The notes below the pieces were generated by a model. That model made no database searches. It was not told the DNA's origin and was given only the letters and a program-made list of their open reading frames with translations. A DNA stretch of 54,246 nucleotides from Calothrix sp. CSU_2_0 (GTDB lineage: Bacteria; Cyanobacteriota; Cyanobacteriia; Cyanobacteriales; Nostocaceae): contig JAAUPE010000036.1 of assembly GCA_012034595.1 (NCBI GenBank), positions 1 through 54,246 on the forward strand, given 5' to 3'. Numbering within the stretch: the first letter of the stretch is position 1; each line of letters begins with the position of its first letter. The position numbers were made by a program, and so were the translations under genes. This document shows positions 1 through 54,246 of this stretch, piece by piece.

Positions 1-159
1 GTTGCATCAAAGTCTTCAAACTCAGTGCAGAATCAATCGAACGTAGTTGTTCAGCAACCAGCTCCACGACAGCAAGCACAAAAAGCTATCCAGCCATCTT
101 CACGACAGCAAGCACGCAAGATGCCTAAGAAAAAGAGCCGATGTGGTTGTGTAAGTTGA
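1..159 (+). CDS. C-terminal end of a Gln-rich protein, 5' truncated by the window
   Basis: Frame 1 is open from the first base to a TGA at 157-159 and gives 52 residues rich in Gln, Ser and Lys. A 15-bp direct repeat (CACGACAGCAAGCAC at 65-79 and 101-115, period 36) encodes a repeated RQQA segment. The protein ends in a basic stretch followed by CGC, Val and Ser (KKKSRCGCVS). It looks like a flexible, low-complexity tail. The domain that would identify the protein is outside the window, so no function is assigned. An intact reading frame and in-frame repeat period support that it is coding. Confidence 0.5.
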   Translation, partial: VASKSSNSVQNQSNVVVQQPAPRQQAQKAIQPSSRQQARKMPKKKSRCGCVS

Positions 160-735
160 GTAATTTAGTTTCTAAATCAATTTCTTGTTTAGTGCTAGGT
201 TTCTCGAATTTTGTCATCCTCTACTGTAAAATAAACTGGGTTACAACTTGTTTTGTATTTATTTGTTCAATGCACTTGGGTGATCGGCAGTTTTTAGTGT
301 ACTGGCTGAACAAAGCAACCCGCCATTCGGTTTTGTTCGTGTCGCTATGTTTCGGCTTAATAGGTGTGTGGCAGTGGTTGACGAGGTAAGTAGTCGCACT
401 TTTCGGCGGAACGTTTTAGTTGTTGGCTTTTTACTTTGATGATTTAATGCTTGCGTCATTTTGCTGTTTTCGGAAGCACGTGTTGCGTAAATCACTGTTT
501 GTTGATTAGACGTGCTTTTGAGTTGCATACTTAATATATTTAATAACTGAGTATTTTCTGAGGACAGGCTAAGAACCAGATGCTACCGTGGTGTAATTCC
601 AAGCAAAGAGGTAAAAATTTATCACTTCCGAAAAATTAGTTGCTCTAATTGTAAAGAACAGATAAGGTTACGGGAACAATATTCCAGTACCTTGAACAAT
701 AGCGATTACTTGTACTGCCCAACAACAGAAAAATT
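160..735. other. Intergenic region, no supported gene
   Basis: Short open frames on both strands here give no recognisable protein and have no ribosome-binding site I would trust. I see no clear hairpin terminator or tRNA-like fold. The region should contain the terminator of the partial upstream gene and the promoter of the HpsJ-like gene. Confidence 0.4.
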
Positions 736-1572
736 ATGAATAATAGTTTTGCAGCAGCGACTGCTTCCCGCACTCTCAAGATTGTCGGAATAATCCTGAT
801 TTTATCCTTCCTCGTCGATTTTGTACTTTTGCTGTTTCCCTTCCAACCTACAGATAAGGAATGGCAGATTAACTTGGCAACGGCATTAGTTGACAGAGGC
901 ATTGTGCCACTCGTTGGTTTAGGGATGCTATTTGCCGGATATTGGGCAGATAGTTTCGATAGCGAGGGATTTGGTAGTTTTGACTTAAGAATGCCTGCGT
1001 TAGTCATATCAAGCCTGTTAGGTTTGATGTTTTTACTAATTTTCCCCTTGCACTTAAATAATATCCGTCAAGCAAGCAATCAAACCATTGAACAAATCAG
1101 CAAGCGAGCGGAACAAGCGGAAACACAACTCGATAACCAATTGTCTCAAGTAAAAGCTCAACTTGGAAACGAGCAAATCAAAGCTGAACTTGAAAAACAA
1201 AAGAATCAAGTTAAGACTCAGTTTACAGAACTGCTTAAGGACGAGCAAAAATATAAGCAAGCGCTAGAAAATCCAAACTTACCAGCGCAGCAGAAAGACT
1301 TACTCAAGAAATTTAAGGCTAATCCCCAAGAACTTGATAAATTTATTGCTCAACAAAGTAATCCCGAACAATTAGCAGAGCAACAAAAGCGTCAAATCCG
1401 CGAGCAAAAGGCAGAAGCTGAGAAACAAGCAAAGGATCGTGCTTGGAAGTCTGGGTTGCGGATTGGTATTAGTAGTTTGTTACTGTCGATTGGTTACATT
1501 ATCATAGGCTGGACTGGCTTAAGAAGTATGGGTGTGGGACAAGGTAGCACACGCAAGGTTGCTGCACGCTAA
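736..1572 (+). CDS. HpsJ-like membrane protein (hormogonium polysaccharide family)
   Basis: This 278-residue protein resembles the HpsJ family linked in Nostoc to hormogonium polysaccharide and gliding. Three hydrophobic segments lie at about 15-34, 54-71 and 86-107. A charged, Gln/Lys/Glu-rich coiled coil follows at about 110-235, then a fourth membrane segment at about 239-259 and a short basic tail. The probable arrangement is an integral membrane protein with a long cytoplasmic or periplasmic helical rod between membrane anchors. No other hps genes are beside it except a glycosyltransferase 370 bases downstream, so a role in polysaccharide export is inferred from family resemblance only. 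A run of T directly follows the stop codon. Confidence 0.65.
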   Translation: MNNSFAAATASRTLKIVGIILILSFLVDFVLLLFPFQPTDKEWQINLATALVDRGIVPLVGLGMLFAGYWADSFDSEGFGSFDLRMPALVISSLLGLMFLLIFPLHLNNIRQASNQTIEQISKRAEQAETQLDNQLSQVKAQLGNEQIKAELEKQKNQVKTQFTELLKDEQKYKQALENPNLPAQQKDLLKKFKANPQELDKFIAQQSNPEQLAEQQKRQIREQKAEAEKQAKDRAWKSGLRIGISSLLLSIGYIIIGWTGLRSMGVGQGSTRKVAAR

Positions 1573-1596
1573 TTTTTTTTTGGCTGGTGACAAATA

Positions 1597-1644
1597 AATT
1601 TTTAAGGGTTAGTAGCTGTAAAGCGTACTTTACCCTTAAAAATT
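1597..1644 (+). terminator. Inverted repeat after the HpsJ-like gene
   Basis: A perfect 13-bp inverted repeat (AATTTTTAAGGGT at 1597-1609 and its complement at 1632-1644) starts 25 bases after the stop codon. A smaller nested hairpin, GTAAAG-CGTA-CTTTAC, lies inside it. It is AT-rich and lacks a long T-run on the plus strand, so it may be a weak terminator or just a repeat. Confidence 0.4.
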
Positions 1645-1744
1645 GTTTCTGTATTATTGTGTTGCGATAAGCCGACTGCATTAAGTTCACGAAACTTTAT
1701 AAAATAAACTTAGGATTGTGAATGAAACAATTTGCAATTCTTCT

Positions 1745-1803
1745 TGTGGGACAGGCATCTTGCCTGCTACTAGATCGAGAACGGGCAGGATGCCCATTCC
1801 ACA
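1745..1803. repeat. Interrupted palindromic intergenic repeat
   Basis: The arms TGTGGGACAGGCATCTTGCC and the imperfect complement ending in GGGCAGGATGCCCATTCCAC flank a short centre. This type of GGCATCTTGCC / GGGCAGGATGCCC palindrome is a familiar dispersed intergenic repeat in cyanobacteria. It could fold in RNA, but I see no evidence of a regulatory role here. Confidence 0.55.
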
Positions 1804-1940
1804 ATATATGTAAATTTTTTAGATTTCATTCTTTAATAACCAAGCATTAACAATATTTATTATTAACCTTACTTTATCTAAAATTTACCGTAATCACTGT
1901 ACTATTTGATACTATAGATTAATTATTATATGAGTATAAT

Positions 1941-2834
1941 ATGATTTCAATTTACATATTGACTTATAACGAAGAAATAGATATTGCAGCTTGTATAGAG
2001 TCTGTGAGTCTATCAGATGACATTATTGTAGTGGATTCGATGAGTAGCGATCGCACGGTGGAAATTGCGAATCGTTACCCAGTACGTGTTGTTCAACATG
2101 CATTTGAAAGTCACGGAAAGCAGCGTACTTGGATGCTAGAAAATATTGCTCCTAAGTATGAATGGGTTTATATTCTTGAAGCTGACGAGCGTATGACTCC
2201 GGAATTATTTGCGGAATGTATTTCTGTAAGTAAAAAACCGGATTTTGAAAAAGCTAATGGTCAAAAATGTGACTTTATTGGTTACTATGTTGCCGAACGA
2301 GTTATGTTTATGAATTCCTGGATTAAACACAGTACCCAGTATCCACGCTACCAACTCCGATTATTTCAGCATGGTAAAGTTTGGTTTAGCGACTACGGAC
2401 ATACTGAACGGGAAGTTTGCGATGGTGCAACCAGCTTTTTGAAAGAAACCTATCCACATTATACTTCTGGTAAGGGTTTGAGCCGTTGGATAGATAAACA
2501 CAACCGCTACTCCACAGATGAAGCTAAGGAAACGGTTTATCAGCTAGAAAATGGCGATATCAAATGGCAAGATTTAATCTTCGGAAAGTCGGAAGTCGAA
2601 CGTCGTCGTGCCCTTAAAGATTTATCATTACGTTTACCAGCCAGACCGATTATACGCTTTATTTACATGTATTTTATTTTGGGCGGTTGCTTAGATGGAC
2701 GCGCTGGTTTTGCTTGGTGTACTTTGCAGGCTTTTTACGAATACTTGATTTTACTTAAAGCTTGGGAAATCAAAAATATGCCGCAACCAAGTTTGGATGT
2801 GAAGGTATTGGAGCAGGTAGGAAGAAGTTATTGA
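1941..2834 (+). CDS. Family 2 glycosyltransferase
   Basis: A 297-residue inverting GT-A type glycosyltransferase. The N-terminal strand and loop TYNEE (8-12), the VVDSMSSDRT nucleotide-binding segment (about 30-39) and an acidic metal-binding EAD (80-82) fit the GT2 fold. The sequence resembles the WaaE/KdtX-like branch, which adds sugars to lipopolysaccharide cores or exopolysaccharide. A hydrophobic stretch near residues 235-265 could sit against the membrane. The donor sugar cannot be predicted. It follows the HpsJ-like gene on the same strand but with 370 bases and two repeats between, so co-transcription is doubtful. Confidence 0.8.
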   Translation: MISIYILTYNEEIDIAACIESVSLSDDIIVVDSMSSDRTVEIANRYPVRVVQHAFESHGKQRTWMLENIAPKYEWVYILEADERMTPELFAECISVSKKPDFEKANGQKCDFIGYYVAERVMFMNSWIKHSTQYPRYQLRLFQHGKVWFSDYGHTEREVCDGATSFLKETYPHYTSGKGLSRWIDKHNRYSTDEAKETVYQLENGDIKWQDLIFGKSEVERRRALKDLSLRLPARPIIRFIYMYFILGGCLDGRAGFAWCTLQAFYEYLILLKAWEIKNMPQPSLDVKVLEQVGRSY

Positions 2835-3025
2835 GGAAATGCCAGCAAACAATGATACATCTATTGAATTGGGGTATTTTATTTTCTGAAAGTTCCTTAT
2901 CCCAGAATAAATACCGATTTTCCCATTCCCTTTAAATATGCTTAAAGTTCTCAAAACCTGATAATCTACAACGTATAGTTAAAACAAAAACGCAAGTAAA
3001 ACGTTTCAACTCCGTAGTTAATCAT

Positions 3026-4402
3026 GTGAAATTGAACATGGCTCAAGATTATCACCGTGCGAAGCTCAGAGGTAAATCATTTAAGGGAAAAGATTTAGCG
3101 GGTACTGACTTCTCATACTCGGATATTCGTGGTGCAGATTTTACTGATGCAAATCTTAAGGATACCAACTTCAGTCATGTGAAAGCAGGATTGCAACGTC
3201 GTTGGGCTATTGTTTTAGTGATATTTGCTTGGTTACTTTCAGCTTTAGCTGGGTTACTTTCGGCAATTGGTGGTTCGTTGGTGGGTATTTTGCTGTTAGA
3301 TAGCGATCGCGAAAATCTCTATGTTGGGATTGTGAGTTTAGCTGTCTTAAGCATCTTTTTTCTGATTACTATTTATCGAGGTGTTAGCGCTGCTTTTGGC
3401 TTTATGGCTTTGTCTGTAACTTGTGCTGGTGTTGCTGCTGTTGGCTGGGCTGGGATTGTGGCAGTAACATGGGCTGGGGGTAGTGCAAATGCTGGTGCGA
3501 TGGCATTAGCGCAGGTTGTTGCGGTGGTGGTTACGGGTGCTGTAGCGATAGTGTCTACTATTCTTGGTACTGTGGTAATTGCGGGAACTGTGGCGCTTGC
3601 TGGTTCTGTGGCTGGTTTATTTGCGGTTACTGTGACTATTTCTAGTGCTGCTTTGGTATCTGGTGTGATTGCGATGATGGCTGCAAGGGTAAATCCGATT
3701 GCTGGAGGTGTGGCAATTGCGATCGCGGTTTCTGTTATCCTACTTTCGGCTTATGTTGGTTGTTTGGCTCTGTTTGAGGATGAAAAACAAAGTGTAATTC
3801 GGGATTTAGCGCTATCGATGGCTACTCGTTATGGAACTAATTTTCAGGGTAGTGATTTAACTGATGCTGATTTTACCCGTGCGAAGTTAAAAAATACCAA
3901 TTTACTAAGAACTAATTTAACCCGTACTAACTGGTTTGAAGTCGATCGGTTAAATGTTGCTGCGATCGGCAAATCTTACCTGAGTAATCACAAAATTAGA
4001 AAATTATTACTGACGAAAAATTTACAGAACAAAAATTTAGATGGTTGGGATTTACAGGGTTTGAATTTGCGGGGTGCAAATTTTATTGATGCTAGTTTAA
4101 TTGGGACGAAGTTAAATAATGCGAATCTGCAAAATGCTAATTTAGCAAGGGTGAATCTCATGCGATCGCAGGTTGATAATACGGACTTTCGCAGCGCAAT
4201 TCTCACAGGTGCTTTTATTGAAAGTTGGGGAATTACACCGGAAACTAAATTAGATGGGGTGCAGTGCGATTATATCTTTATGCGTGTACCGACAAAAGAT
4301 AATCCAAATCCCCAACGTTTGCCTACTAATTGGGATGAAATGTTTCAAGAAGGTGAATTTACACAGTTTTTTAAACCATTATCTAAAGTATCGCAAAGTT
4401 AA
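3026..4402 (+). CDS. Pentapeptide-repeat / transmembrane / pentapeptide-repeat protein
   Basis: A protein of 454-458 residues with three parts. Residues 12-52 are A(D/N)LXX-type pentapeptide repeats that would form a right-handed beta-helix. Residues about 57-252 are very rich in Ala, Val and Gly and contain several hydrophobic helices. Residues about 265-435 are pentapeptide repeats again, followed by a short Pro/Asn-rich end. The GTG at 3026 is the longest start; the in-frame ATG at 3038 gives an N-terminus (MAQDYHRAKLRGKSF) that looks more natural. Pentapeptide proteins are common in cyanobacteria and their functions are mostly unknown. The sandwich of a membrane domain between two beta-helices suggests a membrane scaffold or sensor, but this is inference. 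Confidence 0.75.
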   Translation: MKLNMAQDYHRAKLRGKSFKGKDLAGTDFSYSDIRGADFTDANLKDTNFSHVKAGLQRRWAIVLVIFAWLLSALAGLLSAIGGSLVGILLLDSDRENLYVGIVSLAVLSIFFLITIYRGVSAAFGFMALSVTCAGVAAVGWAGIVAVTWAGGSANAGAMALAQVVAVVVTGAVAIVSTILGTVVIAGTVALAGSVAGLFAVTVTISSAALVSGVIAMMAARVNPIAGGVAIAIAVSVILLSAYVGCLALFEDEKQSVIRDLALSMATRYGTNFQGSDLTDADFTRAKLKNTNLLRTNLTRTNWFEVDRLNVAAIGKSYLSNHKIRKLLLTKNLQNKNLDGWDLQGLNLRGANFIDASLIGTKLNNANLQNANLARVNLMRSQVDNTDFRSAILTGAFIESWGITPETKLDGVQCDYIFMRVPTKDNPNPQRLPTNWDEMFQEGEFTQFFKPLSKVSQS

Positions 4403-4415
4403 TAAATTCAGGATA

Positions 4416-4447
4416 TTCTGCCTTCTACCTCCTGCCTCCTGCCTTCG
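4416..4447. repeat. Short CTGCCTYC tandem repeat
   Basis: Three or four degenerate copies of a heptamer-like unit (CTGCCTTC/CTGCCTCC) lie just after the stop codon of the pentapeptide gene. Such short tandem heptamers are typical of heterocystous cyanobacteria. No function is evident. Confidence 0.4.
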
Positions 4448-4557
4448 ACTACAACTATAATTCCGTATTCATGCCGTGCGATCGCAGTATCTCAATGAGC
4501 AGATAAATCAAGAGATAGTTTTTATAGGTTAATTTCTTATACTAAATATAGTGCTTT

Positions 4558-4571
4558 AGGAGCGATCGCAC
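4558..4571 (+). promoter_or_regulatory. Ribosome-binding site merged with a HIP1 octamer
   Basis: AGGAG (4558-4562) lies 9 bases before the ATG at 4572, and the HIP1 octamer GCGATCGC (4562-4569) fills the spacer. This supports the ATG at 4572 as the start of the Uma2-type gene. Confidence 0.55.
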
Positions 4572-5225
4572 ATGGTACAAGAACGCTATAAAATGAATCT
4601 ACCAACCAGCGCTGAATTAGCTTGTTCGGATGATATTCCTGTGGATAATGAGGAACAGAATTACTTACCCAATTTTTTACTATTCCTGCTTGAGTTTATT
4701 TGGGCAAGTCGGAACGATTGGTTTTTTGGTGTAGATATGGGGGTTTATCACACTACAGGGGCAAATGCCAGGGTTCCTGTGGTTCCTGATGCTTTTTTGT
4801 CTCTTGGTGTTCCTCGCAGACGTAATAATACTTCGAGAGCTAGTTATCTTGTTTGGGAAGAAGAGGATGTAGTCCCTATTTTTACTTTGGAAGTTGTTTC
4901 TCAAACCTACGGGGGAGAATACGACACCAAAATGAAAATTTATGCACAGTTAGGGGTTTTATATTATTTAGTTTATAACCCAAATTTTTGGAAACGCGAC
5001 CAACATCAACCCTTTGAGATGTATCGTTTGGTAGATGGGGAATATCAGCAGCAAATAGGAGAACCTTTTTGGATGCCAGAAATTTGTTTAGGTATTGGTA
5101 GGAATATTACACAATCTGGTGGACTTCAACGTGAGGTGCTGTATTGGTACAATGAAGCTAATGTTCGCTATCAAACACCAGAAGAGTTATTAGAAAGTTA
5201 CAAAAATCACTTTGGAAATTTATAA
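4572..5225 (+). CDS. Uma2-type putative restriction endonuclease (DUF820)
   Basis: A 217-residue member of the Uma2/DUF820 family, which has a PD-(D/E)xK nuclease-like fold and is greatly expanded in cyanobacteria. The family pattern is visible: PDAF (D73), LEVVS (E107), then a Lys-containing helix DTKMKIYAQLGV (118-129) and a YYLVYNP strand (131-137). The length fits the family. Despite the name, biological substrates are unknown for most members; many are scattered as single genes. It stands alone here. A degenerate gene fragment on the opposite strand starts 14 bases after its stop. Confidence 0.8.
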   Translation: MVQERYKMNLPTSAELACSDDIPVDNEEQNYLPNFLLFLLEFIWASRNDWFFGVDMGVYHTTGANARVPVVPDAFLSLGVPRRRNNTSRASYLVWEEEDVVPIFTLEVVSQTYGGEYDTKMKIYAQLGVLYYLVYNPNFWKRDQHQPFEMYRLVDGEYQQQIGEPFWMPEICLGIGRNITQSGGLQREVLYWYNEANVRYQTPEELLESYKNHFGNL

Positions 5226-5238
5226 GATTCACGTTAGT

Positions 5239-5418
5239 TTAAAAACTTCCTTTTTCCGCAAAGCTCCATTTCACAATTCCATCTTTTTCTGATTTTGCTA
5301 AAATATTAAACCATTCTAAGCTTTCCAAATGTTCGCTAATAATCTGCTTTTGTTTAGCTGTAACTTTGAATTGAGCAATTATTTGTTCTAGCGTCCATTC
5401 AACAGTGCTACGATCGCA
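5239..5418 (-). pseudogene. C-terminal fragment of an unidentified gene
   Basis: On the minus strand a frame is open from just after a TAA (5419-5421) to a TAA at 5239-5241 and encodes 59 plausible residues, including WTLEQIIAQFKV and LESLEWFNIL. It contains no ATG or GTG start, and TTG occurs only halfway along. Composition and amphipathic helices look like real protein rather than chance. I read it as the 3' remnant of a gene whose upstream part is lost. The family is not recognised. Confidence 0.4.
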
Positions 5419-5621
5419 TTACTGAAGTTAAAAGTCATTATGATCGCAGTGTCGTTTCTTCTGGTGTGGGTTTTATATATACAATCGATGACAAATTTAC
5501 AATAAATATTGTAAAGACGAGCCTAGAAAAGATAATTATATAAATAATACCTCTTTTCCAAACTCGCCTAAATTATTTCAGTTTCTGTTGCGACAAAATT
5601 GACAAAACTATTGAATTGCAA

Positions 5622-6089
5622 CTAATCCCAATCTTGAACATTTATTGGTTCTTCACCACCAATACCGATCGCAGTCTCTTCGATATCAGCTTCATTTATA
5701 TTCAGGTTGTTCATCGATGCTTGGTAAACGTTAGAGTTGTGAATGGTCGCACGACTAAAGTTTACTCCATCTAGGTCTGCTTGCTTCAAATTGACATTTG
5801 TCACAAAAGCAGAAGTTAGATTCGCATCTTCTAAATTAGCACCAGTTAAATCCGCACCTTCGAGGTTTGCTTTGCTCAGATTTGCACCTTTAAGATTAGC
5901 ACCACGCAAATCCACACCGATCAAATGGGCTCCTGTTAAATCCACACCAGCCAAATTACATTTAATGCATTCACGTGTTTGCAAAAGTTGTTGCATCTGT
6001 GGATTTTTTACTGAATTTTGAGCACTAACAACACTAGTAAAAAGTAGGGGAGTAGCTAGGGTTAGAGCAGCGAATAATTTAATCATCAT
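5622..6089 (-). CDS. Exported pentapeptide-repeat protein
   Basis: The best start is the ATG at 6089 (or the adjacent ATG at 6086), preceded by an AAGGGGG ribosome-binding site; an upstream GTG at 6110 is possible but less likely. The product of about 155 residues begins with a signal peptide (MMIKLFAALTLATPLLFTSV...SAQ). A CIKC pair follows, then about 15 pentapeptide repeats of the LXGAN type and an acidic C-terminus. The pattern of signal peptide, Cys pair and beta-helix is common in cyanobacterial lumenal or periplasmic pentapeptide proteins. Its function is unknown. The two Cys residues could form a disulfide after export. Confidence 0.75.
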   Translation of the reverse strand: MMIKLFAALTLATPLLFTSVVSAQNSVKNPQMQQLLQTRECIKCNLAGVDLTGAHLIGVDLRGANLKGANLSKANLEGADLTGANLEDANLTSAFVTNVNLKQADLDGVNFSRATIHNSNVYQASMNNLNINEADIEETAIGIGGEEPINVQDWD

Positions 6090-6490
6090 AAAAGCCCCCT
6101 TGGTCAGCACATTGCTTGTATTTTGTTCCTCACAATCTTATTATCGCACTTCTTTGTTATTTGGTCATTAGTTCAGTCAACAAACTGTCTATTTTTTTGC
6201 TGAGGATACTGTCACAATCAACAATGTCTATTCTGCAAACCCTTATTCTCTAAGGGTTCGCAATGTTTCAATACTCAAAATAATCTTTCTGTCCTAGCAT
6301 TTAAAGATATTGTTAAATATCTGTAACAATGAGGATTGAATAATTTGAAGATTATTACCTATCTTTGAAAAGATTAAGTTAAGTAATCCTACAATTATTA
6401 ATAAGAATTTCATCAACCAAATGTGATAACTTTATAAATATTTTTGAGGAATAGTTACAGACGTAGTAGACTCATTACCCTCTACAGAAT
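6090..6490. other. AT-rich intergenic region
   Basis: About 400 bases between two minus-strand genes. It should hold the promoter of the exported pentapeptide gene. I see no supported gene, tRNA or strong terminator. Confidence 0.4.
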
Positions 6491-7401
6491 TTAAGAATCC
6501 GAATAAGTTTTTTCTTTGCTTAAAAAATTCCAAATGTATTGATTTACCAACGCTGGCTGCTCTTGCTGTATCCAATGGCTGCAATTGGGAATATAATGAA
6601 TTTGAAAGTCTTTAACATATTTTTCAGTCCCGTAGGTTAATTCTTTACCCAATGCTGTATCATTTTCCCCCCAAATCATCATTGTAGGAACTTCCAGCAA
6701 TCTCCAGGTTCGACTTACTGATTTAGGTTTGAAAATATTGCGGTAATAATTCACCATTGCGTTTAAAGCACCAGGTTTGGATGCTGCGTCTTTATAAGCG
6801 TCGATATTAGCTGGGGTAAAAGCACTTTTATCAACTGCCATACCTTTGATTGCGGTTTCGAGAAATTGATAATTTTTTGATTTGATGAATAATTCTGGTA
6901 GAAAAGGTAATTGAAAAAAGAATATATACCAACTACGTAGCAACTGTTGAAGTGTAAGCAATCCCGCAGCAAACTTAGCAGGATGGGGAAGATTGAGGAT
7001 AATTAGCTTTTCGAGCATCTCTGGGTATGCGTAAGCAAAAGACCATGCGATGTCGGAGACAAGCCGCTTCGCGTCTACGCACCACCCCAATCATGTCCTA
7101 CAAGTATACATTTCTTGTAACCTAAGCCGCGAATCACTCCTTCGATATCTTTGACAAACTCATCTATCACATAGGCAGATTTTTCTTGAGGTTTATCGCT
7201 ATCGTTGTAACCCCGTAAGTCTAGTGCGACTACTTTATAGTTTTTGGCAAATTCTGGAATCTGATATCGCCATGAATACCAAAATTCCGGGAATCCATGT
7301 AACATCAGGATTAAGTCGCCTTCACCTTGGGTTACGTAGTGCAGTTTGATACCATTACTAATAATATATTCGTGCTGCCAAGTGCTTTCGATAACAGACA
7401 T
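6491..7401 (-). pseudogene. Alpha/beta hydrolase (epoxide hydrolase / haloalkane dehalogenase-like), interrupted by a small repeat
   Basis: Two frames join into one alpha/beta hydrolase. The upstream part (7401 down to 7075, 108 codons) holds the oxyanion-hole HGFPEFW motif and the GHDWGG nucleophile elbow with Asp. It stops at a TAG immediately after GHDWGGA. The downstream part continues in another frame as IAWSFAYAYP and carries the cap region, the acid segment (WGENDTAL) and the terminal histidine segment (NCSHWIQQEQP). Exactly 26 extra bases (7052-7077) separate the two frames. Removing them restores both the family-typical GHDWGGAIAW and a HIP1 octamer. The gene is therefore probably non-functional, unless the downstream part is translated alone, which would lack the nucleophile. 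Confidence 0.85.
7052..7077 (-). mobile_element. 26-bp small dispersed repeat inserted in a HIP1 site
   Basis: The bases GTCGGAGACAAGCCGCTTCG and six more interrupt GCGAT|CGC. Deleting 7052-7077 recreates GCGATCGC and the open hydrolase frame, so the ends are defined to the base. Size and composition fit the very small dispersed repeats described in Nostoc genomes, which have no coding capacity. No target duplication is visible. Confidence 0.7.
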
Positions 7402-7407
7402 AATATT

Positions 7408-7437
7408 GATTTTGGATTTTGGATTTTGGATTTTGGA
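7408..7437. repeat. TTTTGGA heptamer array before the hydrolase start
   Basis: Four tandem heptamers (GATTTTG units) lie 7 bases upstream of the minus-strand start codon at 7401. They form the untranslated leader if transcription starts above them. The rest of 7438-7732 shows no supported gene. Confidence 0.65.
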
Positions 7438-7732
7438 ATTGGTAATTAAAGAATTATTGTAAAGTGATGTGCAGCTAGATTGTATAAGCCTAAAACATAG
7501 AACACTCGTAGTGTGGGCATCTTCGCATCTGTTACTAAATTAAGCATGTGACAGTTTACCGAAGCACATATAATATCGTCTTAAAGCCATTATTGTTGAA
7601 TTTGATATTCCCGACTTCTTTAATTAGATAGGAATATTAACATCGCGTTCTATTCCCAATGCAACATGACAATAAGAGGAACAAAAGCAAATATCACTAA
7701 TCCCAGTCAGATTAAAGTTTGCAACAGTAAAT

Positions 7733-8912
7733 ATGATGGTAAATACTGAAATACGCGGGATTTGGCTAACTACAACCGACAGCAATGTACTTTCCTCGCA
7801 AACACGAATCACGGAAGCAATGGAATTTCTCGCAGAAACTGGGTTTAATGCTGTTTTCCCTGTCGTTTGGAACAAAGCAGCAACGCAATATCCCAGTCAG
7901 GTTATGCGTCAGACATTTGGTGTGGAAATCAACCAGCAATGTATTGGACGTGATCCGTTAGCAGAAGTGGTAGAAGCAGCGCATCAAGTTGGATTGAAAG
8001 TTATACCCTGGTTTGAATACGGTTTTGCTAGTTCGTATAATTTAATGGTGGGATGTTGCTAGCGAAAAAACCTGAATGGATAGCACGGGATATTCAGGGG
8101 AATTTGCTTAAAAAGAATGGTTTTGAATGGATGAATGCACTCGATCCAGATGTGCAAGAATTTATGTCCAATTTAATATTAGAAGTTGTCCAAAATTATG
8201 ATGTAGATGGAATTCAAGGAGACGATCGCTTACCTGCATTTCCCTGTGAAGGAGGTTATGACAGGGGAACAGTAGAGCGCTATCATCGTCAATTTGGCAC
8301 AAATCCACCAGCGAATAGTAAAGATAAACAATGGCTGCAATGGCGTGCTGATATTTTAACTCAATTTTGGGAAAGACTTTATCATCAAGTTAAAGCAGTT
8401 AATCCCAATTTAATTGTTTCTATCTCTCCGAATATCCATGATTGGGCATATACAGAATATCTCCAAGATTCTCCTACTTGGTTAAAACAGGGATAGTTGA
8501 TATTATCAATCCACAGATTTATCGACGCGATTTCAATAGCTATAAACAGATTATTGATAAGTTAGTCTTGGAACAATCCACAAATTTAGCTTTGCCGAAA
8601 TTTGCTCCGGGAATTTTGATGAAATTAAGTTCGTATGTCATCAATTCTGACTATTTACTACAGGCAATTGAATATAATCGAATTCATGGTATTAAGGGAG
8701 AGGTATTCTTTTTTTATGAAGGATTGCGCGAGAATAACAATCAATTAGCAAAAGTGTTGCGAAATAATATTTACGCTAAATCTGCTAAGTTTCCGACAAT
8801 TTCAGAATTGAATCAATCTAATATTAAAAGTACTAATATTAAAAATACTAATATTAAAAATCAAAATTTATCAGTTTGGGGAAAATTACAAGAATTTTTT
8901 AAAAATCTATAA
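7733..8912 (+). pseudogene. GH10-like family glycosylhydrolase with two frameshifts
   Basis: Three overlapping frames (7733-8062, 8053-8496, 8442-8912) encode successive parts of one protein of the cyanobacterial family 10-like glycosylhydrolases (GHL10/DUF187 type). It starts with RGIWLTTTDSNVL and contains VIPWFEYGF, the conserved VDGIQGDDRLP and the INPQIYRRD barrel segments. The first break is at about 8044: one extra A in TTTAATGG would give NLNGGMLLAKKPEW. The second is at about 8493: one A after CAGGGA would give LKQGIVDIINPQ. Both are single-base losses. The protein would be about 390 residues when repaired. No signal peptide is evident. Real decay and assembly error are both possible. 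Confidence 0.8.
8820..8864 (+). repeat. 15-bp tandem repeat in the GH10-like gene tail
   Basis: Three copies of AATATTAAAARTACT-like units encode NIKST-NIKNT-NIKNQ near the C-terminus of the broken glycosidase. The period is a multiple of three, so copy changes keep the frame. Confidence 0.6.
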
Positions 8913-9010
8913 ATCCAGATAAAGAAAATAAATTAGGGTAAACAGCCGTTTACCCCTGCAAGAATTGAATGGTTGTTTACCCGTAGAATATGTTTGAACG
9001 CAAACTGTAT

Positions 9011-10702
9011 TTAATTAAGCTTAAACACAGAGGAAACTGTAGATGCGATCGCATCCCGTGCATCTCTGAAAGTTTGAACAATTGGACGCTGGGTTTGTAA
9101 GAAAACTCGCGCACAATTTCGTCCTGGCATTCCGGAAATTGAACCACCTGGATGGGTTCCTGCACCTGTTAAAAACAGATTTTCAAAAGGTGTCTTATAG
9201 TTAGCTATTTCTGGTAATGGACGGAAAAATATCATCTGGTCTAAGGTCATATCAATATGATAGTAATTACCCTTATATGCACCCAATCTTTCACCTAATT
9301 CTGCTGGACTTTCAACCCGACGGGCAATAGTTGTATTTTTCACATTAGGCGCATATTCTGCTAACTTATCAATTACTCTGTCCGCAACTTTATTCTTCAA
9401 TTCATCCGTCCAACCAGTACCTTTTAAACCTGTACCTTCTGCACCAGCAATTTGATAAGGTGCAAAAAATTCAATCCATAAAGTATGTTTTCCTGGTGGT
9501 GCTAGTGATGGATCGCGGAAACTTGGCATGACTACATACATGGAAGGGTTACTATCAGGAATTTGTCCCAAAGTACATAAACTATGCGCTTGTTCGACAT
9601 GCATTACTGAATCAGCAATTAAAATTGAACCGACTAAATACTCGTCTTTGTGGTCATGAAATGGAAAGTGCAAAGGCTCATCCAATGCTAAATCTATCTT
9701 GAGAATAGTCTCATTATTATTAACAATACGCCGTTCTAACCTTTCCCACAATTCTGAATCAACCGCATCAACATCGCTTTTATCTATCATTTGTAAAAAC
9801 AAACGTTGCGCGTCGATATTGGAAATTACTCCTTGTTTAGCACGATATTCAGTACCACCATTGACCCTAACTCCAACAGCTTTCCCATCATCAATCAATA
9901 TTTTATCAACATGTTGGTCGGTGAGAATTTTGCCACCTTTACTAGTTACCAAATTCACCAAAGATTGTACTAACGCACCTGTACCACCGCGTGGTCTAGC
10001 CATACCTGGATCGTGACGCATTGCCATCATAATTGCACCAATGGCAATTGTTTTTTGCGAAGGAGGGGCACCAAGTTCGGCAGAAAGCCTTGCCAAAGGT
10101 GCTTTTAAAAACTCTTCATCAAACCACTCATTGAGTAAATCTTCAGCACTGGTTAACATATTCCGAATAAAATCTAATGTTTTATTCGGGGAACCAATTA
10201 CTGAAAATAAATCTTTGATTTTTGTAATATCGTAATTTCCAGCAATATCTATAATCGATTTTGGAGGTGCATTAAACATTGGAATCATTGCACCTAATGC
10301 ACGTTGCCAATAGTCGGTGAATTCGGCATATTTCTTGGCATCGCGTTCGTTATAACGTGCTATTTCTGCACAGGTTTTCTCAACTGATTTGTGTCCTAAG
10401 AAATACTTGCCATCGGGATGGGGACAAAATACAACTGGGTCACATTCTAGATATTCTAAGCCATATTTTTCGAGTTCTAATTCTTGAACAACTGGTCCCA
10501 AATGAATAAATTCATGGTCGATCGCACATAAGTTAAACTTAAATCCAGGTGTTTCGGGGATACATTCTTCGGTGGTTGCAGCACCACCAGGAACAGAACG
10601 CTTTTCTAGTAACAGAACGCTATAGCCAGCCTTAAGTAAGTATGCAGCACACACCAAACCGTTGTGTCCAGCACCAATAATTACCACATCATACTCTTGC
10701 AT
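9011..10702 (-). CDS. crtO: CrtO-type beta-carotene ketolase
   Basis: A 563-residue FAD-dependent oxidoreductase of the phytoene-desaturase superfamily. The N-terminal dinucleotide-binding motif is VVIIGAGHNG (6-15), followed by a LLEKR strand end. The C-terminal FAD motif is LFLTGAGTHPGGSISGMPG. Length and overall sequence fit the cyanobacterial CrtO group, which introduces keto groups at C4 of beta-carotene to give echinenone, rather than the shorter CrtP/CrtQ desaturases. A related uncharacterised NAD(P)/FAD oxidoreductase remains possible. It acts at the membrane, where carotenoids reside. The gene stands alone; the next gene upstream is divergent. Confidence 0.72.
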   Translation of the reverse strand: MQEYDVVIIGAGHNGLVCAAYLLKAGYSVLLLEKRSVPGGAATTEECIPETPGFKFNLCAIDHEFIHLGPVVQELELEKYGLEYLECDPVVFCPHPDGKYFLGHKSVEKTCAEIARYNERDAKKYAEFTDYWQRALGAMIPMFNAPPKSIIDIAGNYDITKIKDLFSVIGSPNKTLDFIRNMLTSAEDLLNEWFDEEFLKAPLARLSAELGAPPSQKTIAIGAIMMAMRHDPGMARPRGGTGALVQSLVNLVTSKGGKILTDQHVDKILIDDGKAVGVRVNGGTEYRAKQGVISNIDAQRLFLQMIDKSDVDAVDSELWERLERRIVNNNETILKIDLALDEPLHFPFHDHKDEYLVGSILIADSVMHVEQAHSLCTLGQIPDSNPSMYVVMPSFRDPSLAPPGKHTLWIEFFAPYQIAGAEGTGLKGTGWTDELKNKVADRVIDKLAEYAPNVKNTTIARRVESPAELGERLGAYKGNYYHIDMTLDQMIFFRPLPEIANYKTPFENLFLTGAGTHPGGSISGMPGRNCARVFLQTQRPIVQTFRDARDAIASTVSSVFKLN

Positions 10703-10998
10703 AATTGATATTTTGTTAATACATAATCTGTTCTAATGTTAGAAGTCACTTCATCTTTCTACATCATTCGTGGGTTATAAAATTTTACCTCGAGAGGTAT
10801 ATTTATGATGATATTGCTTTTAAGGACTAAAATATGTATCGTAAATATTTTCATTTTTTTATGTAGAAGCTCCGATAACAGAGCCTTTTCGCGATCGCAG
10901 ATTATTTAGGTGATAATTTTTAACAAAATTCTTGATTTTGCTTAATGTTGATTCAACTTACTTATTACTAAGAGAATATTTGATTGGTTTATTGATTT

Positions 10999-11565
10999 AT
11001 GACAAAACTTGTTAAGTGGAAAACTCTTAAATCTGAAATGGTTTTGCATCATCGTTGGTGTCAAGTTAGACGGGATGAAATTGAGTTACCTAATGGTGAA
11101 ATTATAGATGATTTTTTTGTACATATTAAACCTGATGTAGCTTTAGTTTTCCCGATTACTCTTGATAGAAAGATTGTATTTGTGAGGCAATATCGACATG
11201 CAGTAGATAATTTTTTTATTGAACTTCCCGCAGGTGGTTTTAACCCGGAAACAGAAAGTGCTGAATTGGCAGCTTTAAGGGAGTTGGAAGAGGAAACGGG
11301 GTACGTAGCAAGGGGAATTAAGAAGATAGCGACACTTTACGATCGACCAAGTAAGGATACTAATAAAATCCATTTATTTTTAGCGGAAGATGTGGTGAAA
11401 GTTGGTAAACAAAATTTGGATATTACTGAAGAAATTGAGGTTGTATTAATTCCTATTGATGAGGTTTTAGGAAGAATTGAAAGTGGGGAGATTTGTGTTG
11501 CTGGAACTGTTGCAGCTTTGTTATTGGGTTTGAATTATTTGAGTCCAGTAAAGTATGAGTTATGA
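10999..11565 (+). CDS. NUDIX hydrolase, ADP-ribose pyrophosphatase-like
   Basis: A 188-residue NUDIX protein. The full box GX5EX7REUXEEXGU runs from Gly80 to Tyr102 (G-FNPET-E-SAELAAL-RELEEETGY). The upstream PNGEIIDDFFVH and FVRQYRHAVDNFFIELPAGG segments are those of ADP-sugar pyrophosphatases, where the RQYR...ELPAG loop contacts the substrate. The expected reaction is hydrolysis of ADP-ribose or a similar nucleotide sugar to AMP and sugar phosphate, with Mg2+. The gene is monocistronic and divergent from crtO. Confidence 0.85.
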   Translation: MTKLVKWKTLKSEMVLHHRWCQVRRDEIELPNGEIIDDFFVHIKPDVALVFPITLDRKIVFVRQYRHAVDNFFIELPAGGFNPETESAELAALRELEEETGYVARGIKKIATLYDRPSKDTNKIHLFLAEDVVKVGKQNLDITEEIEVVLIPIDEVLGRIESGEICVAGTVAALLLGLNYLSPVKYEL

Positions 11566-11670
11566 AATTGAGGCTACAAGTGTATGTAAGCTGTGATTTT
11601 AAAGCCAAATGATAGACTTTAATTAATAACTCAGCATGGCATCTATTGAAGAATCTAAATTATAAAATGT

Positions 11671-11746
11671 TAGGTTACGCAAAGCCTCCAACGTCACTTG
11701 CTATAACGAGGGAAACCCTGGCAACGCAGTGACTCTCCAACCTACA
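11671..11746. repeat. Nested palindromic repeat before hemJ
   Basis: TAGGTT...AACCTA outer arms, GTCACT...AGTGAC middle arms and an AGGG-AAA-CCCT centre are nested within 76 bases. It lies in the 326-base gap upstream of hemJ, which otherwise holds nothing I can support as a gene. Confidence 0.5.
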
Positions 11747-11891
11747 ATTTTACTGATGTGCTGTTTTCTCCTGCCTTAGTCTAAACTCCAGTTAATAACC
11801 CTACCCATAGAGTTTTCCAAAATTTCCCCTTCCCTTGTAACCTAGTATTTAACAGCCTCAAAACGAGGATAATAAAAGGTAGGTTACATTA

Positions 11892-12482
11892 ATGGTATAT
11901 CAATGGTTTAAAGCATTTCATATCATTGGCGTTGTTGTGTGGTTCGCTGGATTATTCTATTTAGTACGTCTGTTTATCTATCATATTGAAGCCGAACAGG
12001 AACCGGAACCCGCAAAAAGCATCCTCAAAAAGCAATATACCATCATGGAAAAGCGACTTTACAGCATCATCACCACACCAGGTATGCTAGTAACAGTTGC
12101 TTGTGCGATCGCCTTATTGGTGACACAACCGGAATGGTTACATCAAACTTGGATGCACGCAAAACTGGGTTTTGTCGTTCTGTTGTTAGGCTATCACCAT
12201 TACTGTAAACGCATAATGCGACAACTCGAACAAGGTACTTGTAAGTGGACGAGTCAGCAAATGCGGGCAATGAATGAAGCTCCTACAGTATTACTTGTAA
12301 TTATTGTTATGTTAGTAATTTTTAAAAACAGTCTTCCTGTAGATATGACAACCTGGGTAATCTTTGGTTTAGTTTTGCTTATGGCAGTAACTATACAACT
12401 TTATGCCCGCAAGCGTCGTCTTGACAAAGAAAAAGAACTCGCAGAAATTGCCAGCAGTCAACAACTGCAAGAACAAGCATAA
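11892..12482 (+). CDS. hemJ: Protoporphyrinogen IX oxidase HemJ
   Basis: A 196-residue membrane protein of the HemJ family, the oxygen-related protoporphyrinogen oxidase used by most cyanobacteria instead of HemY. It converts protoporphyrinogen IX to protoporphyrin IX at the branch point to haem and chlorophyll. It starts with YQWFKAFHIIGVVVWFAGLFYL, with the conserved His10 in the first membrane helix. The KKQYTIMEKRLYSIITTPGM segment and the WMHAKLGFV helix are family signatures. Four or five hydrophobic helices are visible. The C-terminal 40 residues are charged, longer than the minimal family. It is a single gene, convergent with the MAPEG gene. Confidence 0.92.
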   Translation: MVYQWFKAFHIIGVVVWFAGLFYLVRLFIYHIEAEQEPEPAKSILKKQYTIMEKRLYSIITTPGMLVTVACAIALLVTQPEWLHQTWMHAKLGFVVLLLGYHHYCKRIMRQLEQGTCKWTSQQMRAMNEAPTVLLVIIVMLVIFKNSLPVDMTTWVIFGLVLLMAVTIQLYARKRRLDKEKELAEIASSQQLQEQA

Positions 12483-12538
12483 TATTTATGAAAAGTTGGG
12501 AGTTAGGAATTACGAATTATCCTTTCTCCCTTCCCTTG

Positions 12539-12946
12539 CTATTTTGAGATTAAAGATTGAATAATACCAGCGATTGCACCCAAAAGCAGCACAATACCTG
12601 ACATCGAACTAATGCCAAAACCGAGCGCTCGTTTTTCAGCTGCTTGATAATATCCCCAAGCATAAAGAATACGTCCCAAAACCCAAGCTGCACCAATACC
12701 TGCACCCCACAATGGGTTAACGTAGAAAGAAAAAAGCCATAATGCTGGTAAAAAGAAAACCATTTGTTCTAAAGTATTTTGTTGAACCCGCAGCACTCTT
12801 TCAAAGTTTGGTTCTCCAGACATTTGCGGAACTGGTACTTTATATTTAGCTCTAGCTCTACCAACATTAATTGTGAGTATAAGATAAACCAGGAGTGTAC
12901 AAGCAGTGACAAGACTAGTCCAAGGTGACATTTTTAGTAATTCCAT
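12539..12946 (-). CDS. MAPEG family membrane protein
   Basis: A 135-residue protein with four hydrophobic helices and the MAPEG signature FERVLRVQQNTLEQ after the first helix (family pattern ERVxRxxxNxxE). Relatives include microsomal glutathione S-transferases and eicosanoid-metabolising enzymes; bacterial members are mostly uncharacterised. Glutathione conjugation is possible but not proven. It is convergent with hemJ and divergent from the DUF6671 gene, sharing a 52-base gap with the latter. Confidence 0.85.
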   Translation of the reverse strand: MELLKMSPWTSLVTACTLLVYLILTINVGRARAKYKVPVPQMSGEPNFERVLRVQQNTLEQMVFFLPALWLFSFYVNPLWGAGIGAAWVLGRILYAWGYYQAAEKRALGFGISSMSGIVLLLGAIAGIIQSLISK

Positions 12947-12998
12947 AAAACTAGGTTAATTTTAAAACTTATTTGGACAATTTTGAGCAGGGGTAAAA

Positions 12999-13865
12999 AT
13001 GCAAATTCAACAGTCATTATTTACCAATCGAAATGTGATACTCGCGACTATGCATAAAAAAGAGCAAGTTATCGCACCAATTTTAGAACAAGAATTAGGA
13101 GTTAGAGTCACAATTCCAGCAGATATTAATACCGATATTTTTGGAACCTTTAGTCGGGAAGTTAAACGACTAGGAACGCAAATAGAAGCAGCACGATTAA
13201 AAGCAGAAAAAGCCTTAGCAATTACAGGTGAAAAAATTGCGATCGCAAGTGAGGGAAGTTTTACCCCCCATCCTTATTTACCTTATATTAGTAGTAATAA
13301 GGAAATAGTTTTATTGATTGATAAAGAACATAATTTAGAAATAATTGGCGAAGAATTTTCAACTGATACCAATCATAATTATCAAGTTATCAAAAATTTA
13401 GAAGCAGCTTTCGATTTTGCCAAAAAAGTTGGTTTTCCAGAACATGGATTAATTATCATGTTGAATGAAAACCCCAAAGATAATAGTGAAGTATTTAAAG
13501 GGATTAATACTGAAGAAAAACTTGTCGAAACAGTGAATTTAGCTCTAGAAAAATCACTGACAGGTCAAGTTCATCTGGAAACAGATATGAGAGCAATGTA
13601 CAATCCGACTCGGATGAGAAACATTGAAAAAGCAACTCGGAATTTGATTGGTAAAATTAAAAGTTGTTGTCCCAAATGTTCTACACCCGGTTTTGAAATT
13701 ACTCAACGAATCCAAGGTTTACCTTGTGCGATGTGTGATGCACCAACCTTATTAACTAAAGCTGTAATTTATGAGTGCAAAAAATGCGGTTTTAAAAAAG
13801 AAAGATTATTTCCAGATGGAATCGAATTTGCCGATCCAGGTCAATGTATGTATTGTAATCCCTGA
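12999..13865 (+). CDS. DUF6671-like protein with four CxxC zinc motifs
   Basis: A 288-residue protein that I recognise as the uncharacterised DUF6671 type seen in cyanobacteria. The N-terminal two thirds is a mixed alpha/beta domain starting NRNVILATMHKKEQVIAPIL, with a conserved DIFGTFSREVKR segment and an IASEGSF motif. The C-terminal 65 residues hold four CxxC pairs at about 224/227, 243/246, 260/263 and 283/286, suggesting two zinc ribbons or a rubredoxin-like knuckle. The role is unknown; a metal-binding or nucleic-acid-linked function is only inference. It is monocistronic. Confidence 0.7.
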   Translation: MQIQQSLFTNRNVILATMHKKEQVIAPILEQELGVRVTIPADINTDIFGTFSREVKRLGTQIEAARLKAEKALAITGEKIAIASEGSFTPHPYLPYISSNKEIVLLIDKEHNLEIIGEEFSTDTNHNYQVIKNLEAAFDFAKKVGFPEHGLIIMLNENPKDNSEVFKGINTEEKLVETVNLALEKSLTGQVHLETDMRAMYNPTRMRNIEKATRNLIGKIKSCCPKCSTPGFEITQRIQGLPCAMCDAPTLLTKAVIYECKKCGFKKERLFPDGIEFADPGQCMYCNP

Positions 13866-14080
13866 ATAAAGTTAGGAATTAGAAATTATACCAATTTGGA
13901 AAAAGAATACTACAGATGGTATATGTGTTGCAATGATTTTTTGAATTGGTATTAGAAGTTAAGATAAAATATTTTTCATCTCCTATATTTATGAAGTTGC
14001 TGAGATTGATTTTTAAAAATGATTTATTATTGCTAAATAACCTCTTAAAAATATCAAGGAAAGCATTAATAATTAATAAC

Positions 14081-15055
14081 TTACCAAAACAAATGATTTA
14101 AAAACTTCCGTAAAGGTTTCTTTCCAACTGGTTCTGAATAATCCGTTGGTAATAAGTTTTGGATTGCAACTTGTAACTCATCTACTACTATTTGAATTTG
14201 TTGCGCTTTGAGTCGATTACACTTTGTAAAAAATAGAGGTTCTCCAATTCTAACAATTAACTCCTTGCGAAAAAATAGGTCTTTAGTTCCTATAAGTGCG
14301 ATGGGTAAAATCGGAACACCAGAACGTAAAGCATAAATTGCAGCACCACGTTTTAAAGGTAATACCTGTCCTTCAACGCTACCTAATTTACCTTCAGGAA
14401 ATAGCAAAATACTATCACCACGATTAAAAATTCCTTGGACAATTCGGTCTAATTTCCGCATTGATTCAATCGAATTACCTTTAGGGACATATTTTTCAAT
14501 ATCCGCAGCAAGTTCCTCTAAATCTTCACATCCTGATTTTGCAGCTGCAACTACTGCAATTTCTTCTTTCCACATTCTTTCTAGAGGTATTACTCCCTTC
14601 GCAAAACGCAGTAATATTCGCTTCCAATTATTATTATATAAAGTCCGAGCATCACCCAAAATATGAAAATATGGTTTTGCAGGTAATTCCGATAATAGCA
14701 AAAATGGGTCAATATGGTTGAGGTGATTTGCCGCTATCAAGACAGGTGTATTTGGAATTCTTTCGGAATATTCAACTTTCACACGAAATAGGGTATTTAT
14801 GATTATTCGCATTACCATACGTCGAATATAACCGCTAATTTTGCGCTCTTTACCACCTTCTAACAAAGCTTCCTGCGATGATAGGGTTTGTTGAATCATC
14901 TCATTAGAAATGCGATCGCGTGCAAAATCTACACCTTCACTTGCACGTTTGATTGCTTCTTCAGTTAATTCTGTTTGGTTATTAAATTGATTATTAACAA
15001 TTAGTGCTGAATTAGCTGAATTAAATTTATGTTCGTAATGTAAAGTAGATGTCAT
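14081..15055 (-). CDS. 1-acylglycerol-3-phosphate acyltransferase family (PlsC-like)
   Basis: A 324-residue lysophospholipid acyltransferase. The catalytic HX4D motif is H111-LNHI-D116 and the substrate-binding FPEG is at 219-222, with GAAIYALRSGVPILPIALIGT as the later motif. The expected reaction is acylation of lysophosphatidic acid at sn-2 to make phosphatidic acid, using acyl-ACP. It has an N-terminal extension of about 90 residues beyond the core, with charged helices. Cyanobacteria usually encode several PlsC-like proteins, so the exact substrate is unclear. TTTTGGA repeats lie directly upstream of the start codon. Confidence 0.85.
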   Translation of the reverse strand: MTSTLHYEHKFNSANSALIVNNQFNNQTELTEEAIKRASEGVDFARDRISNEMIQQTLSSQEALLEGGKERKISGYIRRMVMRIIINTLFRVKVEYSERIPNTPVLIAANHLNHIDPFLLLSELPAKPYFHILGDARTLYNNNWKRILLRFAKGVIPLERMWKEEIAVVAAAKSGCEDLEELAADIEKYVPKGNSIESMRKLDRIVQGIFNRGDSILLFPEGKLGSVEGQVLPLKRGAAIYALRSGVPILPIALIGTKDLFFRKELIVRIGEPLFFTKCNRLKAQQIQIVVDELQVAIQNLLPTDYSEPVGKKPLRKFLNHLFW

Positions 15056-15058
15056 TTC

Positions 15059-15083
15059 GATTTTGGATTAAGATTTTGGATTA
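15059..15083. repeat. GATTTTGGATTA repeat before the PlsC-like start
   Basis: Two copies of GATTTTGGATTA (15059-15070, 15072-15083) lie 4 bases upstream of the minus-strand ATG at 15055, in the leader of the acyltransferase gene. Confidence 0.6.
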
Positions 15084-15782
15084 GGATTTTTACTCAAAAT
15101 TAATTATTTGAGAACATCAAAAAATAAATATTCCCAATATACAAGGGGTGGAATTTTTTACTTTTTAGAAGTTCTTTATACAAGGTGTGCTGTTCGCTAT
15201 GTAATTACACTAGCTGAAGACAAACTACAAAAGTTAGTTACTGAGGCAGTTTTTTTCAATGTCCTCAAAGAAACCCGTTCTAGCTCAATAAACACGACTA
15301 TTTATACTGATTTTGGTGGACAGACGCTTAATTGTCATATACAGCAGCATATGTTTTCATATTAATTTTTCATCCAGAAAGACGTGACATATCTCATCTC
15401 CACAAGATTTTAGATATTCTAAATTCCAACTTCCAAATTCTGACTCTTGAATTCTTTCTTATTCAAATTCCTTCCAAGCAAAATCCCCCATAGACTTTCG
15501 GGATTTATCAGTATATCCAACTCTATCTTCCTGTCTAGATTTCAAAACAGTTTCTAAAGACTTAACTATTTGGGATATTTCCGGAACTGCACGCTTTTTA
15601 GGATGATTATCTCAGATACAAACACCTTACTTTATTCTCTTTATTTTATTCTCTCTGCGTTCTCCGCGTCTCGGCGGTTCACTAATATTTTATTTAATTA
15701 ATTCTGATAGATTGCCGACTTCGATTAAAAAGCCGGAAATCTTGTACTCCACTAAGTAAAAACTCCAAAGCAAACTATCTAA
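15084..15782. other. Long intergenic region with a gene remnant
   Basis: About 700 bases without a supported intact gene. One short plus-strand frame (15108-15365) has no recognisable features and is not called. A minus-strand protein remnant lies at 15459-15611. At about 15650-15680 is a CTCTGCGTTCTCCGCGTCTC stretch, a common intergenic motif in filamentous cyanobacteria. Confidence 0.4.
15459..15611 (-). pseudogene. C-terminal remnant of an unidentified protein
   Basis: The minus strand is open from a TGA (15612-15614) to a TAA (15459-15461). It encodes 50 protein-like residues including AVPEISQIVKSLETVLKSRQ and ending KSMGDFAWKEFE. There is no usable start codon. The even codon use and helical pattern suggest the 3' end of a degraded gene. 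The family is not recognised. Confidence 0.4.
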
Positions 15783-17510
15783 TTAATACTTTCGCTCCAG
15801 TGGTTCAAACATCCCCATATTCACCGGAACATATTGAATATCAATCCCCGCAACCGAATAATAAGCAAATGTATGCTGTAAAAAATTACTATCATCACGC
15901 TGCGAATAATCTTCTCGAAAATGCGCTCCTCGACTTTCCTTGCGATTAAAAGCTGAATTTAGAATCACTTGCCCAACTAACATCAAACTGCGTAATTCCA
16001 TCGCTTCAACTAACTCCTGATTCCAATCTTTACCCTTATCATCCAAGTAAATTTGTGAATATTGCTGTTGATATGCTTGTATTTTTTGTAACCCCTGCTC
16101 CATCAATTCCGCAGTCCTAAATACCCCACAATATTCCGTCATCGCATCTTGAAAACCCTGCCGAACTTGATTAATCCGCAATGTTCCCGGTTGGTCAATT
16201 AAAGCTTGAATTTCCTGCTTTGCTTCATTAATATACTTCTGCTCATTAATTGCAGGTAACTTGCGATCGCTCACATACCGAGCAATACTTGCTCCGGCTC
16301 TTTTGCCATAAACGACACATTCTAACAACGAATTACTACCGAGGCGATTCGCTCCATGCACCGACACGCAAGAGGTTTCCCCAGCCGAGAAAAAGCCTTC
16401 AACAACACCATCAGCACTACTGCGAACTTGACAGTCGGTGTTAACTGGAATACCACCCATACAGTAATGAATCGTCGGACGTACAGGCATCGGTTGAGTC
16501 ACAGCATCTACCCCAACTAAACGATGTGCTTCTTCCCAACAAAAAGGAACCCGACTCATGATTTTTTCTTTACCCATGTGCCGCAAATCCAAGTACACAA
16601 AAGGTCCTCCCGCACTACCATCCAGATTAACACCACGTCCAGCGCGAATTTCATATGCGATCGCACGGGATGTAATGTCCCTGGGAGCCAGTTCCATCCG
16701 ACTTGGTGCGTACCGTGACATGAACCTTTCGCCTTCGCTATTGATTAAATACGCCCCTTCTCCCCGCACCGCTTCAGAAATCAACACACCAACGGGGTAT
16801 AATCCTGTGGGGTGGAACTGGACAAATTCCATATCTTCCAATGGTAAGCCTGCTTGAGCAGTCATAGCTAAACCATCACCTGCGGAAGCATAATCATTCG
16901 ATGTCGTGTTATAAACGCGACCATAGCCACCAGTGGCAAACATCACAGCTTTTGCCCGCACCACTTCAATATGCCCGTCCTGAATGCGAAACATGACAAC
17001 ACCTTTGGCTACGCCATCTTCCAATATCAGGCGCATTACGTACCATTCTTGATAAACTTTTACACCATTACGCCGCAAATTATTGACTAATTCGTGTAAA
17101 ATCGCATGTCCAGTTTTATCAGCAGCGTAACAAGTACGGTTATGGGAATGTCCCCCAAATGCCCGTTGAGCAATTCTCCCATCAGGAAGTCGGGAAAAAA
17201 GTACTCCCATATGCTCCAAATCGATCACCACATCGGGAGCTTGCTCAGTCAGAATCGCAACTGCATCTTGGTCAGCTAAATAATCCGAACCTTTGACAGT
17301 ATCAAACGCATGTGCTTTCCAGCTATCTTCCGTATCAACATTTCTTAAACTTGCTGCCATTCCCCCCTGAGCAGCGACAGAGTGCGATCGAATTGGGTGG
17401 GTTTTTGCAACTACGGCAACATTCAAACTGGGATTTGTCCGAGCAATTTCCACCGCAGCACGACATCCAGCCAATCCACCACCAACGATAATTACATCAT
17501 GTTCGAGCAT
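15783..17510 (-). CDS. sdhA: Succinate dehydrogenase/fumarate reductase flavoprotein subunit
   Basis: A 575-residue flavoprotein. The FAD-binding motif [10 protein letters not shown] lies at 6-15. [10 protein letters not shown] (41-50) carries the histidine that covalently binds FAD in this family. The substrate-site segments [10 protein letters not shown], the [12 protein letters not shown] loop and [13 protein letters not shown] are all present. It oxidises succinate to fumarate and passes electrons to the iron-sulfur subunit and then to plastoquinone in the thylakoid membrane. No sdhB is beside it, which is usual in cyanobacteria, where the subunits are scattered. Confidence 0.92.
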
Positions 17511-17703
17511 AAGTTTAGTATTTTAAGTAATTTGGCATACAAATATTCATTTTATTTTACGTGTGAAAAAGGCAAGAAGGTTGGTAAACTACCTAATTCC
17601 AGAGATATCCAATTGACTTCAACACAATTTTTCATGTAGGGAAACCCACGGCTGTTTGCCTTTATATATAAAATTGCACCCAAACAAAAAGCATTATGTC
17701 AAC

Positions 17704-17747
17704 CTCCCCAATCCCCAATGCCCAATCCCCAATTCCCAATCCCAAAT
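17704..17747. repeat. CCCAATN heptamer array
   Basis: About six tandem units of CCCCAAT / CCCAATT / CCCAATG type. It lies downstream of the minus-strand gene at 17807-18121, just past a likely terminator hairpin. Confidence 0.65.
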
Positions 17748-17777
17748 ATAAAAACCCTGCCAATTCGACAAGGTTTT
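17746..17777 (-). terminator. Intrinsic terminator of the small membrane protein gene
   Basis: On the minus strand, AAAACCTTG pairs with CAGGGTTTT (17769-17777 with 17751-17759) across a 9-base loop, with one G-U pair, followed by a T-rich run. It starts about 30 bases after the stop codon at 17807. Confidence 0.6.
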
Positions 17778-17806
17778 AATATTAAAAATAATGAACTTTT
17801 GCTTAT

Positions 17807-18121
17807 TCAATTTGTTGCTTGTACGGGTTGTTGCTGGGAAATATTACCAGGTATAGGTTCCATTTTCATCCCTGGCTCAAATGGTGCAACTTCAATATGA
17901 TTCAATAGGGTGGTGACAAAAGCGAAAAGTAAAAATGGTAACGATAGCAAAACAACAAGTCCGACTGTAACTAATGCATAAACTGGTCTTCTCGCACCCA
18001 TCAGCGCCAATGCAGCAGCTAAACTAATGGTGATAGTGATCAACCAAACGATAATTTGACCGTAAATATCACCAAAAGTGAGAGTGCAGGTAAAGCGATA
18101 TTTTTGAATATTATTATTCAT
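17807..18121 (-). CDS. Small membrane protein of unknown function
   Basis: A 104-residue protein with two hydrophobic helices at about 21-42 and 46-70, joined by a short GARRPVY loop, and a Pro/Gln-rich C-terminus. The product starts MNNNIQKYRFTCTLTFGDIY. I do not recognise the family. A convincing terminator and clean frame support it as a real gene. It is on the same strand as sdhA and 297 bases upstream of it, but the terminator between argues against an operon. Confidence 0.6.
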   Translation of the reverse strand: MNNNIQKYRFTCTLTFGDIYGQIIVWLITITISLAAALALMGARRPVYALVTVGLVVLLSLPFLLFAFVTTLLNHIEVAPFEPGMKMEPIPGNISQQQPVQATN

Positions 18122-18627
18122 GATATTTCCCTCAATTTCTTCCTTAGTTTCTAGATTAGAACCATGTTTTTTATTTTGACGATTTCTAAATATTTTTGAA
18201 ACAATCGTAACATTGCTTCATAAACCTAGAGATAAATATTAAAGTCATAATCTATTAGACATTTTCTAAGTTTTGATTCCACAGATCTGATTTAATTCAC
18301 ATTGACATATCTAAGTCAAATCGGCTTCACACTTTTGGGTTAGGTAAAATTGCTTAAAAGCCTATTTCCCTAAAGATGTAGAACAATATAAAACTTGGAG
18401 ACTGATAATTTTTAGACTTAATAATTTTTTTAAATAGCTGGAAAATGTTGTTATCAGCTTTATTTCTTTTGCGCTTCTTACCTTTGCCTTTCCGTACCAC
18501 TCCCTAGAAACTTGCGATATGCCGATCGCAACAAAATACATTCCCCCTCTCAAAAAAACGTCACAACATTCTCCTCTCATAATTGATACAATAATTTATC
18601 AAAATCAAAATTAAATCCCCATACCCC
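18122..18627. other. AT-rich intergenic region between divergent genes
   Basis: About 500 bases between the small membrane protein gene (minus) and the DICT/HD-like gene (plus). It presumably holds both promoters. A 72-codon minus-strand frame (18362-18580) has no recognisable features. Nothing else is supported. Confidence 0.4.
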
Positions 18628-20004
18628 ATGCTCGAAGGTTCAATACTACAAAAGCTCGAAACATCCCACCGTCAAAGTAAACGACCAATTCGATTTGGGG
18701 TGTACTTTAAAAACACGCTGGTTGCCTTATGTCACGCTCTCGAAGACCATATTCTCAGCCATGATGACTCACCTCTAGTAATTACAGCCTTCCAGCAGGG
18801 TAAATGGTATCTCCAAGAAGCCGATCGCTATGCAGATATTGCTAAAATCGCCAAACAAGTCGTAATTATGGCTGCTCCTGATAGCGGTTGGGCAGAACAC
18901 CCCACCAGTCAATTACCAAATGTGGATTTGGTAGGGTTAAAACCAGAAGATGCAGTATCGGAAGAATGGCATTTAATTATTCTGTCACCTAAATACACAG
19001 CAATGGTACTTTGTCAAGAAATTAGTCATGCTGATTATGGGGTAGCAGGTCAACCGGAAGCGGATTTAGAGCGGAAATTTTATGGGTTGTGGACATTTGA
19101 GCCAGAATTAGTTAAGGAAACAGCCCAGATAGCCATTTCTCACATCAACAAATACAAACCCGAATTAGCCAAAAAACTGACTGAATATCAAAACGGAATG
19201 CGATCGCACTTAGCTACAAGCGAAGATTTGGGTGCAGTTGTCAGCCGTGTTGTCGATTACCTGCAAACTGGACAGAAAAATACCACTCATCAGATTTTAG
19301 ACCGTAACTTGGTTTCCAACGAAATTCAAGCTTTTTTACGGATGGCACAAATAATGGATGCAGCCGATATTAATAATCCCATGGCAGCATCTGAGGTGGT
19401 TGCAATTACTGAAACAATCTGTCAACTATTAGACTTACCCGCTTGGCAAATTAAGCGATCGCGTCTGGCAGCATTATTGCATCGATTAGACCCATTACAA
19501 CGTGCCGAAAGTCTTCTCCCGGCTGGAAGTGCCCATCGTTACCAAGATGATGCACCAAATATTGCCCCTTCTTGCCCGCTAGTACCGGGGGCACAAGTAC
19601 TACGAACCATGCCGAGATTGCGTGCCGTAGCACAAATTATTACCCACCAAACAGAATCATGGGATGGTACGGGGGAACCCGCAAATTTGGCAGGTGACGA
19701 AATTCCTTTAGAATCGAGGATTTTGGCATTAGCGGCAGACTTTCAATACCGGGTAAATCAAAAGAAGAAAGCTGCAAATCTGGGTCAAGAAGAAATCTTT
19801 GCCCAAGCTTTAGAAGAGTGTAAACGAGAACAATCGACACGTTTCGACCCTAAACTGGTGGAAACCTTAAGTTTACTGGTTATGGGACTACAACAGGGGT
19901 TAGAACTGCCACTGATGACGGCTAAAGTCACTTCGGGAATGTGGTTGCTCGATTCTCGATTGGAGAGTGAGGGGAAGACTGGTTTAGAGGTTGGTAGTCA
20001 TTAA
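18628..20004 (+). CDS. DICT-like sensory protein with degenerate HD-GYP-like domain
   Basis: A 458-residue soluble protein. Residues about 1-150 resemble the DICT sensory domain found with diguanylate cyclases and two-component proteins in cyanobacteria. Residues about 220-430 resemble an HD-GYP phosphodiesterase: LAALLHRLDPLQ stands where HDIGK is expected, and HQTESWDGTGEPANLAGDEI with PLESRILALAADF matches the C-terminal half. The signature GYP reads GEP and the HD pair reads HR, so metal binding and c-di-GMP hydrolysis are probably lost. I infer a signalling adaptor or c-di-GMP/nucleotide sensor rather than an enzyme. It stands as a single gene. Confidence 0.6.
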   Translation: MLEGSILQKLETSHRQSKRPIRFGVYFKNTLVALCHALEDHILSHDDSPLVITAFQQGKWYLQEADRYADIAKIAKQVVIMAAPDSGWAEHPTSQLPNVDLVGLKPEDAVSEEWHLIILSPKYTAMVLCQEISHADYGVAGQPEADLERKFYGLWTFEPELVKETAQIAISHINKYKPELAKKLTEYQNGMRSHLATSEDLGAVVSRVVDYLQTGQKNTTHQILDRNLVSNEIQAFLRMAQIMDAADINNPMAASEVVAITETICQLLDLPAWQIKRSRLAALLHRLDPLQRAESLLPAGSAHRYQDDAPNIAPSCPLVPGAQVLRTMPRLRAVAQIITHQTESWDGTGEPANLAGDEIPLESRILALAADFQYRVNQKKKAANLGQEEIFAQALEECKREQSTRFDPKLVETLSLLVMGLQQGLELPLMTAKVTSGMWLLDSRLESEGKTGLEVGSH

Positions 20005-20096
20005 AAATATCAAGATAATCATCTCATGCGAAGGCGTAGAGACGGGAAGAAAAAGCTTGCGTCTTTATGTCTTTGGTGTAAAACATTCTAAAATTT

Positions 20097-20738
20097 ATGA
20101 ACATAAACGAAATTCGGACTGGAACTCTCAAAAATCTACCTGGTAGTAATTTAGAAGATGAGGATTTATCAAACCTCGATTTAACCCGCATAAATTTGGC
20201 TGGTGCGAACCTGGTTGGTGTTAATTTTGCAGCATCAAAACTTGAAGGTGGACGTTTGGAAGGTGCTAATTTAATGGGTGCAAACCTCCAAGGAAGCGAT
20301 TTACGGGCAAATTTAATGGGTGCAAATCTGATGCAAGCTGATTTAACAGGTGCGGATTTGCGCGGTAGCAATTTACGTGGTGCTAATTTTATGGGGGCAA
20401 CATTAAGTGATGGTTCCCTTGCTGGTGCATTTTTGAGTGGTGCGAATTTGATGAATGTGAATCTACAGGGGGTTGATTTACGCGGTGCAGATTTGCGTGG
20501 TGCAAATCTTACGGGGGCAAATCTTAAGGGTGCAGATATGAGTCGTGCAGATTTGCAGGGTGCTTTGTTGAGTGAAGCTAATTTGGAAGAGGCTGATTTG
20601 CGGGGTGCTAATTTAGCGGGGGCTAATTTTACTGGGGCTAATTTACTTTGTGCGGAATTGGAAGGGGCTAATTTAAGTGGGGTCAATTTGGAAAGAGCTT
20701 GTTTGTTGGGTACTGCGATGGTTGAGAAGGTTGGTTAG
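20097..20738 (+). CDS. Pentapeptide-repeat protein
   Basis: A 213-residue protein made almost entirely of A(D/N)LXX repeats (about 37 units from residue 28 on). This predicts a quadrilateral right-handed beta-helix of about nine turns. It has no signal peptide or membrane segment, so it should be cytoplasmic. At SDLR-ANLM (about residue 67-74) one unit has only four residues, which breaks the register. The function is unknown; some pentapeptide proteins mimic DNA and bind gyrase, but nothing here shows that. Near-identical 9-bp motifs (ATCATCTCA) lie on both sides of the gene. Confidence 0.75.
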   Translation: MNINEIRTGTLKNLPGSNLEDEDLSNLDLTRINLAGANLVGVNFAASKLEGGRLEGANLMGANLQGSDLRANLMGANLMQADLTGADLRGSNLRGANFMGATLSDGSLAGAFLSGANLMNVNLQGVDLRGADLRGANLTGANLKGADMSRADLQGALLSEANLEEADLRGANLAGANFTGANLLCAELEGANLSGVNLERACLLGTAMVEKVG

Positions 20739-20742
20739 GTCG

Positions 20743-20751
20743 ATCATCTCA
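20743..20751 (+). repeat. Downstream copy of a short direct repeat flanking the pentapeptide gene
   Basis: ATCATCTCA at 20743-20751 matches 20018-20026. Both copies are followed after two bases by a similar CGA(A)GGCG-AG stretch. The pair brackets the 20097-20738 gene. Confidence 0.35.
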
Positions 20752-20911
20752 CTTCGAGGCGCAGTCAGGAATACAAGAATGGTCTTCGCGTTTTTGGTAT
20801 TTCCTTTTAATTACTAAATTAATTAGTAATATAAGTGACTGATTAATCTAGTTGGAATTACTCAAATATTTTCGCATCAGTTTGTGCCAAGCTTGATAAA
20901 CTATTATATCA

Positions 20912-22039
20912 ATGTATATCATGGCACAAAAAACTAAACAAAAATTACTGAAACAACTTAAATGGGGAATTGCTACGTTTGTAGTTGTCGCGATTCCCAT
21001 AGTTGTACCTTTGTCACCCACATTTGCGAATAATGAAAATAGCTCGGTAACGGTCGAAAATGGACCAGTAGCACCAAGTATTAAGAATATCCGCTACAAA
21101 ATTCCAGTAAAATTTAATCATGGTTCAGAATTTGCGGAAGGATTAGCACCTGTTAAAATTGGTAATAAGTACGGTTTTATTAATAAGGGTGGTAAACTCA
21201 TTATTCAAGCTAATTTTGCCGAAGTTTGGGCTTTTTCTGACGGTTTAGCAGCAGTGAAATTCGATTCAAAATGGGGTTATATCAACAGAAGAGGTAGATT
21301 TGTTATTCAACCACAATTTGATGAAGCGAATCTATTTGATGAAGGTTTAGCATCGGTAAAAGTTGGGAATAAATACGGGTTTATTAATAAAAAAGGTAAG
21401 CTTGTCATTCAACCACAATTTGATGCGATCGCTTCGTATAACTTTGTTAACGCATCTTCGTTTGTAGAGGAATTAGCATCGGTAAAGATTGGTGAAAAAT
21501 ACGGGTTTATCAACAAAAAGGGAGAATTAAAGATTCCTGCCCAATTTGAAGAAACTTTTTTCTTTAAAGATGGTTTAGCAGCAGTAAAGGTTGATGGAAA
21601 ATGGGGTTTTATTAATAAACAAGGTAAATTTGCTATTCAACCTCAGTATGATTCTGCTAATTTCTTTCGGGAAGAATTAACATCTGTGAAAATTGGTGAT
21701 AAATATGGTTTTATTAATAAGCAAGGTAAACTCGTCATTGCAGCTAAATTCGATGCTGCAACTCAATTTCAAGAAGAGTTAGCAAGGGTAAAAATTGGTG
21801 ATAAATACGGCTATATCAACCACAATGGTGATTTTGTTATTGAGCCAAAATATGCAGATGCGACGGTTTTTTCTGAAGGATTAGCACAGGTTAAAATTGC
21901 TTCAAAATGGGGTTATATCAATAAGAATGGTGAATTAGTCATTGAACCTCAATTTGATGAGGTCAGGCATTTTTCTGAAGGATTATCTAATGTTTGTGTT
22001 AGTAATAAATGTGGTTTTATTCGCAATCCATTAGAATAA
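20912..22039 (+). CDS. Exported WG-repeat protein
   Basis: A 375-residue protein with an N-terminal signal peptide (hydrophobic core about residues 21-36, likely cleavage after TFA). Nine WG-type repeats follow, each with a K(W/Y)G(F/Y)IN core and an F-x-E-(G/E)-L-A-x-VK segment, at a period of about 36-40 residues. In the last repeat the core is KCGFI. WG repeats probably form a beta-sheet repeat fold; their molecular function is not known. The product is likely periplasmic or secreted. ATG codons at 20912 and 20921 are both possible starts. It is monocistronic. Confidence 0.8.
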   Translation: MYIMAQKTKQKLLKQLKWGIATFVVVAIPIVVPLSPTFANNENSSVTVENGPVAPSIKNIRYKIPVKFNHGSEFAEGLAPVKIGNKYGFINKGGKLIIQANFAEVWAFSDGLAAVKFDSKWGYINRRGRFVIQPQFDEANLFDEGLASVKVGNKYGFINKKGKLVIQPQFDAIASYNFVNASSFVEELASVKIGEKYGFINKKGELKIPAQFEETFFFKDGLAAVKVDGKWGFINKQGKFAIQPQYDSANFFREELTSVKIGDKYGFINKQGKLVIAAKFDAATQFQEELARVKIGDKYGYINHNGDFVIEPKYADATVFSEGLAQVKIASKWGYINKNGELVIEPQFDEVRHFSEGLSNVCVSNKCGFIRNPLE

Positions 22040-22181
22040 TTTTTTTAATTTGTTATGTTCTTACTTATCTCGTTCCCATGCTTGGTGTGGGAACAGATGA
22101 GAGGATTTTTAGTTTCTGCGATAATATATGACTTACCCGCGTTTATCTGCAGTTTCACCTCTTATTCACCTTGGACTAAAC

Positions 22182-23015
22182 TCAATTACGCGAAAAAGTT
22201 AAATATTTTCCCCACATCCAGAAAGTCAAAATTAATAAAAAACTTAACCCAATTATTCCAGCAAGAGGATTCTCATTGACACCAGTCACCCAAACTGGAA
22301 CATTACCTGTATATTGAATCAATTTCCCCACATTCACAACATACCAACCCCAAACTAATCCTGCATGAATCCCAATCGATAAACCCAAACGTCCCCGACA
22401 AAGACGTTTTGCCCAAATACAAGTTAATGCTAGCAGTAATAAACCAAAAAATTGCGGTGAAGTCCGAATTATCTCTGGGATAGGCTTAATAAAGTGGGAC
22501 ACTGGAAACAGAATTGCAACACCCCAAAGTACTATACTCGGTTTATAGTCGCGTTCCAATTCGTCATATATCCAGCCTCGAAATAATAATTCCTCCGCTA
22601 ACCCCGTACCCAAAGCTGTAGGAATTGCTTCTAAGATAAGTTTGATTACAGATGTACTCGGTTTTTGCCATTCCAACCATCCGAATCCACCTTGAATCAA
22701 AAATAACAATTCAATACTAATTAAACCGATCGCTAAACCCCGGATGAATTCAACACCATTTTTACGGGTAAATTCCAAGCCAATATGACTGTATATGTAG
22801 GGTTCCTGGTGAACTACTTTACCCCAATGAGGCAGGAAAATAAAAAATGCGATCGCCAGCAATCCCATTGTTAAAATAGTAACTAAATTAGAATCTTCAA
22901 TAAGTAAATATATCGGTATGGAAATAGGCAGCCACACCACTAGTAAGCACGACAGGAAAGCAATTATGCGGATAGGGGCTGGACGAGAGGCTAATTTGCC
23001 TAAGCTAATTTTCAT
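22182..23015 (-). CDS. CPBP family intramembrane glutamic protease
   Basis: A 277-residue membrane protein with about seven or eight hydrophobic segments and the three Abi/CPBP motifs: EELLFRG at 141-147, FPVSHF at about 170-175, and GIHAGLVW near 215. These contain the catalytic Glu pair, Arg and His residues of Rce1-like proteases. Bacterial members are linked to CAAX-like processing, bacteriocin self-immunity or unknown tasks. In cyanobacteria several copies exist per genome. The substrate is unknown. Its start codon overlaps one arm of a 13-bp inverted repeat that spans the gap to clpS. Confidence 0.85.
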   Translation of the reverse strand: MKISLGKLASRPAPIRIIAFLSCLLVVWLPISIPIYLLIEDSNLVTILTMGLLAIAFFIFLPHWGKVVHQEPYIYSHIGLEFTRKNGVEFIRGLAIGLISIELLFLIQGGFGWLEWQKPSTSVIKLILEAIPTALGTGLAEELLFRGWIYDELERDYKPSIVLWGVAILFPVSHFIKPIPEIIRTSPQFFGLLLLALTCIWAKRLCRGRLGLSIGIHAGLVWGWYVVNVGKLIQYTGNVPVWVTGVNENPLAGIIGLSFLLILTFWMWGKYLTFSRN

Positions 23016-23143
23016 ACCAAGTTTCTCAGTATCTCTTGAAGAAATGATTTTAAAACCATTGGGTTAAATTTGGCTGTTTGCATCTTCAAGAAGATTATTT
23101 TGCTTTTATTACATTAATTCAACTCTGACGGAAACTTGGTATG
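23013..23143. repeat. 131-bp element with 13-bp terminal inverted repeats (MITE-like)
   Basis: CATACCAAGTTTC at 23013-23025 is repeated in perfect inverted form at 23131-23143. A second inverted pair, CTTGAAGA (23035-23042) and TCTTCAAG (23083-23090), lies inside. The left arm contains the start codon of the protease gene. No clear target duplication is visible. It may be a small non-autonomous mobile repeat or a long regulatory hairpin. Confidence 0.45.
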
Positions 23144-23155
23144 CAGGGTTTCTGT

Positions 23156-23437
23156 TTATTCGTCGGGTTCTATAGAACTGCTTAAACCTTTTTCTTTTAA
23201 GGTTTCGCAATAAAATTCGGCATGTTCCTGGGCACAAGTAATAACTAGGGCAATACCATTACTGTGAGCTTCCATCATAATACTGACAGCTTGCGGTTGA
23301 CTGAGACTTGGGACTGTGGTGATTAGAGTTTGCACCACATACTCCATCGAGTTGTAGTCGTCGTTATGAAGTAAAACGCGATACCGAGGAGCTATCTTTT
23401 TAGTTGTTGAAGGCTTTTGAATAGTTTCGACTGACAC
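23156..23437 (-). CDS. clpS: ATP-dependent Clp protease adaptor ClpS
   Basis: A 93-residue protein. After a Ser/Thr/Lys-rich N-terminus, YRVLLHNDDYNSMEYVVQTL is the ClpS signature; the Asn-Asp-Asp loop and the Met/Tyr helix bind N-end-rule substrates. The C-terminal half has the AHSNGIALVITC and EHAEFYCETL segments, which match the Clp-ATPase contact region. It delivers substrates to ClpC. Cyanobacteria have two ClpS types; I cannot tell which this is. It is followed by the inverted-repeat element and the CPBP gene on the same strand. Confidence 0.92.
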   Translation of the reverse strand: MSVETIQKPSTTKKIAPRYRVLLHNDDYNSMEYVVQTLITTVPSLSQPQAVSIMMEAHSNGIALVITCAQEHAEFYCETLKEKGLSSSIEPDE

Positions 23438-24011
23438 GGTTCTCTACTAGGAAAGTTTTTTTATGACTACAGAAGAGCCTTTGCTCAAAATTTTTGAACA
23501 GTTGTAGATTTATTCTATAACATTAGATTACAAATGCTAGCAATGGTAAAATTATTATTCCTTTCGGTTGACTATACCAAAAGGTAGAAATCTTGGCTGT
23601 TTTTGAATGGGATACGCTTGGGCTTTGGGTTTTGGGCATTAGGCATTAATAATTATTTCAACTTCTGGTTTGCCACTACTCAAAATTTAGTAGGTTTGCA
23701 ATTGGGTTTTAGCCTTTTTTTTTATAGTCTTGAAATAAGCGGCTTGACAAATAAAAAATCACCAATCTACATGTCCAATTGGTAGGGTGGGTTACGATAA
23801 TAGCCCGTAACCCACAATTGTCTATTGGGTAAGTTATTTTTTGGTGTTCCCTGAGAGCGCTGAAGCGCAACTACAGACTTTAGATTAGTTATCATAACTA
23901 ATATAATGGAGTATTAGTAGGGCGTAGCAAAAATAAACCAATTATTTCAAAATAGTAAAAAGCTTATATTATCAACACCATACCTTCTGCCTTTTGCCTT
24001 CTCAGCAAACT
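23438..24011. other. Intergenic region with a hairpin repeat
   Basis: About 570 bases between clpS (minus) and a small hypothetical gene (plus). A 60-codon plus-strand frame (23603-23785) is low-complexity and not supported. The only clear structure is the GTGGGTTACG hairpin at 23787-23815. Confidence 0.4.
23787..23815. repeat. GTGGGTTACG palindromic repeat
   Basis: GTGGGTTACG (23787-23796) and its perfect complement (23806-23815) are separated by 9 bases. This is a common type of intergenic palindrome in cyanobacteria. Confidence 0.55.
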
Positions 24012-24365
24012 ATGGATAACAACCCAAATTTCCAATCGGGACAAATTTTATATTTAGAATGCGAATGCTCTCGTTTATATACAGAACTGATTCAAGTTGT
24101 TGTTTCTCGCCAACTTTGCTGGGTACGTCCATTATTACTAGTAAACTTAACCCAGGAAATTCCATTGGTTAATGATTTGCGTGATGCAAACGATATATTA
24201 TGGTCTATAAATTCATTTTATGCAGCTTTAGACACCGATGCAATCGAGTTTTTAAGTCAAGTGATTATTAAACAACCAAAGCCAGAACTCGAAGGAATCG
24301 CCAAACAGCAGCTAAATCAATTTATTCAAAAATTATGGCAATCTTCCCAAGCCAAACTCACATAA
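24012..24365 (+). CDS. Hypothetical protein, 117 residues
   Basis: A soluble protein, MDNNPNFQSGQILYLECECSR at its start, with a beta-rich first half and a helical second half ending LNQFIQKLWQSSQAKL. The first ATG (24012) is preferred over the TTG 18 bases upstream. I do not recognise the family, though its composition and length resemble conserved small cyanobacterial proteins of unknown role. No ribosome-binding site is obvious. Confidence 0.55.
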   Translation: MDNNPNFQSGQILYLECECSRLYTELIQVVVSRQLCWVRPLLLVNLTQEIPLVNDLRDANDILWSINSFYAALDTDAIEFLSQVIIKQPKPELEGIAKQQLNQFIQKLWQSSQAKLT

Positions 24366-24510
24366 ATGCTGTGAAGCGATCGCATTTATATATCGTCGAT
24401 TCTATTCCTAAGTAATACATCAAAATTCGTCAAAATCATCAAATTTATACCTAAGTAAAACCAACTCGATCGCAAACTAACAAGTTCAAAATTTCACCCT
24501 CAAAATCCAA

Positions 24511-24705
24511 TCAACGACTAGAAATTAACCGGATTCTTCCAGCATCCATTTCTGCCATTAACAATTCCAACGCTTCGTAATCAACGTCAGAAATATAACC
24601 CATAGCTGTCAGCTCATAATTTATTTCATTCTCAATCTCTGGAGTTAGTTGTTTTATATCCAAAGCCTTTTCTACCAATTGACGGATAGCATATTTTGTT
24701 TCCAT
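24511..24705 (-). CDS. Small acidic hypothetical protein, 64 residues
   Basis: A short acidic, helical protein starting METKYAIRQLVEKALD. It has a plausible purine-rich AGG leader and a good ATG, and the composition is protein-like (LTPEIENEINYEL). I do not recognise a family; small proteins of this kind are frequent in filamentous cyanobacteria. It is convergent with the gene at 24012. Confidence 0.5.
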   Translation of the reverse strand: METKYAIRQLVEKALDIKQLTPEIENEINYELTAMGYISDVDYEALELLMAEMDAGRIRLISSR

Positions 24706-25186
24706 AATCTCAAACCTAAACTTTTTCCATAGTAATTATCCCAGGTGCGACTAGGTATAAAATGTGATACATTTATCTTTTTATTTGTGATTGCGATCGC
24801 AGTTATTGAGTGATTTAATCCACCCCCAAGATACTATATCTACGGGTGTAAGCAAAACCAAAAGTTAACATTTCCCAATTACAGTGAAAGTCTCGCAAAA
24901 CCAGCCAATCCATCGCGAAAGATTGGGTTAATTCGCCATTAAATTCAGATTAAGCGACAGCAGTTTATTTCGACTGTGTTATTCTTGGTCGAATGGCAAG
25001 TAGAAAAAGTATCTTTAAATACAGTTTCTCCAATGGTTATAAGAATCTTTAAACTAAAACCATCAAGTAGTAAAGATTCAGCAAAGAGATGTCAGACAAA
25101 TGGTCGATGTCAGGGAAAACAGTTTATGGTCAAATACATCTATCTTTAAAGTTTGAAGACTTTAAATAGGTAAATAGGAAATAATT
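24706..25186. other. Intergenic region upstream of the STAS gene
   Basis: About 480 bases. One HIP1 site and a small hairpin (CCAATC...GATTGG near 24907-24928) are visible. It should carry the promoters of the 64-residue gene and of the STAS gene. No gene or tRNA is supported. Confidence 0.4.
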
Positions 25187-25519
25187 ATGCAAGCAGTACT
25201 TAGTCAAACGAAATTTACAACAGTAGCTCCTCAAGGTAGCTTGAACGCGGCAAATGCTTTAGAATTTGAACGCGACTTGACAACAGCCTTGAGACATGAT
25301 GGAGTTCAAGCTTTATTGGTAAACCTCAAACATGTTGAATCCTTCGACAGCGCTGGTTTAATGGCACTAGTCTCAGCTCTCAAACTTGCACAAGCTCTAA
25401 ACAAGCGCTTTTGTCTCTGTTCTGTCTCACCAGCACAGCGAATAATTTTTGAACTGACCCAACTCGATCGCGTATTTGAGATATTAGATTCTGAAACTGA
25501 ATTAGGAAAACTAGATTAA
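25187..25519 (+). CDS. STAS-domain anti-sigma-factor antagonist-like protein
   Basis: A 110-residue single-domain STAS protein. The conserved loop is ESFDSAGLMALVSAL (51-65); Ser55 after the Asp is the phosphorylation site of SpoIIAA-like antagonists. Such proteins are switched by a serine kinase and a PP2C phosphatase and control anti-sigma factors or other partners. No kinase or phosphatase lies nearby, so the partner is unknown. An AGGAAAT ribosome-binding site precedes the ATG. Confidence 0.85.
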   Translation: MQAVLSQTKFTTVAPQGSLNAANALEFERDLTTALRHDGVQALLVNLKHVESFDSAGLMALVSALKLAQALNKRFCLCSVSPAQRIIFELTQLDRVFEILDSETELGKLD

Positions 25520-25690
25520 GTGTAGGATGAGAAAACCATTTGGTGTCGCGACAGTTTCACCCCCAACCACATAAAGCAAAAATACCAACCAGTATTAAAA
25601 GGGAAATTTGAGATATCTCAACATCCCCAATAAATGCTAAGTTGGAGGTGAATCGCCGTAACTTTTAAACTAGCTAGAAGATAGCGAGAC

Positions 25691-27724
25691 GTGGCTGTTG
25701 CAGTACAAAAATTAATTACATCGGATATTCTCAAGCCAGCACGTTACTTAGGTAACGAACTCGGCGCATTTCACAAACCTTGGCACCAAGCTGAGGTTCG
25801 CTGGGTATTAACCTATCCAGAAATTTACGAGGTTGGTGCATCAAATTTAGGGCATATTATCCTCTATAACATCTTGAATGCCCAACCCAGACAATTGTGC
25901 GATCGCGCTTACTTACCAGCACCCGATTTAGCAACCAAACTCCGGGCAACCGAAACACCTTTGTTTGCCGTCGAATCGAAGCGATCGCTACTTGAATTTG
26001 ATATTTTGGGCTTTAGCCTCAGTTACGAGCTAGGAGCCACAAATATCCTAGAAATGCTTGATTTAGCAGGCATTCCCCTGACTGGGAAAGAACGGGATGC
26101 TGGAAATTACCCCCTGATTTTCGCAGGTGGTCAAACAGCAACATCAAATCCCGAACCATACAGCGACTTCTTCGATTTTATCGCCTTGGGTGACGGCGAA
26201 GAACTTTTACCGGAAATCGGTTTAGTTTTGGAAGAAGGTAAAGCCAACTGTTTGAGTCGCGAAGAGTTACTACTCGATTTGGCACAAATACCTGGTGTCT
26301 ACGTACCCAAATTCTATAACTCAGCCCCCGATGGCTCAGTTTACCCAAATCGTCCTAACGTACCCAAAAGAATTTTACGCCGGGTCGCAACCCCAATTCC
26401 AGCATACTCAATCGGACTAGTTCCCTACGTTGAAACTGTCCACGACCGCTTGACAATTGAGATACGTCGTGGTTGTACACGCGGATGTCGTTTCTGCCAG
26501 CCAGGAATGCTGACCCGTCCAGCCCGCGATGTCGAACCCGATCAAGTTGTGGAAGCCATCACCAAGGGAATGAGGGACACTGGTTATAACGAGTTTTCCT
26601 TACTATCCCTATCTTGTTCCGATTATCTAGCCCTGCCAGCAGTAGGGATGGAAATTAAAAATCGTTTAAAAGATGAAAATATAACGCTTTCGTTGCCCAG
26701 TCAAAGGGTAGATCGATTTGACGAAAATATTGCCAATATATTGGGTGGAACGCGACAAGGTAGTTTAACCTTTGCCCCAGAAGCCGGAACGCAACGGATG
26801 CGCGATATTGTCAATAAAGGTTTAACCAACGAAGAATTATTACGCGGAGTCAAAACAGCTTGGGAACAAGGCTGGGACAAAATTAAGCTTTATTTCATGA
26901 TTGGTTTACCCGGTGAAACCGATATCGATGTTTTAGGCATCGTTGAAACAGTGGCTTGGTTGCAACAGGAATGTCGAGGCAGAGGTAGAAAACCGTTAAA
27001 CTTTAACCTCACAATTTCTAATTTCACCCCCAAACCCCATACACCATTTCAATGGCACTCCGTAGCCACATCCGAATTTGAACGCAAGCAAAAATTATTG
27101 CGTCGCGAATTTCGCAACCTACGCGGCGTAAAAGTCAACTATACCGACGTTCGGATTTCCGCAATGGAAGACTTTATCGGACGAGGCGATCGCACCTTGG
27201 GTACAGTTGTCAAAAGAGCTTGGGAACTAGGTGCTGGCATGGATTCCTGGTATGAAAGCGCAGATAAAGCTTTTGCTGCTTGGGAACAAGCGATTTCCGA
27301 AGCTGGTAAAATTTGGAAATATCGCCAAGTCGAAAATGGCGAGTGGAATTTATTTAGCGATCGAGAATTAGGAGGACAGGAACGACAAGAAAGCAATATT
27401 GCCCACTCAGACAGTCCCGTACAGACGACCCGGCGGGTCGTCTCTCCCCACTCCCTCAACAACCCCCTCCCCTGGGACCACATCGACACAGGCATCGAAA
27501 AAAATGGCTCCAAGAAGACTTACAACGTGCCCTTGAAGCCGCAACAGTTCCCGATTGCTCCTTTGAAGGATGTTCTCACTGCGGAGTTTGTGGAACCGAT
27601 TTTGGTCATAATATCGTCATCCCAGCCCTGCCAATTCCCGAATTTGCTGGTGATTTTGTCCCCAATACTAACAAAGTTCAGCGCCTACGGATTTGGTTTG
27701 GTAAACTCGGTGACATGTCATTAG
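25691..27724 (+). CDS. TIGR03960-type B12-binding-like radical SAM protein, frameshifted near its end
   Basis: Starts at a GTG. Residues 1-230 form the B12-binding-like N-terminal region, then the radical SAM core with the CTRGCRFC [4Fe-4S] motif (262-269). It continues in frame to DHIDTGIEK near residue 605. There the A7 run at 27498-27504 is one A short: an eighth A would read ...IEKKWLQEDLQRALEAATVPD, a Cys-rich CSFEGCSHCGVCG segment, and run straight into the DUF2344 region at 27715. The last about 70 residues of this frame are therefore out-of-frame noise. In related cyanobacteria the two parts are, as I recall, one polypeptide of about 880 residues. The biological reaction is unknown. 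Confidence 0.85.
   Translation: MAVAVQKLITSDILKPARYLGNELGAFHKPWHQAEVRWVLTYPEIYEVGASNLGHIILYNILNAQPRQLCDRAYLPAPDLATKLRATETPLFAVESKRSLLEFDILGFSLSYELGATNILEMLDLAGIPLTGKERDAGNYPLIFAGGQTATSNPEPYSDFFDFIALGDGEELLPEIGLVLEEGKANCLSREELLLDLAQIPGVYVPKFYNSAPDGSVYPNRPNVPKRILRRVATPIPAYSIGLVPYVETVHDRLTIEIRRGCTRGCRFCQPGMLTRPARDVEPDQVVEAITKGMRDTGYNEFSLLSLSCSDYLALPAVGMEIKNRLKDENITLSLPSQRVDRFDENIANILGGTRQGSLTFAPEAGTQRMRDIVNKGLTNEELLRGVKTAWEQGWDKIKLYFMIGLPGETDIDVLGIVETVAWLQQECRGRGRKPLNFNLTISNFTPKPHTPFQWHSVATSEFERKQKLLRREFRNLRGVKVNYTDVRISAMEDFIGRGDRTLGTVVKRAWELGAGMDSWYESADKAFAAWEQAISEAGKIWKYRQVENGEWNLFSDRELGGQERQESNIAHSDSPVQTTRRVVSPHSLNNPLPWDHIDTGIEKNGSKKTYNVPLKPQQFPIAPLKDVLTAEFVEPILVIISSSQPCQFPNLLVILSPILTKFSAYGFGLVNSVTCH
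27423..27443. repeat. Perfect hairpin inside the radical SAM gene
   Basis: AGACGACCC (27423-27431) and its perfect complement (27435-27443) are separated by GGC. The segment encodes QTTRRVVSPH, in a region that looks like a poorly conserved linker, and may be a small repeat insertion. Confidence 0.5.
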
Positions 27725-28356
27725 TTGGGCACTTAGACCTGATGCGATTATTCGATCGCGTAATTCGACGAGCCGGATTACCAATTACATTTACAGGTGG
27801 ATTTCATCCCAATCCCCGCATATCCTTAGCAAATGCCCTGCCATTGGGTGCAACCAGTAGTGGTGAAATCGTTGATTTTGAGCTAACGCAAATTGTTGAT
27901 ATCGAAAATTTTCGCCAACAACTTGAAAAAGCCCTACCTAACGATATCCCCATATATAATGTGGTAGAACTCGATTTGAAAGCACCCGCCGCAACCCAGG
28001 TACTTGAAGCTGCGGAATATGAGATTACCATCGCCGCAATTGAGCAAATCCCACCTGCACAGTGGCAACATTGGCTTGGTACAATCAAAGCACAACCAGA
28101 AATTTGGTGCGAACAAACAACCAAATCTGGTAAAACCCGCTCAGTCAACCTGCGCGATCGCCTGTTTGAATTGGAATTAGTCGAAGATTCAACAAGCATT
28201 GGCGATTATGCAGTCACACTGCGATATCTGGGTAGTTGTCGTAACGATGGTACTCTGTTGCGCCCCGAACAAATCCTGTTTATGCTAGAAGAAATTACAG
28301 GTGGTGAATTCCAACTCCTGCATGTACATCGGTGTACCCTGATTTTGCGGGAATAA
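27715..28356 (+). CDS. DUF2344 (radical SAM-associated, TIGR03936) part of the frameshifted gene
   Basis: 213 residues from the ATG at 27715. The frame is actually open further upstream, to about 27505, and encodes the Cys-rich segment and KVQRLRIWFGKLGDMSLVGHLDLMRLFDRV. The HLDLMRLFDRV-RRAGLPITFTGGFHPNPRI-LPLGATSSGE signature is that of DUF2344, which normally follows or is fused to the TIGR03960 radical SAM protein. It may help bind an RNA or protein substrate, but this is not established. If the frameshift is real, it could be translated separately or by slippage. Confidence 0.8.
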   Translation: MSLVGHLDLMRLFDRVIRRAGLPITFTGGFHPNPRISLANALPLGATSSGEIVDFELTQIVDIENFRQQLEKALPNDIPIYNVVELDLKAPAATQVLEAAEYEITIAAIEQIPPAQWQHWLGTIKAQPEIWCEQTTKSGKTRSVNLRDRLFELELVEDSTSIGDYAVTLRYLGSCRNDGTLLRPEQILFMLEEITGGEFQLLHVHRCTLILRE

Positions 28357-29333
28357 ACAAAAAGAGGGCAACTACTCAATTTGTTGTCCTCAACTTGATA
28401 TGAAGGAATTGATTTTTTGCAAGGTTGCGTTAGAATGGGATGAAGAGAAATTTTCTGGCGCTGCATTGAGCGAACTGATTCATTAACCCTAATATTCAGG
28501 GCAGAAGAGCAAAGATTTCAGAGTGTCATTTCTAGGATTTTTCCCGGATATCAGCCGTGTAGATTAGATAGCACTCTCTCCCTTATAGCTATTTTTATGA
28601 ATCAGCAAGCTAAATAACGCTCCGTCAGCAACTCTCGCTATATCTTTTTAAAACAATTGCTGAATGTCGAATCGACACTTGATAGGTGCTATAGGTATTT
28701 TTACTAATGCCTCATCTTAAGAGTGTGAAGAGTTCTGTAGATCGGGCAGTAACTGTAGTCCAACCTGCGGGTACGGCAAAAGGGTTCCGCTTTGCTGTAG
28801 CCGCTTCGGTAGAGTTTAAGCTAAAAAAATAGCTACCGACTTCGGTTTCTTCCGACTTTGCGGACTAGTATTACCGATATAATGTACCCAAGGAAAAATC
28901 CTGGGCACAAAGAAATAGTTTGTATTGTTTGGTGACTTTAGTCTGTCATCACAGCCTGCCACCACCATGACAAGCTTTTAGTTCTAAAATCTTCTCAAAA
29001 CCACTTACCCGAAAGGACAAGCTTCTGCATTTTGTAACCTACAGAACTTTTTACTTAGACTCTTTTTGATACAGCATTGCAGCAAAAATAACCACAAGCA
29101 GATGATTATTATTGCTTAAAACTTTATGCAGCCGTTCTGGAACGTAGGCGTAATTAAGCGTAGTTAGACGATGCTCCTTACGAGCAAATACGCTTGCCTT
29201 TGTGTCGATAGCTTCCCGTGTATGACTTGAGAAAAGCACTTGTTATTACTAGCAGCAAAACATCGAAGTAGAGGCAAAGTATGGATGACCAACCTCCAGA
29301 ATCGTTTGTGCTGCCAATTTTTGAGGAAATTGA
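28357..29333. other. Long leader/intergenic region upstream of rne
   Basis: Nearly 1 kb without a supported gene. It probably contains the rne promoter and a long 5' leader; rne mRNA is autoregulated through its leader in other bacteria, and cyanobacterial rne leaders are long. Visible structures are a hairpin-rich repeat at about 28768-28860 (TACGGCAAA...TTTGCTGTA, then CGGTAG...CTACCG) and a small hairpin at 28887-28905 (CCCAAGGA-AAAA-TCCTGGG). Short frames on the minus strand here have no protein features. Confidence 0.4.
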
Positions 29334-31493
29334 ATGCCAAAACAAATTATCATTGCCGAGCAGCATCAAATTGCTGCGGTCTTTTCAGAAGATCAGATAC
29401 AAGAACTCGTAGTTGCTACGGGTCATCACCAGATTGGTGATATTTACTTAGGTGTTGTCGAAAATGTTTTACCTGGAATTGATGCTGCGTTCGTAAATAT
29501 CGGCGACCCCGAACGTAATGGTTTTATTCACGTGACTGATTTAGGACCATTACGCCTAAAACGTAGTGCTGCGGCAATTACTGAGTTACTGACACCACAA
29601 CAGAAAGTTTTGGTGCAGGTAATGAAAGAGCCAACAGGCTCCAAGGGACCAAGATTGACAGGTAATATTACCTTGCCAGGTCGTTATGTGGTTTTAATGC
29701 CCTACGGTAGAGGAGTCAATTTATCCCGTCGGATCAAAAACGAAAACGAGCGTAACCGTTTGCGGGCACTGGCAATTCTAATTAAACCTGCGGGAATGGG
29801 TTTACTCGTTCGTACCGAAGCCGAAGGCAAACCTGAAGAAGCAATTATTGAAGACTTAGAAGCTTTACAAAAGCAGTGGGAATTAATCCAGCAAGAAGCA
29901 CAATCCACCCGTGCCCCAGCATTACTCAACCGCGATGACGATTTTATTCAGCGCGTTCTCCGAGATATGTACGGTGCAGATGTCAACCGCATTGTGGTTG
30001 ATTCCAGCACCGGATTGAAGCGAGTCAAGCAGTACTTGCAGAACTGGAGTGGAGGACAAACACCCCAAGGATTATTGATTGACCATCATCGCGATCGCAC
30101 TCCCATTTTAGAGTACTTCCGCATCACCGCCGCTATTAAAGAAGCACTCAAACCGAGAGTGGATTTGCCTTCCGGTGGCTATATCATTATCGAGCCAACC
30201 GAAGCATTAACAGTAATCGATGTCAACTCCGGTTCCTTTACCCGTTCCGCAACTGCCAGAGAAACCGTACTCTGGACAAACTGCGAAGCTGCAACCGAGA
30301 TAGCTCGTCAATTACGTTTACGTAATATTGCGGGTGTGATTGTAGTCGATTTTATTGACATGGAATCGCGACGCGACCAATTGCACGTTCTCGAACACTT
30401 CAATAAAGCCCTCAAAGCCGACAAAGCCCGTCCTCAAATTGCCCAATTAACCGAATTAGGCTTAGTCGAACTAACACGTAAACGCCAAGGTCAAAATATT
30501 TACGAACTATTCGGTCAAACTTGCCAGACATGTGGCGGTTTAGGGCATATCGTACATTTACCTGGAGAAGGTGAAAGCCGCGCTGTCCCCTCCCCAGCAG
30601 AAATACCTGAACGTTTCGTTTCGTCAATGCCCCAACCCCGTGAAACTCGGATGCCAGTTGCCCGTAACAACGGCGAACCACGGGAAACACCACGGGAAAG
30701 TTATCCACGGGAAAATTACGATTCCTATAATGAAGGGTTTGATGCCGAACCAGAGTTTAATTCTTTAAGTCTTGTCAACCATCCCAGCTATCAAGAATTA
30801 GGCGATAAAAATCGCCGCGTTCGCCGCCGTCAGCGAATCGGAGGTATAAACGGAGGCACGCTTAAAGAAGAACCACGGGTAACGGGAAGTCCCATATCGT
30901 TTGTCAAGGATGCCGACTTTGACAGTGATACCGATACGGAAATGCCAGGAGCGAGCGAACTACCAAACTTGGGAGTTACCAAATCCCATTGGGGCGATCG
31001 CGTTGATGCTCCGAAGGGAACAATCTACGACCATCGTGCCAAAACAAAACTCGAACCAATCAAGCCAGTCGTCGAACCACCGGAAATTGTTTCGGTCGAA
31101 ATGACTACCGACGAACAGGATGTCTACGCATTGATGGGAGTTTCTCCGTTGATACGGTTAAATCGGGAAGTTAAAAATCCCAAATCCGTGATTATTAATG
31201 TGACCTTACCAGGTCAAGGTTCATCATCACCACCGGAACTACAAGAAACATCTGCATCTATTTCGACTGTACCTATACCTGCCCCAGTTAAAATTAGTCG
31301 GGAACCAGAAGCTTTAATGGAGATTGAAGATGAGGAACCAGTTGAAGTAGAACTTGAAGTAGAACTTGAAGTAGAGCATGAAGTAGAACCAAATTCAAAA
31401 CAAGAAGAAACTTTTAACGCGATCGATGACAGCGAGACTGCTGGAACTCCCAACCGTCGTCGTCGTCGGCGTTCCTCTGCTAGAGATGATTGA
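29334..31493 (+). CDS. rne: Ribonuclease E
   Basis: A 719-residue RNase E/G enzyme, the main endonuclease for mRNA decay and rRNA/tRNA processing. The S1 domain lies at about 35-120. The catalytic DNase-I-like region has the metal-binding Asp residues in VIDVNSGS and VIVVDFIDM. The Zn-link is CQTCGG. The C-terminal half is a non-catalytic, charged tail with 12-bp coding repeats (VEVELEVELEVE) near residue 675. The extreme C-terminus is RRRRRRSSA (708-716), the conserved cyanobacterial nonapeptide that binds PNPase. Starting with MPKQIIIAEQHQIAAVFSED fits close relatives. It is co-directional with rnhB 21 bases later, a conserved cyanobacterial pair. Confidence 0.95.
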   Translation: MPKQIIIAEQHQIAAVFSEDQIQELVVATGHHQIGDIYLGVVENVLPGIDAAFVNIGDPERNGFIHVTDLGPLRLKRSAAAITELLTPQQKVLVQVMKEPTGSKGPRLTGNITLPGRYVVLMPYGRGVNLSRRIKNENERNRLRALAILIKPAGMGLLVRTEAEGKPEEAIIEDLEALQKQWELIQQEAQSTRAPALLNRDDDFIQRVLRDMYGADVNRIVVDSSTGLKRVKQYLQNWSGGQTPQGLLIDHHRDRTPILEYFRITAAIKEALKPRVDLPSGGYIIIEPTEALTVIDVNSGSFTRSATARETVLWTNCEAATEIARQLRLRNIAGVIVVDFIDMESRRDQLHVLEHFNKALKADKARPQIAQLTELGLVELTRKRQGQNIYELFGQTCQTCGGLGHIVHLPGEGESRAVPSPAEIPERFVSSMPQPRETRMPVARNNGEPRETPRESYPRENYDSYNEGFDAEPEFNSLSLVNHPSYQELGDKNRRVRRRQRIGGINGGTLKEEPRVTGSPISFVKDADFDSDTDTEMPGASELPNLGVTKSHWGDRVDAPKGTIYDHRAKTKLEPIKPVVEPPEIVSVEMTTDEQDVYALMGVSPLIRLNREVKNPKSVIINVTLPGQGSSSPPELQETSASISTVPIPAPVKISREPEALMEIEDEEPVEVELEVELEVEHEVEPNSKQEETFNAIDDSETAGTPNRRRRRRSSARDD

Positions 31494-31514
31494 TGCTGAC
31501 ACCGAATAATAGTT

Positions 31515-32312
31515 ATGGTTAAAAAACGGCAAACAACTGTTGTTGAATTACCTCTATTTCCAACCGAATCAAACTGGTTAGAGCTATCTACCTTGGGGAA
31601 TAGTCAGCGAAGTTGCCAGACAGAGGATTCTGTCCCCGAAGTTTTGTGGACGGAAACCGTCCCCCTTCGGGTTCGCAGTCCCCTGCGGAGGGAAACCCTT
31701 CTTCAGGGCTGTCTCACCACAAACTTCTCTTCGGCACATTCGCAAGGAATAATTGCAGGGGTTGATGAGGTTGGAAGAGGGGCATTATTTGGTCCTGTGG
31801 TTGCAGCAGCAGTTGTATTGCCTCGAAGTGCTTTGCCAGAACTGATGTTAGCAGGAATCAATGATAGTAAAAAATTGTCGCCATCACGCCGAAATCAGCT
31901 AGCGCAGCAGATTTGCACGCTAGCTTGTGATTGGAGAATTGGTTTTGCCTCAACTGCTGAGATTGACCAAATAAACATTCTACAGGCATCTTTATTAGCA
32001 ATGAAACGGGCTGTACTTAAACTTTCAGTACAGCCCACACTTTGTTTAATTGATGGTAATCAGTTAGTTCCTGGTTTGCCAATGCCACAGCAAACAATTA
32101 TTAAGGGTGATTCTCTATCTATTGCGATCGCAGCAGCAAGTATTCTTGCAAAAGTATGGCGTGATGATTTGATACTGCGACTAGCTGTGAATTATCCTAT
32201 GTACGATTTAGTGCGTAATAAAGGTTACGGCAGTCAACGTCATCTCGCAGCATTGCGGGAGCATGGAGTCTCACGGTTACATCGCAAATCTTTTAGTCCT
32301 TGTCAAAATTAG
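31515..32312 (+). CDS. rnhB: Ribonuclease HII with a repeat-encoded insertion
   Basis: A 265-residue RNase HII that removes ribonucleotides and RNA primers from DNA. Catalytic acids lie in AGVDEVGRG (from about residue 80), in LIDGNQ and in the KGDSLSIAIAAASILAK segment. The conserved part starts near residue 78, later than expected. Residues 1-31 look like a normal cyanobacterial N-terminus (ending LELSTLGNSQ). About 45 residues (32-77), encoded by a hairpin-rich repeat, separate them from the catalytic core. The insert is in frame and free of stops, so the enzyme is probably still made. Confidence 0.92.
   Translation: MVKKRQTTVVELPLFPTESNWLELSTLGNSQRSCQTEDSVPEVLWTETVPLRVRSPLRRETLLQGCLTTNFSSAHSQGIIAGVDEVGRGALFGPVVAAAVVLPRSALPELMLAGINDSKKLSPSRRNQLAQQICTLACDWRIGFASTAEIDQINILQASLLAMKRAVLKLSVQPTLCLIDGNQLVPGLPMPQQTIIKGDSLSIAIAAASILAKVWRDDLILRLAVNYPMYDLVRNKGYGSQRHLAALREHGVSRLHRKSFSPCQN
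31609..31745. repeat. Hairpin-rich repeat inserted in frame in rnhB
   Basis: The segment contains consecutive small palindromes: GACAGA-GGAT-TCTGTC, ACGG-AAA-CCGT, CGCAG-TCCC-CTGCG and AGGG-AAA-CCCT. An outer pair, GAAGTTTTGTGG and CCACAAACTTC, encloses the last three. TGTGGACGGAAACCGTCCCC (31645-31664) occurs again at 32380-32399. Confidence 0.7.
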
Positions 32313-32319
32313 GTATTAG

Positions 32320-32445
32320 ACATCTCCGAAAAAGATGTGGAGACGTAGCAATGCTACGCGAATGTGTCGAAGAGAAGTTTGTGGACGGAAACCGTCCCCA
32401 CAAACTTCTCCCTGTGGCAAAGTTTCGCGGCAACTTTGCTGTCTT
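32320..32445. repeat. Second hairpin-rich repeat, after rnhB
   Basis: Chain of palindromes: ACATCT...AGATGT, GTAGC-AAT-GCTAC, GAGAAGTTTGTGG...CCACAAACTTCTC around ACGG-AAA-CCGT, and GCAAAGTT...AACTTTGC. It shares an identical 20-bp core with the repeat inside rnhB. It may also act as a transcript-end structure for rne-rnhB. Confidence 0.65.
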
Positions 32446-32539
32446 TACAAGGGTTTCAGGTAACGCATAATTAATTTTCACTCCTATGGCTATTGGGGAT
32501 TAGATATTGAGATTAGCAGTTAGCTTTGACTCCTGAACT

Positions 32540-33142
32540 CTATTCAATATTTAGTATTGGCAATTCTTGGCAACTATTGTTAGTTATTATATCCGTAGTT
32601 TGTATTTCCTTAGTCTGTAAATCAACCCAACGGCTATAGTCTGCTAGTAATTGATGTAACAATCGCTGTTTTATTGTTAATAAGACACTTTTGAGCAAAC
32701 TATTACCAGTTGTTTCCAAAATTGTTTTAGGAGTAAAGCAGAATGGTGGGGGTAAATCTATTATTACTTGTAGGTCAGCTCTCCCTTTTAAATTTGTTAC
32801 AGATAAATTCTCTTCTAAAGATAAATATCCTTCTAAATTTAGACTAAAGCGTTGGTTAATATATTCAAAACCTAAAATTTCGCAAGCGATAGATTGCAAC
32901 CTGATAACTCCATTGGACTCTGCCCAAACCCTCATATCAACTGTTGGTTGAATGCTGATGGAAAGAAAAGTTAGAGGACGCATGTGGAGGCGAAATACTT
33001 CTTCCGAAAGCTGCTTAATTCTGCTAGATTCAACAAGAGCATGAACTAAACGCTGAGGTTGGCGAAGATAATGTTGAATGTGAATTGTCTTTTCGGGAAC
33101 AGCAATTTCTACTGTTTGTAAGACTGTAAAGGTGGTAACCAT
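32540..33142 (-). CDS. DUF1997 family protein
   Basis: A 200-residue protein of the DUF1997 type found in cyanobacteria and plastids. It starts with FTVLQTVEIAVPEKTIHIQHYLRQPQRLVHAL and has the RPLTFLSISIQPTVDMRVW and LPPPFCFTPKTILETTGNSLL segments typical of the family. The fold may be a lipid- or ligand-binding beta-sheet domain, but no function is established. It faces rnhB and is divergent from pheA; this order is, as I recall, conserved in Nostocales. Confidence 0.75.
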   Translation of the reverse strand: MVTTFTVLQTVEIAVPEKTIHIQHYLRQPQRLVHALVESSRIKQLSEEVFRLHMRPLTFLSISIQPTVDMRVWAESNGVIRLQSIACEILGFEYINQRFSLNLEGYLSLEENLSVTNLKGRADLQVIIDLPPPFCFTPKTILETTGNSLLKSVLLTIKQRLLHQLLADYSRWVDLQTKEIQTTDIITNNSCQELPILNIE

Positions 33143-33466
33143 GAACTTATTAAATTACCTGTTTAATATTTTAATATTTTTGACTATATATTTTTGGCTC
33201 AAAATCTTTCTTCCCTACAAGCAAAAAAGTTTAGGATCGAACCATGTTAGCGCTTTATAAACATTAGAAAACATTATTACTGAAATTTAATCAACTTTTA
33301 GTAATAAAATTTGATAATTAAATTACTATCAATGGAATAAGTATTAAAGGTAATATAAAGTAAAAATAAATACAGTTACAATCAAAGTCAAATCTCAATT
33401 AAAGATAGTGTATCAGAACATCGAAGCTAGATTTATAAATTAAGTTTTTAATTTAGGCGGGAATAT
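33143..33466. other. AT-rich divergent promoter region
   Basis: About 320 bases between the DUF1997 gene (minus) and pheA (plus), very AT-rich. It should hold both promoters. No operator, hairpin or gene is clear. Confidence 0.4.
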
Positions 33467-34357
33467 ATGAATATATCAATTGCACATTTAGGACCACCCG
33501 GAAACTATAGCGAACAAGCGGCTTTTTTTTATATAAATTGGTTAGCAAAAACAACAAAAGAACCCGCCATTTTGTGCCCTTATCCCAGTATTGCCCAATC
33601 AATCAAAGCAGTAGCACAAGGACAAGCACAATTAGCTGTAATTCCTGCTGAAAACTCAATTGAAGGTAGTGTGACAATGACGATGGATGCCATGTGGCAG
33701 TTAGACAATTTGCAAATTCGTTTAGCTTTGATTATGCCGATTGTTCATGTACTTATTTCCTGCGCTGCTGATTTAGGGAATATCAAAACTGTATACTCAC
33801 ACCCACAAGCTTTGGCACAATGCCAAGGATGGTTAGAACGTTATCTTCCGAACGTCCAATTGATTGCAACTAATTCAACTACTGAAGCATTGGAAGTTTT
33901 GGAAACAGATTTAAGTGCAGCTGCTATCTCTTCTGAAAGGGCAGCACAGCTTTATAATTTACCAACATTAGCTAGCGGTATCAATGACCGTCCTGAAAAC
34001 TGCACTCGTTTTTGGGTGGTTAGTCAAAACCAAGTTAACAAAAGCAAAAATTTAGAAGGACAATTTCTAGCATCCTCCCCCAATGCTAGTCATACTTCTT
34101 TAGCATTTAGCGTTCCCGCTAACGTTCCTGGTGCGTTAGCAAAAGCACTGCAAGTATTCGCGAACTTAGGAATTAATCTAAGTCGAATTGAGTCGCGTCC
34201 AACCAAGCGTTCTCTGGGGGAGTATTTGTTTTTTATTGATATTGAAGCAAATTTTAACGAACCGCTAATACAGCCAGCACTCACAGAATTGTTAACTTAC
34301 ACCGAAGTCCTGAAAATTTTTGGTAGCTATAATGTTTTGTCAACTGATGCAATTTAG
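33467..34357 (+). CDS. pheA: Prephenate dehydratase
   Basis: A 296-residue monofunctional prephenate dehydratase with no chorismate mutase domain. The start is IAHLGPPGNYSEQAA and the dehydratase motif is NCTRFWVV, whose Thr-Arg-Phe is catalytic. A C-terminal ACT domain (about 205-292, with GALAKALQVFANLGINLSRIESRP) binds phenylalanine for feedback inhibition. It makes phenylpyruvate from prephenate in phenylalanine synthesis. It is monocistronic. Confidence 0.94.
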   Translation: MNISIAHLGPPGNYSEQAAFFYINWLAKTTKEPAILCPYPSIAQSIKAVAQGQAQLAVIPAENSIEGSVTMTMDAMWQLDNLQIRLALIMPIVHVLISCAADLGNIKTVYSHPQALAQCQGWLERYLPNVQLIATNSTTEALEVLETDLSAAAISSERAAQLYNLPTLASGINDRPENCTRFWVVSQNQVNKSKNLEGQFLASSPNASHTSLAFSVPANVPGALAKALQVFANLGINLSRIESRPTKRSLGEYLFFIDIEANFNEPLIQPALTELLTYTEVLKIFGSYNVLSTDAI

Positions 34358-34577
34358 TTAATAGTTAGGAGTTAGTTTTAATTAAGAAGTCAATTAACCA
34401 TTAACGATGAAGATTAAATAAAATACAATGCCTTACTCTTTTTCTATAGGATATTCCTCTTCATGAGTGTGAAGGGGAAAAGATTTTGCCTAGTAAAAAG
34501 CGAAGGTAAGGTTTAATGATAGATCTGTATGTTATTTTATCCACGTTTCTAACTACTAACCATTAACCGATCGCAAA

Positions 34578-35225
34578 TTATAACTTTTGATTAAAGGTAT
34601 CTTTGAGAACAGTACGGGCAGCGAGATGATTGCGAGTTGATGTCAAAATTTCTGCTTCCCGTTCTAGACGTGTAGCAGTGCTACGCATTTCTAATAATGC
34701 TTGCTGTTCCAGGGGTACACCATGTAGATTATGGGCGACCCAGTAGGATAATTCCACTGGTAAATCGGGTAAATCTTCAGGTAGCTCAATACTTTCGTCG
34801 GTTAGCTTTGCAGATAAACGGACAACATCCCGTAAAAGTTGTTCGACATCTGTTGTTATCGGTTGTAAATCCTTAGTTGGAGGTTCGTCTTCTATCCACT
34901 CAACTAAGCCAACTCGGTAAGGCTTTTCGCGAACGTATTCCAGAACCCGAAATCTTTGCTGTCCTAAAGTGACAATGTGCATCCGGTCATCTGGTAAGCG
35001 CTGATGGTGAACTATTTCCGCGCAACAGCCAACATTTGCTATTTTGCCTTTAACTGGATCGATCATCAAAACTCCAAACCTGCGATCGCTCTCCAAAACC
35101 GTATTCATCATGATTCGGTAGCGATACTCGAAAATATGCAGGGGTAAAGGTCTTGTGGGAAACAAAACTACTTCCGGCAACGGGAACAAAGGTAGCTCGC
35201 GAACTGCTATTTTAGATGAAGCCAT
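34578..35225 (-). CDS. LON-type substrate-binding domain protein
   Basis: A 215-residue protein formed by a stand-alone Lon N-terminal (LAN) domain. It has the ELPLFPLPEVVLFPTRPLPLHIFE opening and the FGVLMID, RMHIVTLGQQRFRVLE strands, then a helical C-terminus. No ATPase or protease part is present. Such proteins occur in all cyanobacteria; a role in recognising damaged protein is inferred only from the domain. It lies downstream of rpsJ on the same strand, but a strong terminator separates them. Confidence 0.85.
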   Translation of the reverse strand: MASSKIAVRELPLFPLPEVVLFPTRPLPLHIFEYRYRIMMNTVLESDRRFGVLMIDPVKGKIANVGCCAEIVHHQRLPDDRMHIVTLGQQRFRVLEYVREKPYRVGLVEWIEDEPPTKDLQPITTDVEQLLRDVVRLSAKLTDESIELPEDLPDLPVELSYWVAHNLHGVPLEQQALLEMRSTATRLEREAEILTSTRNHLAARTVLKDTFNQKL

Positions 35226-35320
35226 TTTTACTTTGGTATAAATTTAATCTTTAATTAGGTATAAGTCTCTAATCTTCCCCGTATTCCTTTTAAATTTTAT
35301 CATTTTGTTCTGCTGCAATG

Positions 35321-35348
35321 AAAAAGCCCTGAGAAATATTTCTCAGGG
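35321..35348 (-). terminator. Intrinsic terminator after rpsJ
   Basis: A perfect 22-base palindrome, CCCTGAGAAATATTTCTCAGGG (35327-35348) is followed on the minus strand by C and five T. It lies about 140 bases after the rpsJ stop and marks the end of the str operon. Confidence 0.8.
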
Positions 35349-35490
35349 TATTGTCAGAATTTACACTATGTATTTTTAATCATTACTTATTACTGAGTAA
35401 TATTTAATGCTAAATCATTAACGGTATTGGTTAAGAGCCGATCGATTCCTAACTTATGTACAGACAACCCGTTGGGTCATCTGTCACGAA

Positions 35491-35808
35491 TTACAATTTC
35501 ACTTCAATATCAACACCTGATGGCAAATCTAACTTCATCAGCGCGTCAATTGTTTTTGAAGAGGGTTGATAAATATCGATAATCCGACGGTGAGTACGAG
35601 TTTCAAAGTGTTCGCGAGAGTCTTTATCAACGTGGGGCGATCGCAATACACAATAAATTTTGCGTTTGGTAGGTAGAGGAATCGGACCAATGGCTGTGGC
35701 ATTTGTGCGGTTAGCCGTATCTACAATTTTTTCGCAAGAAGTGTCTAATAAGCGTCGGTCAAAAGCTTGCAAACGGATTCTGATTTTTTGTTGTTGTAGC
35801 GTTGCCAT
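35491..35808 (-). CDS. rpsJ: 30S ribosomal protein S10
   Basis: 105 residues from the ATG at 35808 ([20 protein letters not shown]); an in-frame upstream ATG at 35856 reads through a heptamer repeat and is rejected. The sequence is the full S10, with [22 protein letters not shown] and [15 protein letters not shown]. It is a small-subunit protein, also the antitermination factor NusE. It follows tuf, the usual cyanobacterial arrangement, although a hairpin terminator lies between. A GGA-containing ribosome-binding site precedes the start. Confidence 0.96.
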
Positions 35809-35832
35809 TTGTTTAATTTTCCTGGTTCTACA

Positions 35833-35853
35833 GATTTTGGATTTTGGATTTTG
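35833..35853. repeat. TTTTGGA heptamer array before rpsJ
   Basis: Three tandem GATTTTG units lie 25 bases upstream of the rpsJ ATG on the minus strand, between tuf and rpsJ. Confidence 0.6.
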
Positions 35854-35923
35854 CAAAAAGTTGCAAACTTTTCAAGAAGGATTTTGGAACTGCTCTAAAA
35901 TCTAGAAGGCGATTTGGGGACAT

Positions 35924-35958
35924 AAAAAGAGCAGAGACGCATTATATCATCCCCGCTC
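35924..35958 (-). terminator. Hairpin and T-run after tuf
   Basis: On the minus strand GAGCGGGGA (35958-35950) pairs with TCTCTGCTC (35937-35929), with two G-U pairs, followed by five T. It lies 24 bases after the tuf stop and may partially terminate before rpsJ. Confidence 0.6.
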
Positions 35959-35981
35959 CTTTTTAACGAAGGTGCAAAGTG

Positions 35982-37211
35982 TTATTTAATAATCTTGGAA
36001 ACCACACCAGCACCAATGGTACGACCACCTTCACGAATCGCAAAACGCATACCTTGCTCGATTGCGATCGCGTTGATTAACTTCACAGTCATTTTAATCC
36101 GGTCTCCAGGCATGACCATTTCGGCTGCACTACCATCATCGGAAGTAAAAGCTTCAATCGTACCAGTTACGTCGGTTGTACGCACATAAAATTGGGGACG
36201 ATAACCAGCAAAGAAAGGAGTCTTACGACCACCTTCTTTCTCGGTCAAAACGTATACTTCGCCTTCAAAATCAGTGTGAGGAGTAATGGAACCAGGCTTT
36301 GCTAGTACCATCCCCCGCTCGATTTCTTCCTTTTTCAAACCGCGAAGTAAAAGACCCGCGTTGTCACCAGCCATACCTTCTTCGAGACTCTTTTTGAACA
36401 TCTCGATCCCAGTTACGGTAGTGGCACGGGTATCTTTAATTCCTACCAACTCGACGTTATCACCAACTTTAACTTTTCCGCGTTCGATCCGTCCGGTGGC
36501 TACTGTACCACGACCGGAAATCGAGAAAACGTCTTCTACCGCCATCAAGAAAGGTTTGTCAATGTCGCGTTCGGGTGTAGGAATATAAGAATCCACAGCA
36601 TCCATCAATTCGTAGATTTTATCTACCCACTTGTCTTCACCCCGTTGTGTTTTCGGAGCCGCAGTCATTTTTTCCAATGCTTGCAGACCCGAACCTTTAA
36701 CGATGGGGATATCGTCACCAGGGAAATCATAGCTGGAAAGGAGCTCGCGCACTTCCAATTCTACAAGTTCCAAAAGCTCTTCGTCGTCCACCATGTCTTC
36801 TTTGTTCAAGAAAACAACGAGGCTGGGTACACCGACCTGCTTCGCCAACAAAATATGTTCGCGGGTTTGGGGCATTGGACCGTCAGCAGCCGAACAAACT
36901 AAGATGCCACCATCCATTTGTGCCGCGCCTGTAATCATGTTTTTTACATAATCGGCGTGTCCTGGACAGTCTACGTGGGCGTAGTGACGACTTGCAGTTT
37001 CGTACTCTACGTGAGCTGTGTTAATCGTAATCCCACGTTGCCGCTCTTCGGGTGCTGCATCGATTTGGTCATAAGCCTTTGCTACTGCTCCCCCCATCGC
37101 TGCCAGGGTCATTGTAATTGCGGCTGTTAGCGTGGTTTTACCGTGGTCAACGTGACCAATAGTACCAATGTTAACGTGGGGTTTATTCCGTTCAAACTTT
37201 GCGCGTGCCAT
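35982..37211 (-). CDS. tuf: Elongation factor Tu
   Basis: A 409-residue EF-Tu, the GTPase that brings aminoacyl-tRNA to the ribosome. It has G1 GHVDHGKT, the DCPGHADY G3 motif, NKED G4, and the beta-barrel domains 2 and 3 ending [11 protein letters not shown]. The cyanobacterial loop ([12 protein letters not shown]) extends it by about 15 residues over the E. coli protein. An AAGGAAAGGAAA leader precedes the ATG. It lies 27 bases after fusA in the str operon. Confidence 0.97.
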
Positions 37212-37238
37212 GAATAATTGTTTCCTTTCCTTTTTTAG

Positions 37239-39317
37239 TTATGCGTTCCCTTTGTTTTTGGCGATGATTGCCTCGGCGACGTTGCGAGGCACTTCTTCGT
37301 AACGGCTAAACTCCATCGAGAAGATACCACGACCTTGGGTTTTTGACCGAATGTCAGTAGCGTAGCCAAACATTTCTGCTAATGGGACTTTAGCAGTTAC
37401 TTTCGCAAGACCCTGTTCCGAACCCATCCCTTCGATTTGTCCGCGACGGGAGTTGAGGTCGCCCATTACATCCCCAAGATAGTCTTCAGGTACTTCTACC
37501 TCAACTTTCATCATGGGTTCCAACAGTACGGGCGAAGCTTTCATCACAGCTTCTTTCATCGCCATTGAACCAGCGATTTTAAAAGCCATTTCTGAAGAGT
37601 CTACATCATGGTAAGACCCGTCAACCAGAGTCGCTTTAACATCGATCAGAGGATAGCCAGCAATTACGCCAGATTCGCAACTTTCTTTCATCCCCGCTTC
37701 TGCTGGTCCAACGTACTCTTTGGGTACGGTACCACCAACAATTTTGGAGACAAATTCAAAACCGCTTCCGGGTTCACCGGGTTGCAGGTCGATAACTACG
37801 TGACCGTACTGACCTTTGCCACCGCTCTGACGAATGAATTTACCTTCTACCTTGGTAACGGCTTTGCGGATTGTTTCTCGGTAAGCGACCTGTGGCGCAC
37901 CCACGTTAGCTTCTACCTTGAATTCACGCAGCATCCGATCGACAAGTATTTCTAGGTGCAACTCTCCCATTCCGGCAATAACGGTCTGGTTGGTTTCCGG
38001 GTCAACACTGACACGGAAGGTTGGGTCTTCTTCCGACAGCGATTGTAGAGCTTTGGACAATTTGTCCATGTCGTTCTTGGTTTTTGGTTCTACCGCAACC
38101 GAGATTACTGGCTCTGGAATAAATAGTGCTTCTAAGATTACTGGCGAGTTTTCATCAGTGATTGTATCACCTGTTAATGTATCTTTTAATCCTAGTGCTG
38201 CTCCTAAGTCTCCAGCTCGCAGTTCGTCTACATCTTGCCGTTCGTCTGCTTTCAATATCACCAGCCGGGAAATACGTTCTTTTTTGCCTTTGGTTGCATT
38301 GAGAACGTAGCTACCTTTTTTCAAGATACCGGAATAAACGCGAACGAATGTGAGACGACCGTAAGGGTCAGCCATAATTTTGAAGGCAAGCGCCGATAGT
38401 GGCTCGTTGTCGTCGGCATGACGCTCAACGGCATCACCGTTTGGCAATGTACCTTGGATTGCTGGGACTTCTGAGGGGGATGGTAAGTAATCAACAACTG
38501 CATCAAGCAGTAATTGCACTCCCTTGTTCTTAAAGGCTGAACCGCAAAGCATAGGCACAATTTTGCCCAATACAGTACCTTTACGGAGGGCTGTGTTAAT
38601 TTCCTCTTCAGTGAGTTCTTCCCCTTCAAAGTATTTATTCATTAATTCGTCGCTGGTCTCCGACACGGCTTCAATCAGCTTGGTGCGGTATTCTGCTGCG
38701 ACTTCCTGCATGTCTGCGGGGATATCTTGTTCTTGAATATCAGTACCTTTATCGTTGGTATAGATGTATGCACGCATCCGTACCAAGTCCACTAAGCCTA
38801 AAAATTCGGTTTCGGCTCCGATCGGCAACTGAATGGGAATTGCATTCGTGCGGAGGCGATCGCGTACTTGTTCGTAAACTTTATAAAAGTTTGCACCAGT
38901 ACGATCCATCTTGTTTACAAAAACAATCCGGGGTACTTTGTAGCGATCGGCTTGTCTCCATACAGTCTCGGTCTGGGGTTGTACACCACCGACCGAACAC
39001 AGAACCGTAATTACACCATCTAATACCCGCATCGAACGTTCAACTTCAATCGTAAAGTCTACGTGACCGGGAGTATCGATAATGTTAATTTGATGGTCTT
39101 TCCAGGTCGAGCTAATCGCCGCAGCTGTAATCGTAATACCCCGCTCCCGCTCCTGATCCATCCAGTCGGTAACGGCAGTACCTTCATGTACTTCACCAAT
39201 TTTATGGATTATCCCAGAGTAAAATAATATTCTTTCTGTCGTTGTAGTTTTGCCCGCGTCTATATGCGCCGCAATACCAATATTGCGTACTCTCTCTAGC
39301 GGGGTAGTACGTGCCAC
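37239..39317 (-). CDS. fusA: Elongation factor G
   Basis: A 692-residue EF-G, the GTPase that drives ribosomal translocation. Motifs include [14 protein letters not shown] (G1), DTPGHVDF (G3), NKMD (G4) and the domain IV and V segments to the [10 protein letters not shown] end. It starts at a GTG, chosen by the perfect AGGAGG five bases upstream. It is the third gene of the str operon. Confidence 0.97.
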
Positions 39318-39322
39318 TGCTG

Positions 39323-39328
39323 CCTCCT
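39323..39328 (-). promoter_or_regulatory. Consensus ribosome-binding site of fusA
   Basis: AGGAGG on the minus strand, five bases before the GTG start, is the strongest ribosome-binding site seen in this window and decides that start. Confidence 0.75.
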
Positions 39329-39409
39329 ATATTTTTCGCCCATGATATCTTGTATATTACACTTTGTTAAGTTTCTATACTTTTACGGGAAACCGTCTTT
39401 TTTGTAAAT

Positions 39410-39442
39410 CCGGCATACCGCAAATTAAGTGCAGTATGTCGG
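39410..39442 (-). promoter_or_regulatory. Hairpin in the rpsG-fusA spacer
   Basis: CCGACATACTGC pairs with GCGGTATGCCGG on the minus strand (one mismatch, one G-U pair). No T-run follows, so it is not an intrinsic terminator. It could affect coupling of rpsG and fusA or be a processing site. Confidence 0.4.
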
Positions 39443-39498
39443 TTCTCAATTTAAATAGACGATAAAACTCTATCTTTTGAGGTAGGCGTACCGTCCGC

Positions 39499-39969
39499 TT
39501 AATAACGATAATGCGCGAAGGCTTTGTTGGCTTCTGCCATCCGGTGTGTTTCTTCGCGCTTTTTAATTGCGCTTCCGCTTTCGTTTGCAGCATCCATCAA
39601 CTCGTTGGCGAGTCTACCTGCCATTGTCCGACCTGCACGTTGACGAGAATACTGTACTAACCAACGCAACGCCAGAGTTGTACCGCGTTCATTACGCACT
39701 TCCATTGGTACTTGATAAGTTGCACCACCTACTCGTCGTGCTTTTACCTCAACCAGTGGAGTGGCGTTCCGCACTGCTCTTTCAAATGTTTCTAGGGGGT
39801 CGCCACCAGTGCGCTCTCCAATTGTTTTCATTGCATCGTAAACAATCCGCGCAGCCAGTGATTTTTTGCCATGACGCATAATCCGGCGAATAATCATGCT
39901 AACCAAACGGCTATTGTATACGGAGTCAGGCGGAACTGGTCGCCTTTGAATAACACCACGACGAGACAT
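39499..39969 (-). CDS. rpsG: 30S ribosomal protein S7
   Basis: A 156-residue S7, which starts assembly of the 3' domain of 16S rRNA. It has the expected [20 protein letters not shown] start and the AKIVYDAM-like and [19 protein letters not shown] segments, ending in KAFAHYRY. It is the second gene of the str operon and is separated from rpsL by 373 bases. Confidence 0.96.
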
Positions 39970-40342
39970 ATTTAACCCTTAAATTTTCGATGAAAGCAAC
40001 GAGACTATACTGAAAATTTTACCTTGGAAGCTTCATATCTAGCGGCATTTGCCGTTAATTAAAGACTTCTGGCTTTCACTTCTGACTACAGTTGCAGCGA
40101 CGCTGACTTCAATAACTTGCTGTCCTCAATCCAGACAGACAAGGCGACACTAATTATATACATGACATAGTACTACACCGATTATAAGTAATACAGTGTA
40201 GGCTTCTCAGCGACTCCCGGTATCCCGTCGGACATTAACTGAGCTTTGTTTAGACTGCACGAGATGCCCCTCCGCACAGTTTGAGCAACCTATGCCCATC
40301 AACGACAAATACAAAAATGTACTTGCTCAAATCGGTCACTTT
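39970..40342. other. Long spacer between rpsL and rpsG
   Basis: 373 bases within the str operon, without a gene. The spacer probably contains an additional promoter for rpsG-fusA-tuf. I see no clear terminator. Confidence 0.4.
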
Positions 40343-40726
40343 CTAGCTCTTTGCTGGTTTCGGACGTTTAGTTCCGTATTTAGAACGACCTTGCTTGCGG
40401 TCTTTTACTCCCGCAGTGTCTAATGTGCCGCGAATAATGTGGTATCTTACACCGGGCAAGTCCTTAACCCGACCACCACGAATCATGACGACTGAGTGTT
40501 CCTGTAAGTTGTGACCAATACCGGGAATGTAAGCTGTGACTTCAAAGCCAGAAGTTAGACGTACCCGTGCGACTTTACGAAGTGCCGAGTTAGGTTTTTT
40601 AGGAGTAGTCGTATAAACCCTGGTACAAACTCCCCGGCGTTGCGGGCATTGTTTCAGGGCTGGCGACTTGGTTTTCTGACGCGCTTTTTCGCGTTCGGTT
40701 CTAATTAGCTGCTGTATTGTTGGCAT
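40343..40726 (-). CDS. rpsL: 30S ribosomal protein S12
   Basis: A 127-residue S12 of the decoding centre. [20 protein letters not shown] starts it. The streptomycin-linked loops [15 protein letters not shown] and [13 protein letters not shown] are the wild-type forms. It is the first gene of the leftward str operon. Confidence 0.97.
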
Positions 40727-40894
40727 GAGTTACAGCGAGTGAAGCTGTTTAATGGTCTAAGTTTTAACAAATCCTGATTATATCTTTTTTAAGAGGTTTA
40801 TGCAAATTATTTTTTAGTTCGGGGCAAACGTTTGGCAAAGAACACTGCTGCCGTGCGGAGAGAAGTTAACAGGGAGATACTCTTTTTAACAATG

Positions 40895-40953
40895 CCCAAT
40901 TCCCAATTCCCAATGTCCAATCCCCAATTCCCAATTCCCAATTCCCAATCCCC
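40895..40953. repeat. CCCAATN heptamer array abutting the IscA-type stop
   Basis: About eight tandem CCCAATT / CCCCAAT / CCAATGT units end one base before the stop codon (TAA at 40955-40957 on the minus strand) of the IscA-like gene. Confidence 0.7.
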
Positions 40954-40954
40954 A

Positions 40955-41284
40955 TTAACTATCTATCGAAAACGAATTTCCGCAGCCACAAGTTGACATA
41001 GCTTGAGGATTGTGGAAGCGAAAAGCGCCACCAACTAAGTCTTCGGAATAATCGAGGGTTAGCCCATTGAGATAATTTAAGCTTTCGGCATCGATCGCAA
41101 TTTGAATGCCATTACAGTTGAAAGTGCTTTCTATGTCCGTTGGATTTTCGACAAACGACATATCGTAAAACAACCCAGAACAACCACCGAATTTAACCGC
41201 TAAACGAAACCAAGTGTCTGATTTCTGCTGCTTTGACTGCATTCGTTTGATTTCTGTGGTGGCTGTTGAACTCAAATTAATCAT
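40955..41284 (-). CDS. A-type iron-sulfur carrier (IscA/SufA/HesB family)
   Basis: A 109-residue A-type carrier for iron-sulfur cluster assembly. All three cluster-binding cysteines are in place: Cys35 in GGCSGL and Cys99/Cys101 in the CGCG near the end. It probably receives clusters from the Suf system and delivers them to apoproteins. Several paralogues occur in filamentous cyanobacteria, so the symbol is left open. Confidence 0.9.
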
Positions 41285-41489
41285 GGGGAAACGGCAAAAA
41301 TAATCTTACTTTTTTACAAGCAAGCCGAATTACTATTTTAAGCTTGAATTATGTGCGATCGCTATTATTTCACAAACAAATTTTAAAAAAATTAAATAGC
41401 TCTAGGCAAGGAAATAGCTGGAGAGTGGGGAGTAGAGAATTTAGAGTTAATCTATATCCCTTTCCCCTCTTTCCCTTTCGCTATTCCTT

Positions 41490-41909
41490 TTACCCCTTTT
41501 TCTCAGTTCGAGAATAATCATCTTGATAGCGAATAATGTCATCTTCGCCCAAGTATTCCCCATTTTGGACTTCAATCAAGACGAGGGGAATGACACCAGG
41601 ATTTTCTAAACGGTGTGCTGTGCATTGGGGAACGTAGGTTGACTGGTTATTGCTAAGTAACACTTCTGCGTCGCCACAAATGACCTTAGCAGTACCGGAA
41701 ACAACAATCCAATGCTCGCTGCGGTGATGGTGCATTTGCAAGCTAAGACGATGCCCTGGCTTGACTTCAATCCGCTTAATCTTGTAACCGCGTCCTTCTT
41801 CCAAAATTGTGAAGGAACCCCAAGGACGCAGTTCTGTAGCTGCTACACCTCGTGGAGTCACAGAGGTGGGAAGGGACATTGTGTTTACTTGTGCTGTTTC
41901 TTGAGCCAT
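41490..41909 (-). CDS. Mannose-6-phosphate isomerase type II-like cupin
   Basis: The ATG at 41909 with AGAGG eight bases upstream gives 139 residues; a longer frame from 41993 is unsupported. The sequence is the C-terminal cupin of GDP-mannose pyrophosphorylase/PMI type II: RPWGSFTILEEGRGYKIKRI, then LSLQMHHHRSEHWIVVSGTAKV with the metal-binding His and Glu residues, and the STYVPQCTAHRLENPG segment. It lacks the nucleotidyltransferase half and stands alone. It may isomerise mannose-6-phosphate for polysaccharide precursors. Confidence 0.85.
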   Translation of the reverse strand: MAQETAQVNTMSLPTSVTPRGVAATELRPWGSFTILEEGRGYKIKRIEVKPGHRLSLQMHHHRSEHWIVVSGTAKVICGDAEVLLSNNQSTYVPQCTAHRLENPGVIPLVLIEVQNGEYLGEDDIIRYQDDYSRTEKKG

Positions 41910-42130
41910 AGTTACCTCTTTTCTGGGGGACATAAAATTCTGATTACCTAAGTCACTAATCAATTGATGAAAAAAGATGACGCAATATCGCAACCGTAGA
42001 ATTCAGCAATTCATTTGTCTTTTGTAAACATAGCAAAATCAAAATAAACAGTGAAATCAACACCTGACATATTTACGGTGTCTATACCAATTCTTCATGA
42101 ACTTAATTGAAACTTGTTTTTGATTTTAAA

Positions 42131-42175
42131 AAGGAGTTAGGAGTTAAGAGTTAGGAGTTAGGAGTTAGGAGTTAA
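42131..42175. repeat. GGAGTTA tandem repeat
   Basis: About six copies of GGAGTTA / AGAGTTA heptamers (GGAGTTAGGAGTTAAGAGTT and on) in the gap between two minus-strand genes. Confidence 0.65.
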
Positions 42176-42182
42176 TAAATAC

Positions 42183-42231
42183 AAATTCCCAATCTCCAAT
42201 GCCCAATCCTCCATGCCCCATGCCCAATCCC
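42183..42231. repeat. CCCAATN array abutting a stop codon
   Basis: Degenerate CCCAATC / CCAATGC / CCCATGC units run up to the stop codon at 42232 of the phosphodiester glycosidase gene. Confidence 0.6.
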
Positions 42232-44346
42232 CTATCTTTTTAAGAAAATACCAATCCCGTTATGAACGCGGGCTGCGGTGCTAGGAGAACGGTCTATAAG
42301 TTGCCCTCCTAAGTAAAGACTCGTAGAACTTCCTCCGTCTAAATTCAGGGCATTGACGCATCCCATTTTCTGCATCAGTTGTGCATGTTCGGCGAGGGTG
42401 GGACCTGCTCCTCCGGCGCGGTTATGGGTGGATGCGATAATCACTGTGCCGTTCGCTGTGGTGCAGATGGCACTACGTATGGCTTTTTCGCGAATAAATG
42501 CGTCACTAAATTTTTCGGCTTTAGCATCGAGGACAATTTGACGATTTTGTACTAGTAAAGGTCCTGCACCAATAATGTTGGGATAGCCATTAAATTCGGC
42601 TGGTATTGTGGCGCTTTCTATCTTTAAATTTGTGCCCGTGGGAAATAAATTGGCGCTGGTGCTGATTTTTCCGCGCAATGTCAGTAAGTAACCATCAAGG
42701 GGAATTGAAACGGGGTTTTCTCCGGCTTTTCCTGCTATTAGTTGGCTGCTAACTTGATTTTTTTGAACAACTATTATTGTTTCATTATCGGTAAGTGGTG
42801 TGTAAGTATTTCCCCAAGCAGGGGTGTACCGAGCAATACCACTTTGAACGTAGCCACTATTGAGGAAGAGTATGGGGGTTTTCACTGTTCCTTGGGGTCC
42901 AGTTGTGACTAAGTTATCTTCCAGGGTAAGACGACCTACGTAAAATTGTCCAGAGTTATTCCAGGCGATCGCACCTCGATTTAAGATCGGACTCGATAGC
43001 CATTGTCCGTTGCTACGAATTGCTCCCAGAGGATATCTATTGTTACGATTGAAGTAGCCGCCGTTAATACCCGCAACTGCTAAGTATTTTGGCGCTGTTT
43101 GAATCCAAGGTGCTGTCCCAATCAGGGTATCGGCGTTTGTTACTAATGGTTTTAGCTGGACATTACGGGGATTTGCTTCCAACCAAACTACAGGAAATTT
43201 GTCTTGCCCTAATTGCATCCACTGTTGTCGCCAGCGTAACCCAGATGCCCAGGCAATATTACGGGGTACTAATGCGTCGGGGCGAATTTCCACAATTAGG
43301 TTGTTGGGTTCTGATTGAATGCGGGGTGCGAAACCGAAGGGCACACTAACGCGAATTAATGTTTGATTGTTTACTACTTCAACTTGTTTGACCGTGGCTT
43401 CGGGTGGGTTTATTGGTGTTATGGGTCTAAGTATCGGTGTTGGTACGGGTAGCTGTTTCCCTAAGTTTGGCAGTGATGGGATTACTGGGGATGTAGGTAG
43501 TGGGATTGGTGATGGTACTGACGTTGGTACTGGTGTGATGGGTGTGTAGCGTTGAACTAATCCGGGGTCAGCAATTCCATCGAGAATGATTGTCCATTCC
43601 CGGTTAGGAGGGGCTGTTGGCTGAGGATTAACGGCATCGGGGTCTACAACTCTTTTAGCTGGCAATTCTTGCCTTACTTGCCAAGGTGTGGGGCGATCGA
43701 GGTTAATGATAACTCTTTTACCTGTGGATACCTGCGCTGGGACTGATGGTTTTCCATCTGCTCCCAACAGTTGCATGGTCGATTTGTAACTAGTTTCATC
43801 AATATTGGTAATTATTGTCTGCGGAGTCGTAATGTTTAATATATTACCTTGTATTTGGATTTTCCAACCTGCTGTTTTTGCTAAATTTGTAATATCAAGA
43901 TAGCGAAAATTTCCTGCTAATTGTGCCATCAAAACTTGCGGTTTTGTATAGGAGGAAAACCACTGTATTGGTTGTTTTGTGGGAATACTGGTGTCTAATA
44001 GGTCTATACCAATTAACTGCTTCAGCGAACCATCGGCGATGTGAGTTGTGAGTTGATTTTTACTTGTTTGACGTTGGAACCACGCAGTTGAAACAATTCG
44101 ACCATTGAGAGAGATTTGATTCCCATTTGCGTAGGCACGGAGTGATTTGTCGATGGGCATCGCGGCTGGTGCGGTTGATGGTTTTACTGGTGTTGGAGTC
44201 TGGGCATTGGCTGTATAATAATTGGTTGTTAAGCATAGAAAGCTGGAAATTATCAGTGAGAATAATTTCTGGGAAGACTTGATAGTAGATTTATCGGCGA
44301 TTTTTTGACTAGATTTTTCTAAGTGTTTTTGCGGTTTTATCTTCAT
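42232..44346 (-). CDS. Phosphodiester glycosidase-like exported protein (NAGPA/DUF2233 domain)
   Basis: From the ATG at 44346, about 704 residues with a signal-like segment (LFSLIISSFLCLTTNYYTANA); longer starts to 44544 are possible. The middle is Pro/Thr-rich (residues about 260-310) and may span the wall. The C-terminal 300 residues carry the NAGPA-type domain, with GINGGYFNRNNRYPLGAI and NALNLDGGSSTSLYLGG. This domain hydrolyses sugar phosphodiesters in known members. A role in envelope or exopolysaccharide metabolism is inferred. It is monocistronic, with a CCCAATN repeat at its 3' edge. Confidence 0.8.
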   Translation of the reverse strand: MKIKPQKHLEKSSQKIADKSTIKSSQKLFSLIISSFLCLTTNYYTANAQTPTPVKPSTAPAAMPIDKSLRAYANGNQISLNGRIVSTAWFQRQTSKNQLTTHIADGSLKQLIGIDLLDTSIPTKQPIQWFSSYTKPQVLMAQLAGNFRYLDITNLAKTAGWKIQIQGNILNITTPQTIITNIDETSYKSTMQLLGADGKPSVPAQVSTGKRVIINLDRPTPWQVRQELPAKRVVDPDAVNPQPTAPPNREWTIILDGIADPGLVQRYTPITPVPTSVPSPIPLPTSPVIPSLPNLGKQLPVPTPILRPITPINPPEATVKQVEVVNNQTLIRVSVPFGFAPRIQSEPNNLIVEIRPDALVPRNIAWASGLRWRQQWMQLGQDKFPVVWLEANPRNVQLKPLVTNADTLIGTAPWIQTAPKYLAVAGINGGYFNRNNRYPLGAIRSNGQWLSSPILNRGAIAWNNSGQFYVGRLTLEDNLVTTGPQGTVKTPILFLNSGYVQSGIARYTPAWGNTYTPLTDNETIIVVQKNQVSSQLIAGKAGENPVSIPLDGYLLTLRGKISTSANLFPTGTNLKIESATIPAEFNGYPNIIGAGPLLVQNRQIVLDAKAEKFSDAFIREKAIRSAICTTANGTVIIASTHNRAGGAGPTLAEHAQLMQKMGCVNALNLDGGSSTSLYLGGQLIDRSPSTAARVHNGIGIFLKR

Positions 44347-45130
44347 TATTCGGTTACTTAGTTTGGAGAAGCTATCTGTGAAAATATAACTTGAATAATT
44401 TTCGTTAATATCAGAAAACAATGACATTACTTTTAACCAAGAACGTGATAATGTAAATATGGGTTTTTGTCTCTTGTAAGCCAAAAAGTATTTTCCTAAT
44501 CGAACAAGTGCGCTATTGGGTGTAATTAACAACAAAGAGTGCAAATCAAGTAACTGTAAGCCAAAATATTGGCGAAGGACTTGAGTAATGTTGGGAACTT
44601 AGATGTTCATTCCTCACCAGTGGTTGCTACTTAAGTGGGGTAGAACTAGTAGCAATGCAGTGACAAAGGATAATCGGTACAAATCGGTCAACAACAAAAG
44701 ATTTAGTTAGGAATTGTCAAATGGGTATGTATTGTAATACGCTGATTTTGTTGCTGAATGAGAAGATTTTCAGCTAAGAATCGAGTCAAGGCTTTGATGT
44801 GAGCTTTATTTAGGTACGTCTAATCAGATGATGCCCAAAAATTTAGTTCTATTTGGTAACAAGTCAATTGAGAAAATACATACTTTCAAGGCGTAAATAA
44901 AAACTATTTGGGCAAGTGATGTAGTTTGCCGAACTCAGCATAAACCTGAAAAAATAGCGATATGATTTTAACACGGGTAAAAATTTACAAATAAAACCCG
45001 AAGTTAGAATTTTTTTTCTCTAAATTTCCGTGTTAGCTTAATTCTCCATTGCTCTGTTTAGAAAAAAAATTTCGCAAAATTCGCAAAACAAGTCGTAAAA
45101 ATCACAGTGGGTTGGTATCAGGCATAGTGT
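44347..45130. other. Divergent promoter region of the glycosidase-like gene and glutamate synthase
   Basis: About 780 bases (about 590 if the longer upstream start is used). It should contain the promoters of both genes. I searched by eye for NtcA sites (GTA-N8-TAC) and found none that fits perfectly. No tRNA or small gene is supported. Confidence 0.4.
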
Positions 45131-48100
45131 ATGAATAATGAGTCTACAAATCAAGAGCGGAAAATGACAATTTCGGAAAATTCACATAGTTCATCCAGGT
45201 GTATGTATCAGGGGCAAAAATGGTTGGTAGAAGAACGCGATGCTTGTGGTGTGGGCTTTATTGCCCATCGTCGAAATCAAGCTAGCCATGAAATTATCGA
45301 AAAAGCTTTATCAGCTTTAACCTGTTTGGAACACCGTGGTGGTTGCAGTGCCGATCGCGATTCTGGGGATGGTGCAGGTGTTTTGACTGCGATTCCTTGG
45401 CAGTTGTTCCAACAGTCTTTACTGTTAAATAAATCACATACACTTATCGCCCAAAATATAGATTTTTCTAATAATGGTAAAAATGCAATTGGGGTACTTT
45501 TTTTACCACAAGATGCTCATTTGGCGGAGAAAATACGTAACGAATTTGAACGGGTAGCATCAGAAGAAAAATTAACTGTGCTGGGCTGGCGAGAAGTTCC
45601 GGTGAATCCCAATGTATTGGGCGTGCAGGCAAGGGAAAATCTGCCTTTGATGCAGCAAGTATTATTGGTGTCGGAAGATAAAAGCGGTGATGAGCTAGAG
45701 CGAATCTTATACTTAGTTCGCCGTCGTCTAGTGAAAGCGGTAAAAAATATTTATCCAGACTTTTACGTTGCTTCCTTGTCGAGTCGGACGATTGTTTATA
45801 AAGGCATGGTGCGATCGGCTGTGCTGGGGGATTTTTATGACGACCTCAAAAACCCAGCTTTTACTAGTGCTTTTGCGGTTTACCACCGTCGTTTTAGTAC
45901 TAACACCATGCCCAAATGGCACTTAGCCCAGCCAATGCGGCTATTGGGTCACAATGGCGAAATTAATACTTTACTGGGTAACATTAACTGGATGACAGCG
46001 CGCGAATCCAGCTTGAATCATCCAATTTGGGAAAATCGCTTCGACGAACTCAAACCATTTGTCCAAATTGATAACAGCGACTCAGCAACCTTAGATAATG
46101 TTTTTGAGGTGATGGTGCGATCGGGACGCAGCCCTTTGGAAGCCTTAGCGATTATGGTTCCGGAAGCCTATAACAACCAGCCAGAACTACGTAATTACCC
46201 TGAGATTGTAGATTTCTACGAATATTACAGTGGGATGCAGGAAGCTTGGGATGGTCCAGCATTGTTAGTATTTAGCGATGGGCAAAAAGTGGGAGCAACC
46301 CTCGATCGCAATGGCTTAAGACCTGCTCGATATTTTATCACCAAAGATGATTACATTGTTGTCGCATCGGAAGCTGGTGTAGTAGAATTCCCAGAAGAAG
46401 ATATTATTGAGAAAGGTCGCTTGGGTCCAGGAGAAATGATTGCCGTTGACCTGGAAACCTCGGAAATATTGAAGAATTGGGAAATCAAGCAGCGTATTGC
46501 CAAGCAACATCCCTACGGAGAATGGTTGCGGAAACACCGTCAAGAATTGACGTTATTGGTTAATGGTAATAGTAGTAACGGGAATGGGAATGGGAATGGG
46601 AATAGCAACGGCAACGGTAACGGTCATTTACCATCGATCGCTGGTCATGCCTTAAACGGCAAAGGACAAATAGTTAAGGACAAACAGCCAGTAAACATCG
46701 ACCGTCAAAACCTACTACGTCAACAGACAGCCTTCGGCTACAGTAGCGAAGATGTGGAAATGGTAATCCAACCGATGGCACAGGATGGTAAAGAAGCCAC
46801 ATTCTGCATGGGTGATGATATTCCCTTGGCAGTGTTATCGGAAAAACCGCACCTATTGTACGACTATTTCAAACAACGGTTCGCCCAGGTGACAAACCCA
46901 GCGATTGACCCGTTACGAGAAAGTTTAGTCATGTCGCTGAAGGTTGAACTAGGTGAAAAGGGTAATTTACTCGATCCCAAACCCGAATATGCACGACGAC
47001 TAAAGTTGGATTCACCCGTTTTACTTAACAATGAATTAACAGCGATCGCAAATTCATCGTTTAAAACCCAAGAATTATCCACCCTATTCGCAATTTCCTC
47101 CGGTCCAGATGGCTTAAAAGCTGCTGTCGAAGCATTACAAATCAAAGCCGCAGAGGCAATCCGGGCAGGGGCAGAAATTTTGGTGTTAAGTGACAGAAAT
47201 AACGCAGGTATCAGCGCGGAAAATACTTGTATTCCCCCATTACTTGCAGTTGGTGCAGTTCACCACCACCTGATTCGGCAAGGGCTGAGAACCCAGGCAT
47301 CCTTAGTCATTGATACTGCACAGTGCTGGAGTACGCACCACTTTGCTTGTTTGATTGGCTACGGGGCTGCTGCGGTTTGTCCTTATATGGCATTGGCAAC
47401 GGTTGAGGATTGGTGGGCTGACCCGAAAACCCAGCAATTTATGGAACGGGGAAAAATTGCTGCCATGAGTTTGGAGAAAGCCCAAAAGAATTACCGTAAG
47501 GCAATCGAAGCTGGTTTACTCAAGATTCTCTCAAAGATGGGTATTTCCCTGCTTTCCAGCTACCAAGCTGCCCAAATCTTTGAAGCTATTGGCATTGGTG
47601 CAGATTTATTAGAATTAGGGTTCCAAGGTACTACTTCTCGCGTTAGCGGTTTGAGTGTTCGCGAACTTGCTCAGGAAGTATTATCCTTCCACTGCAAAGC
47701 ATTCCCCGAAATCACCATCAAAAAGTTGGAAAACTTGGGCTTTGTTCAGTATCGTCCCGGTGGCGAGTACCATATGAACAGCCCCGAATTAGCGAAAGCG
47801 CTGCACAAAGCTGTTGATGGCAAGCAATACGACCATTACGAAGTTTATCAGCAACACCTGCAAAACCGACCAGTAACTGCATTACGGGATTTACTCGACT
47901 TTACTAGCGATCGCAATCCAATTCCCATCGAAGAAGTCGAATCTGTCAGCGAAATCGTCAAGCGGTTCTGTACTGGAGGGATGTCGCTAGGTGCGCTCTC
48001 GCGGGAAGCCCATGAAACCCTCGCGATCGCCATGAATCGGATTGGTGGTAAATCCAATTCTGGGGAAGGTGGGGAAGACCCAGTACGCTACAAAATTGTC

Positions 48101-49906
48101 GATGATGTTCGAGATGGGCGATCGCAAATCCTCCCCCACCTGAAAGGGTTACGGAATGGGGACACTGCAATGAGTTCCATCAAACAAGTCGCATCGGGAC
48201 GGTTTGGAGTCACACCCGAATACTTGATGAGTGCCAAGCAAATCGAAATTAAAATTGCTCAAGGTGCAAAACCAGGTGAAGGTGGACAATTACCAGGTCC
48301 GAAGGTTAGTCCCTATATCGCCATGTTACGGCGTTCCAAACCCGGTGTCACCTTGATTTCACCACCCCCGCACCACGATATTTACTCAATTGAAGATTTG
48401 GCACAGCTAATTTTCGATCTGCACCAAATCAACCCGAAAGCACAGGTTTCGGTGAAATTAGTTGCGGAAATTGGGATTGGTACGATCGCTGCTGGGGTTG
48501 CGAAAGCTAACGCTGATATTATTCAAGTCTCCGGACATGATGGTGGAACAGGTGCATCTCCCTTGAGTTCGATTAAACACGCTGGTTCACCGTGGGAACT
48601 CGGATTGACAGAAGTGCATCGTGTCCTGATGGAAAATCAACTGCGAGACAGGGTAATTCTCCGGGTTGATGGTGGTTTGAAGAGTGGTTGGGACGTATTA
48701 ATGGGTGCATTAATGGGTGCTGAAGAATACGGCTTTGGTTCCATTGCCATGATTGCCGAAGGGTGTATAATGGCGCGGATTTGCCATACAAATAATTGCC
48801 CGGTGGGTGTGGCTTCCCAAAAAGCAGAACTGCGAAAACGGTTTAATGGAATGCCCGAACATGTGGTGAATTTCTTCTACTTTGTCGCTGAAGAAGTTCG
48901 CAGTTTGCTAGCACGTTTGGGTTATCGTTCGTTAATTGAAGTTGTCGGACGTGCGGATTTGTTGACAACCCGTGCAGGTAGAAATTTGACAAAAACAGAG
49001 GCACTCAACCTCGATTGTTTGTTAAAGCTTCCCGATACCCGCGAAAACCGGACTTGGTTACAACATGAAGTTGTCCACAGCAACGGTGCAGTTCTAGATG
49101 ACCAATTACTTGCCGATGCAGATATTCAAGCCGCAATTAGCAACCAATCGAGTGTCACCAAGAGTATTAAAATAGTCAACACCGATCGCACGGTTGGAGC
49201 CAGATTAGCAGGGGCGATCGCATCTAAATACGGCGATAATGGTTTTGGCGGACAAATTAACCTCCACTTCAATGGCAGCGTCGGACAGAGCTTTGGTGCG
49301 TTTAATCTACCGGGGATGATTCTGACCCTCGAAGGTGAAGCAAACGACTATGTTGGCAAAGGGATGAACGGTGGTGAAATCATCATCAAACCCCATGCTG
49401 CGGCTATCTACGACCCTGCACAAAATGTAATTATTGGCAATACCTGTTTGTATGGGGCGACAGGTGGATACTTGTATGCCAATGGGTTAGCGGGGGAGCG
49501 TTTTGCAGTTCGCAACTCCAAAGCCACGGCAGTTATCGAAGGTGCGGGAGACCATTGCTGCGAATACATGACAGGTGGTGTAGTCGTCGTTCTGGGTAAA
49601 GTTGGACGTAACGTCGCTGCTGGGATGACAGGAGGGCTGGGATACTTCTTGGATGAGAATGGCGGCTTTTCCGAATTAGTCAATCCAGAAATCGTCAAAA
49701 TTCAACGAGTCAATACCCCAGCCGGAGAAAAACAACTCCAAGAATTAATTCGCATACATTGCGATCGCACGGGTTCACCAAAAGCGAAAATGATTTTGGA
49801 AAATTGGCAAGAATACCTACCCCAATTCTGGCAAGTTGTCCCACCATCAGAAGCCGATGGTCCCGAAGCCAATCCCCAGTATGAAAAGCAATTGAGTCCT
49901 GTGTAA
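45131..49906 (+). CDS. gltS: Ferredoxin-dependent glutamate synthase
   Basis: A 1591-residue Fd-GOGAT that makes two glutamates from glutamine and 2-oxoglutarate with reduced ferredoxin, completing the GS-GOGAT cycle. The class II glutaminase Cys is in [10 protein letters not shown] (Cys39), implying removal of a propeptide. The central and FMN-binding domains follow, with the 3Fe-4S cysteines in [15 protein letters not shown]. The last third is the right-handed beta-helix (GXXG-rich) domain. At about residues 478-500 a low-complexity Asn-Gly linker interrupts the sequence. A strong terminator hairpin follows at 49917. As I recall, the gene order up to this gene is conserved in Nostoc/Anabaena. 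Confidence 0.95.
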
Positions 49907-49916
49907 TTCCACGTAG

Positions 49917-49958
49917 GGGCGTAGCTTACTTCTCTGCGGAAGTACGCTACGCCCTTTT
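49917..49958 (+). terminator. Terminator hairpin after glutamate synthase
   Basis: GGGCGTAGCTTACTTC (49917-49932) pairs with GAAGTACGCTACGCCC (49939-49954) with one mismatch across a 6-base loop, then TTTT. It starts 10 bases after the stop. The CGTAGC-type stem also resembles dispersed palindromic repeats. Confidence 0.65.
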
Positions 49959-50002
49959 AAGATAATACGGTTGAGTTAATGAAAACCAAGACTTGGGAGA
50001 AG

Positions 50003-50085
50003 TTGGGGGGAAGACTTTCTTCCCCCAAACTGAGTCGCAAGCGACACGCTGCGCGAACGGTGTGGATTCTCCCCCAAACCCCCTG
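50003..50085. repeat. Hairpin-rich repeat between glutamate synthase and the exoprotein gene
   Basis: TTGGGGGGAAG (50003-50013) pairs with CTTCCCCCAA (50019-50028), and GTCGC-AA-GCGAC follows at 50034-50045, then a CACGCTGCGCGAACGGTGTG stem. The chain of small stems is like those in and after rnhB. Confidence 0.5.
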
Positions 50086-50170
50086 CACAAAAGCACGATT
50101 ATTTTATTGTTTAGTTTTAATAGAAAAGTTTATTTTGTTTCCTACAAACAAATCCAAATTGAGATTTTGA

Positions 50171-50953
50171 TTATGAGCGATCGCTCGGACATTTAGGAAC
50201 TGCATTACCAGCAGATGGAGTTGCATTTGCCGCGATCGCAACCAGAGCAATACCACCATCGGCAGTTTTTACCAAACCCTGTGCCTCAATAATTTGGGGA
50301 GTAGAGGAAGATCTATTTTCTTGTCTTTCTTGTCTCTCTTGCCCTTCCCTTCTTCCCCCATCATCCAAAATCGCTAGCGGAATACGTGCTGTACCAGTTA
50401 ATGGTTCCAGAGGACTAGGTGGTAAACTACCGCGTCCAGTGATGATAAAACGAGGCATATTTGCCACTTCTTCCGGGGTTCTGGGACAAAGTTGACTCAA
50501 TTGGGTAGTTGCGTCTACTACTTCATTTGGTAATTCGATTATTCCCTTTGTGGGGTCAATGTCAGGGATATTAATTTCTGTGGTTCCACTTAAGGAAGGA
50601 TTCGCACCTGTAGCAGTAATATCGCTTTCTGGCGTGGGAAAACTACGGGCTTGCGTACCAAAGATGCCTTGAGAAGTGATTTTGACTCGACCACCGCGAG
50701 AGTCAGTAGAATTGGCGCTAATATCGCTATTTTCAAAGGCTGCTAATACATCAGCATTGATATTAATGTTACCACCGATGACATTTGCACCTGTAGCATT
50801 GGTGGTGATATTGCTGTTGCGACGCATGATTAAAGCGTTGGTGTTGAGATTAATTGTTGCTTGTTCTTTGTTAGGGTCTTTGTTAGGGCTGCGAGTGTTA
50901 GCGTTGAGAGAGGCTTTGTTGTTTAGACGGATAGTGTCAGCGTTGATGGTCAT
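50171..50953 (-). pseudogene. C-terminal part of the TpsA-like exoprotein, after a frameshift
   Basis: 260 residues from the first ATG after the frame break (the frame is open a little further upstream). The last haemagglutinin-type repeats (MRRNSNITTNATGANVIGG) are followed by the typical cyanobacterial end: LSQLCPRTPEEVANMPRFII, TGRGSLPPSPLEPLTG, then a variable Arg/Gln-rich segment and a final Ala-rich, Cys-containing end. It belongs to the gene at 50968-54246. Alone it would not be exported, since the secretion signal is upstream. Confidence 0.75.
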
Positions 50954-50967
50954 AGTACCTGCATTAC

Positions 50968-53900
50968 CTATTCCCTCACTGGTGCTACTGATAAATCCAC
51001 CATTGCTACATTCAAAAGTGGAGTTTGAATTGTTAAACTTCCAGCGTTGCCCGTACTTCTTTCAGATGCAGAAGCTGTTATTTTGCTAGTTCGTTGTCTT
51101 TCCAACGCGCCTGTAGATATACCACTAACATTTATAGACTCACTAGCAAGAATAGAAATTTTTCCTGCATTACCAATTCCTGTAGTTTCAGCAAAAATTT
51201 CTGCACCATCTCTGAGGCTTAATTTTCCTGTTTGAATCGTTAAGTTTCCACCATTACCTTGAGGTGGTCTGCCATTGCGAAAGTCTATAATACCTGCTTC
51301 AGTTCGTCCATCTGTTTGAACACCAGCAAAAACACCCGTACTGAAAAAGTTCTGTTGTTCTGTTTCAAATAAATCTATTTCATCAGCACGAATAAACACA
51401 TTACCAGCATCTCCATCACCAAAGGTTGCAGCTTGAATTTTGCTCCCATCGCTGACACTCAAGCGTCTAGTTTCGACACTTAAGTTACCTCCTCGACCTT
51501 TACCAAATGCGTCTATTTGAGCGAATAAACCACCAGGAAAACCAACTGAACCTTCTGAACTATTATCACCTTCACGTTTATAAATTTGTCCGCTTAACTC
51601 CACAGAATCTGTAGCGATGATTTTAAAATTACCAGCATTCCCTTCGCCAAATGTGGATGGTCCAATCTGTGAATTTCTAACGATTAATCTTCCAGTTTTA
51701 ATTGTTATATCTCCAGAATTACCAGTTGCATCTTCTAGAACATTAGAAGCTAAACGACTATCACCCAGGATTTCTACTAAATCTCTGGCTTCAATTGTAA
51801 TATTTCCCCCGTTTCCTTGACCCAAAGTGCTAGCACTAATTCCCGATCTATTTGCAATATTTAAAGAACCAGTAGTAATGTCAATATTTCCGGCATTACC
51901 AACAGCATCAGAACTTTCAGCACTGTTAAAAATGTATGACGCTGAATCGAGAGAAATAGCATTAAGGGCTGTTATTGAGATATTTCCAGAGTTGCCTGTG
52001 CCATATGTACTAGAATTGATTATGCTACCATTTTTTATCAACAAGTTTCCAGTTTGAATATTGACATTTCCACCCCTACCTTCAGCACCGGAAGCTAAAA
52101 ATGAACTTATTTCCCCACTATCTTGAATAAAAAGATTGCCAGCTTTAATATTGACATCTCCACCAGTTCCTACGACACCAGAACCTAAACTTGCAAAAAT
52201 TCCGCTCTCTTCTCCTGAGATTGTAAATGCATCACGAACATTTATATTCGCTGTACCTCCAGTAGCTTTTTTACCTTGAAGCGCATCTGATGCATTACTA
52301 ACATAGATTCCTAACGTTCCGCCATTATTTAAGGATAAAGAACCAGATGTGATACTAACAGTACCTCCATTGCCAATAGCATCTTCACCTACAACACTAA
52401 ATAAACCACTTTCATTGCCATTGCTATCTGTTCCATCAAAAGTAACTGCATCTTTTGCTGTAATATTTATATTTCCTGCATTTCCTTGTCCACGGCTAAA
52501 GGAGTTAATTTGAGCGCCATCTTTTAAGAATAGATTTCCAGCTTGAATATTGATATCTCCACTTCTTCCTATCGCACCAGCGCCTAAACTTCCAACTATT
52601 TTGCTATTCGTACCGGAAATTGTAAATGTATCGCGCACGTTGATATTTACCTTACCACCAATACCTTGTCCTCCTCGAAGTATATTGGTTTTTCCATCCA
52701 CTCCAACTCCCAGTTGTGCGCCATTGGTTAAAAAGAATGAACCAGCAGTAATATCAATATCACCACCATTACCCACTGCACCAGCATCCACATCGCTAAG
52801 TATGCTTGTGTACGCAATGCTATTTTTGTTGTCGAATAACTGGAATCCATCTACAGTGACAGTATCCTTAGCTTGAATTGTGATATCACCAGCATTTCCT
52901 TGTCCACGAGTAGAAGAACTTACTTGACCACCATTAGTCAGCAAAAGTGAACCAGTGATGATGTCGATTTTTCCTGCATTACCAATAGCTTCATCAAGAA
53001 CTAAGTTGGTAATAATACTTTTATCTAGAGAAATACCATTGCGAGATGTGATGAATATATCACCAGCATTTCCGTTCCCATCAGTAAAAGTAGTAATTGT
53101 CCCACCATCTCTAATAAAAATATTTCCAGCATGAATTTTAATATCTCCACCTCTTCCTATGGTTCCATTGTCCAAAGCTCCAGATATCTCACTATTTGAC
53201 CCAGAAATTGTCAAAGCTTCACGCACGTTGATATTTACATTACCAGCAATACCTTGCCCACCAGAAAGCACATCAGTTTTCTTGTCTATACCAACTAATA
53301 TTTTTCCACCATTAGTTAGAGATAGGGAGCTACCGGAGATATCAATATTACCACCATTGCCAACTGCACCAGCTTCCACGCTACTAATTAAAGCTGTAAA
53401 CAAACTACTTTTCTCGTTAAAAGGCAGGAAGCCATCTAAAGTAACTGCATCCCTTGCCTGAATTTTTATATCTGCTGCATTACCTTTTCCACGAGTAGAC
53501 GTAGCTATCTGAGAGCCATTTCTTAAGGATAGCGAGCCTGTTGTCATGTCGATTTTTCCCGCGTTTCCTACTGCGTTGCTACCAACTCCGCTTGATAATA
53601 TTCCTACCCCATCAAAAGAGATTGTATCCTTAGCTTGAATAGTTATATTTCCCGCATTTCCTCGTCCGCTAGTGAAGGAATTAATTTGAGCGCCACCTGT
53701 TACCTCAAGAGAGCCAGTTTTAATAGAGATATTGCCAGCATTGCCTATTGCTTGAGATTGTACAGAGTTGAAAATTAGGCTATCGGTTCCTGCAAGATTG
53801 ATTTGCCCTATTGCATCGACTGTAATATCCCCTGCTTGAGTGCTAGCATTTCCCAAACCTTCTCCAATTCCCCCAAAAAGCTCGCTACCATTTAAAATAT

Positions 53901-54246
53901 TCAAATTTCGAGCATTTACAGTAATACTGCCACCACCATTACCAGGAACACGAACGATCGCTCTATTATTCAGCAACACATCTCCCCGTTGTACACCTTC
54001 GGGAAAACTCAAACTAAAATTATCCCCATTCGTTTGAATTCCAATGCTTCCAGGTTCCGTCAAACCTCCTAATTCTATGTGTCCACCATTCGCGATCGCC
54101 CATCCTCCATCCATGCTGACATTACCACCCACTAGCAGCAAACTTTTACCATCGGGAACCCGCAATCCTAATACATCGACACCCGCAGGGTCTTTTCCTG
54201 CTGGTGCAATTGAATTATTCTGAATCGCTGCATTTTGACTAATCTG
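50968..54246 (-). pseudogene. Filamentous haemagglutinin-like TpsA exoprotein, 5' truncated and frameshifted at its 3' end
   Basis: The frame is open to the window edge (54246), so the N-terminal signal and TPS domain lie outside. The first visible part (RVPDGKSLLLVGGNVSMDGG) is the segment that follows the TPS domain in cyanobacterial homologues. About 1060 residues of beta-helix repeats follow with units such as GNAGNIDITTGSLSLTNGG and GQGNAGNITIQAKDTVT. The frame stops at 50968 after SLTIQTPLLNVAMVDLS. One missing base near 51005-51010 (GT-AGC) would restore LLNVxSNGGFISSTSEGIGNAGTM and join 50171-50953. Secreted adhesin-like surface protein; partner TpsB is not in view. Confidence 0.85.

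What the first reader, a model, noticed from the sequence alone, without database searches (positions are those of the whole stretch)
7047..7080. A 26-bp dispersed repeat inserted exactly inside a HIP1 octamer breaks an alpha/beta hydrolase gene
Removing 7052-7077 restores GCGATCGC and the frame GHDWGGAIAW at once, so the insertion point is known to the base: GCGAT|CGC. Small dispersed repeats of this size are known in Nostoc, but insertion within HIP1, the most over-represented octamer in these genomes, suggests a target preference. HIP1 sites would then be landing pads for tiny mobile repeats.
Basis: partly seen in the sequence, partly recalled or inferred. Interest (0 to 1): 0.7.

Follow-up and report, generated by a model that had tools for sequence, protein, structure and literature searches.

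The report
Tiny mobile repeat lands in HIP1
A 26-letter dispersed repeat has inserted itself exactly inside a very common eight-letter cyanobacterial motif and broken an enzyme gene; its repeat family favours that motif as its landing site, which was already reported for one such repeat, though how something so small moves is still unknown.

Summary
Window 7052-7077 is a 26-bp insert in GCGAT|CGC; without it HIP1 (GCGATCGC) and the alpha/beta-hydrolase frame both return. All 84 orthologues aligned lack it; 66 of 84 have an intact HIP1 there, including a same-genus relative at 88% identity. The target preference is real. Searched by core alone, 12 of 13 own-genome copies have both HIP1 halves, as do 14 of 15 cores with at most one mismatch in 1.6 Mb of genome G008 and 24 of 31 exact cores from 30 genomes. 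Over seven own-genome insertions, 8 of 10 empty same-genus alleles are exact GCGATCGC, two are one base off. [quoted passage not shown] Added here: copy number follows HIP1 density within the family, uncorrected for phylogeny; two of four hairpin stems covary but folding energy is no better than shuffles; no link to Y1/RAYT transposases. How it moves remains open.

The parts
7047..7051 (+). left HIP1 part, GCGAT
   Evidence: GCGATCGC intact at this place in 62 of 80 plus 4 of 4 orthologues
7052..7077 (+). 26-bp dispersed repeat of the SDR5 type: GTC-loop-GAC, A, AG..loop..CT, A
7078..7080 (+). right HIP1 part, CGC
6491..7401 (-). alpha/beta hydrolase gene broken by the insert (ORFs 7075-7401 and 6491-7090 hold its two halves)
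   Evidence: Pfam Abhydrolase_1 E 9.2e-29 for the joined reading
44129..44163 (-). second, diverged copy: GCGAT | 27 nt | CGC, in frame inside an open stretch of at least 532 codons (adds 9 residues, no stop)
   Evidence: slice 43001-45300; empty GCGATCGC in same-genus genome G002, with a gapped alignment on the right side

Best explanation
This is an insertion of an SDR5-type small dispersed repeat, a non-coding mobile sequence mostly of 21-27 nt that uses HIP1 as its target. SHOWN: exact insertion at GCGAT|CGC without target duplication, on either strand; gain rather than loss at the window site; an intact HIP1 in at least one empty same-genus allele at 6 of 7 tested sites. INFERRED: an enzyme acting in trans opens HIP1 between T and C and joins in a short single strand, held as two small hairpins, which is then copied; the source of that enzyme is unknown. 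In one orientation the insert reads GCG TAG in the Ala-Ile-Ala frame of HIP1, hence a stop, which is what broke this hydrolase; in the other it reads through. I put identity and target at about 0.9, the hairpin-strand intermediate at about 0.4.
For: Own genome: 22 places of GCGATGTC-N10..30-CTACGC, 0 in the reversed control (3 of the 22 lie in a larger repeat on contig C113 with like flanks). Cores without flank condition: 12 of 13 with both HIP1 halves, 13 of 13 with GCGAT. G008, 1.6 of about 6.5 Mb: 9 of 9 exact and 5 of 6 one-mismatch 21-nt cores with both halves; 27-nt core 3 of 3 at one mismatch. 31 exact cores from 30 of the 128 genomes with a match: 24 both, 5 right only, 1 left only, 1 neither. 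Empty sites: 84 of 84 orthologues of the window site are empty, 66 have GCGATCGC. Of 8 further own copies queried, 5 gave spanning same-genus alleles, 6 of 8 alleles intact; with the window site in G001 and the second window copy in G002 8 of 10, the other two one base off. Family f1, 36 genomes with the own: copies per Mb against HIP1 per Mb, Spearman 0.68, P 4e-6; 14 genomes under 600 HIP1/Mb have 0-7 copies, 22 above have 0-66. Covariation: right stem of 27-nt forms 24 double-change cells (shuffle maximum 13, best slid register 13), left stem of 21-nt forms 13 (shuffle maximum 10, slid 0); 0 of 1000 shuffles reach either. Position in print.
Against: Two of four stems show no covariation (21-nt right: 665 of 1000 shuffles reach it; 27-nt left: 1000 of 1000, nearly invariant), and predicted DNA folding is no better than shuffles (z -0.43, -0.09, -0.69, 0.39). 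Covariation counts ignore relatedness, most 27-nt rows come from the capped list, and its pattern fixed both ends. The copy-number correlation is not corrected for phylogeny and vanishes outside the family (rho 0.03, 24 genomes; 0.28 over all 60). Diverged 21-nt cores often lack the halves (1 of 8 at two mismatches, 9 of 19 at three, 7 of 33 at four; reversed control 11 at four), and 27-nt cores give 1 of 2, 0 of 3 and 1 of 11 at two to four (control 11 at four). Three of 8 queried copies (L102, L103, L105) gave no spanning allele. The SDR5 consensus could not be read.
Confidence: 0.8

Rival explanations
1. HIP1 halves are homology arms rather than an enzyme target: a break or stalled fork inside HIP1 lets the free GCGAT end anneal to the GCGAT beside a copy elsewhere, copy through it and re-anneal at CGC (microhomology template switching). 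No dedicated enzyme is needed.
For: Donor and target share GCGAT and CGC; some forms with different right-hand modules keep the same two ends; no left-end/right-end parent pair seen in 1.6 Mb and no correlation with Y1 transposases.
Against: Eight bases of shared arm is short. Any sequence lying between HIP1 halves should then spread, whereas this family and a REP core lead the list of enriched non-HIP1 followers of GCGAT in G008; weaker enriched followers (for example 16 and 11 places at 25-28 fold) were not examined.
Confidence: 0.3
2. A REP-like element moved by a RAYT or IS200/IS605 Y1 transposase, which inserts single-stranded hairpin DNA beside a short target without duplication (mechanism recalled).
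For: No target duplication, partial hairpin covariation, and GTAG readable on one strand across the junction (GC-GTAG-AC). Own genome has 6 Y1_Tnp genes, 3 of them longer and RAYT-like by length and weak score (my reading).
Against: 0 of the 6 gene loci (about 1.5 kb each side, less at contig ends) carries a HIP1-flanked copy; the best look-alike has 5 mismatches and no HIP1 halves, others are at the level of the control. Y1 gene density and copy density do not correlate (rho -0.11 in the family, 0.02 over 60).
Confidence: 0.2
3. The 34-nt string including GCGAT and CGC is the element, inserted at arbitrary sites, so HIP1 is a coincidence of its ends.
For: The ends mostly look alike.
Against: Empty alleles hold GCGATCGC at the exact place.
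Confidence: 0.03
4. The repeat is ancestral and was precisely deleted in relatives.
For: None found.
Against: 84 of 84 orthologues over many genera are empty.
Confidence: 0.02

Closest known systems
SDR5, small dispersed repeat of Nostoc punctiforme and relatives (Elhai et al. 2008, not held; known here only through PMC4390886)
   Same: Precise insertion between bases 3 and 4 of HIP1, which on the complementary strand is GCGAT|CGC; dispersed in Nostocaceae.
   Different: Consensus could not be compared; the window copy is a 26-nt form with its own loop.
GTAG-tagged REP / REPIN with RAYT (PMC3116915 and PMC3733652; passages read)
   Same: Very short, hairpin-capable, non-autonomous, dispersed.
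   Different: No copy beside a RAYT-like gene in this genome, target is HIP1, GTAG arises only with HIP1's G. PMC3733652 itself counts Elhai's cyanobacterial repeats among families lacking conserved terminal motifs.
Nezha and other cyanobacterial MITEs (named in a PMC3733652 passage)
   Same: Non-coding and mobile.
   Different: No target duplication seen here; far shorter (MITE sizes and ends recalled).

Membership tests
[quoted passage not shown]
SDR5 | length about 21-27 nt (recalled from the 2008 paper) | tested here: met
   window insert 26 nt; own-genome inserts of 21, 24, 26 and 27 nt, with 19, 30 and 35 nt once each
SDR5 | published consensus sequence | not testable with these tools
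   Elhai 2008 not held
SDR5 | many dispersed copies in Nostocaceae, absent in orthologues | tested here: met
   pattern in 37 of 60 genomes with the own, some single matches outside the family looking like chance; exact core in 128 of 217 family genomes, reversed control 0; empty sites
GTAG REP / RAYT | GTAG tag at the foot of the hairpin | tested here: inconclusive
   GTAG present only when HIP1's G is counted
GTAG REP / RAYT | copies flank a RAYT gene | tested here: not met
   0 of 6 Y1_Tnp loci in the own genome; not examined in relatives
MITE | target-site duplication | tested here: not met
   none at the junction, nor at the empty sites compared
MITE | terminal inverted repeats | tested here: inconclusive
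   ends GCGATGTC and GTCTACGC are only partly inverted, and only with the HIP1 bases counted

The most novel reading that the evidence does not exclude
HIP1 is an enzymatically opened site in living cells, and a hairpin-forming single strand of only 21-27 nt is captured there; HIP1 load therefore sets how many such elements a genome can carry, and the element is a natural reporter of the unknown HIP1-cutting activity.
Probability: 0.3. Interest if true: 0.75.

Novelty: new member of a known kind. Interest (0 to 1): 0.42.

Why it matters
The role of HIP1 and its methyltransferases 'remains a mystery' in the words of PMC4390886, and I know of no settled mechanism for mobile DNA under 30 nt. A family whose close copies mostly sit in HIP1 ties the two questions together, and gives insertions with intact empty alleles on which cutting, methylation and hairpin models can be tested. 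In this genome such insertions cut at least three recognisable genes.

Tried and rejected
RAYT/IS200 partner: Y1_Tnp genes found but not associated. Autonomous parent with the two ends apart: no left-only/right-only pair 150-4000 bp apart on one strand in 1.6 Mb of G008, by one narrow pattern. Phage carriage of the 21-nt form: no exact 29-mer in viral contigs, one chance-like mycobacteriophage match in phages; the 26-nt form was not searched there. Plasmids do carry the family: 28 records, 27 of them cyanobacterial, and 43 records, at E up to 1 (the sets overlap). GCGATNNATCGC, 132 places in 1.6 Mb of G008, first looked like a second HIP1 insertion, but the 30 contexts that I viewed read mostly as the core of a GTAG-type hairpin repeat. 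Folding energy gave no support. The exact repeat was not found in the 80 orthologue loci: apart from own-genome places the best was 6 mismatches without HIP1 halves. Dropped before counting: a second L101 row in L160 (73.6%, likely paralogue) and own-genome rows (L151, L159, L166, L172, L178); other-genus rows of L090 (G003, G004, G005, G037 twice, G038: no insert, no HIP1) are told but not in the 8 of 10; G001 is not counted as empty because other sequence stands there. In one search, 21-nt rows more than 8 mismatches from the consensus were dropped.

Full report
What is there. Window 7047-7080 is GCGAT, 26 bp, CGC. Leaving out 7052-7077 restores GCGATCGC and a single open frame; with the insert the hydrolase reads GGA and stops, and the rest is frameshifted. 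The joined reading is an alpha/beta hydrolase (PF00561, E 9.2e-29). The junction allows no shift and shows no target duplication.

It is gained, not lost. The octamer is GCGATCGC in 62 of 80 and in 4 of 4; the 18 others differ at one or more bases. G001, of the same genus, is 87.9% identical and has the intact octamer. G002 gave no orthologue at the DNA level.

The family. The repeat has 5 places in the own genome at up to 3 mismatches, all between GCGAT and CGC. A flank-constrained pattern gives 22 places, none for the reversed control; three of them share flanks in a larger repeat on C113. A core of the 27-nt form without flank condition gives 8, of which 7 have both halves and 8 the left half. 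The two unconstrained sets do not overlap: 12 of 13 both halves. Over 60 genomes, the own included, the constrained pattern is in 37, up to 66 places (G008), with 0-4 in reversed controls; several single matches outside the family look like chance. The exact 18-nt core of the 21-nt form is in 128 of 217 family genomes with 0 in the reversed controls, reaching 92 places in G171. Named plasmids of Nostoc, Trichormus, Tolypothrix, Calothrix and others carry it. In the 80 orthologue loci (1.5 Mb) no close match to the window's own 26 bp was seen.

HIP1 as target. In 1.6 Mb of G008 the 21-nt core was searched without flanks: both halves in 9 of 9 exact, 5 of 6 at one mismatch, 1 of 8 at two, 9 of 19 at three, 7 of 33 at four, with reversed controls 0, 0, 0, 0 and 11; the 27-nt core gave 3 of 3, 1 of 2, 0 of 3 and 1 of 11 at one to four, control 11 at four. 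In 31 exact cores on loci from 30 genomes, the own included, 24 have both halves; of the other seven, six keep one half exactly and one (L300) neither. Empty alleles in the same genus: eight further own copies were queried and five gave spanning alleles: L090 intact in G001 and G002; L091 intact in G002, GCGATCTC in G001; L097 intact in both; L101 GCAATCGC in G001; L104 intact in G001. With the window site intact in G001 and the second window copy intact in G002, where the right flank aligns with gaps, that is 8 of 10 alleles and 6 of 7 sites. HIP1 occurs 6966 times in 7.44 Mb, about one per 1070 bp, so a given place would hold it by chance about once in a thousand. In five other genera the L090 gene has neither insert nor octamer, which fits the octamer coming first. 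A bias to A at -1, -2 and +1 was seen over 105 copies (uncorrected P below 0.001, 0.002, 0.002; 12 columns tested, three more below 0.05), but the background came from G008 and the window only.

HIP1 load. Within family f1 (36 genomes) places per Mb follow HIP1 per Mb, Spearman 0.68, P 4e-6; over all 60 it is 0.28, and in the 24 outside the family 0.03. No phylogenetic correction was made and genome sizes were rounded. G031, with only 31 HIP1 sites, has no place; its genus g30 has the core in 0 of 7 genomes.

Shape. Read as GCGAT..CGC the element is GTC-loop-GAC followed by a second hairpin. In 56 forms of 27 nt the second stem has 24 cells changed on both sides against a shuffle maximum of 13; pair 16-22 is G-C 35, A-T 11, C-G 5. 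In 48 forms of 21 nt the first stem has T-A 29 and C-G 13 at pair 2-8, 13 double changes against a maximum of 10. The other two stems show nothing. Predicted DNA folding is not better than shuffles, although the minimum-energy fold of the window copy's minus strand pairs the outer GCG and CGC around two hairpins. Some forms in G008 with other right-hand modules keep GCGAT and CGC.

Effect on genes. When HIP1 is read Ala-Ile-Ala, one orientation gives GCG TAG, a stop; the other stays open. In the own genome the thioesterase-like (L090) and phosphatase-like (L103) frames and the window hydrolase are cut, while L091, L097, L101 and L102 carry 21 or 27 nt in frame. L104 and the end of the Uma2-like L099 frame are cut too, L104 without a Pfam match.

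Known or new. [quoted passage not shown] HIP1 is a palindrome, so this equals GCGAT|CGC on the other strand. Elhai et al. 2008 is not held; its length range is recalled. Eight searches of the open-licence library, seen as listings with passages of five further papers, gave no other account of HIP1 insertion; whether the covariation or the HIP1-load relation is in the 2008 paper I cannot tell. The mechanism (enzyme, strand, donor) is inference.

Noticed in passing
window 44129-44163 (-): Second, diverged 27-nt copy in HIP1, in frame in an open stretch of at least 532 codons. In G001 other sequence, 27 or 31 nt by reading, starts at the same GCGA.
   Followed up: partly
window 7733-8912 (+): Three overlapping ORFs in different frames look like one gene with frameshifts.
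   Followed up: no
window about 7409-7436: Run of a GGATTTT heptamer just upstream of the hydrolase start.
   Followed up: no
L181-L260 (G008), 132 places: GCGATNNATCGC is strongly over-represented, in the contexts viewed mostly as the core of a GTAG-type hairpin repeat; 0 in 144 kb of own-genome sequence.
   Followed up: partly
L114 (own genome C239:15759-15785): Copy in the stop-giving orientation inside a 183-codon open stretch; its TAG triplet is changed, so the frame stays open.
   Followed up: no
L120, L121 (own genome): RAYT-like genes with other hairpin repeats nearby, unrelated to this family.
   Followed up: partly
G008:C1 1508139 (+) and, counted on the reverse of the 1.6 Mb, 357378: Another hairpin-like string (GTCACTGA...GAAGTGC) sits inside copies of this repeat, i.e. 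nested small repeats.
   Followed up: no
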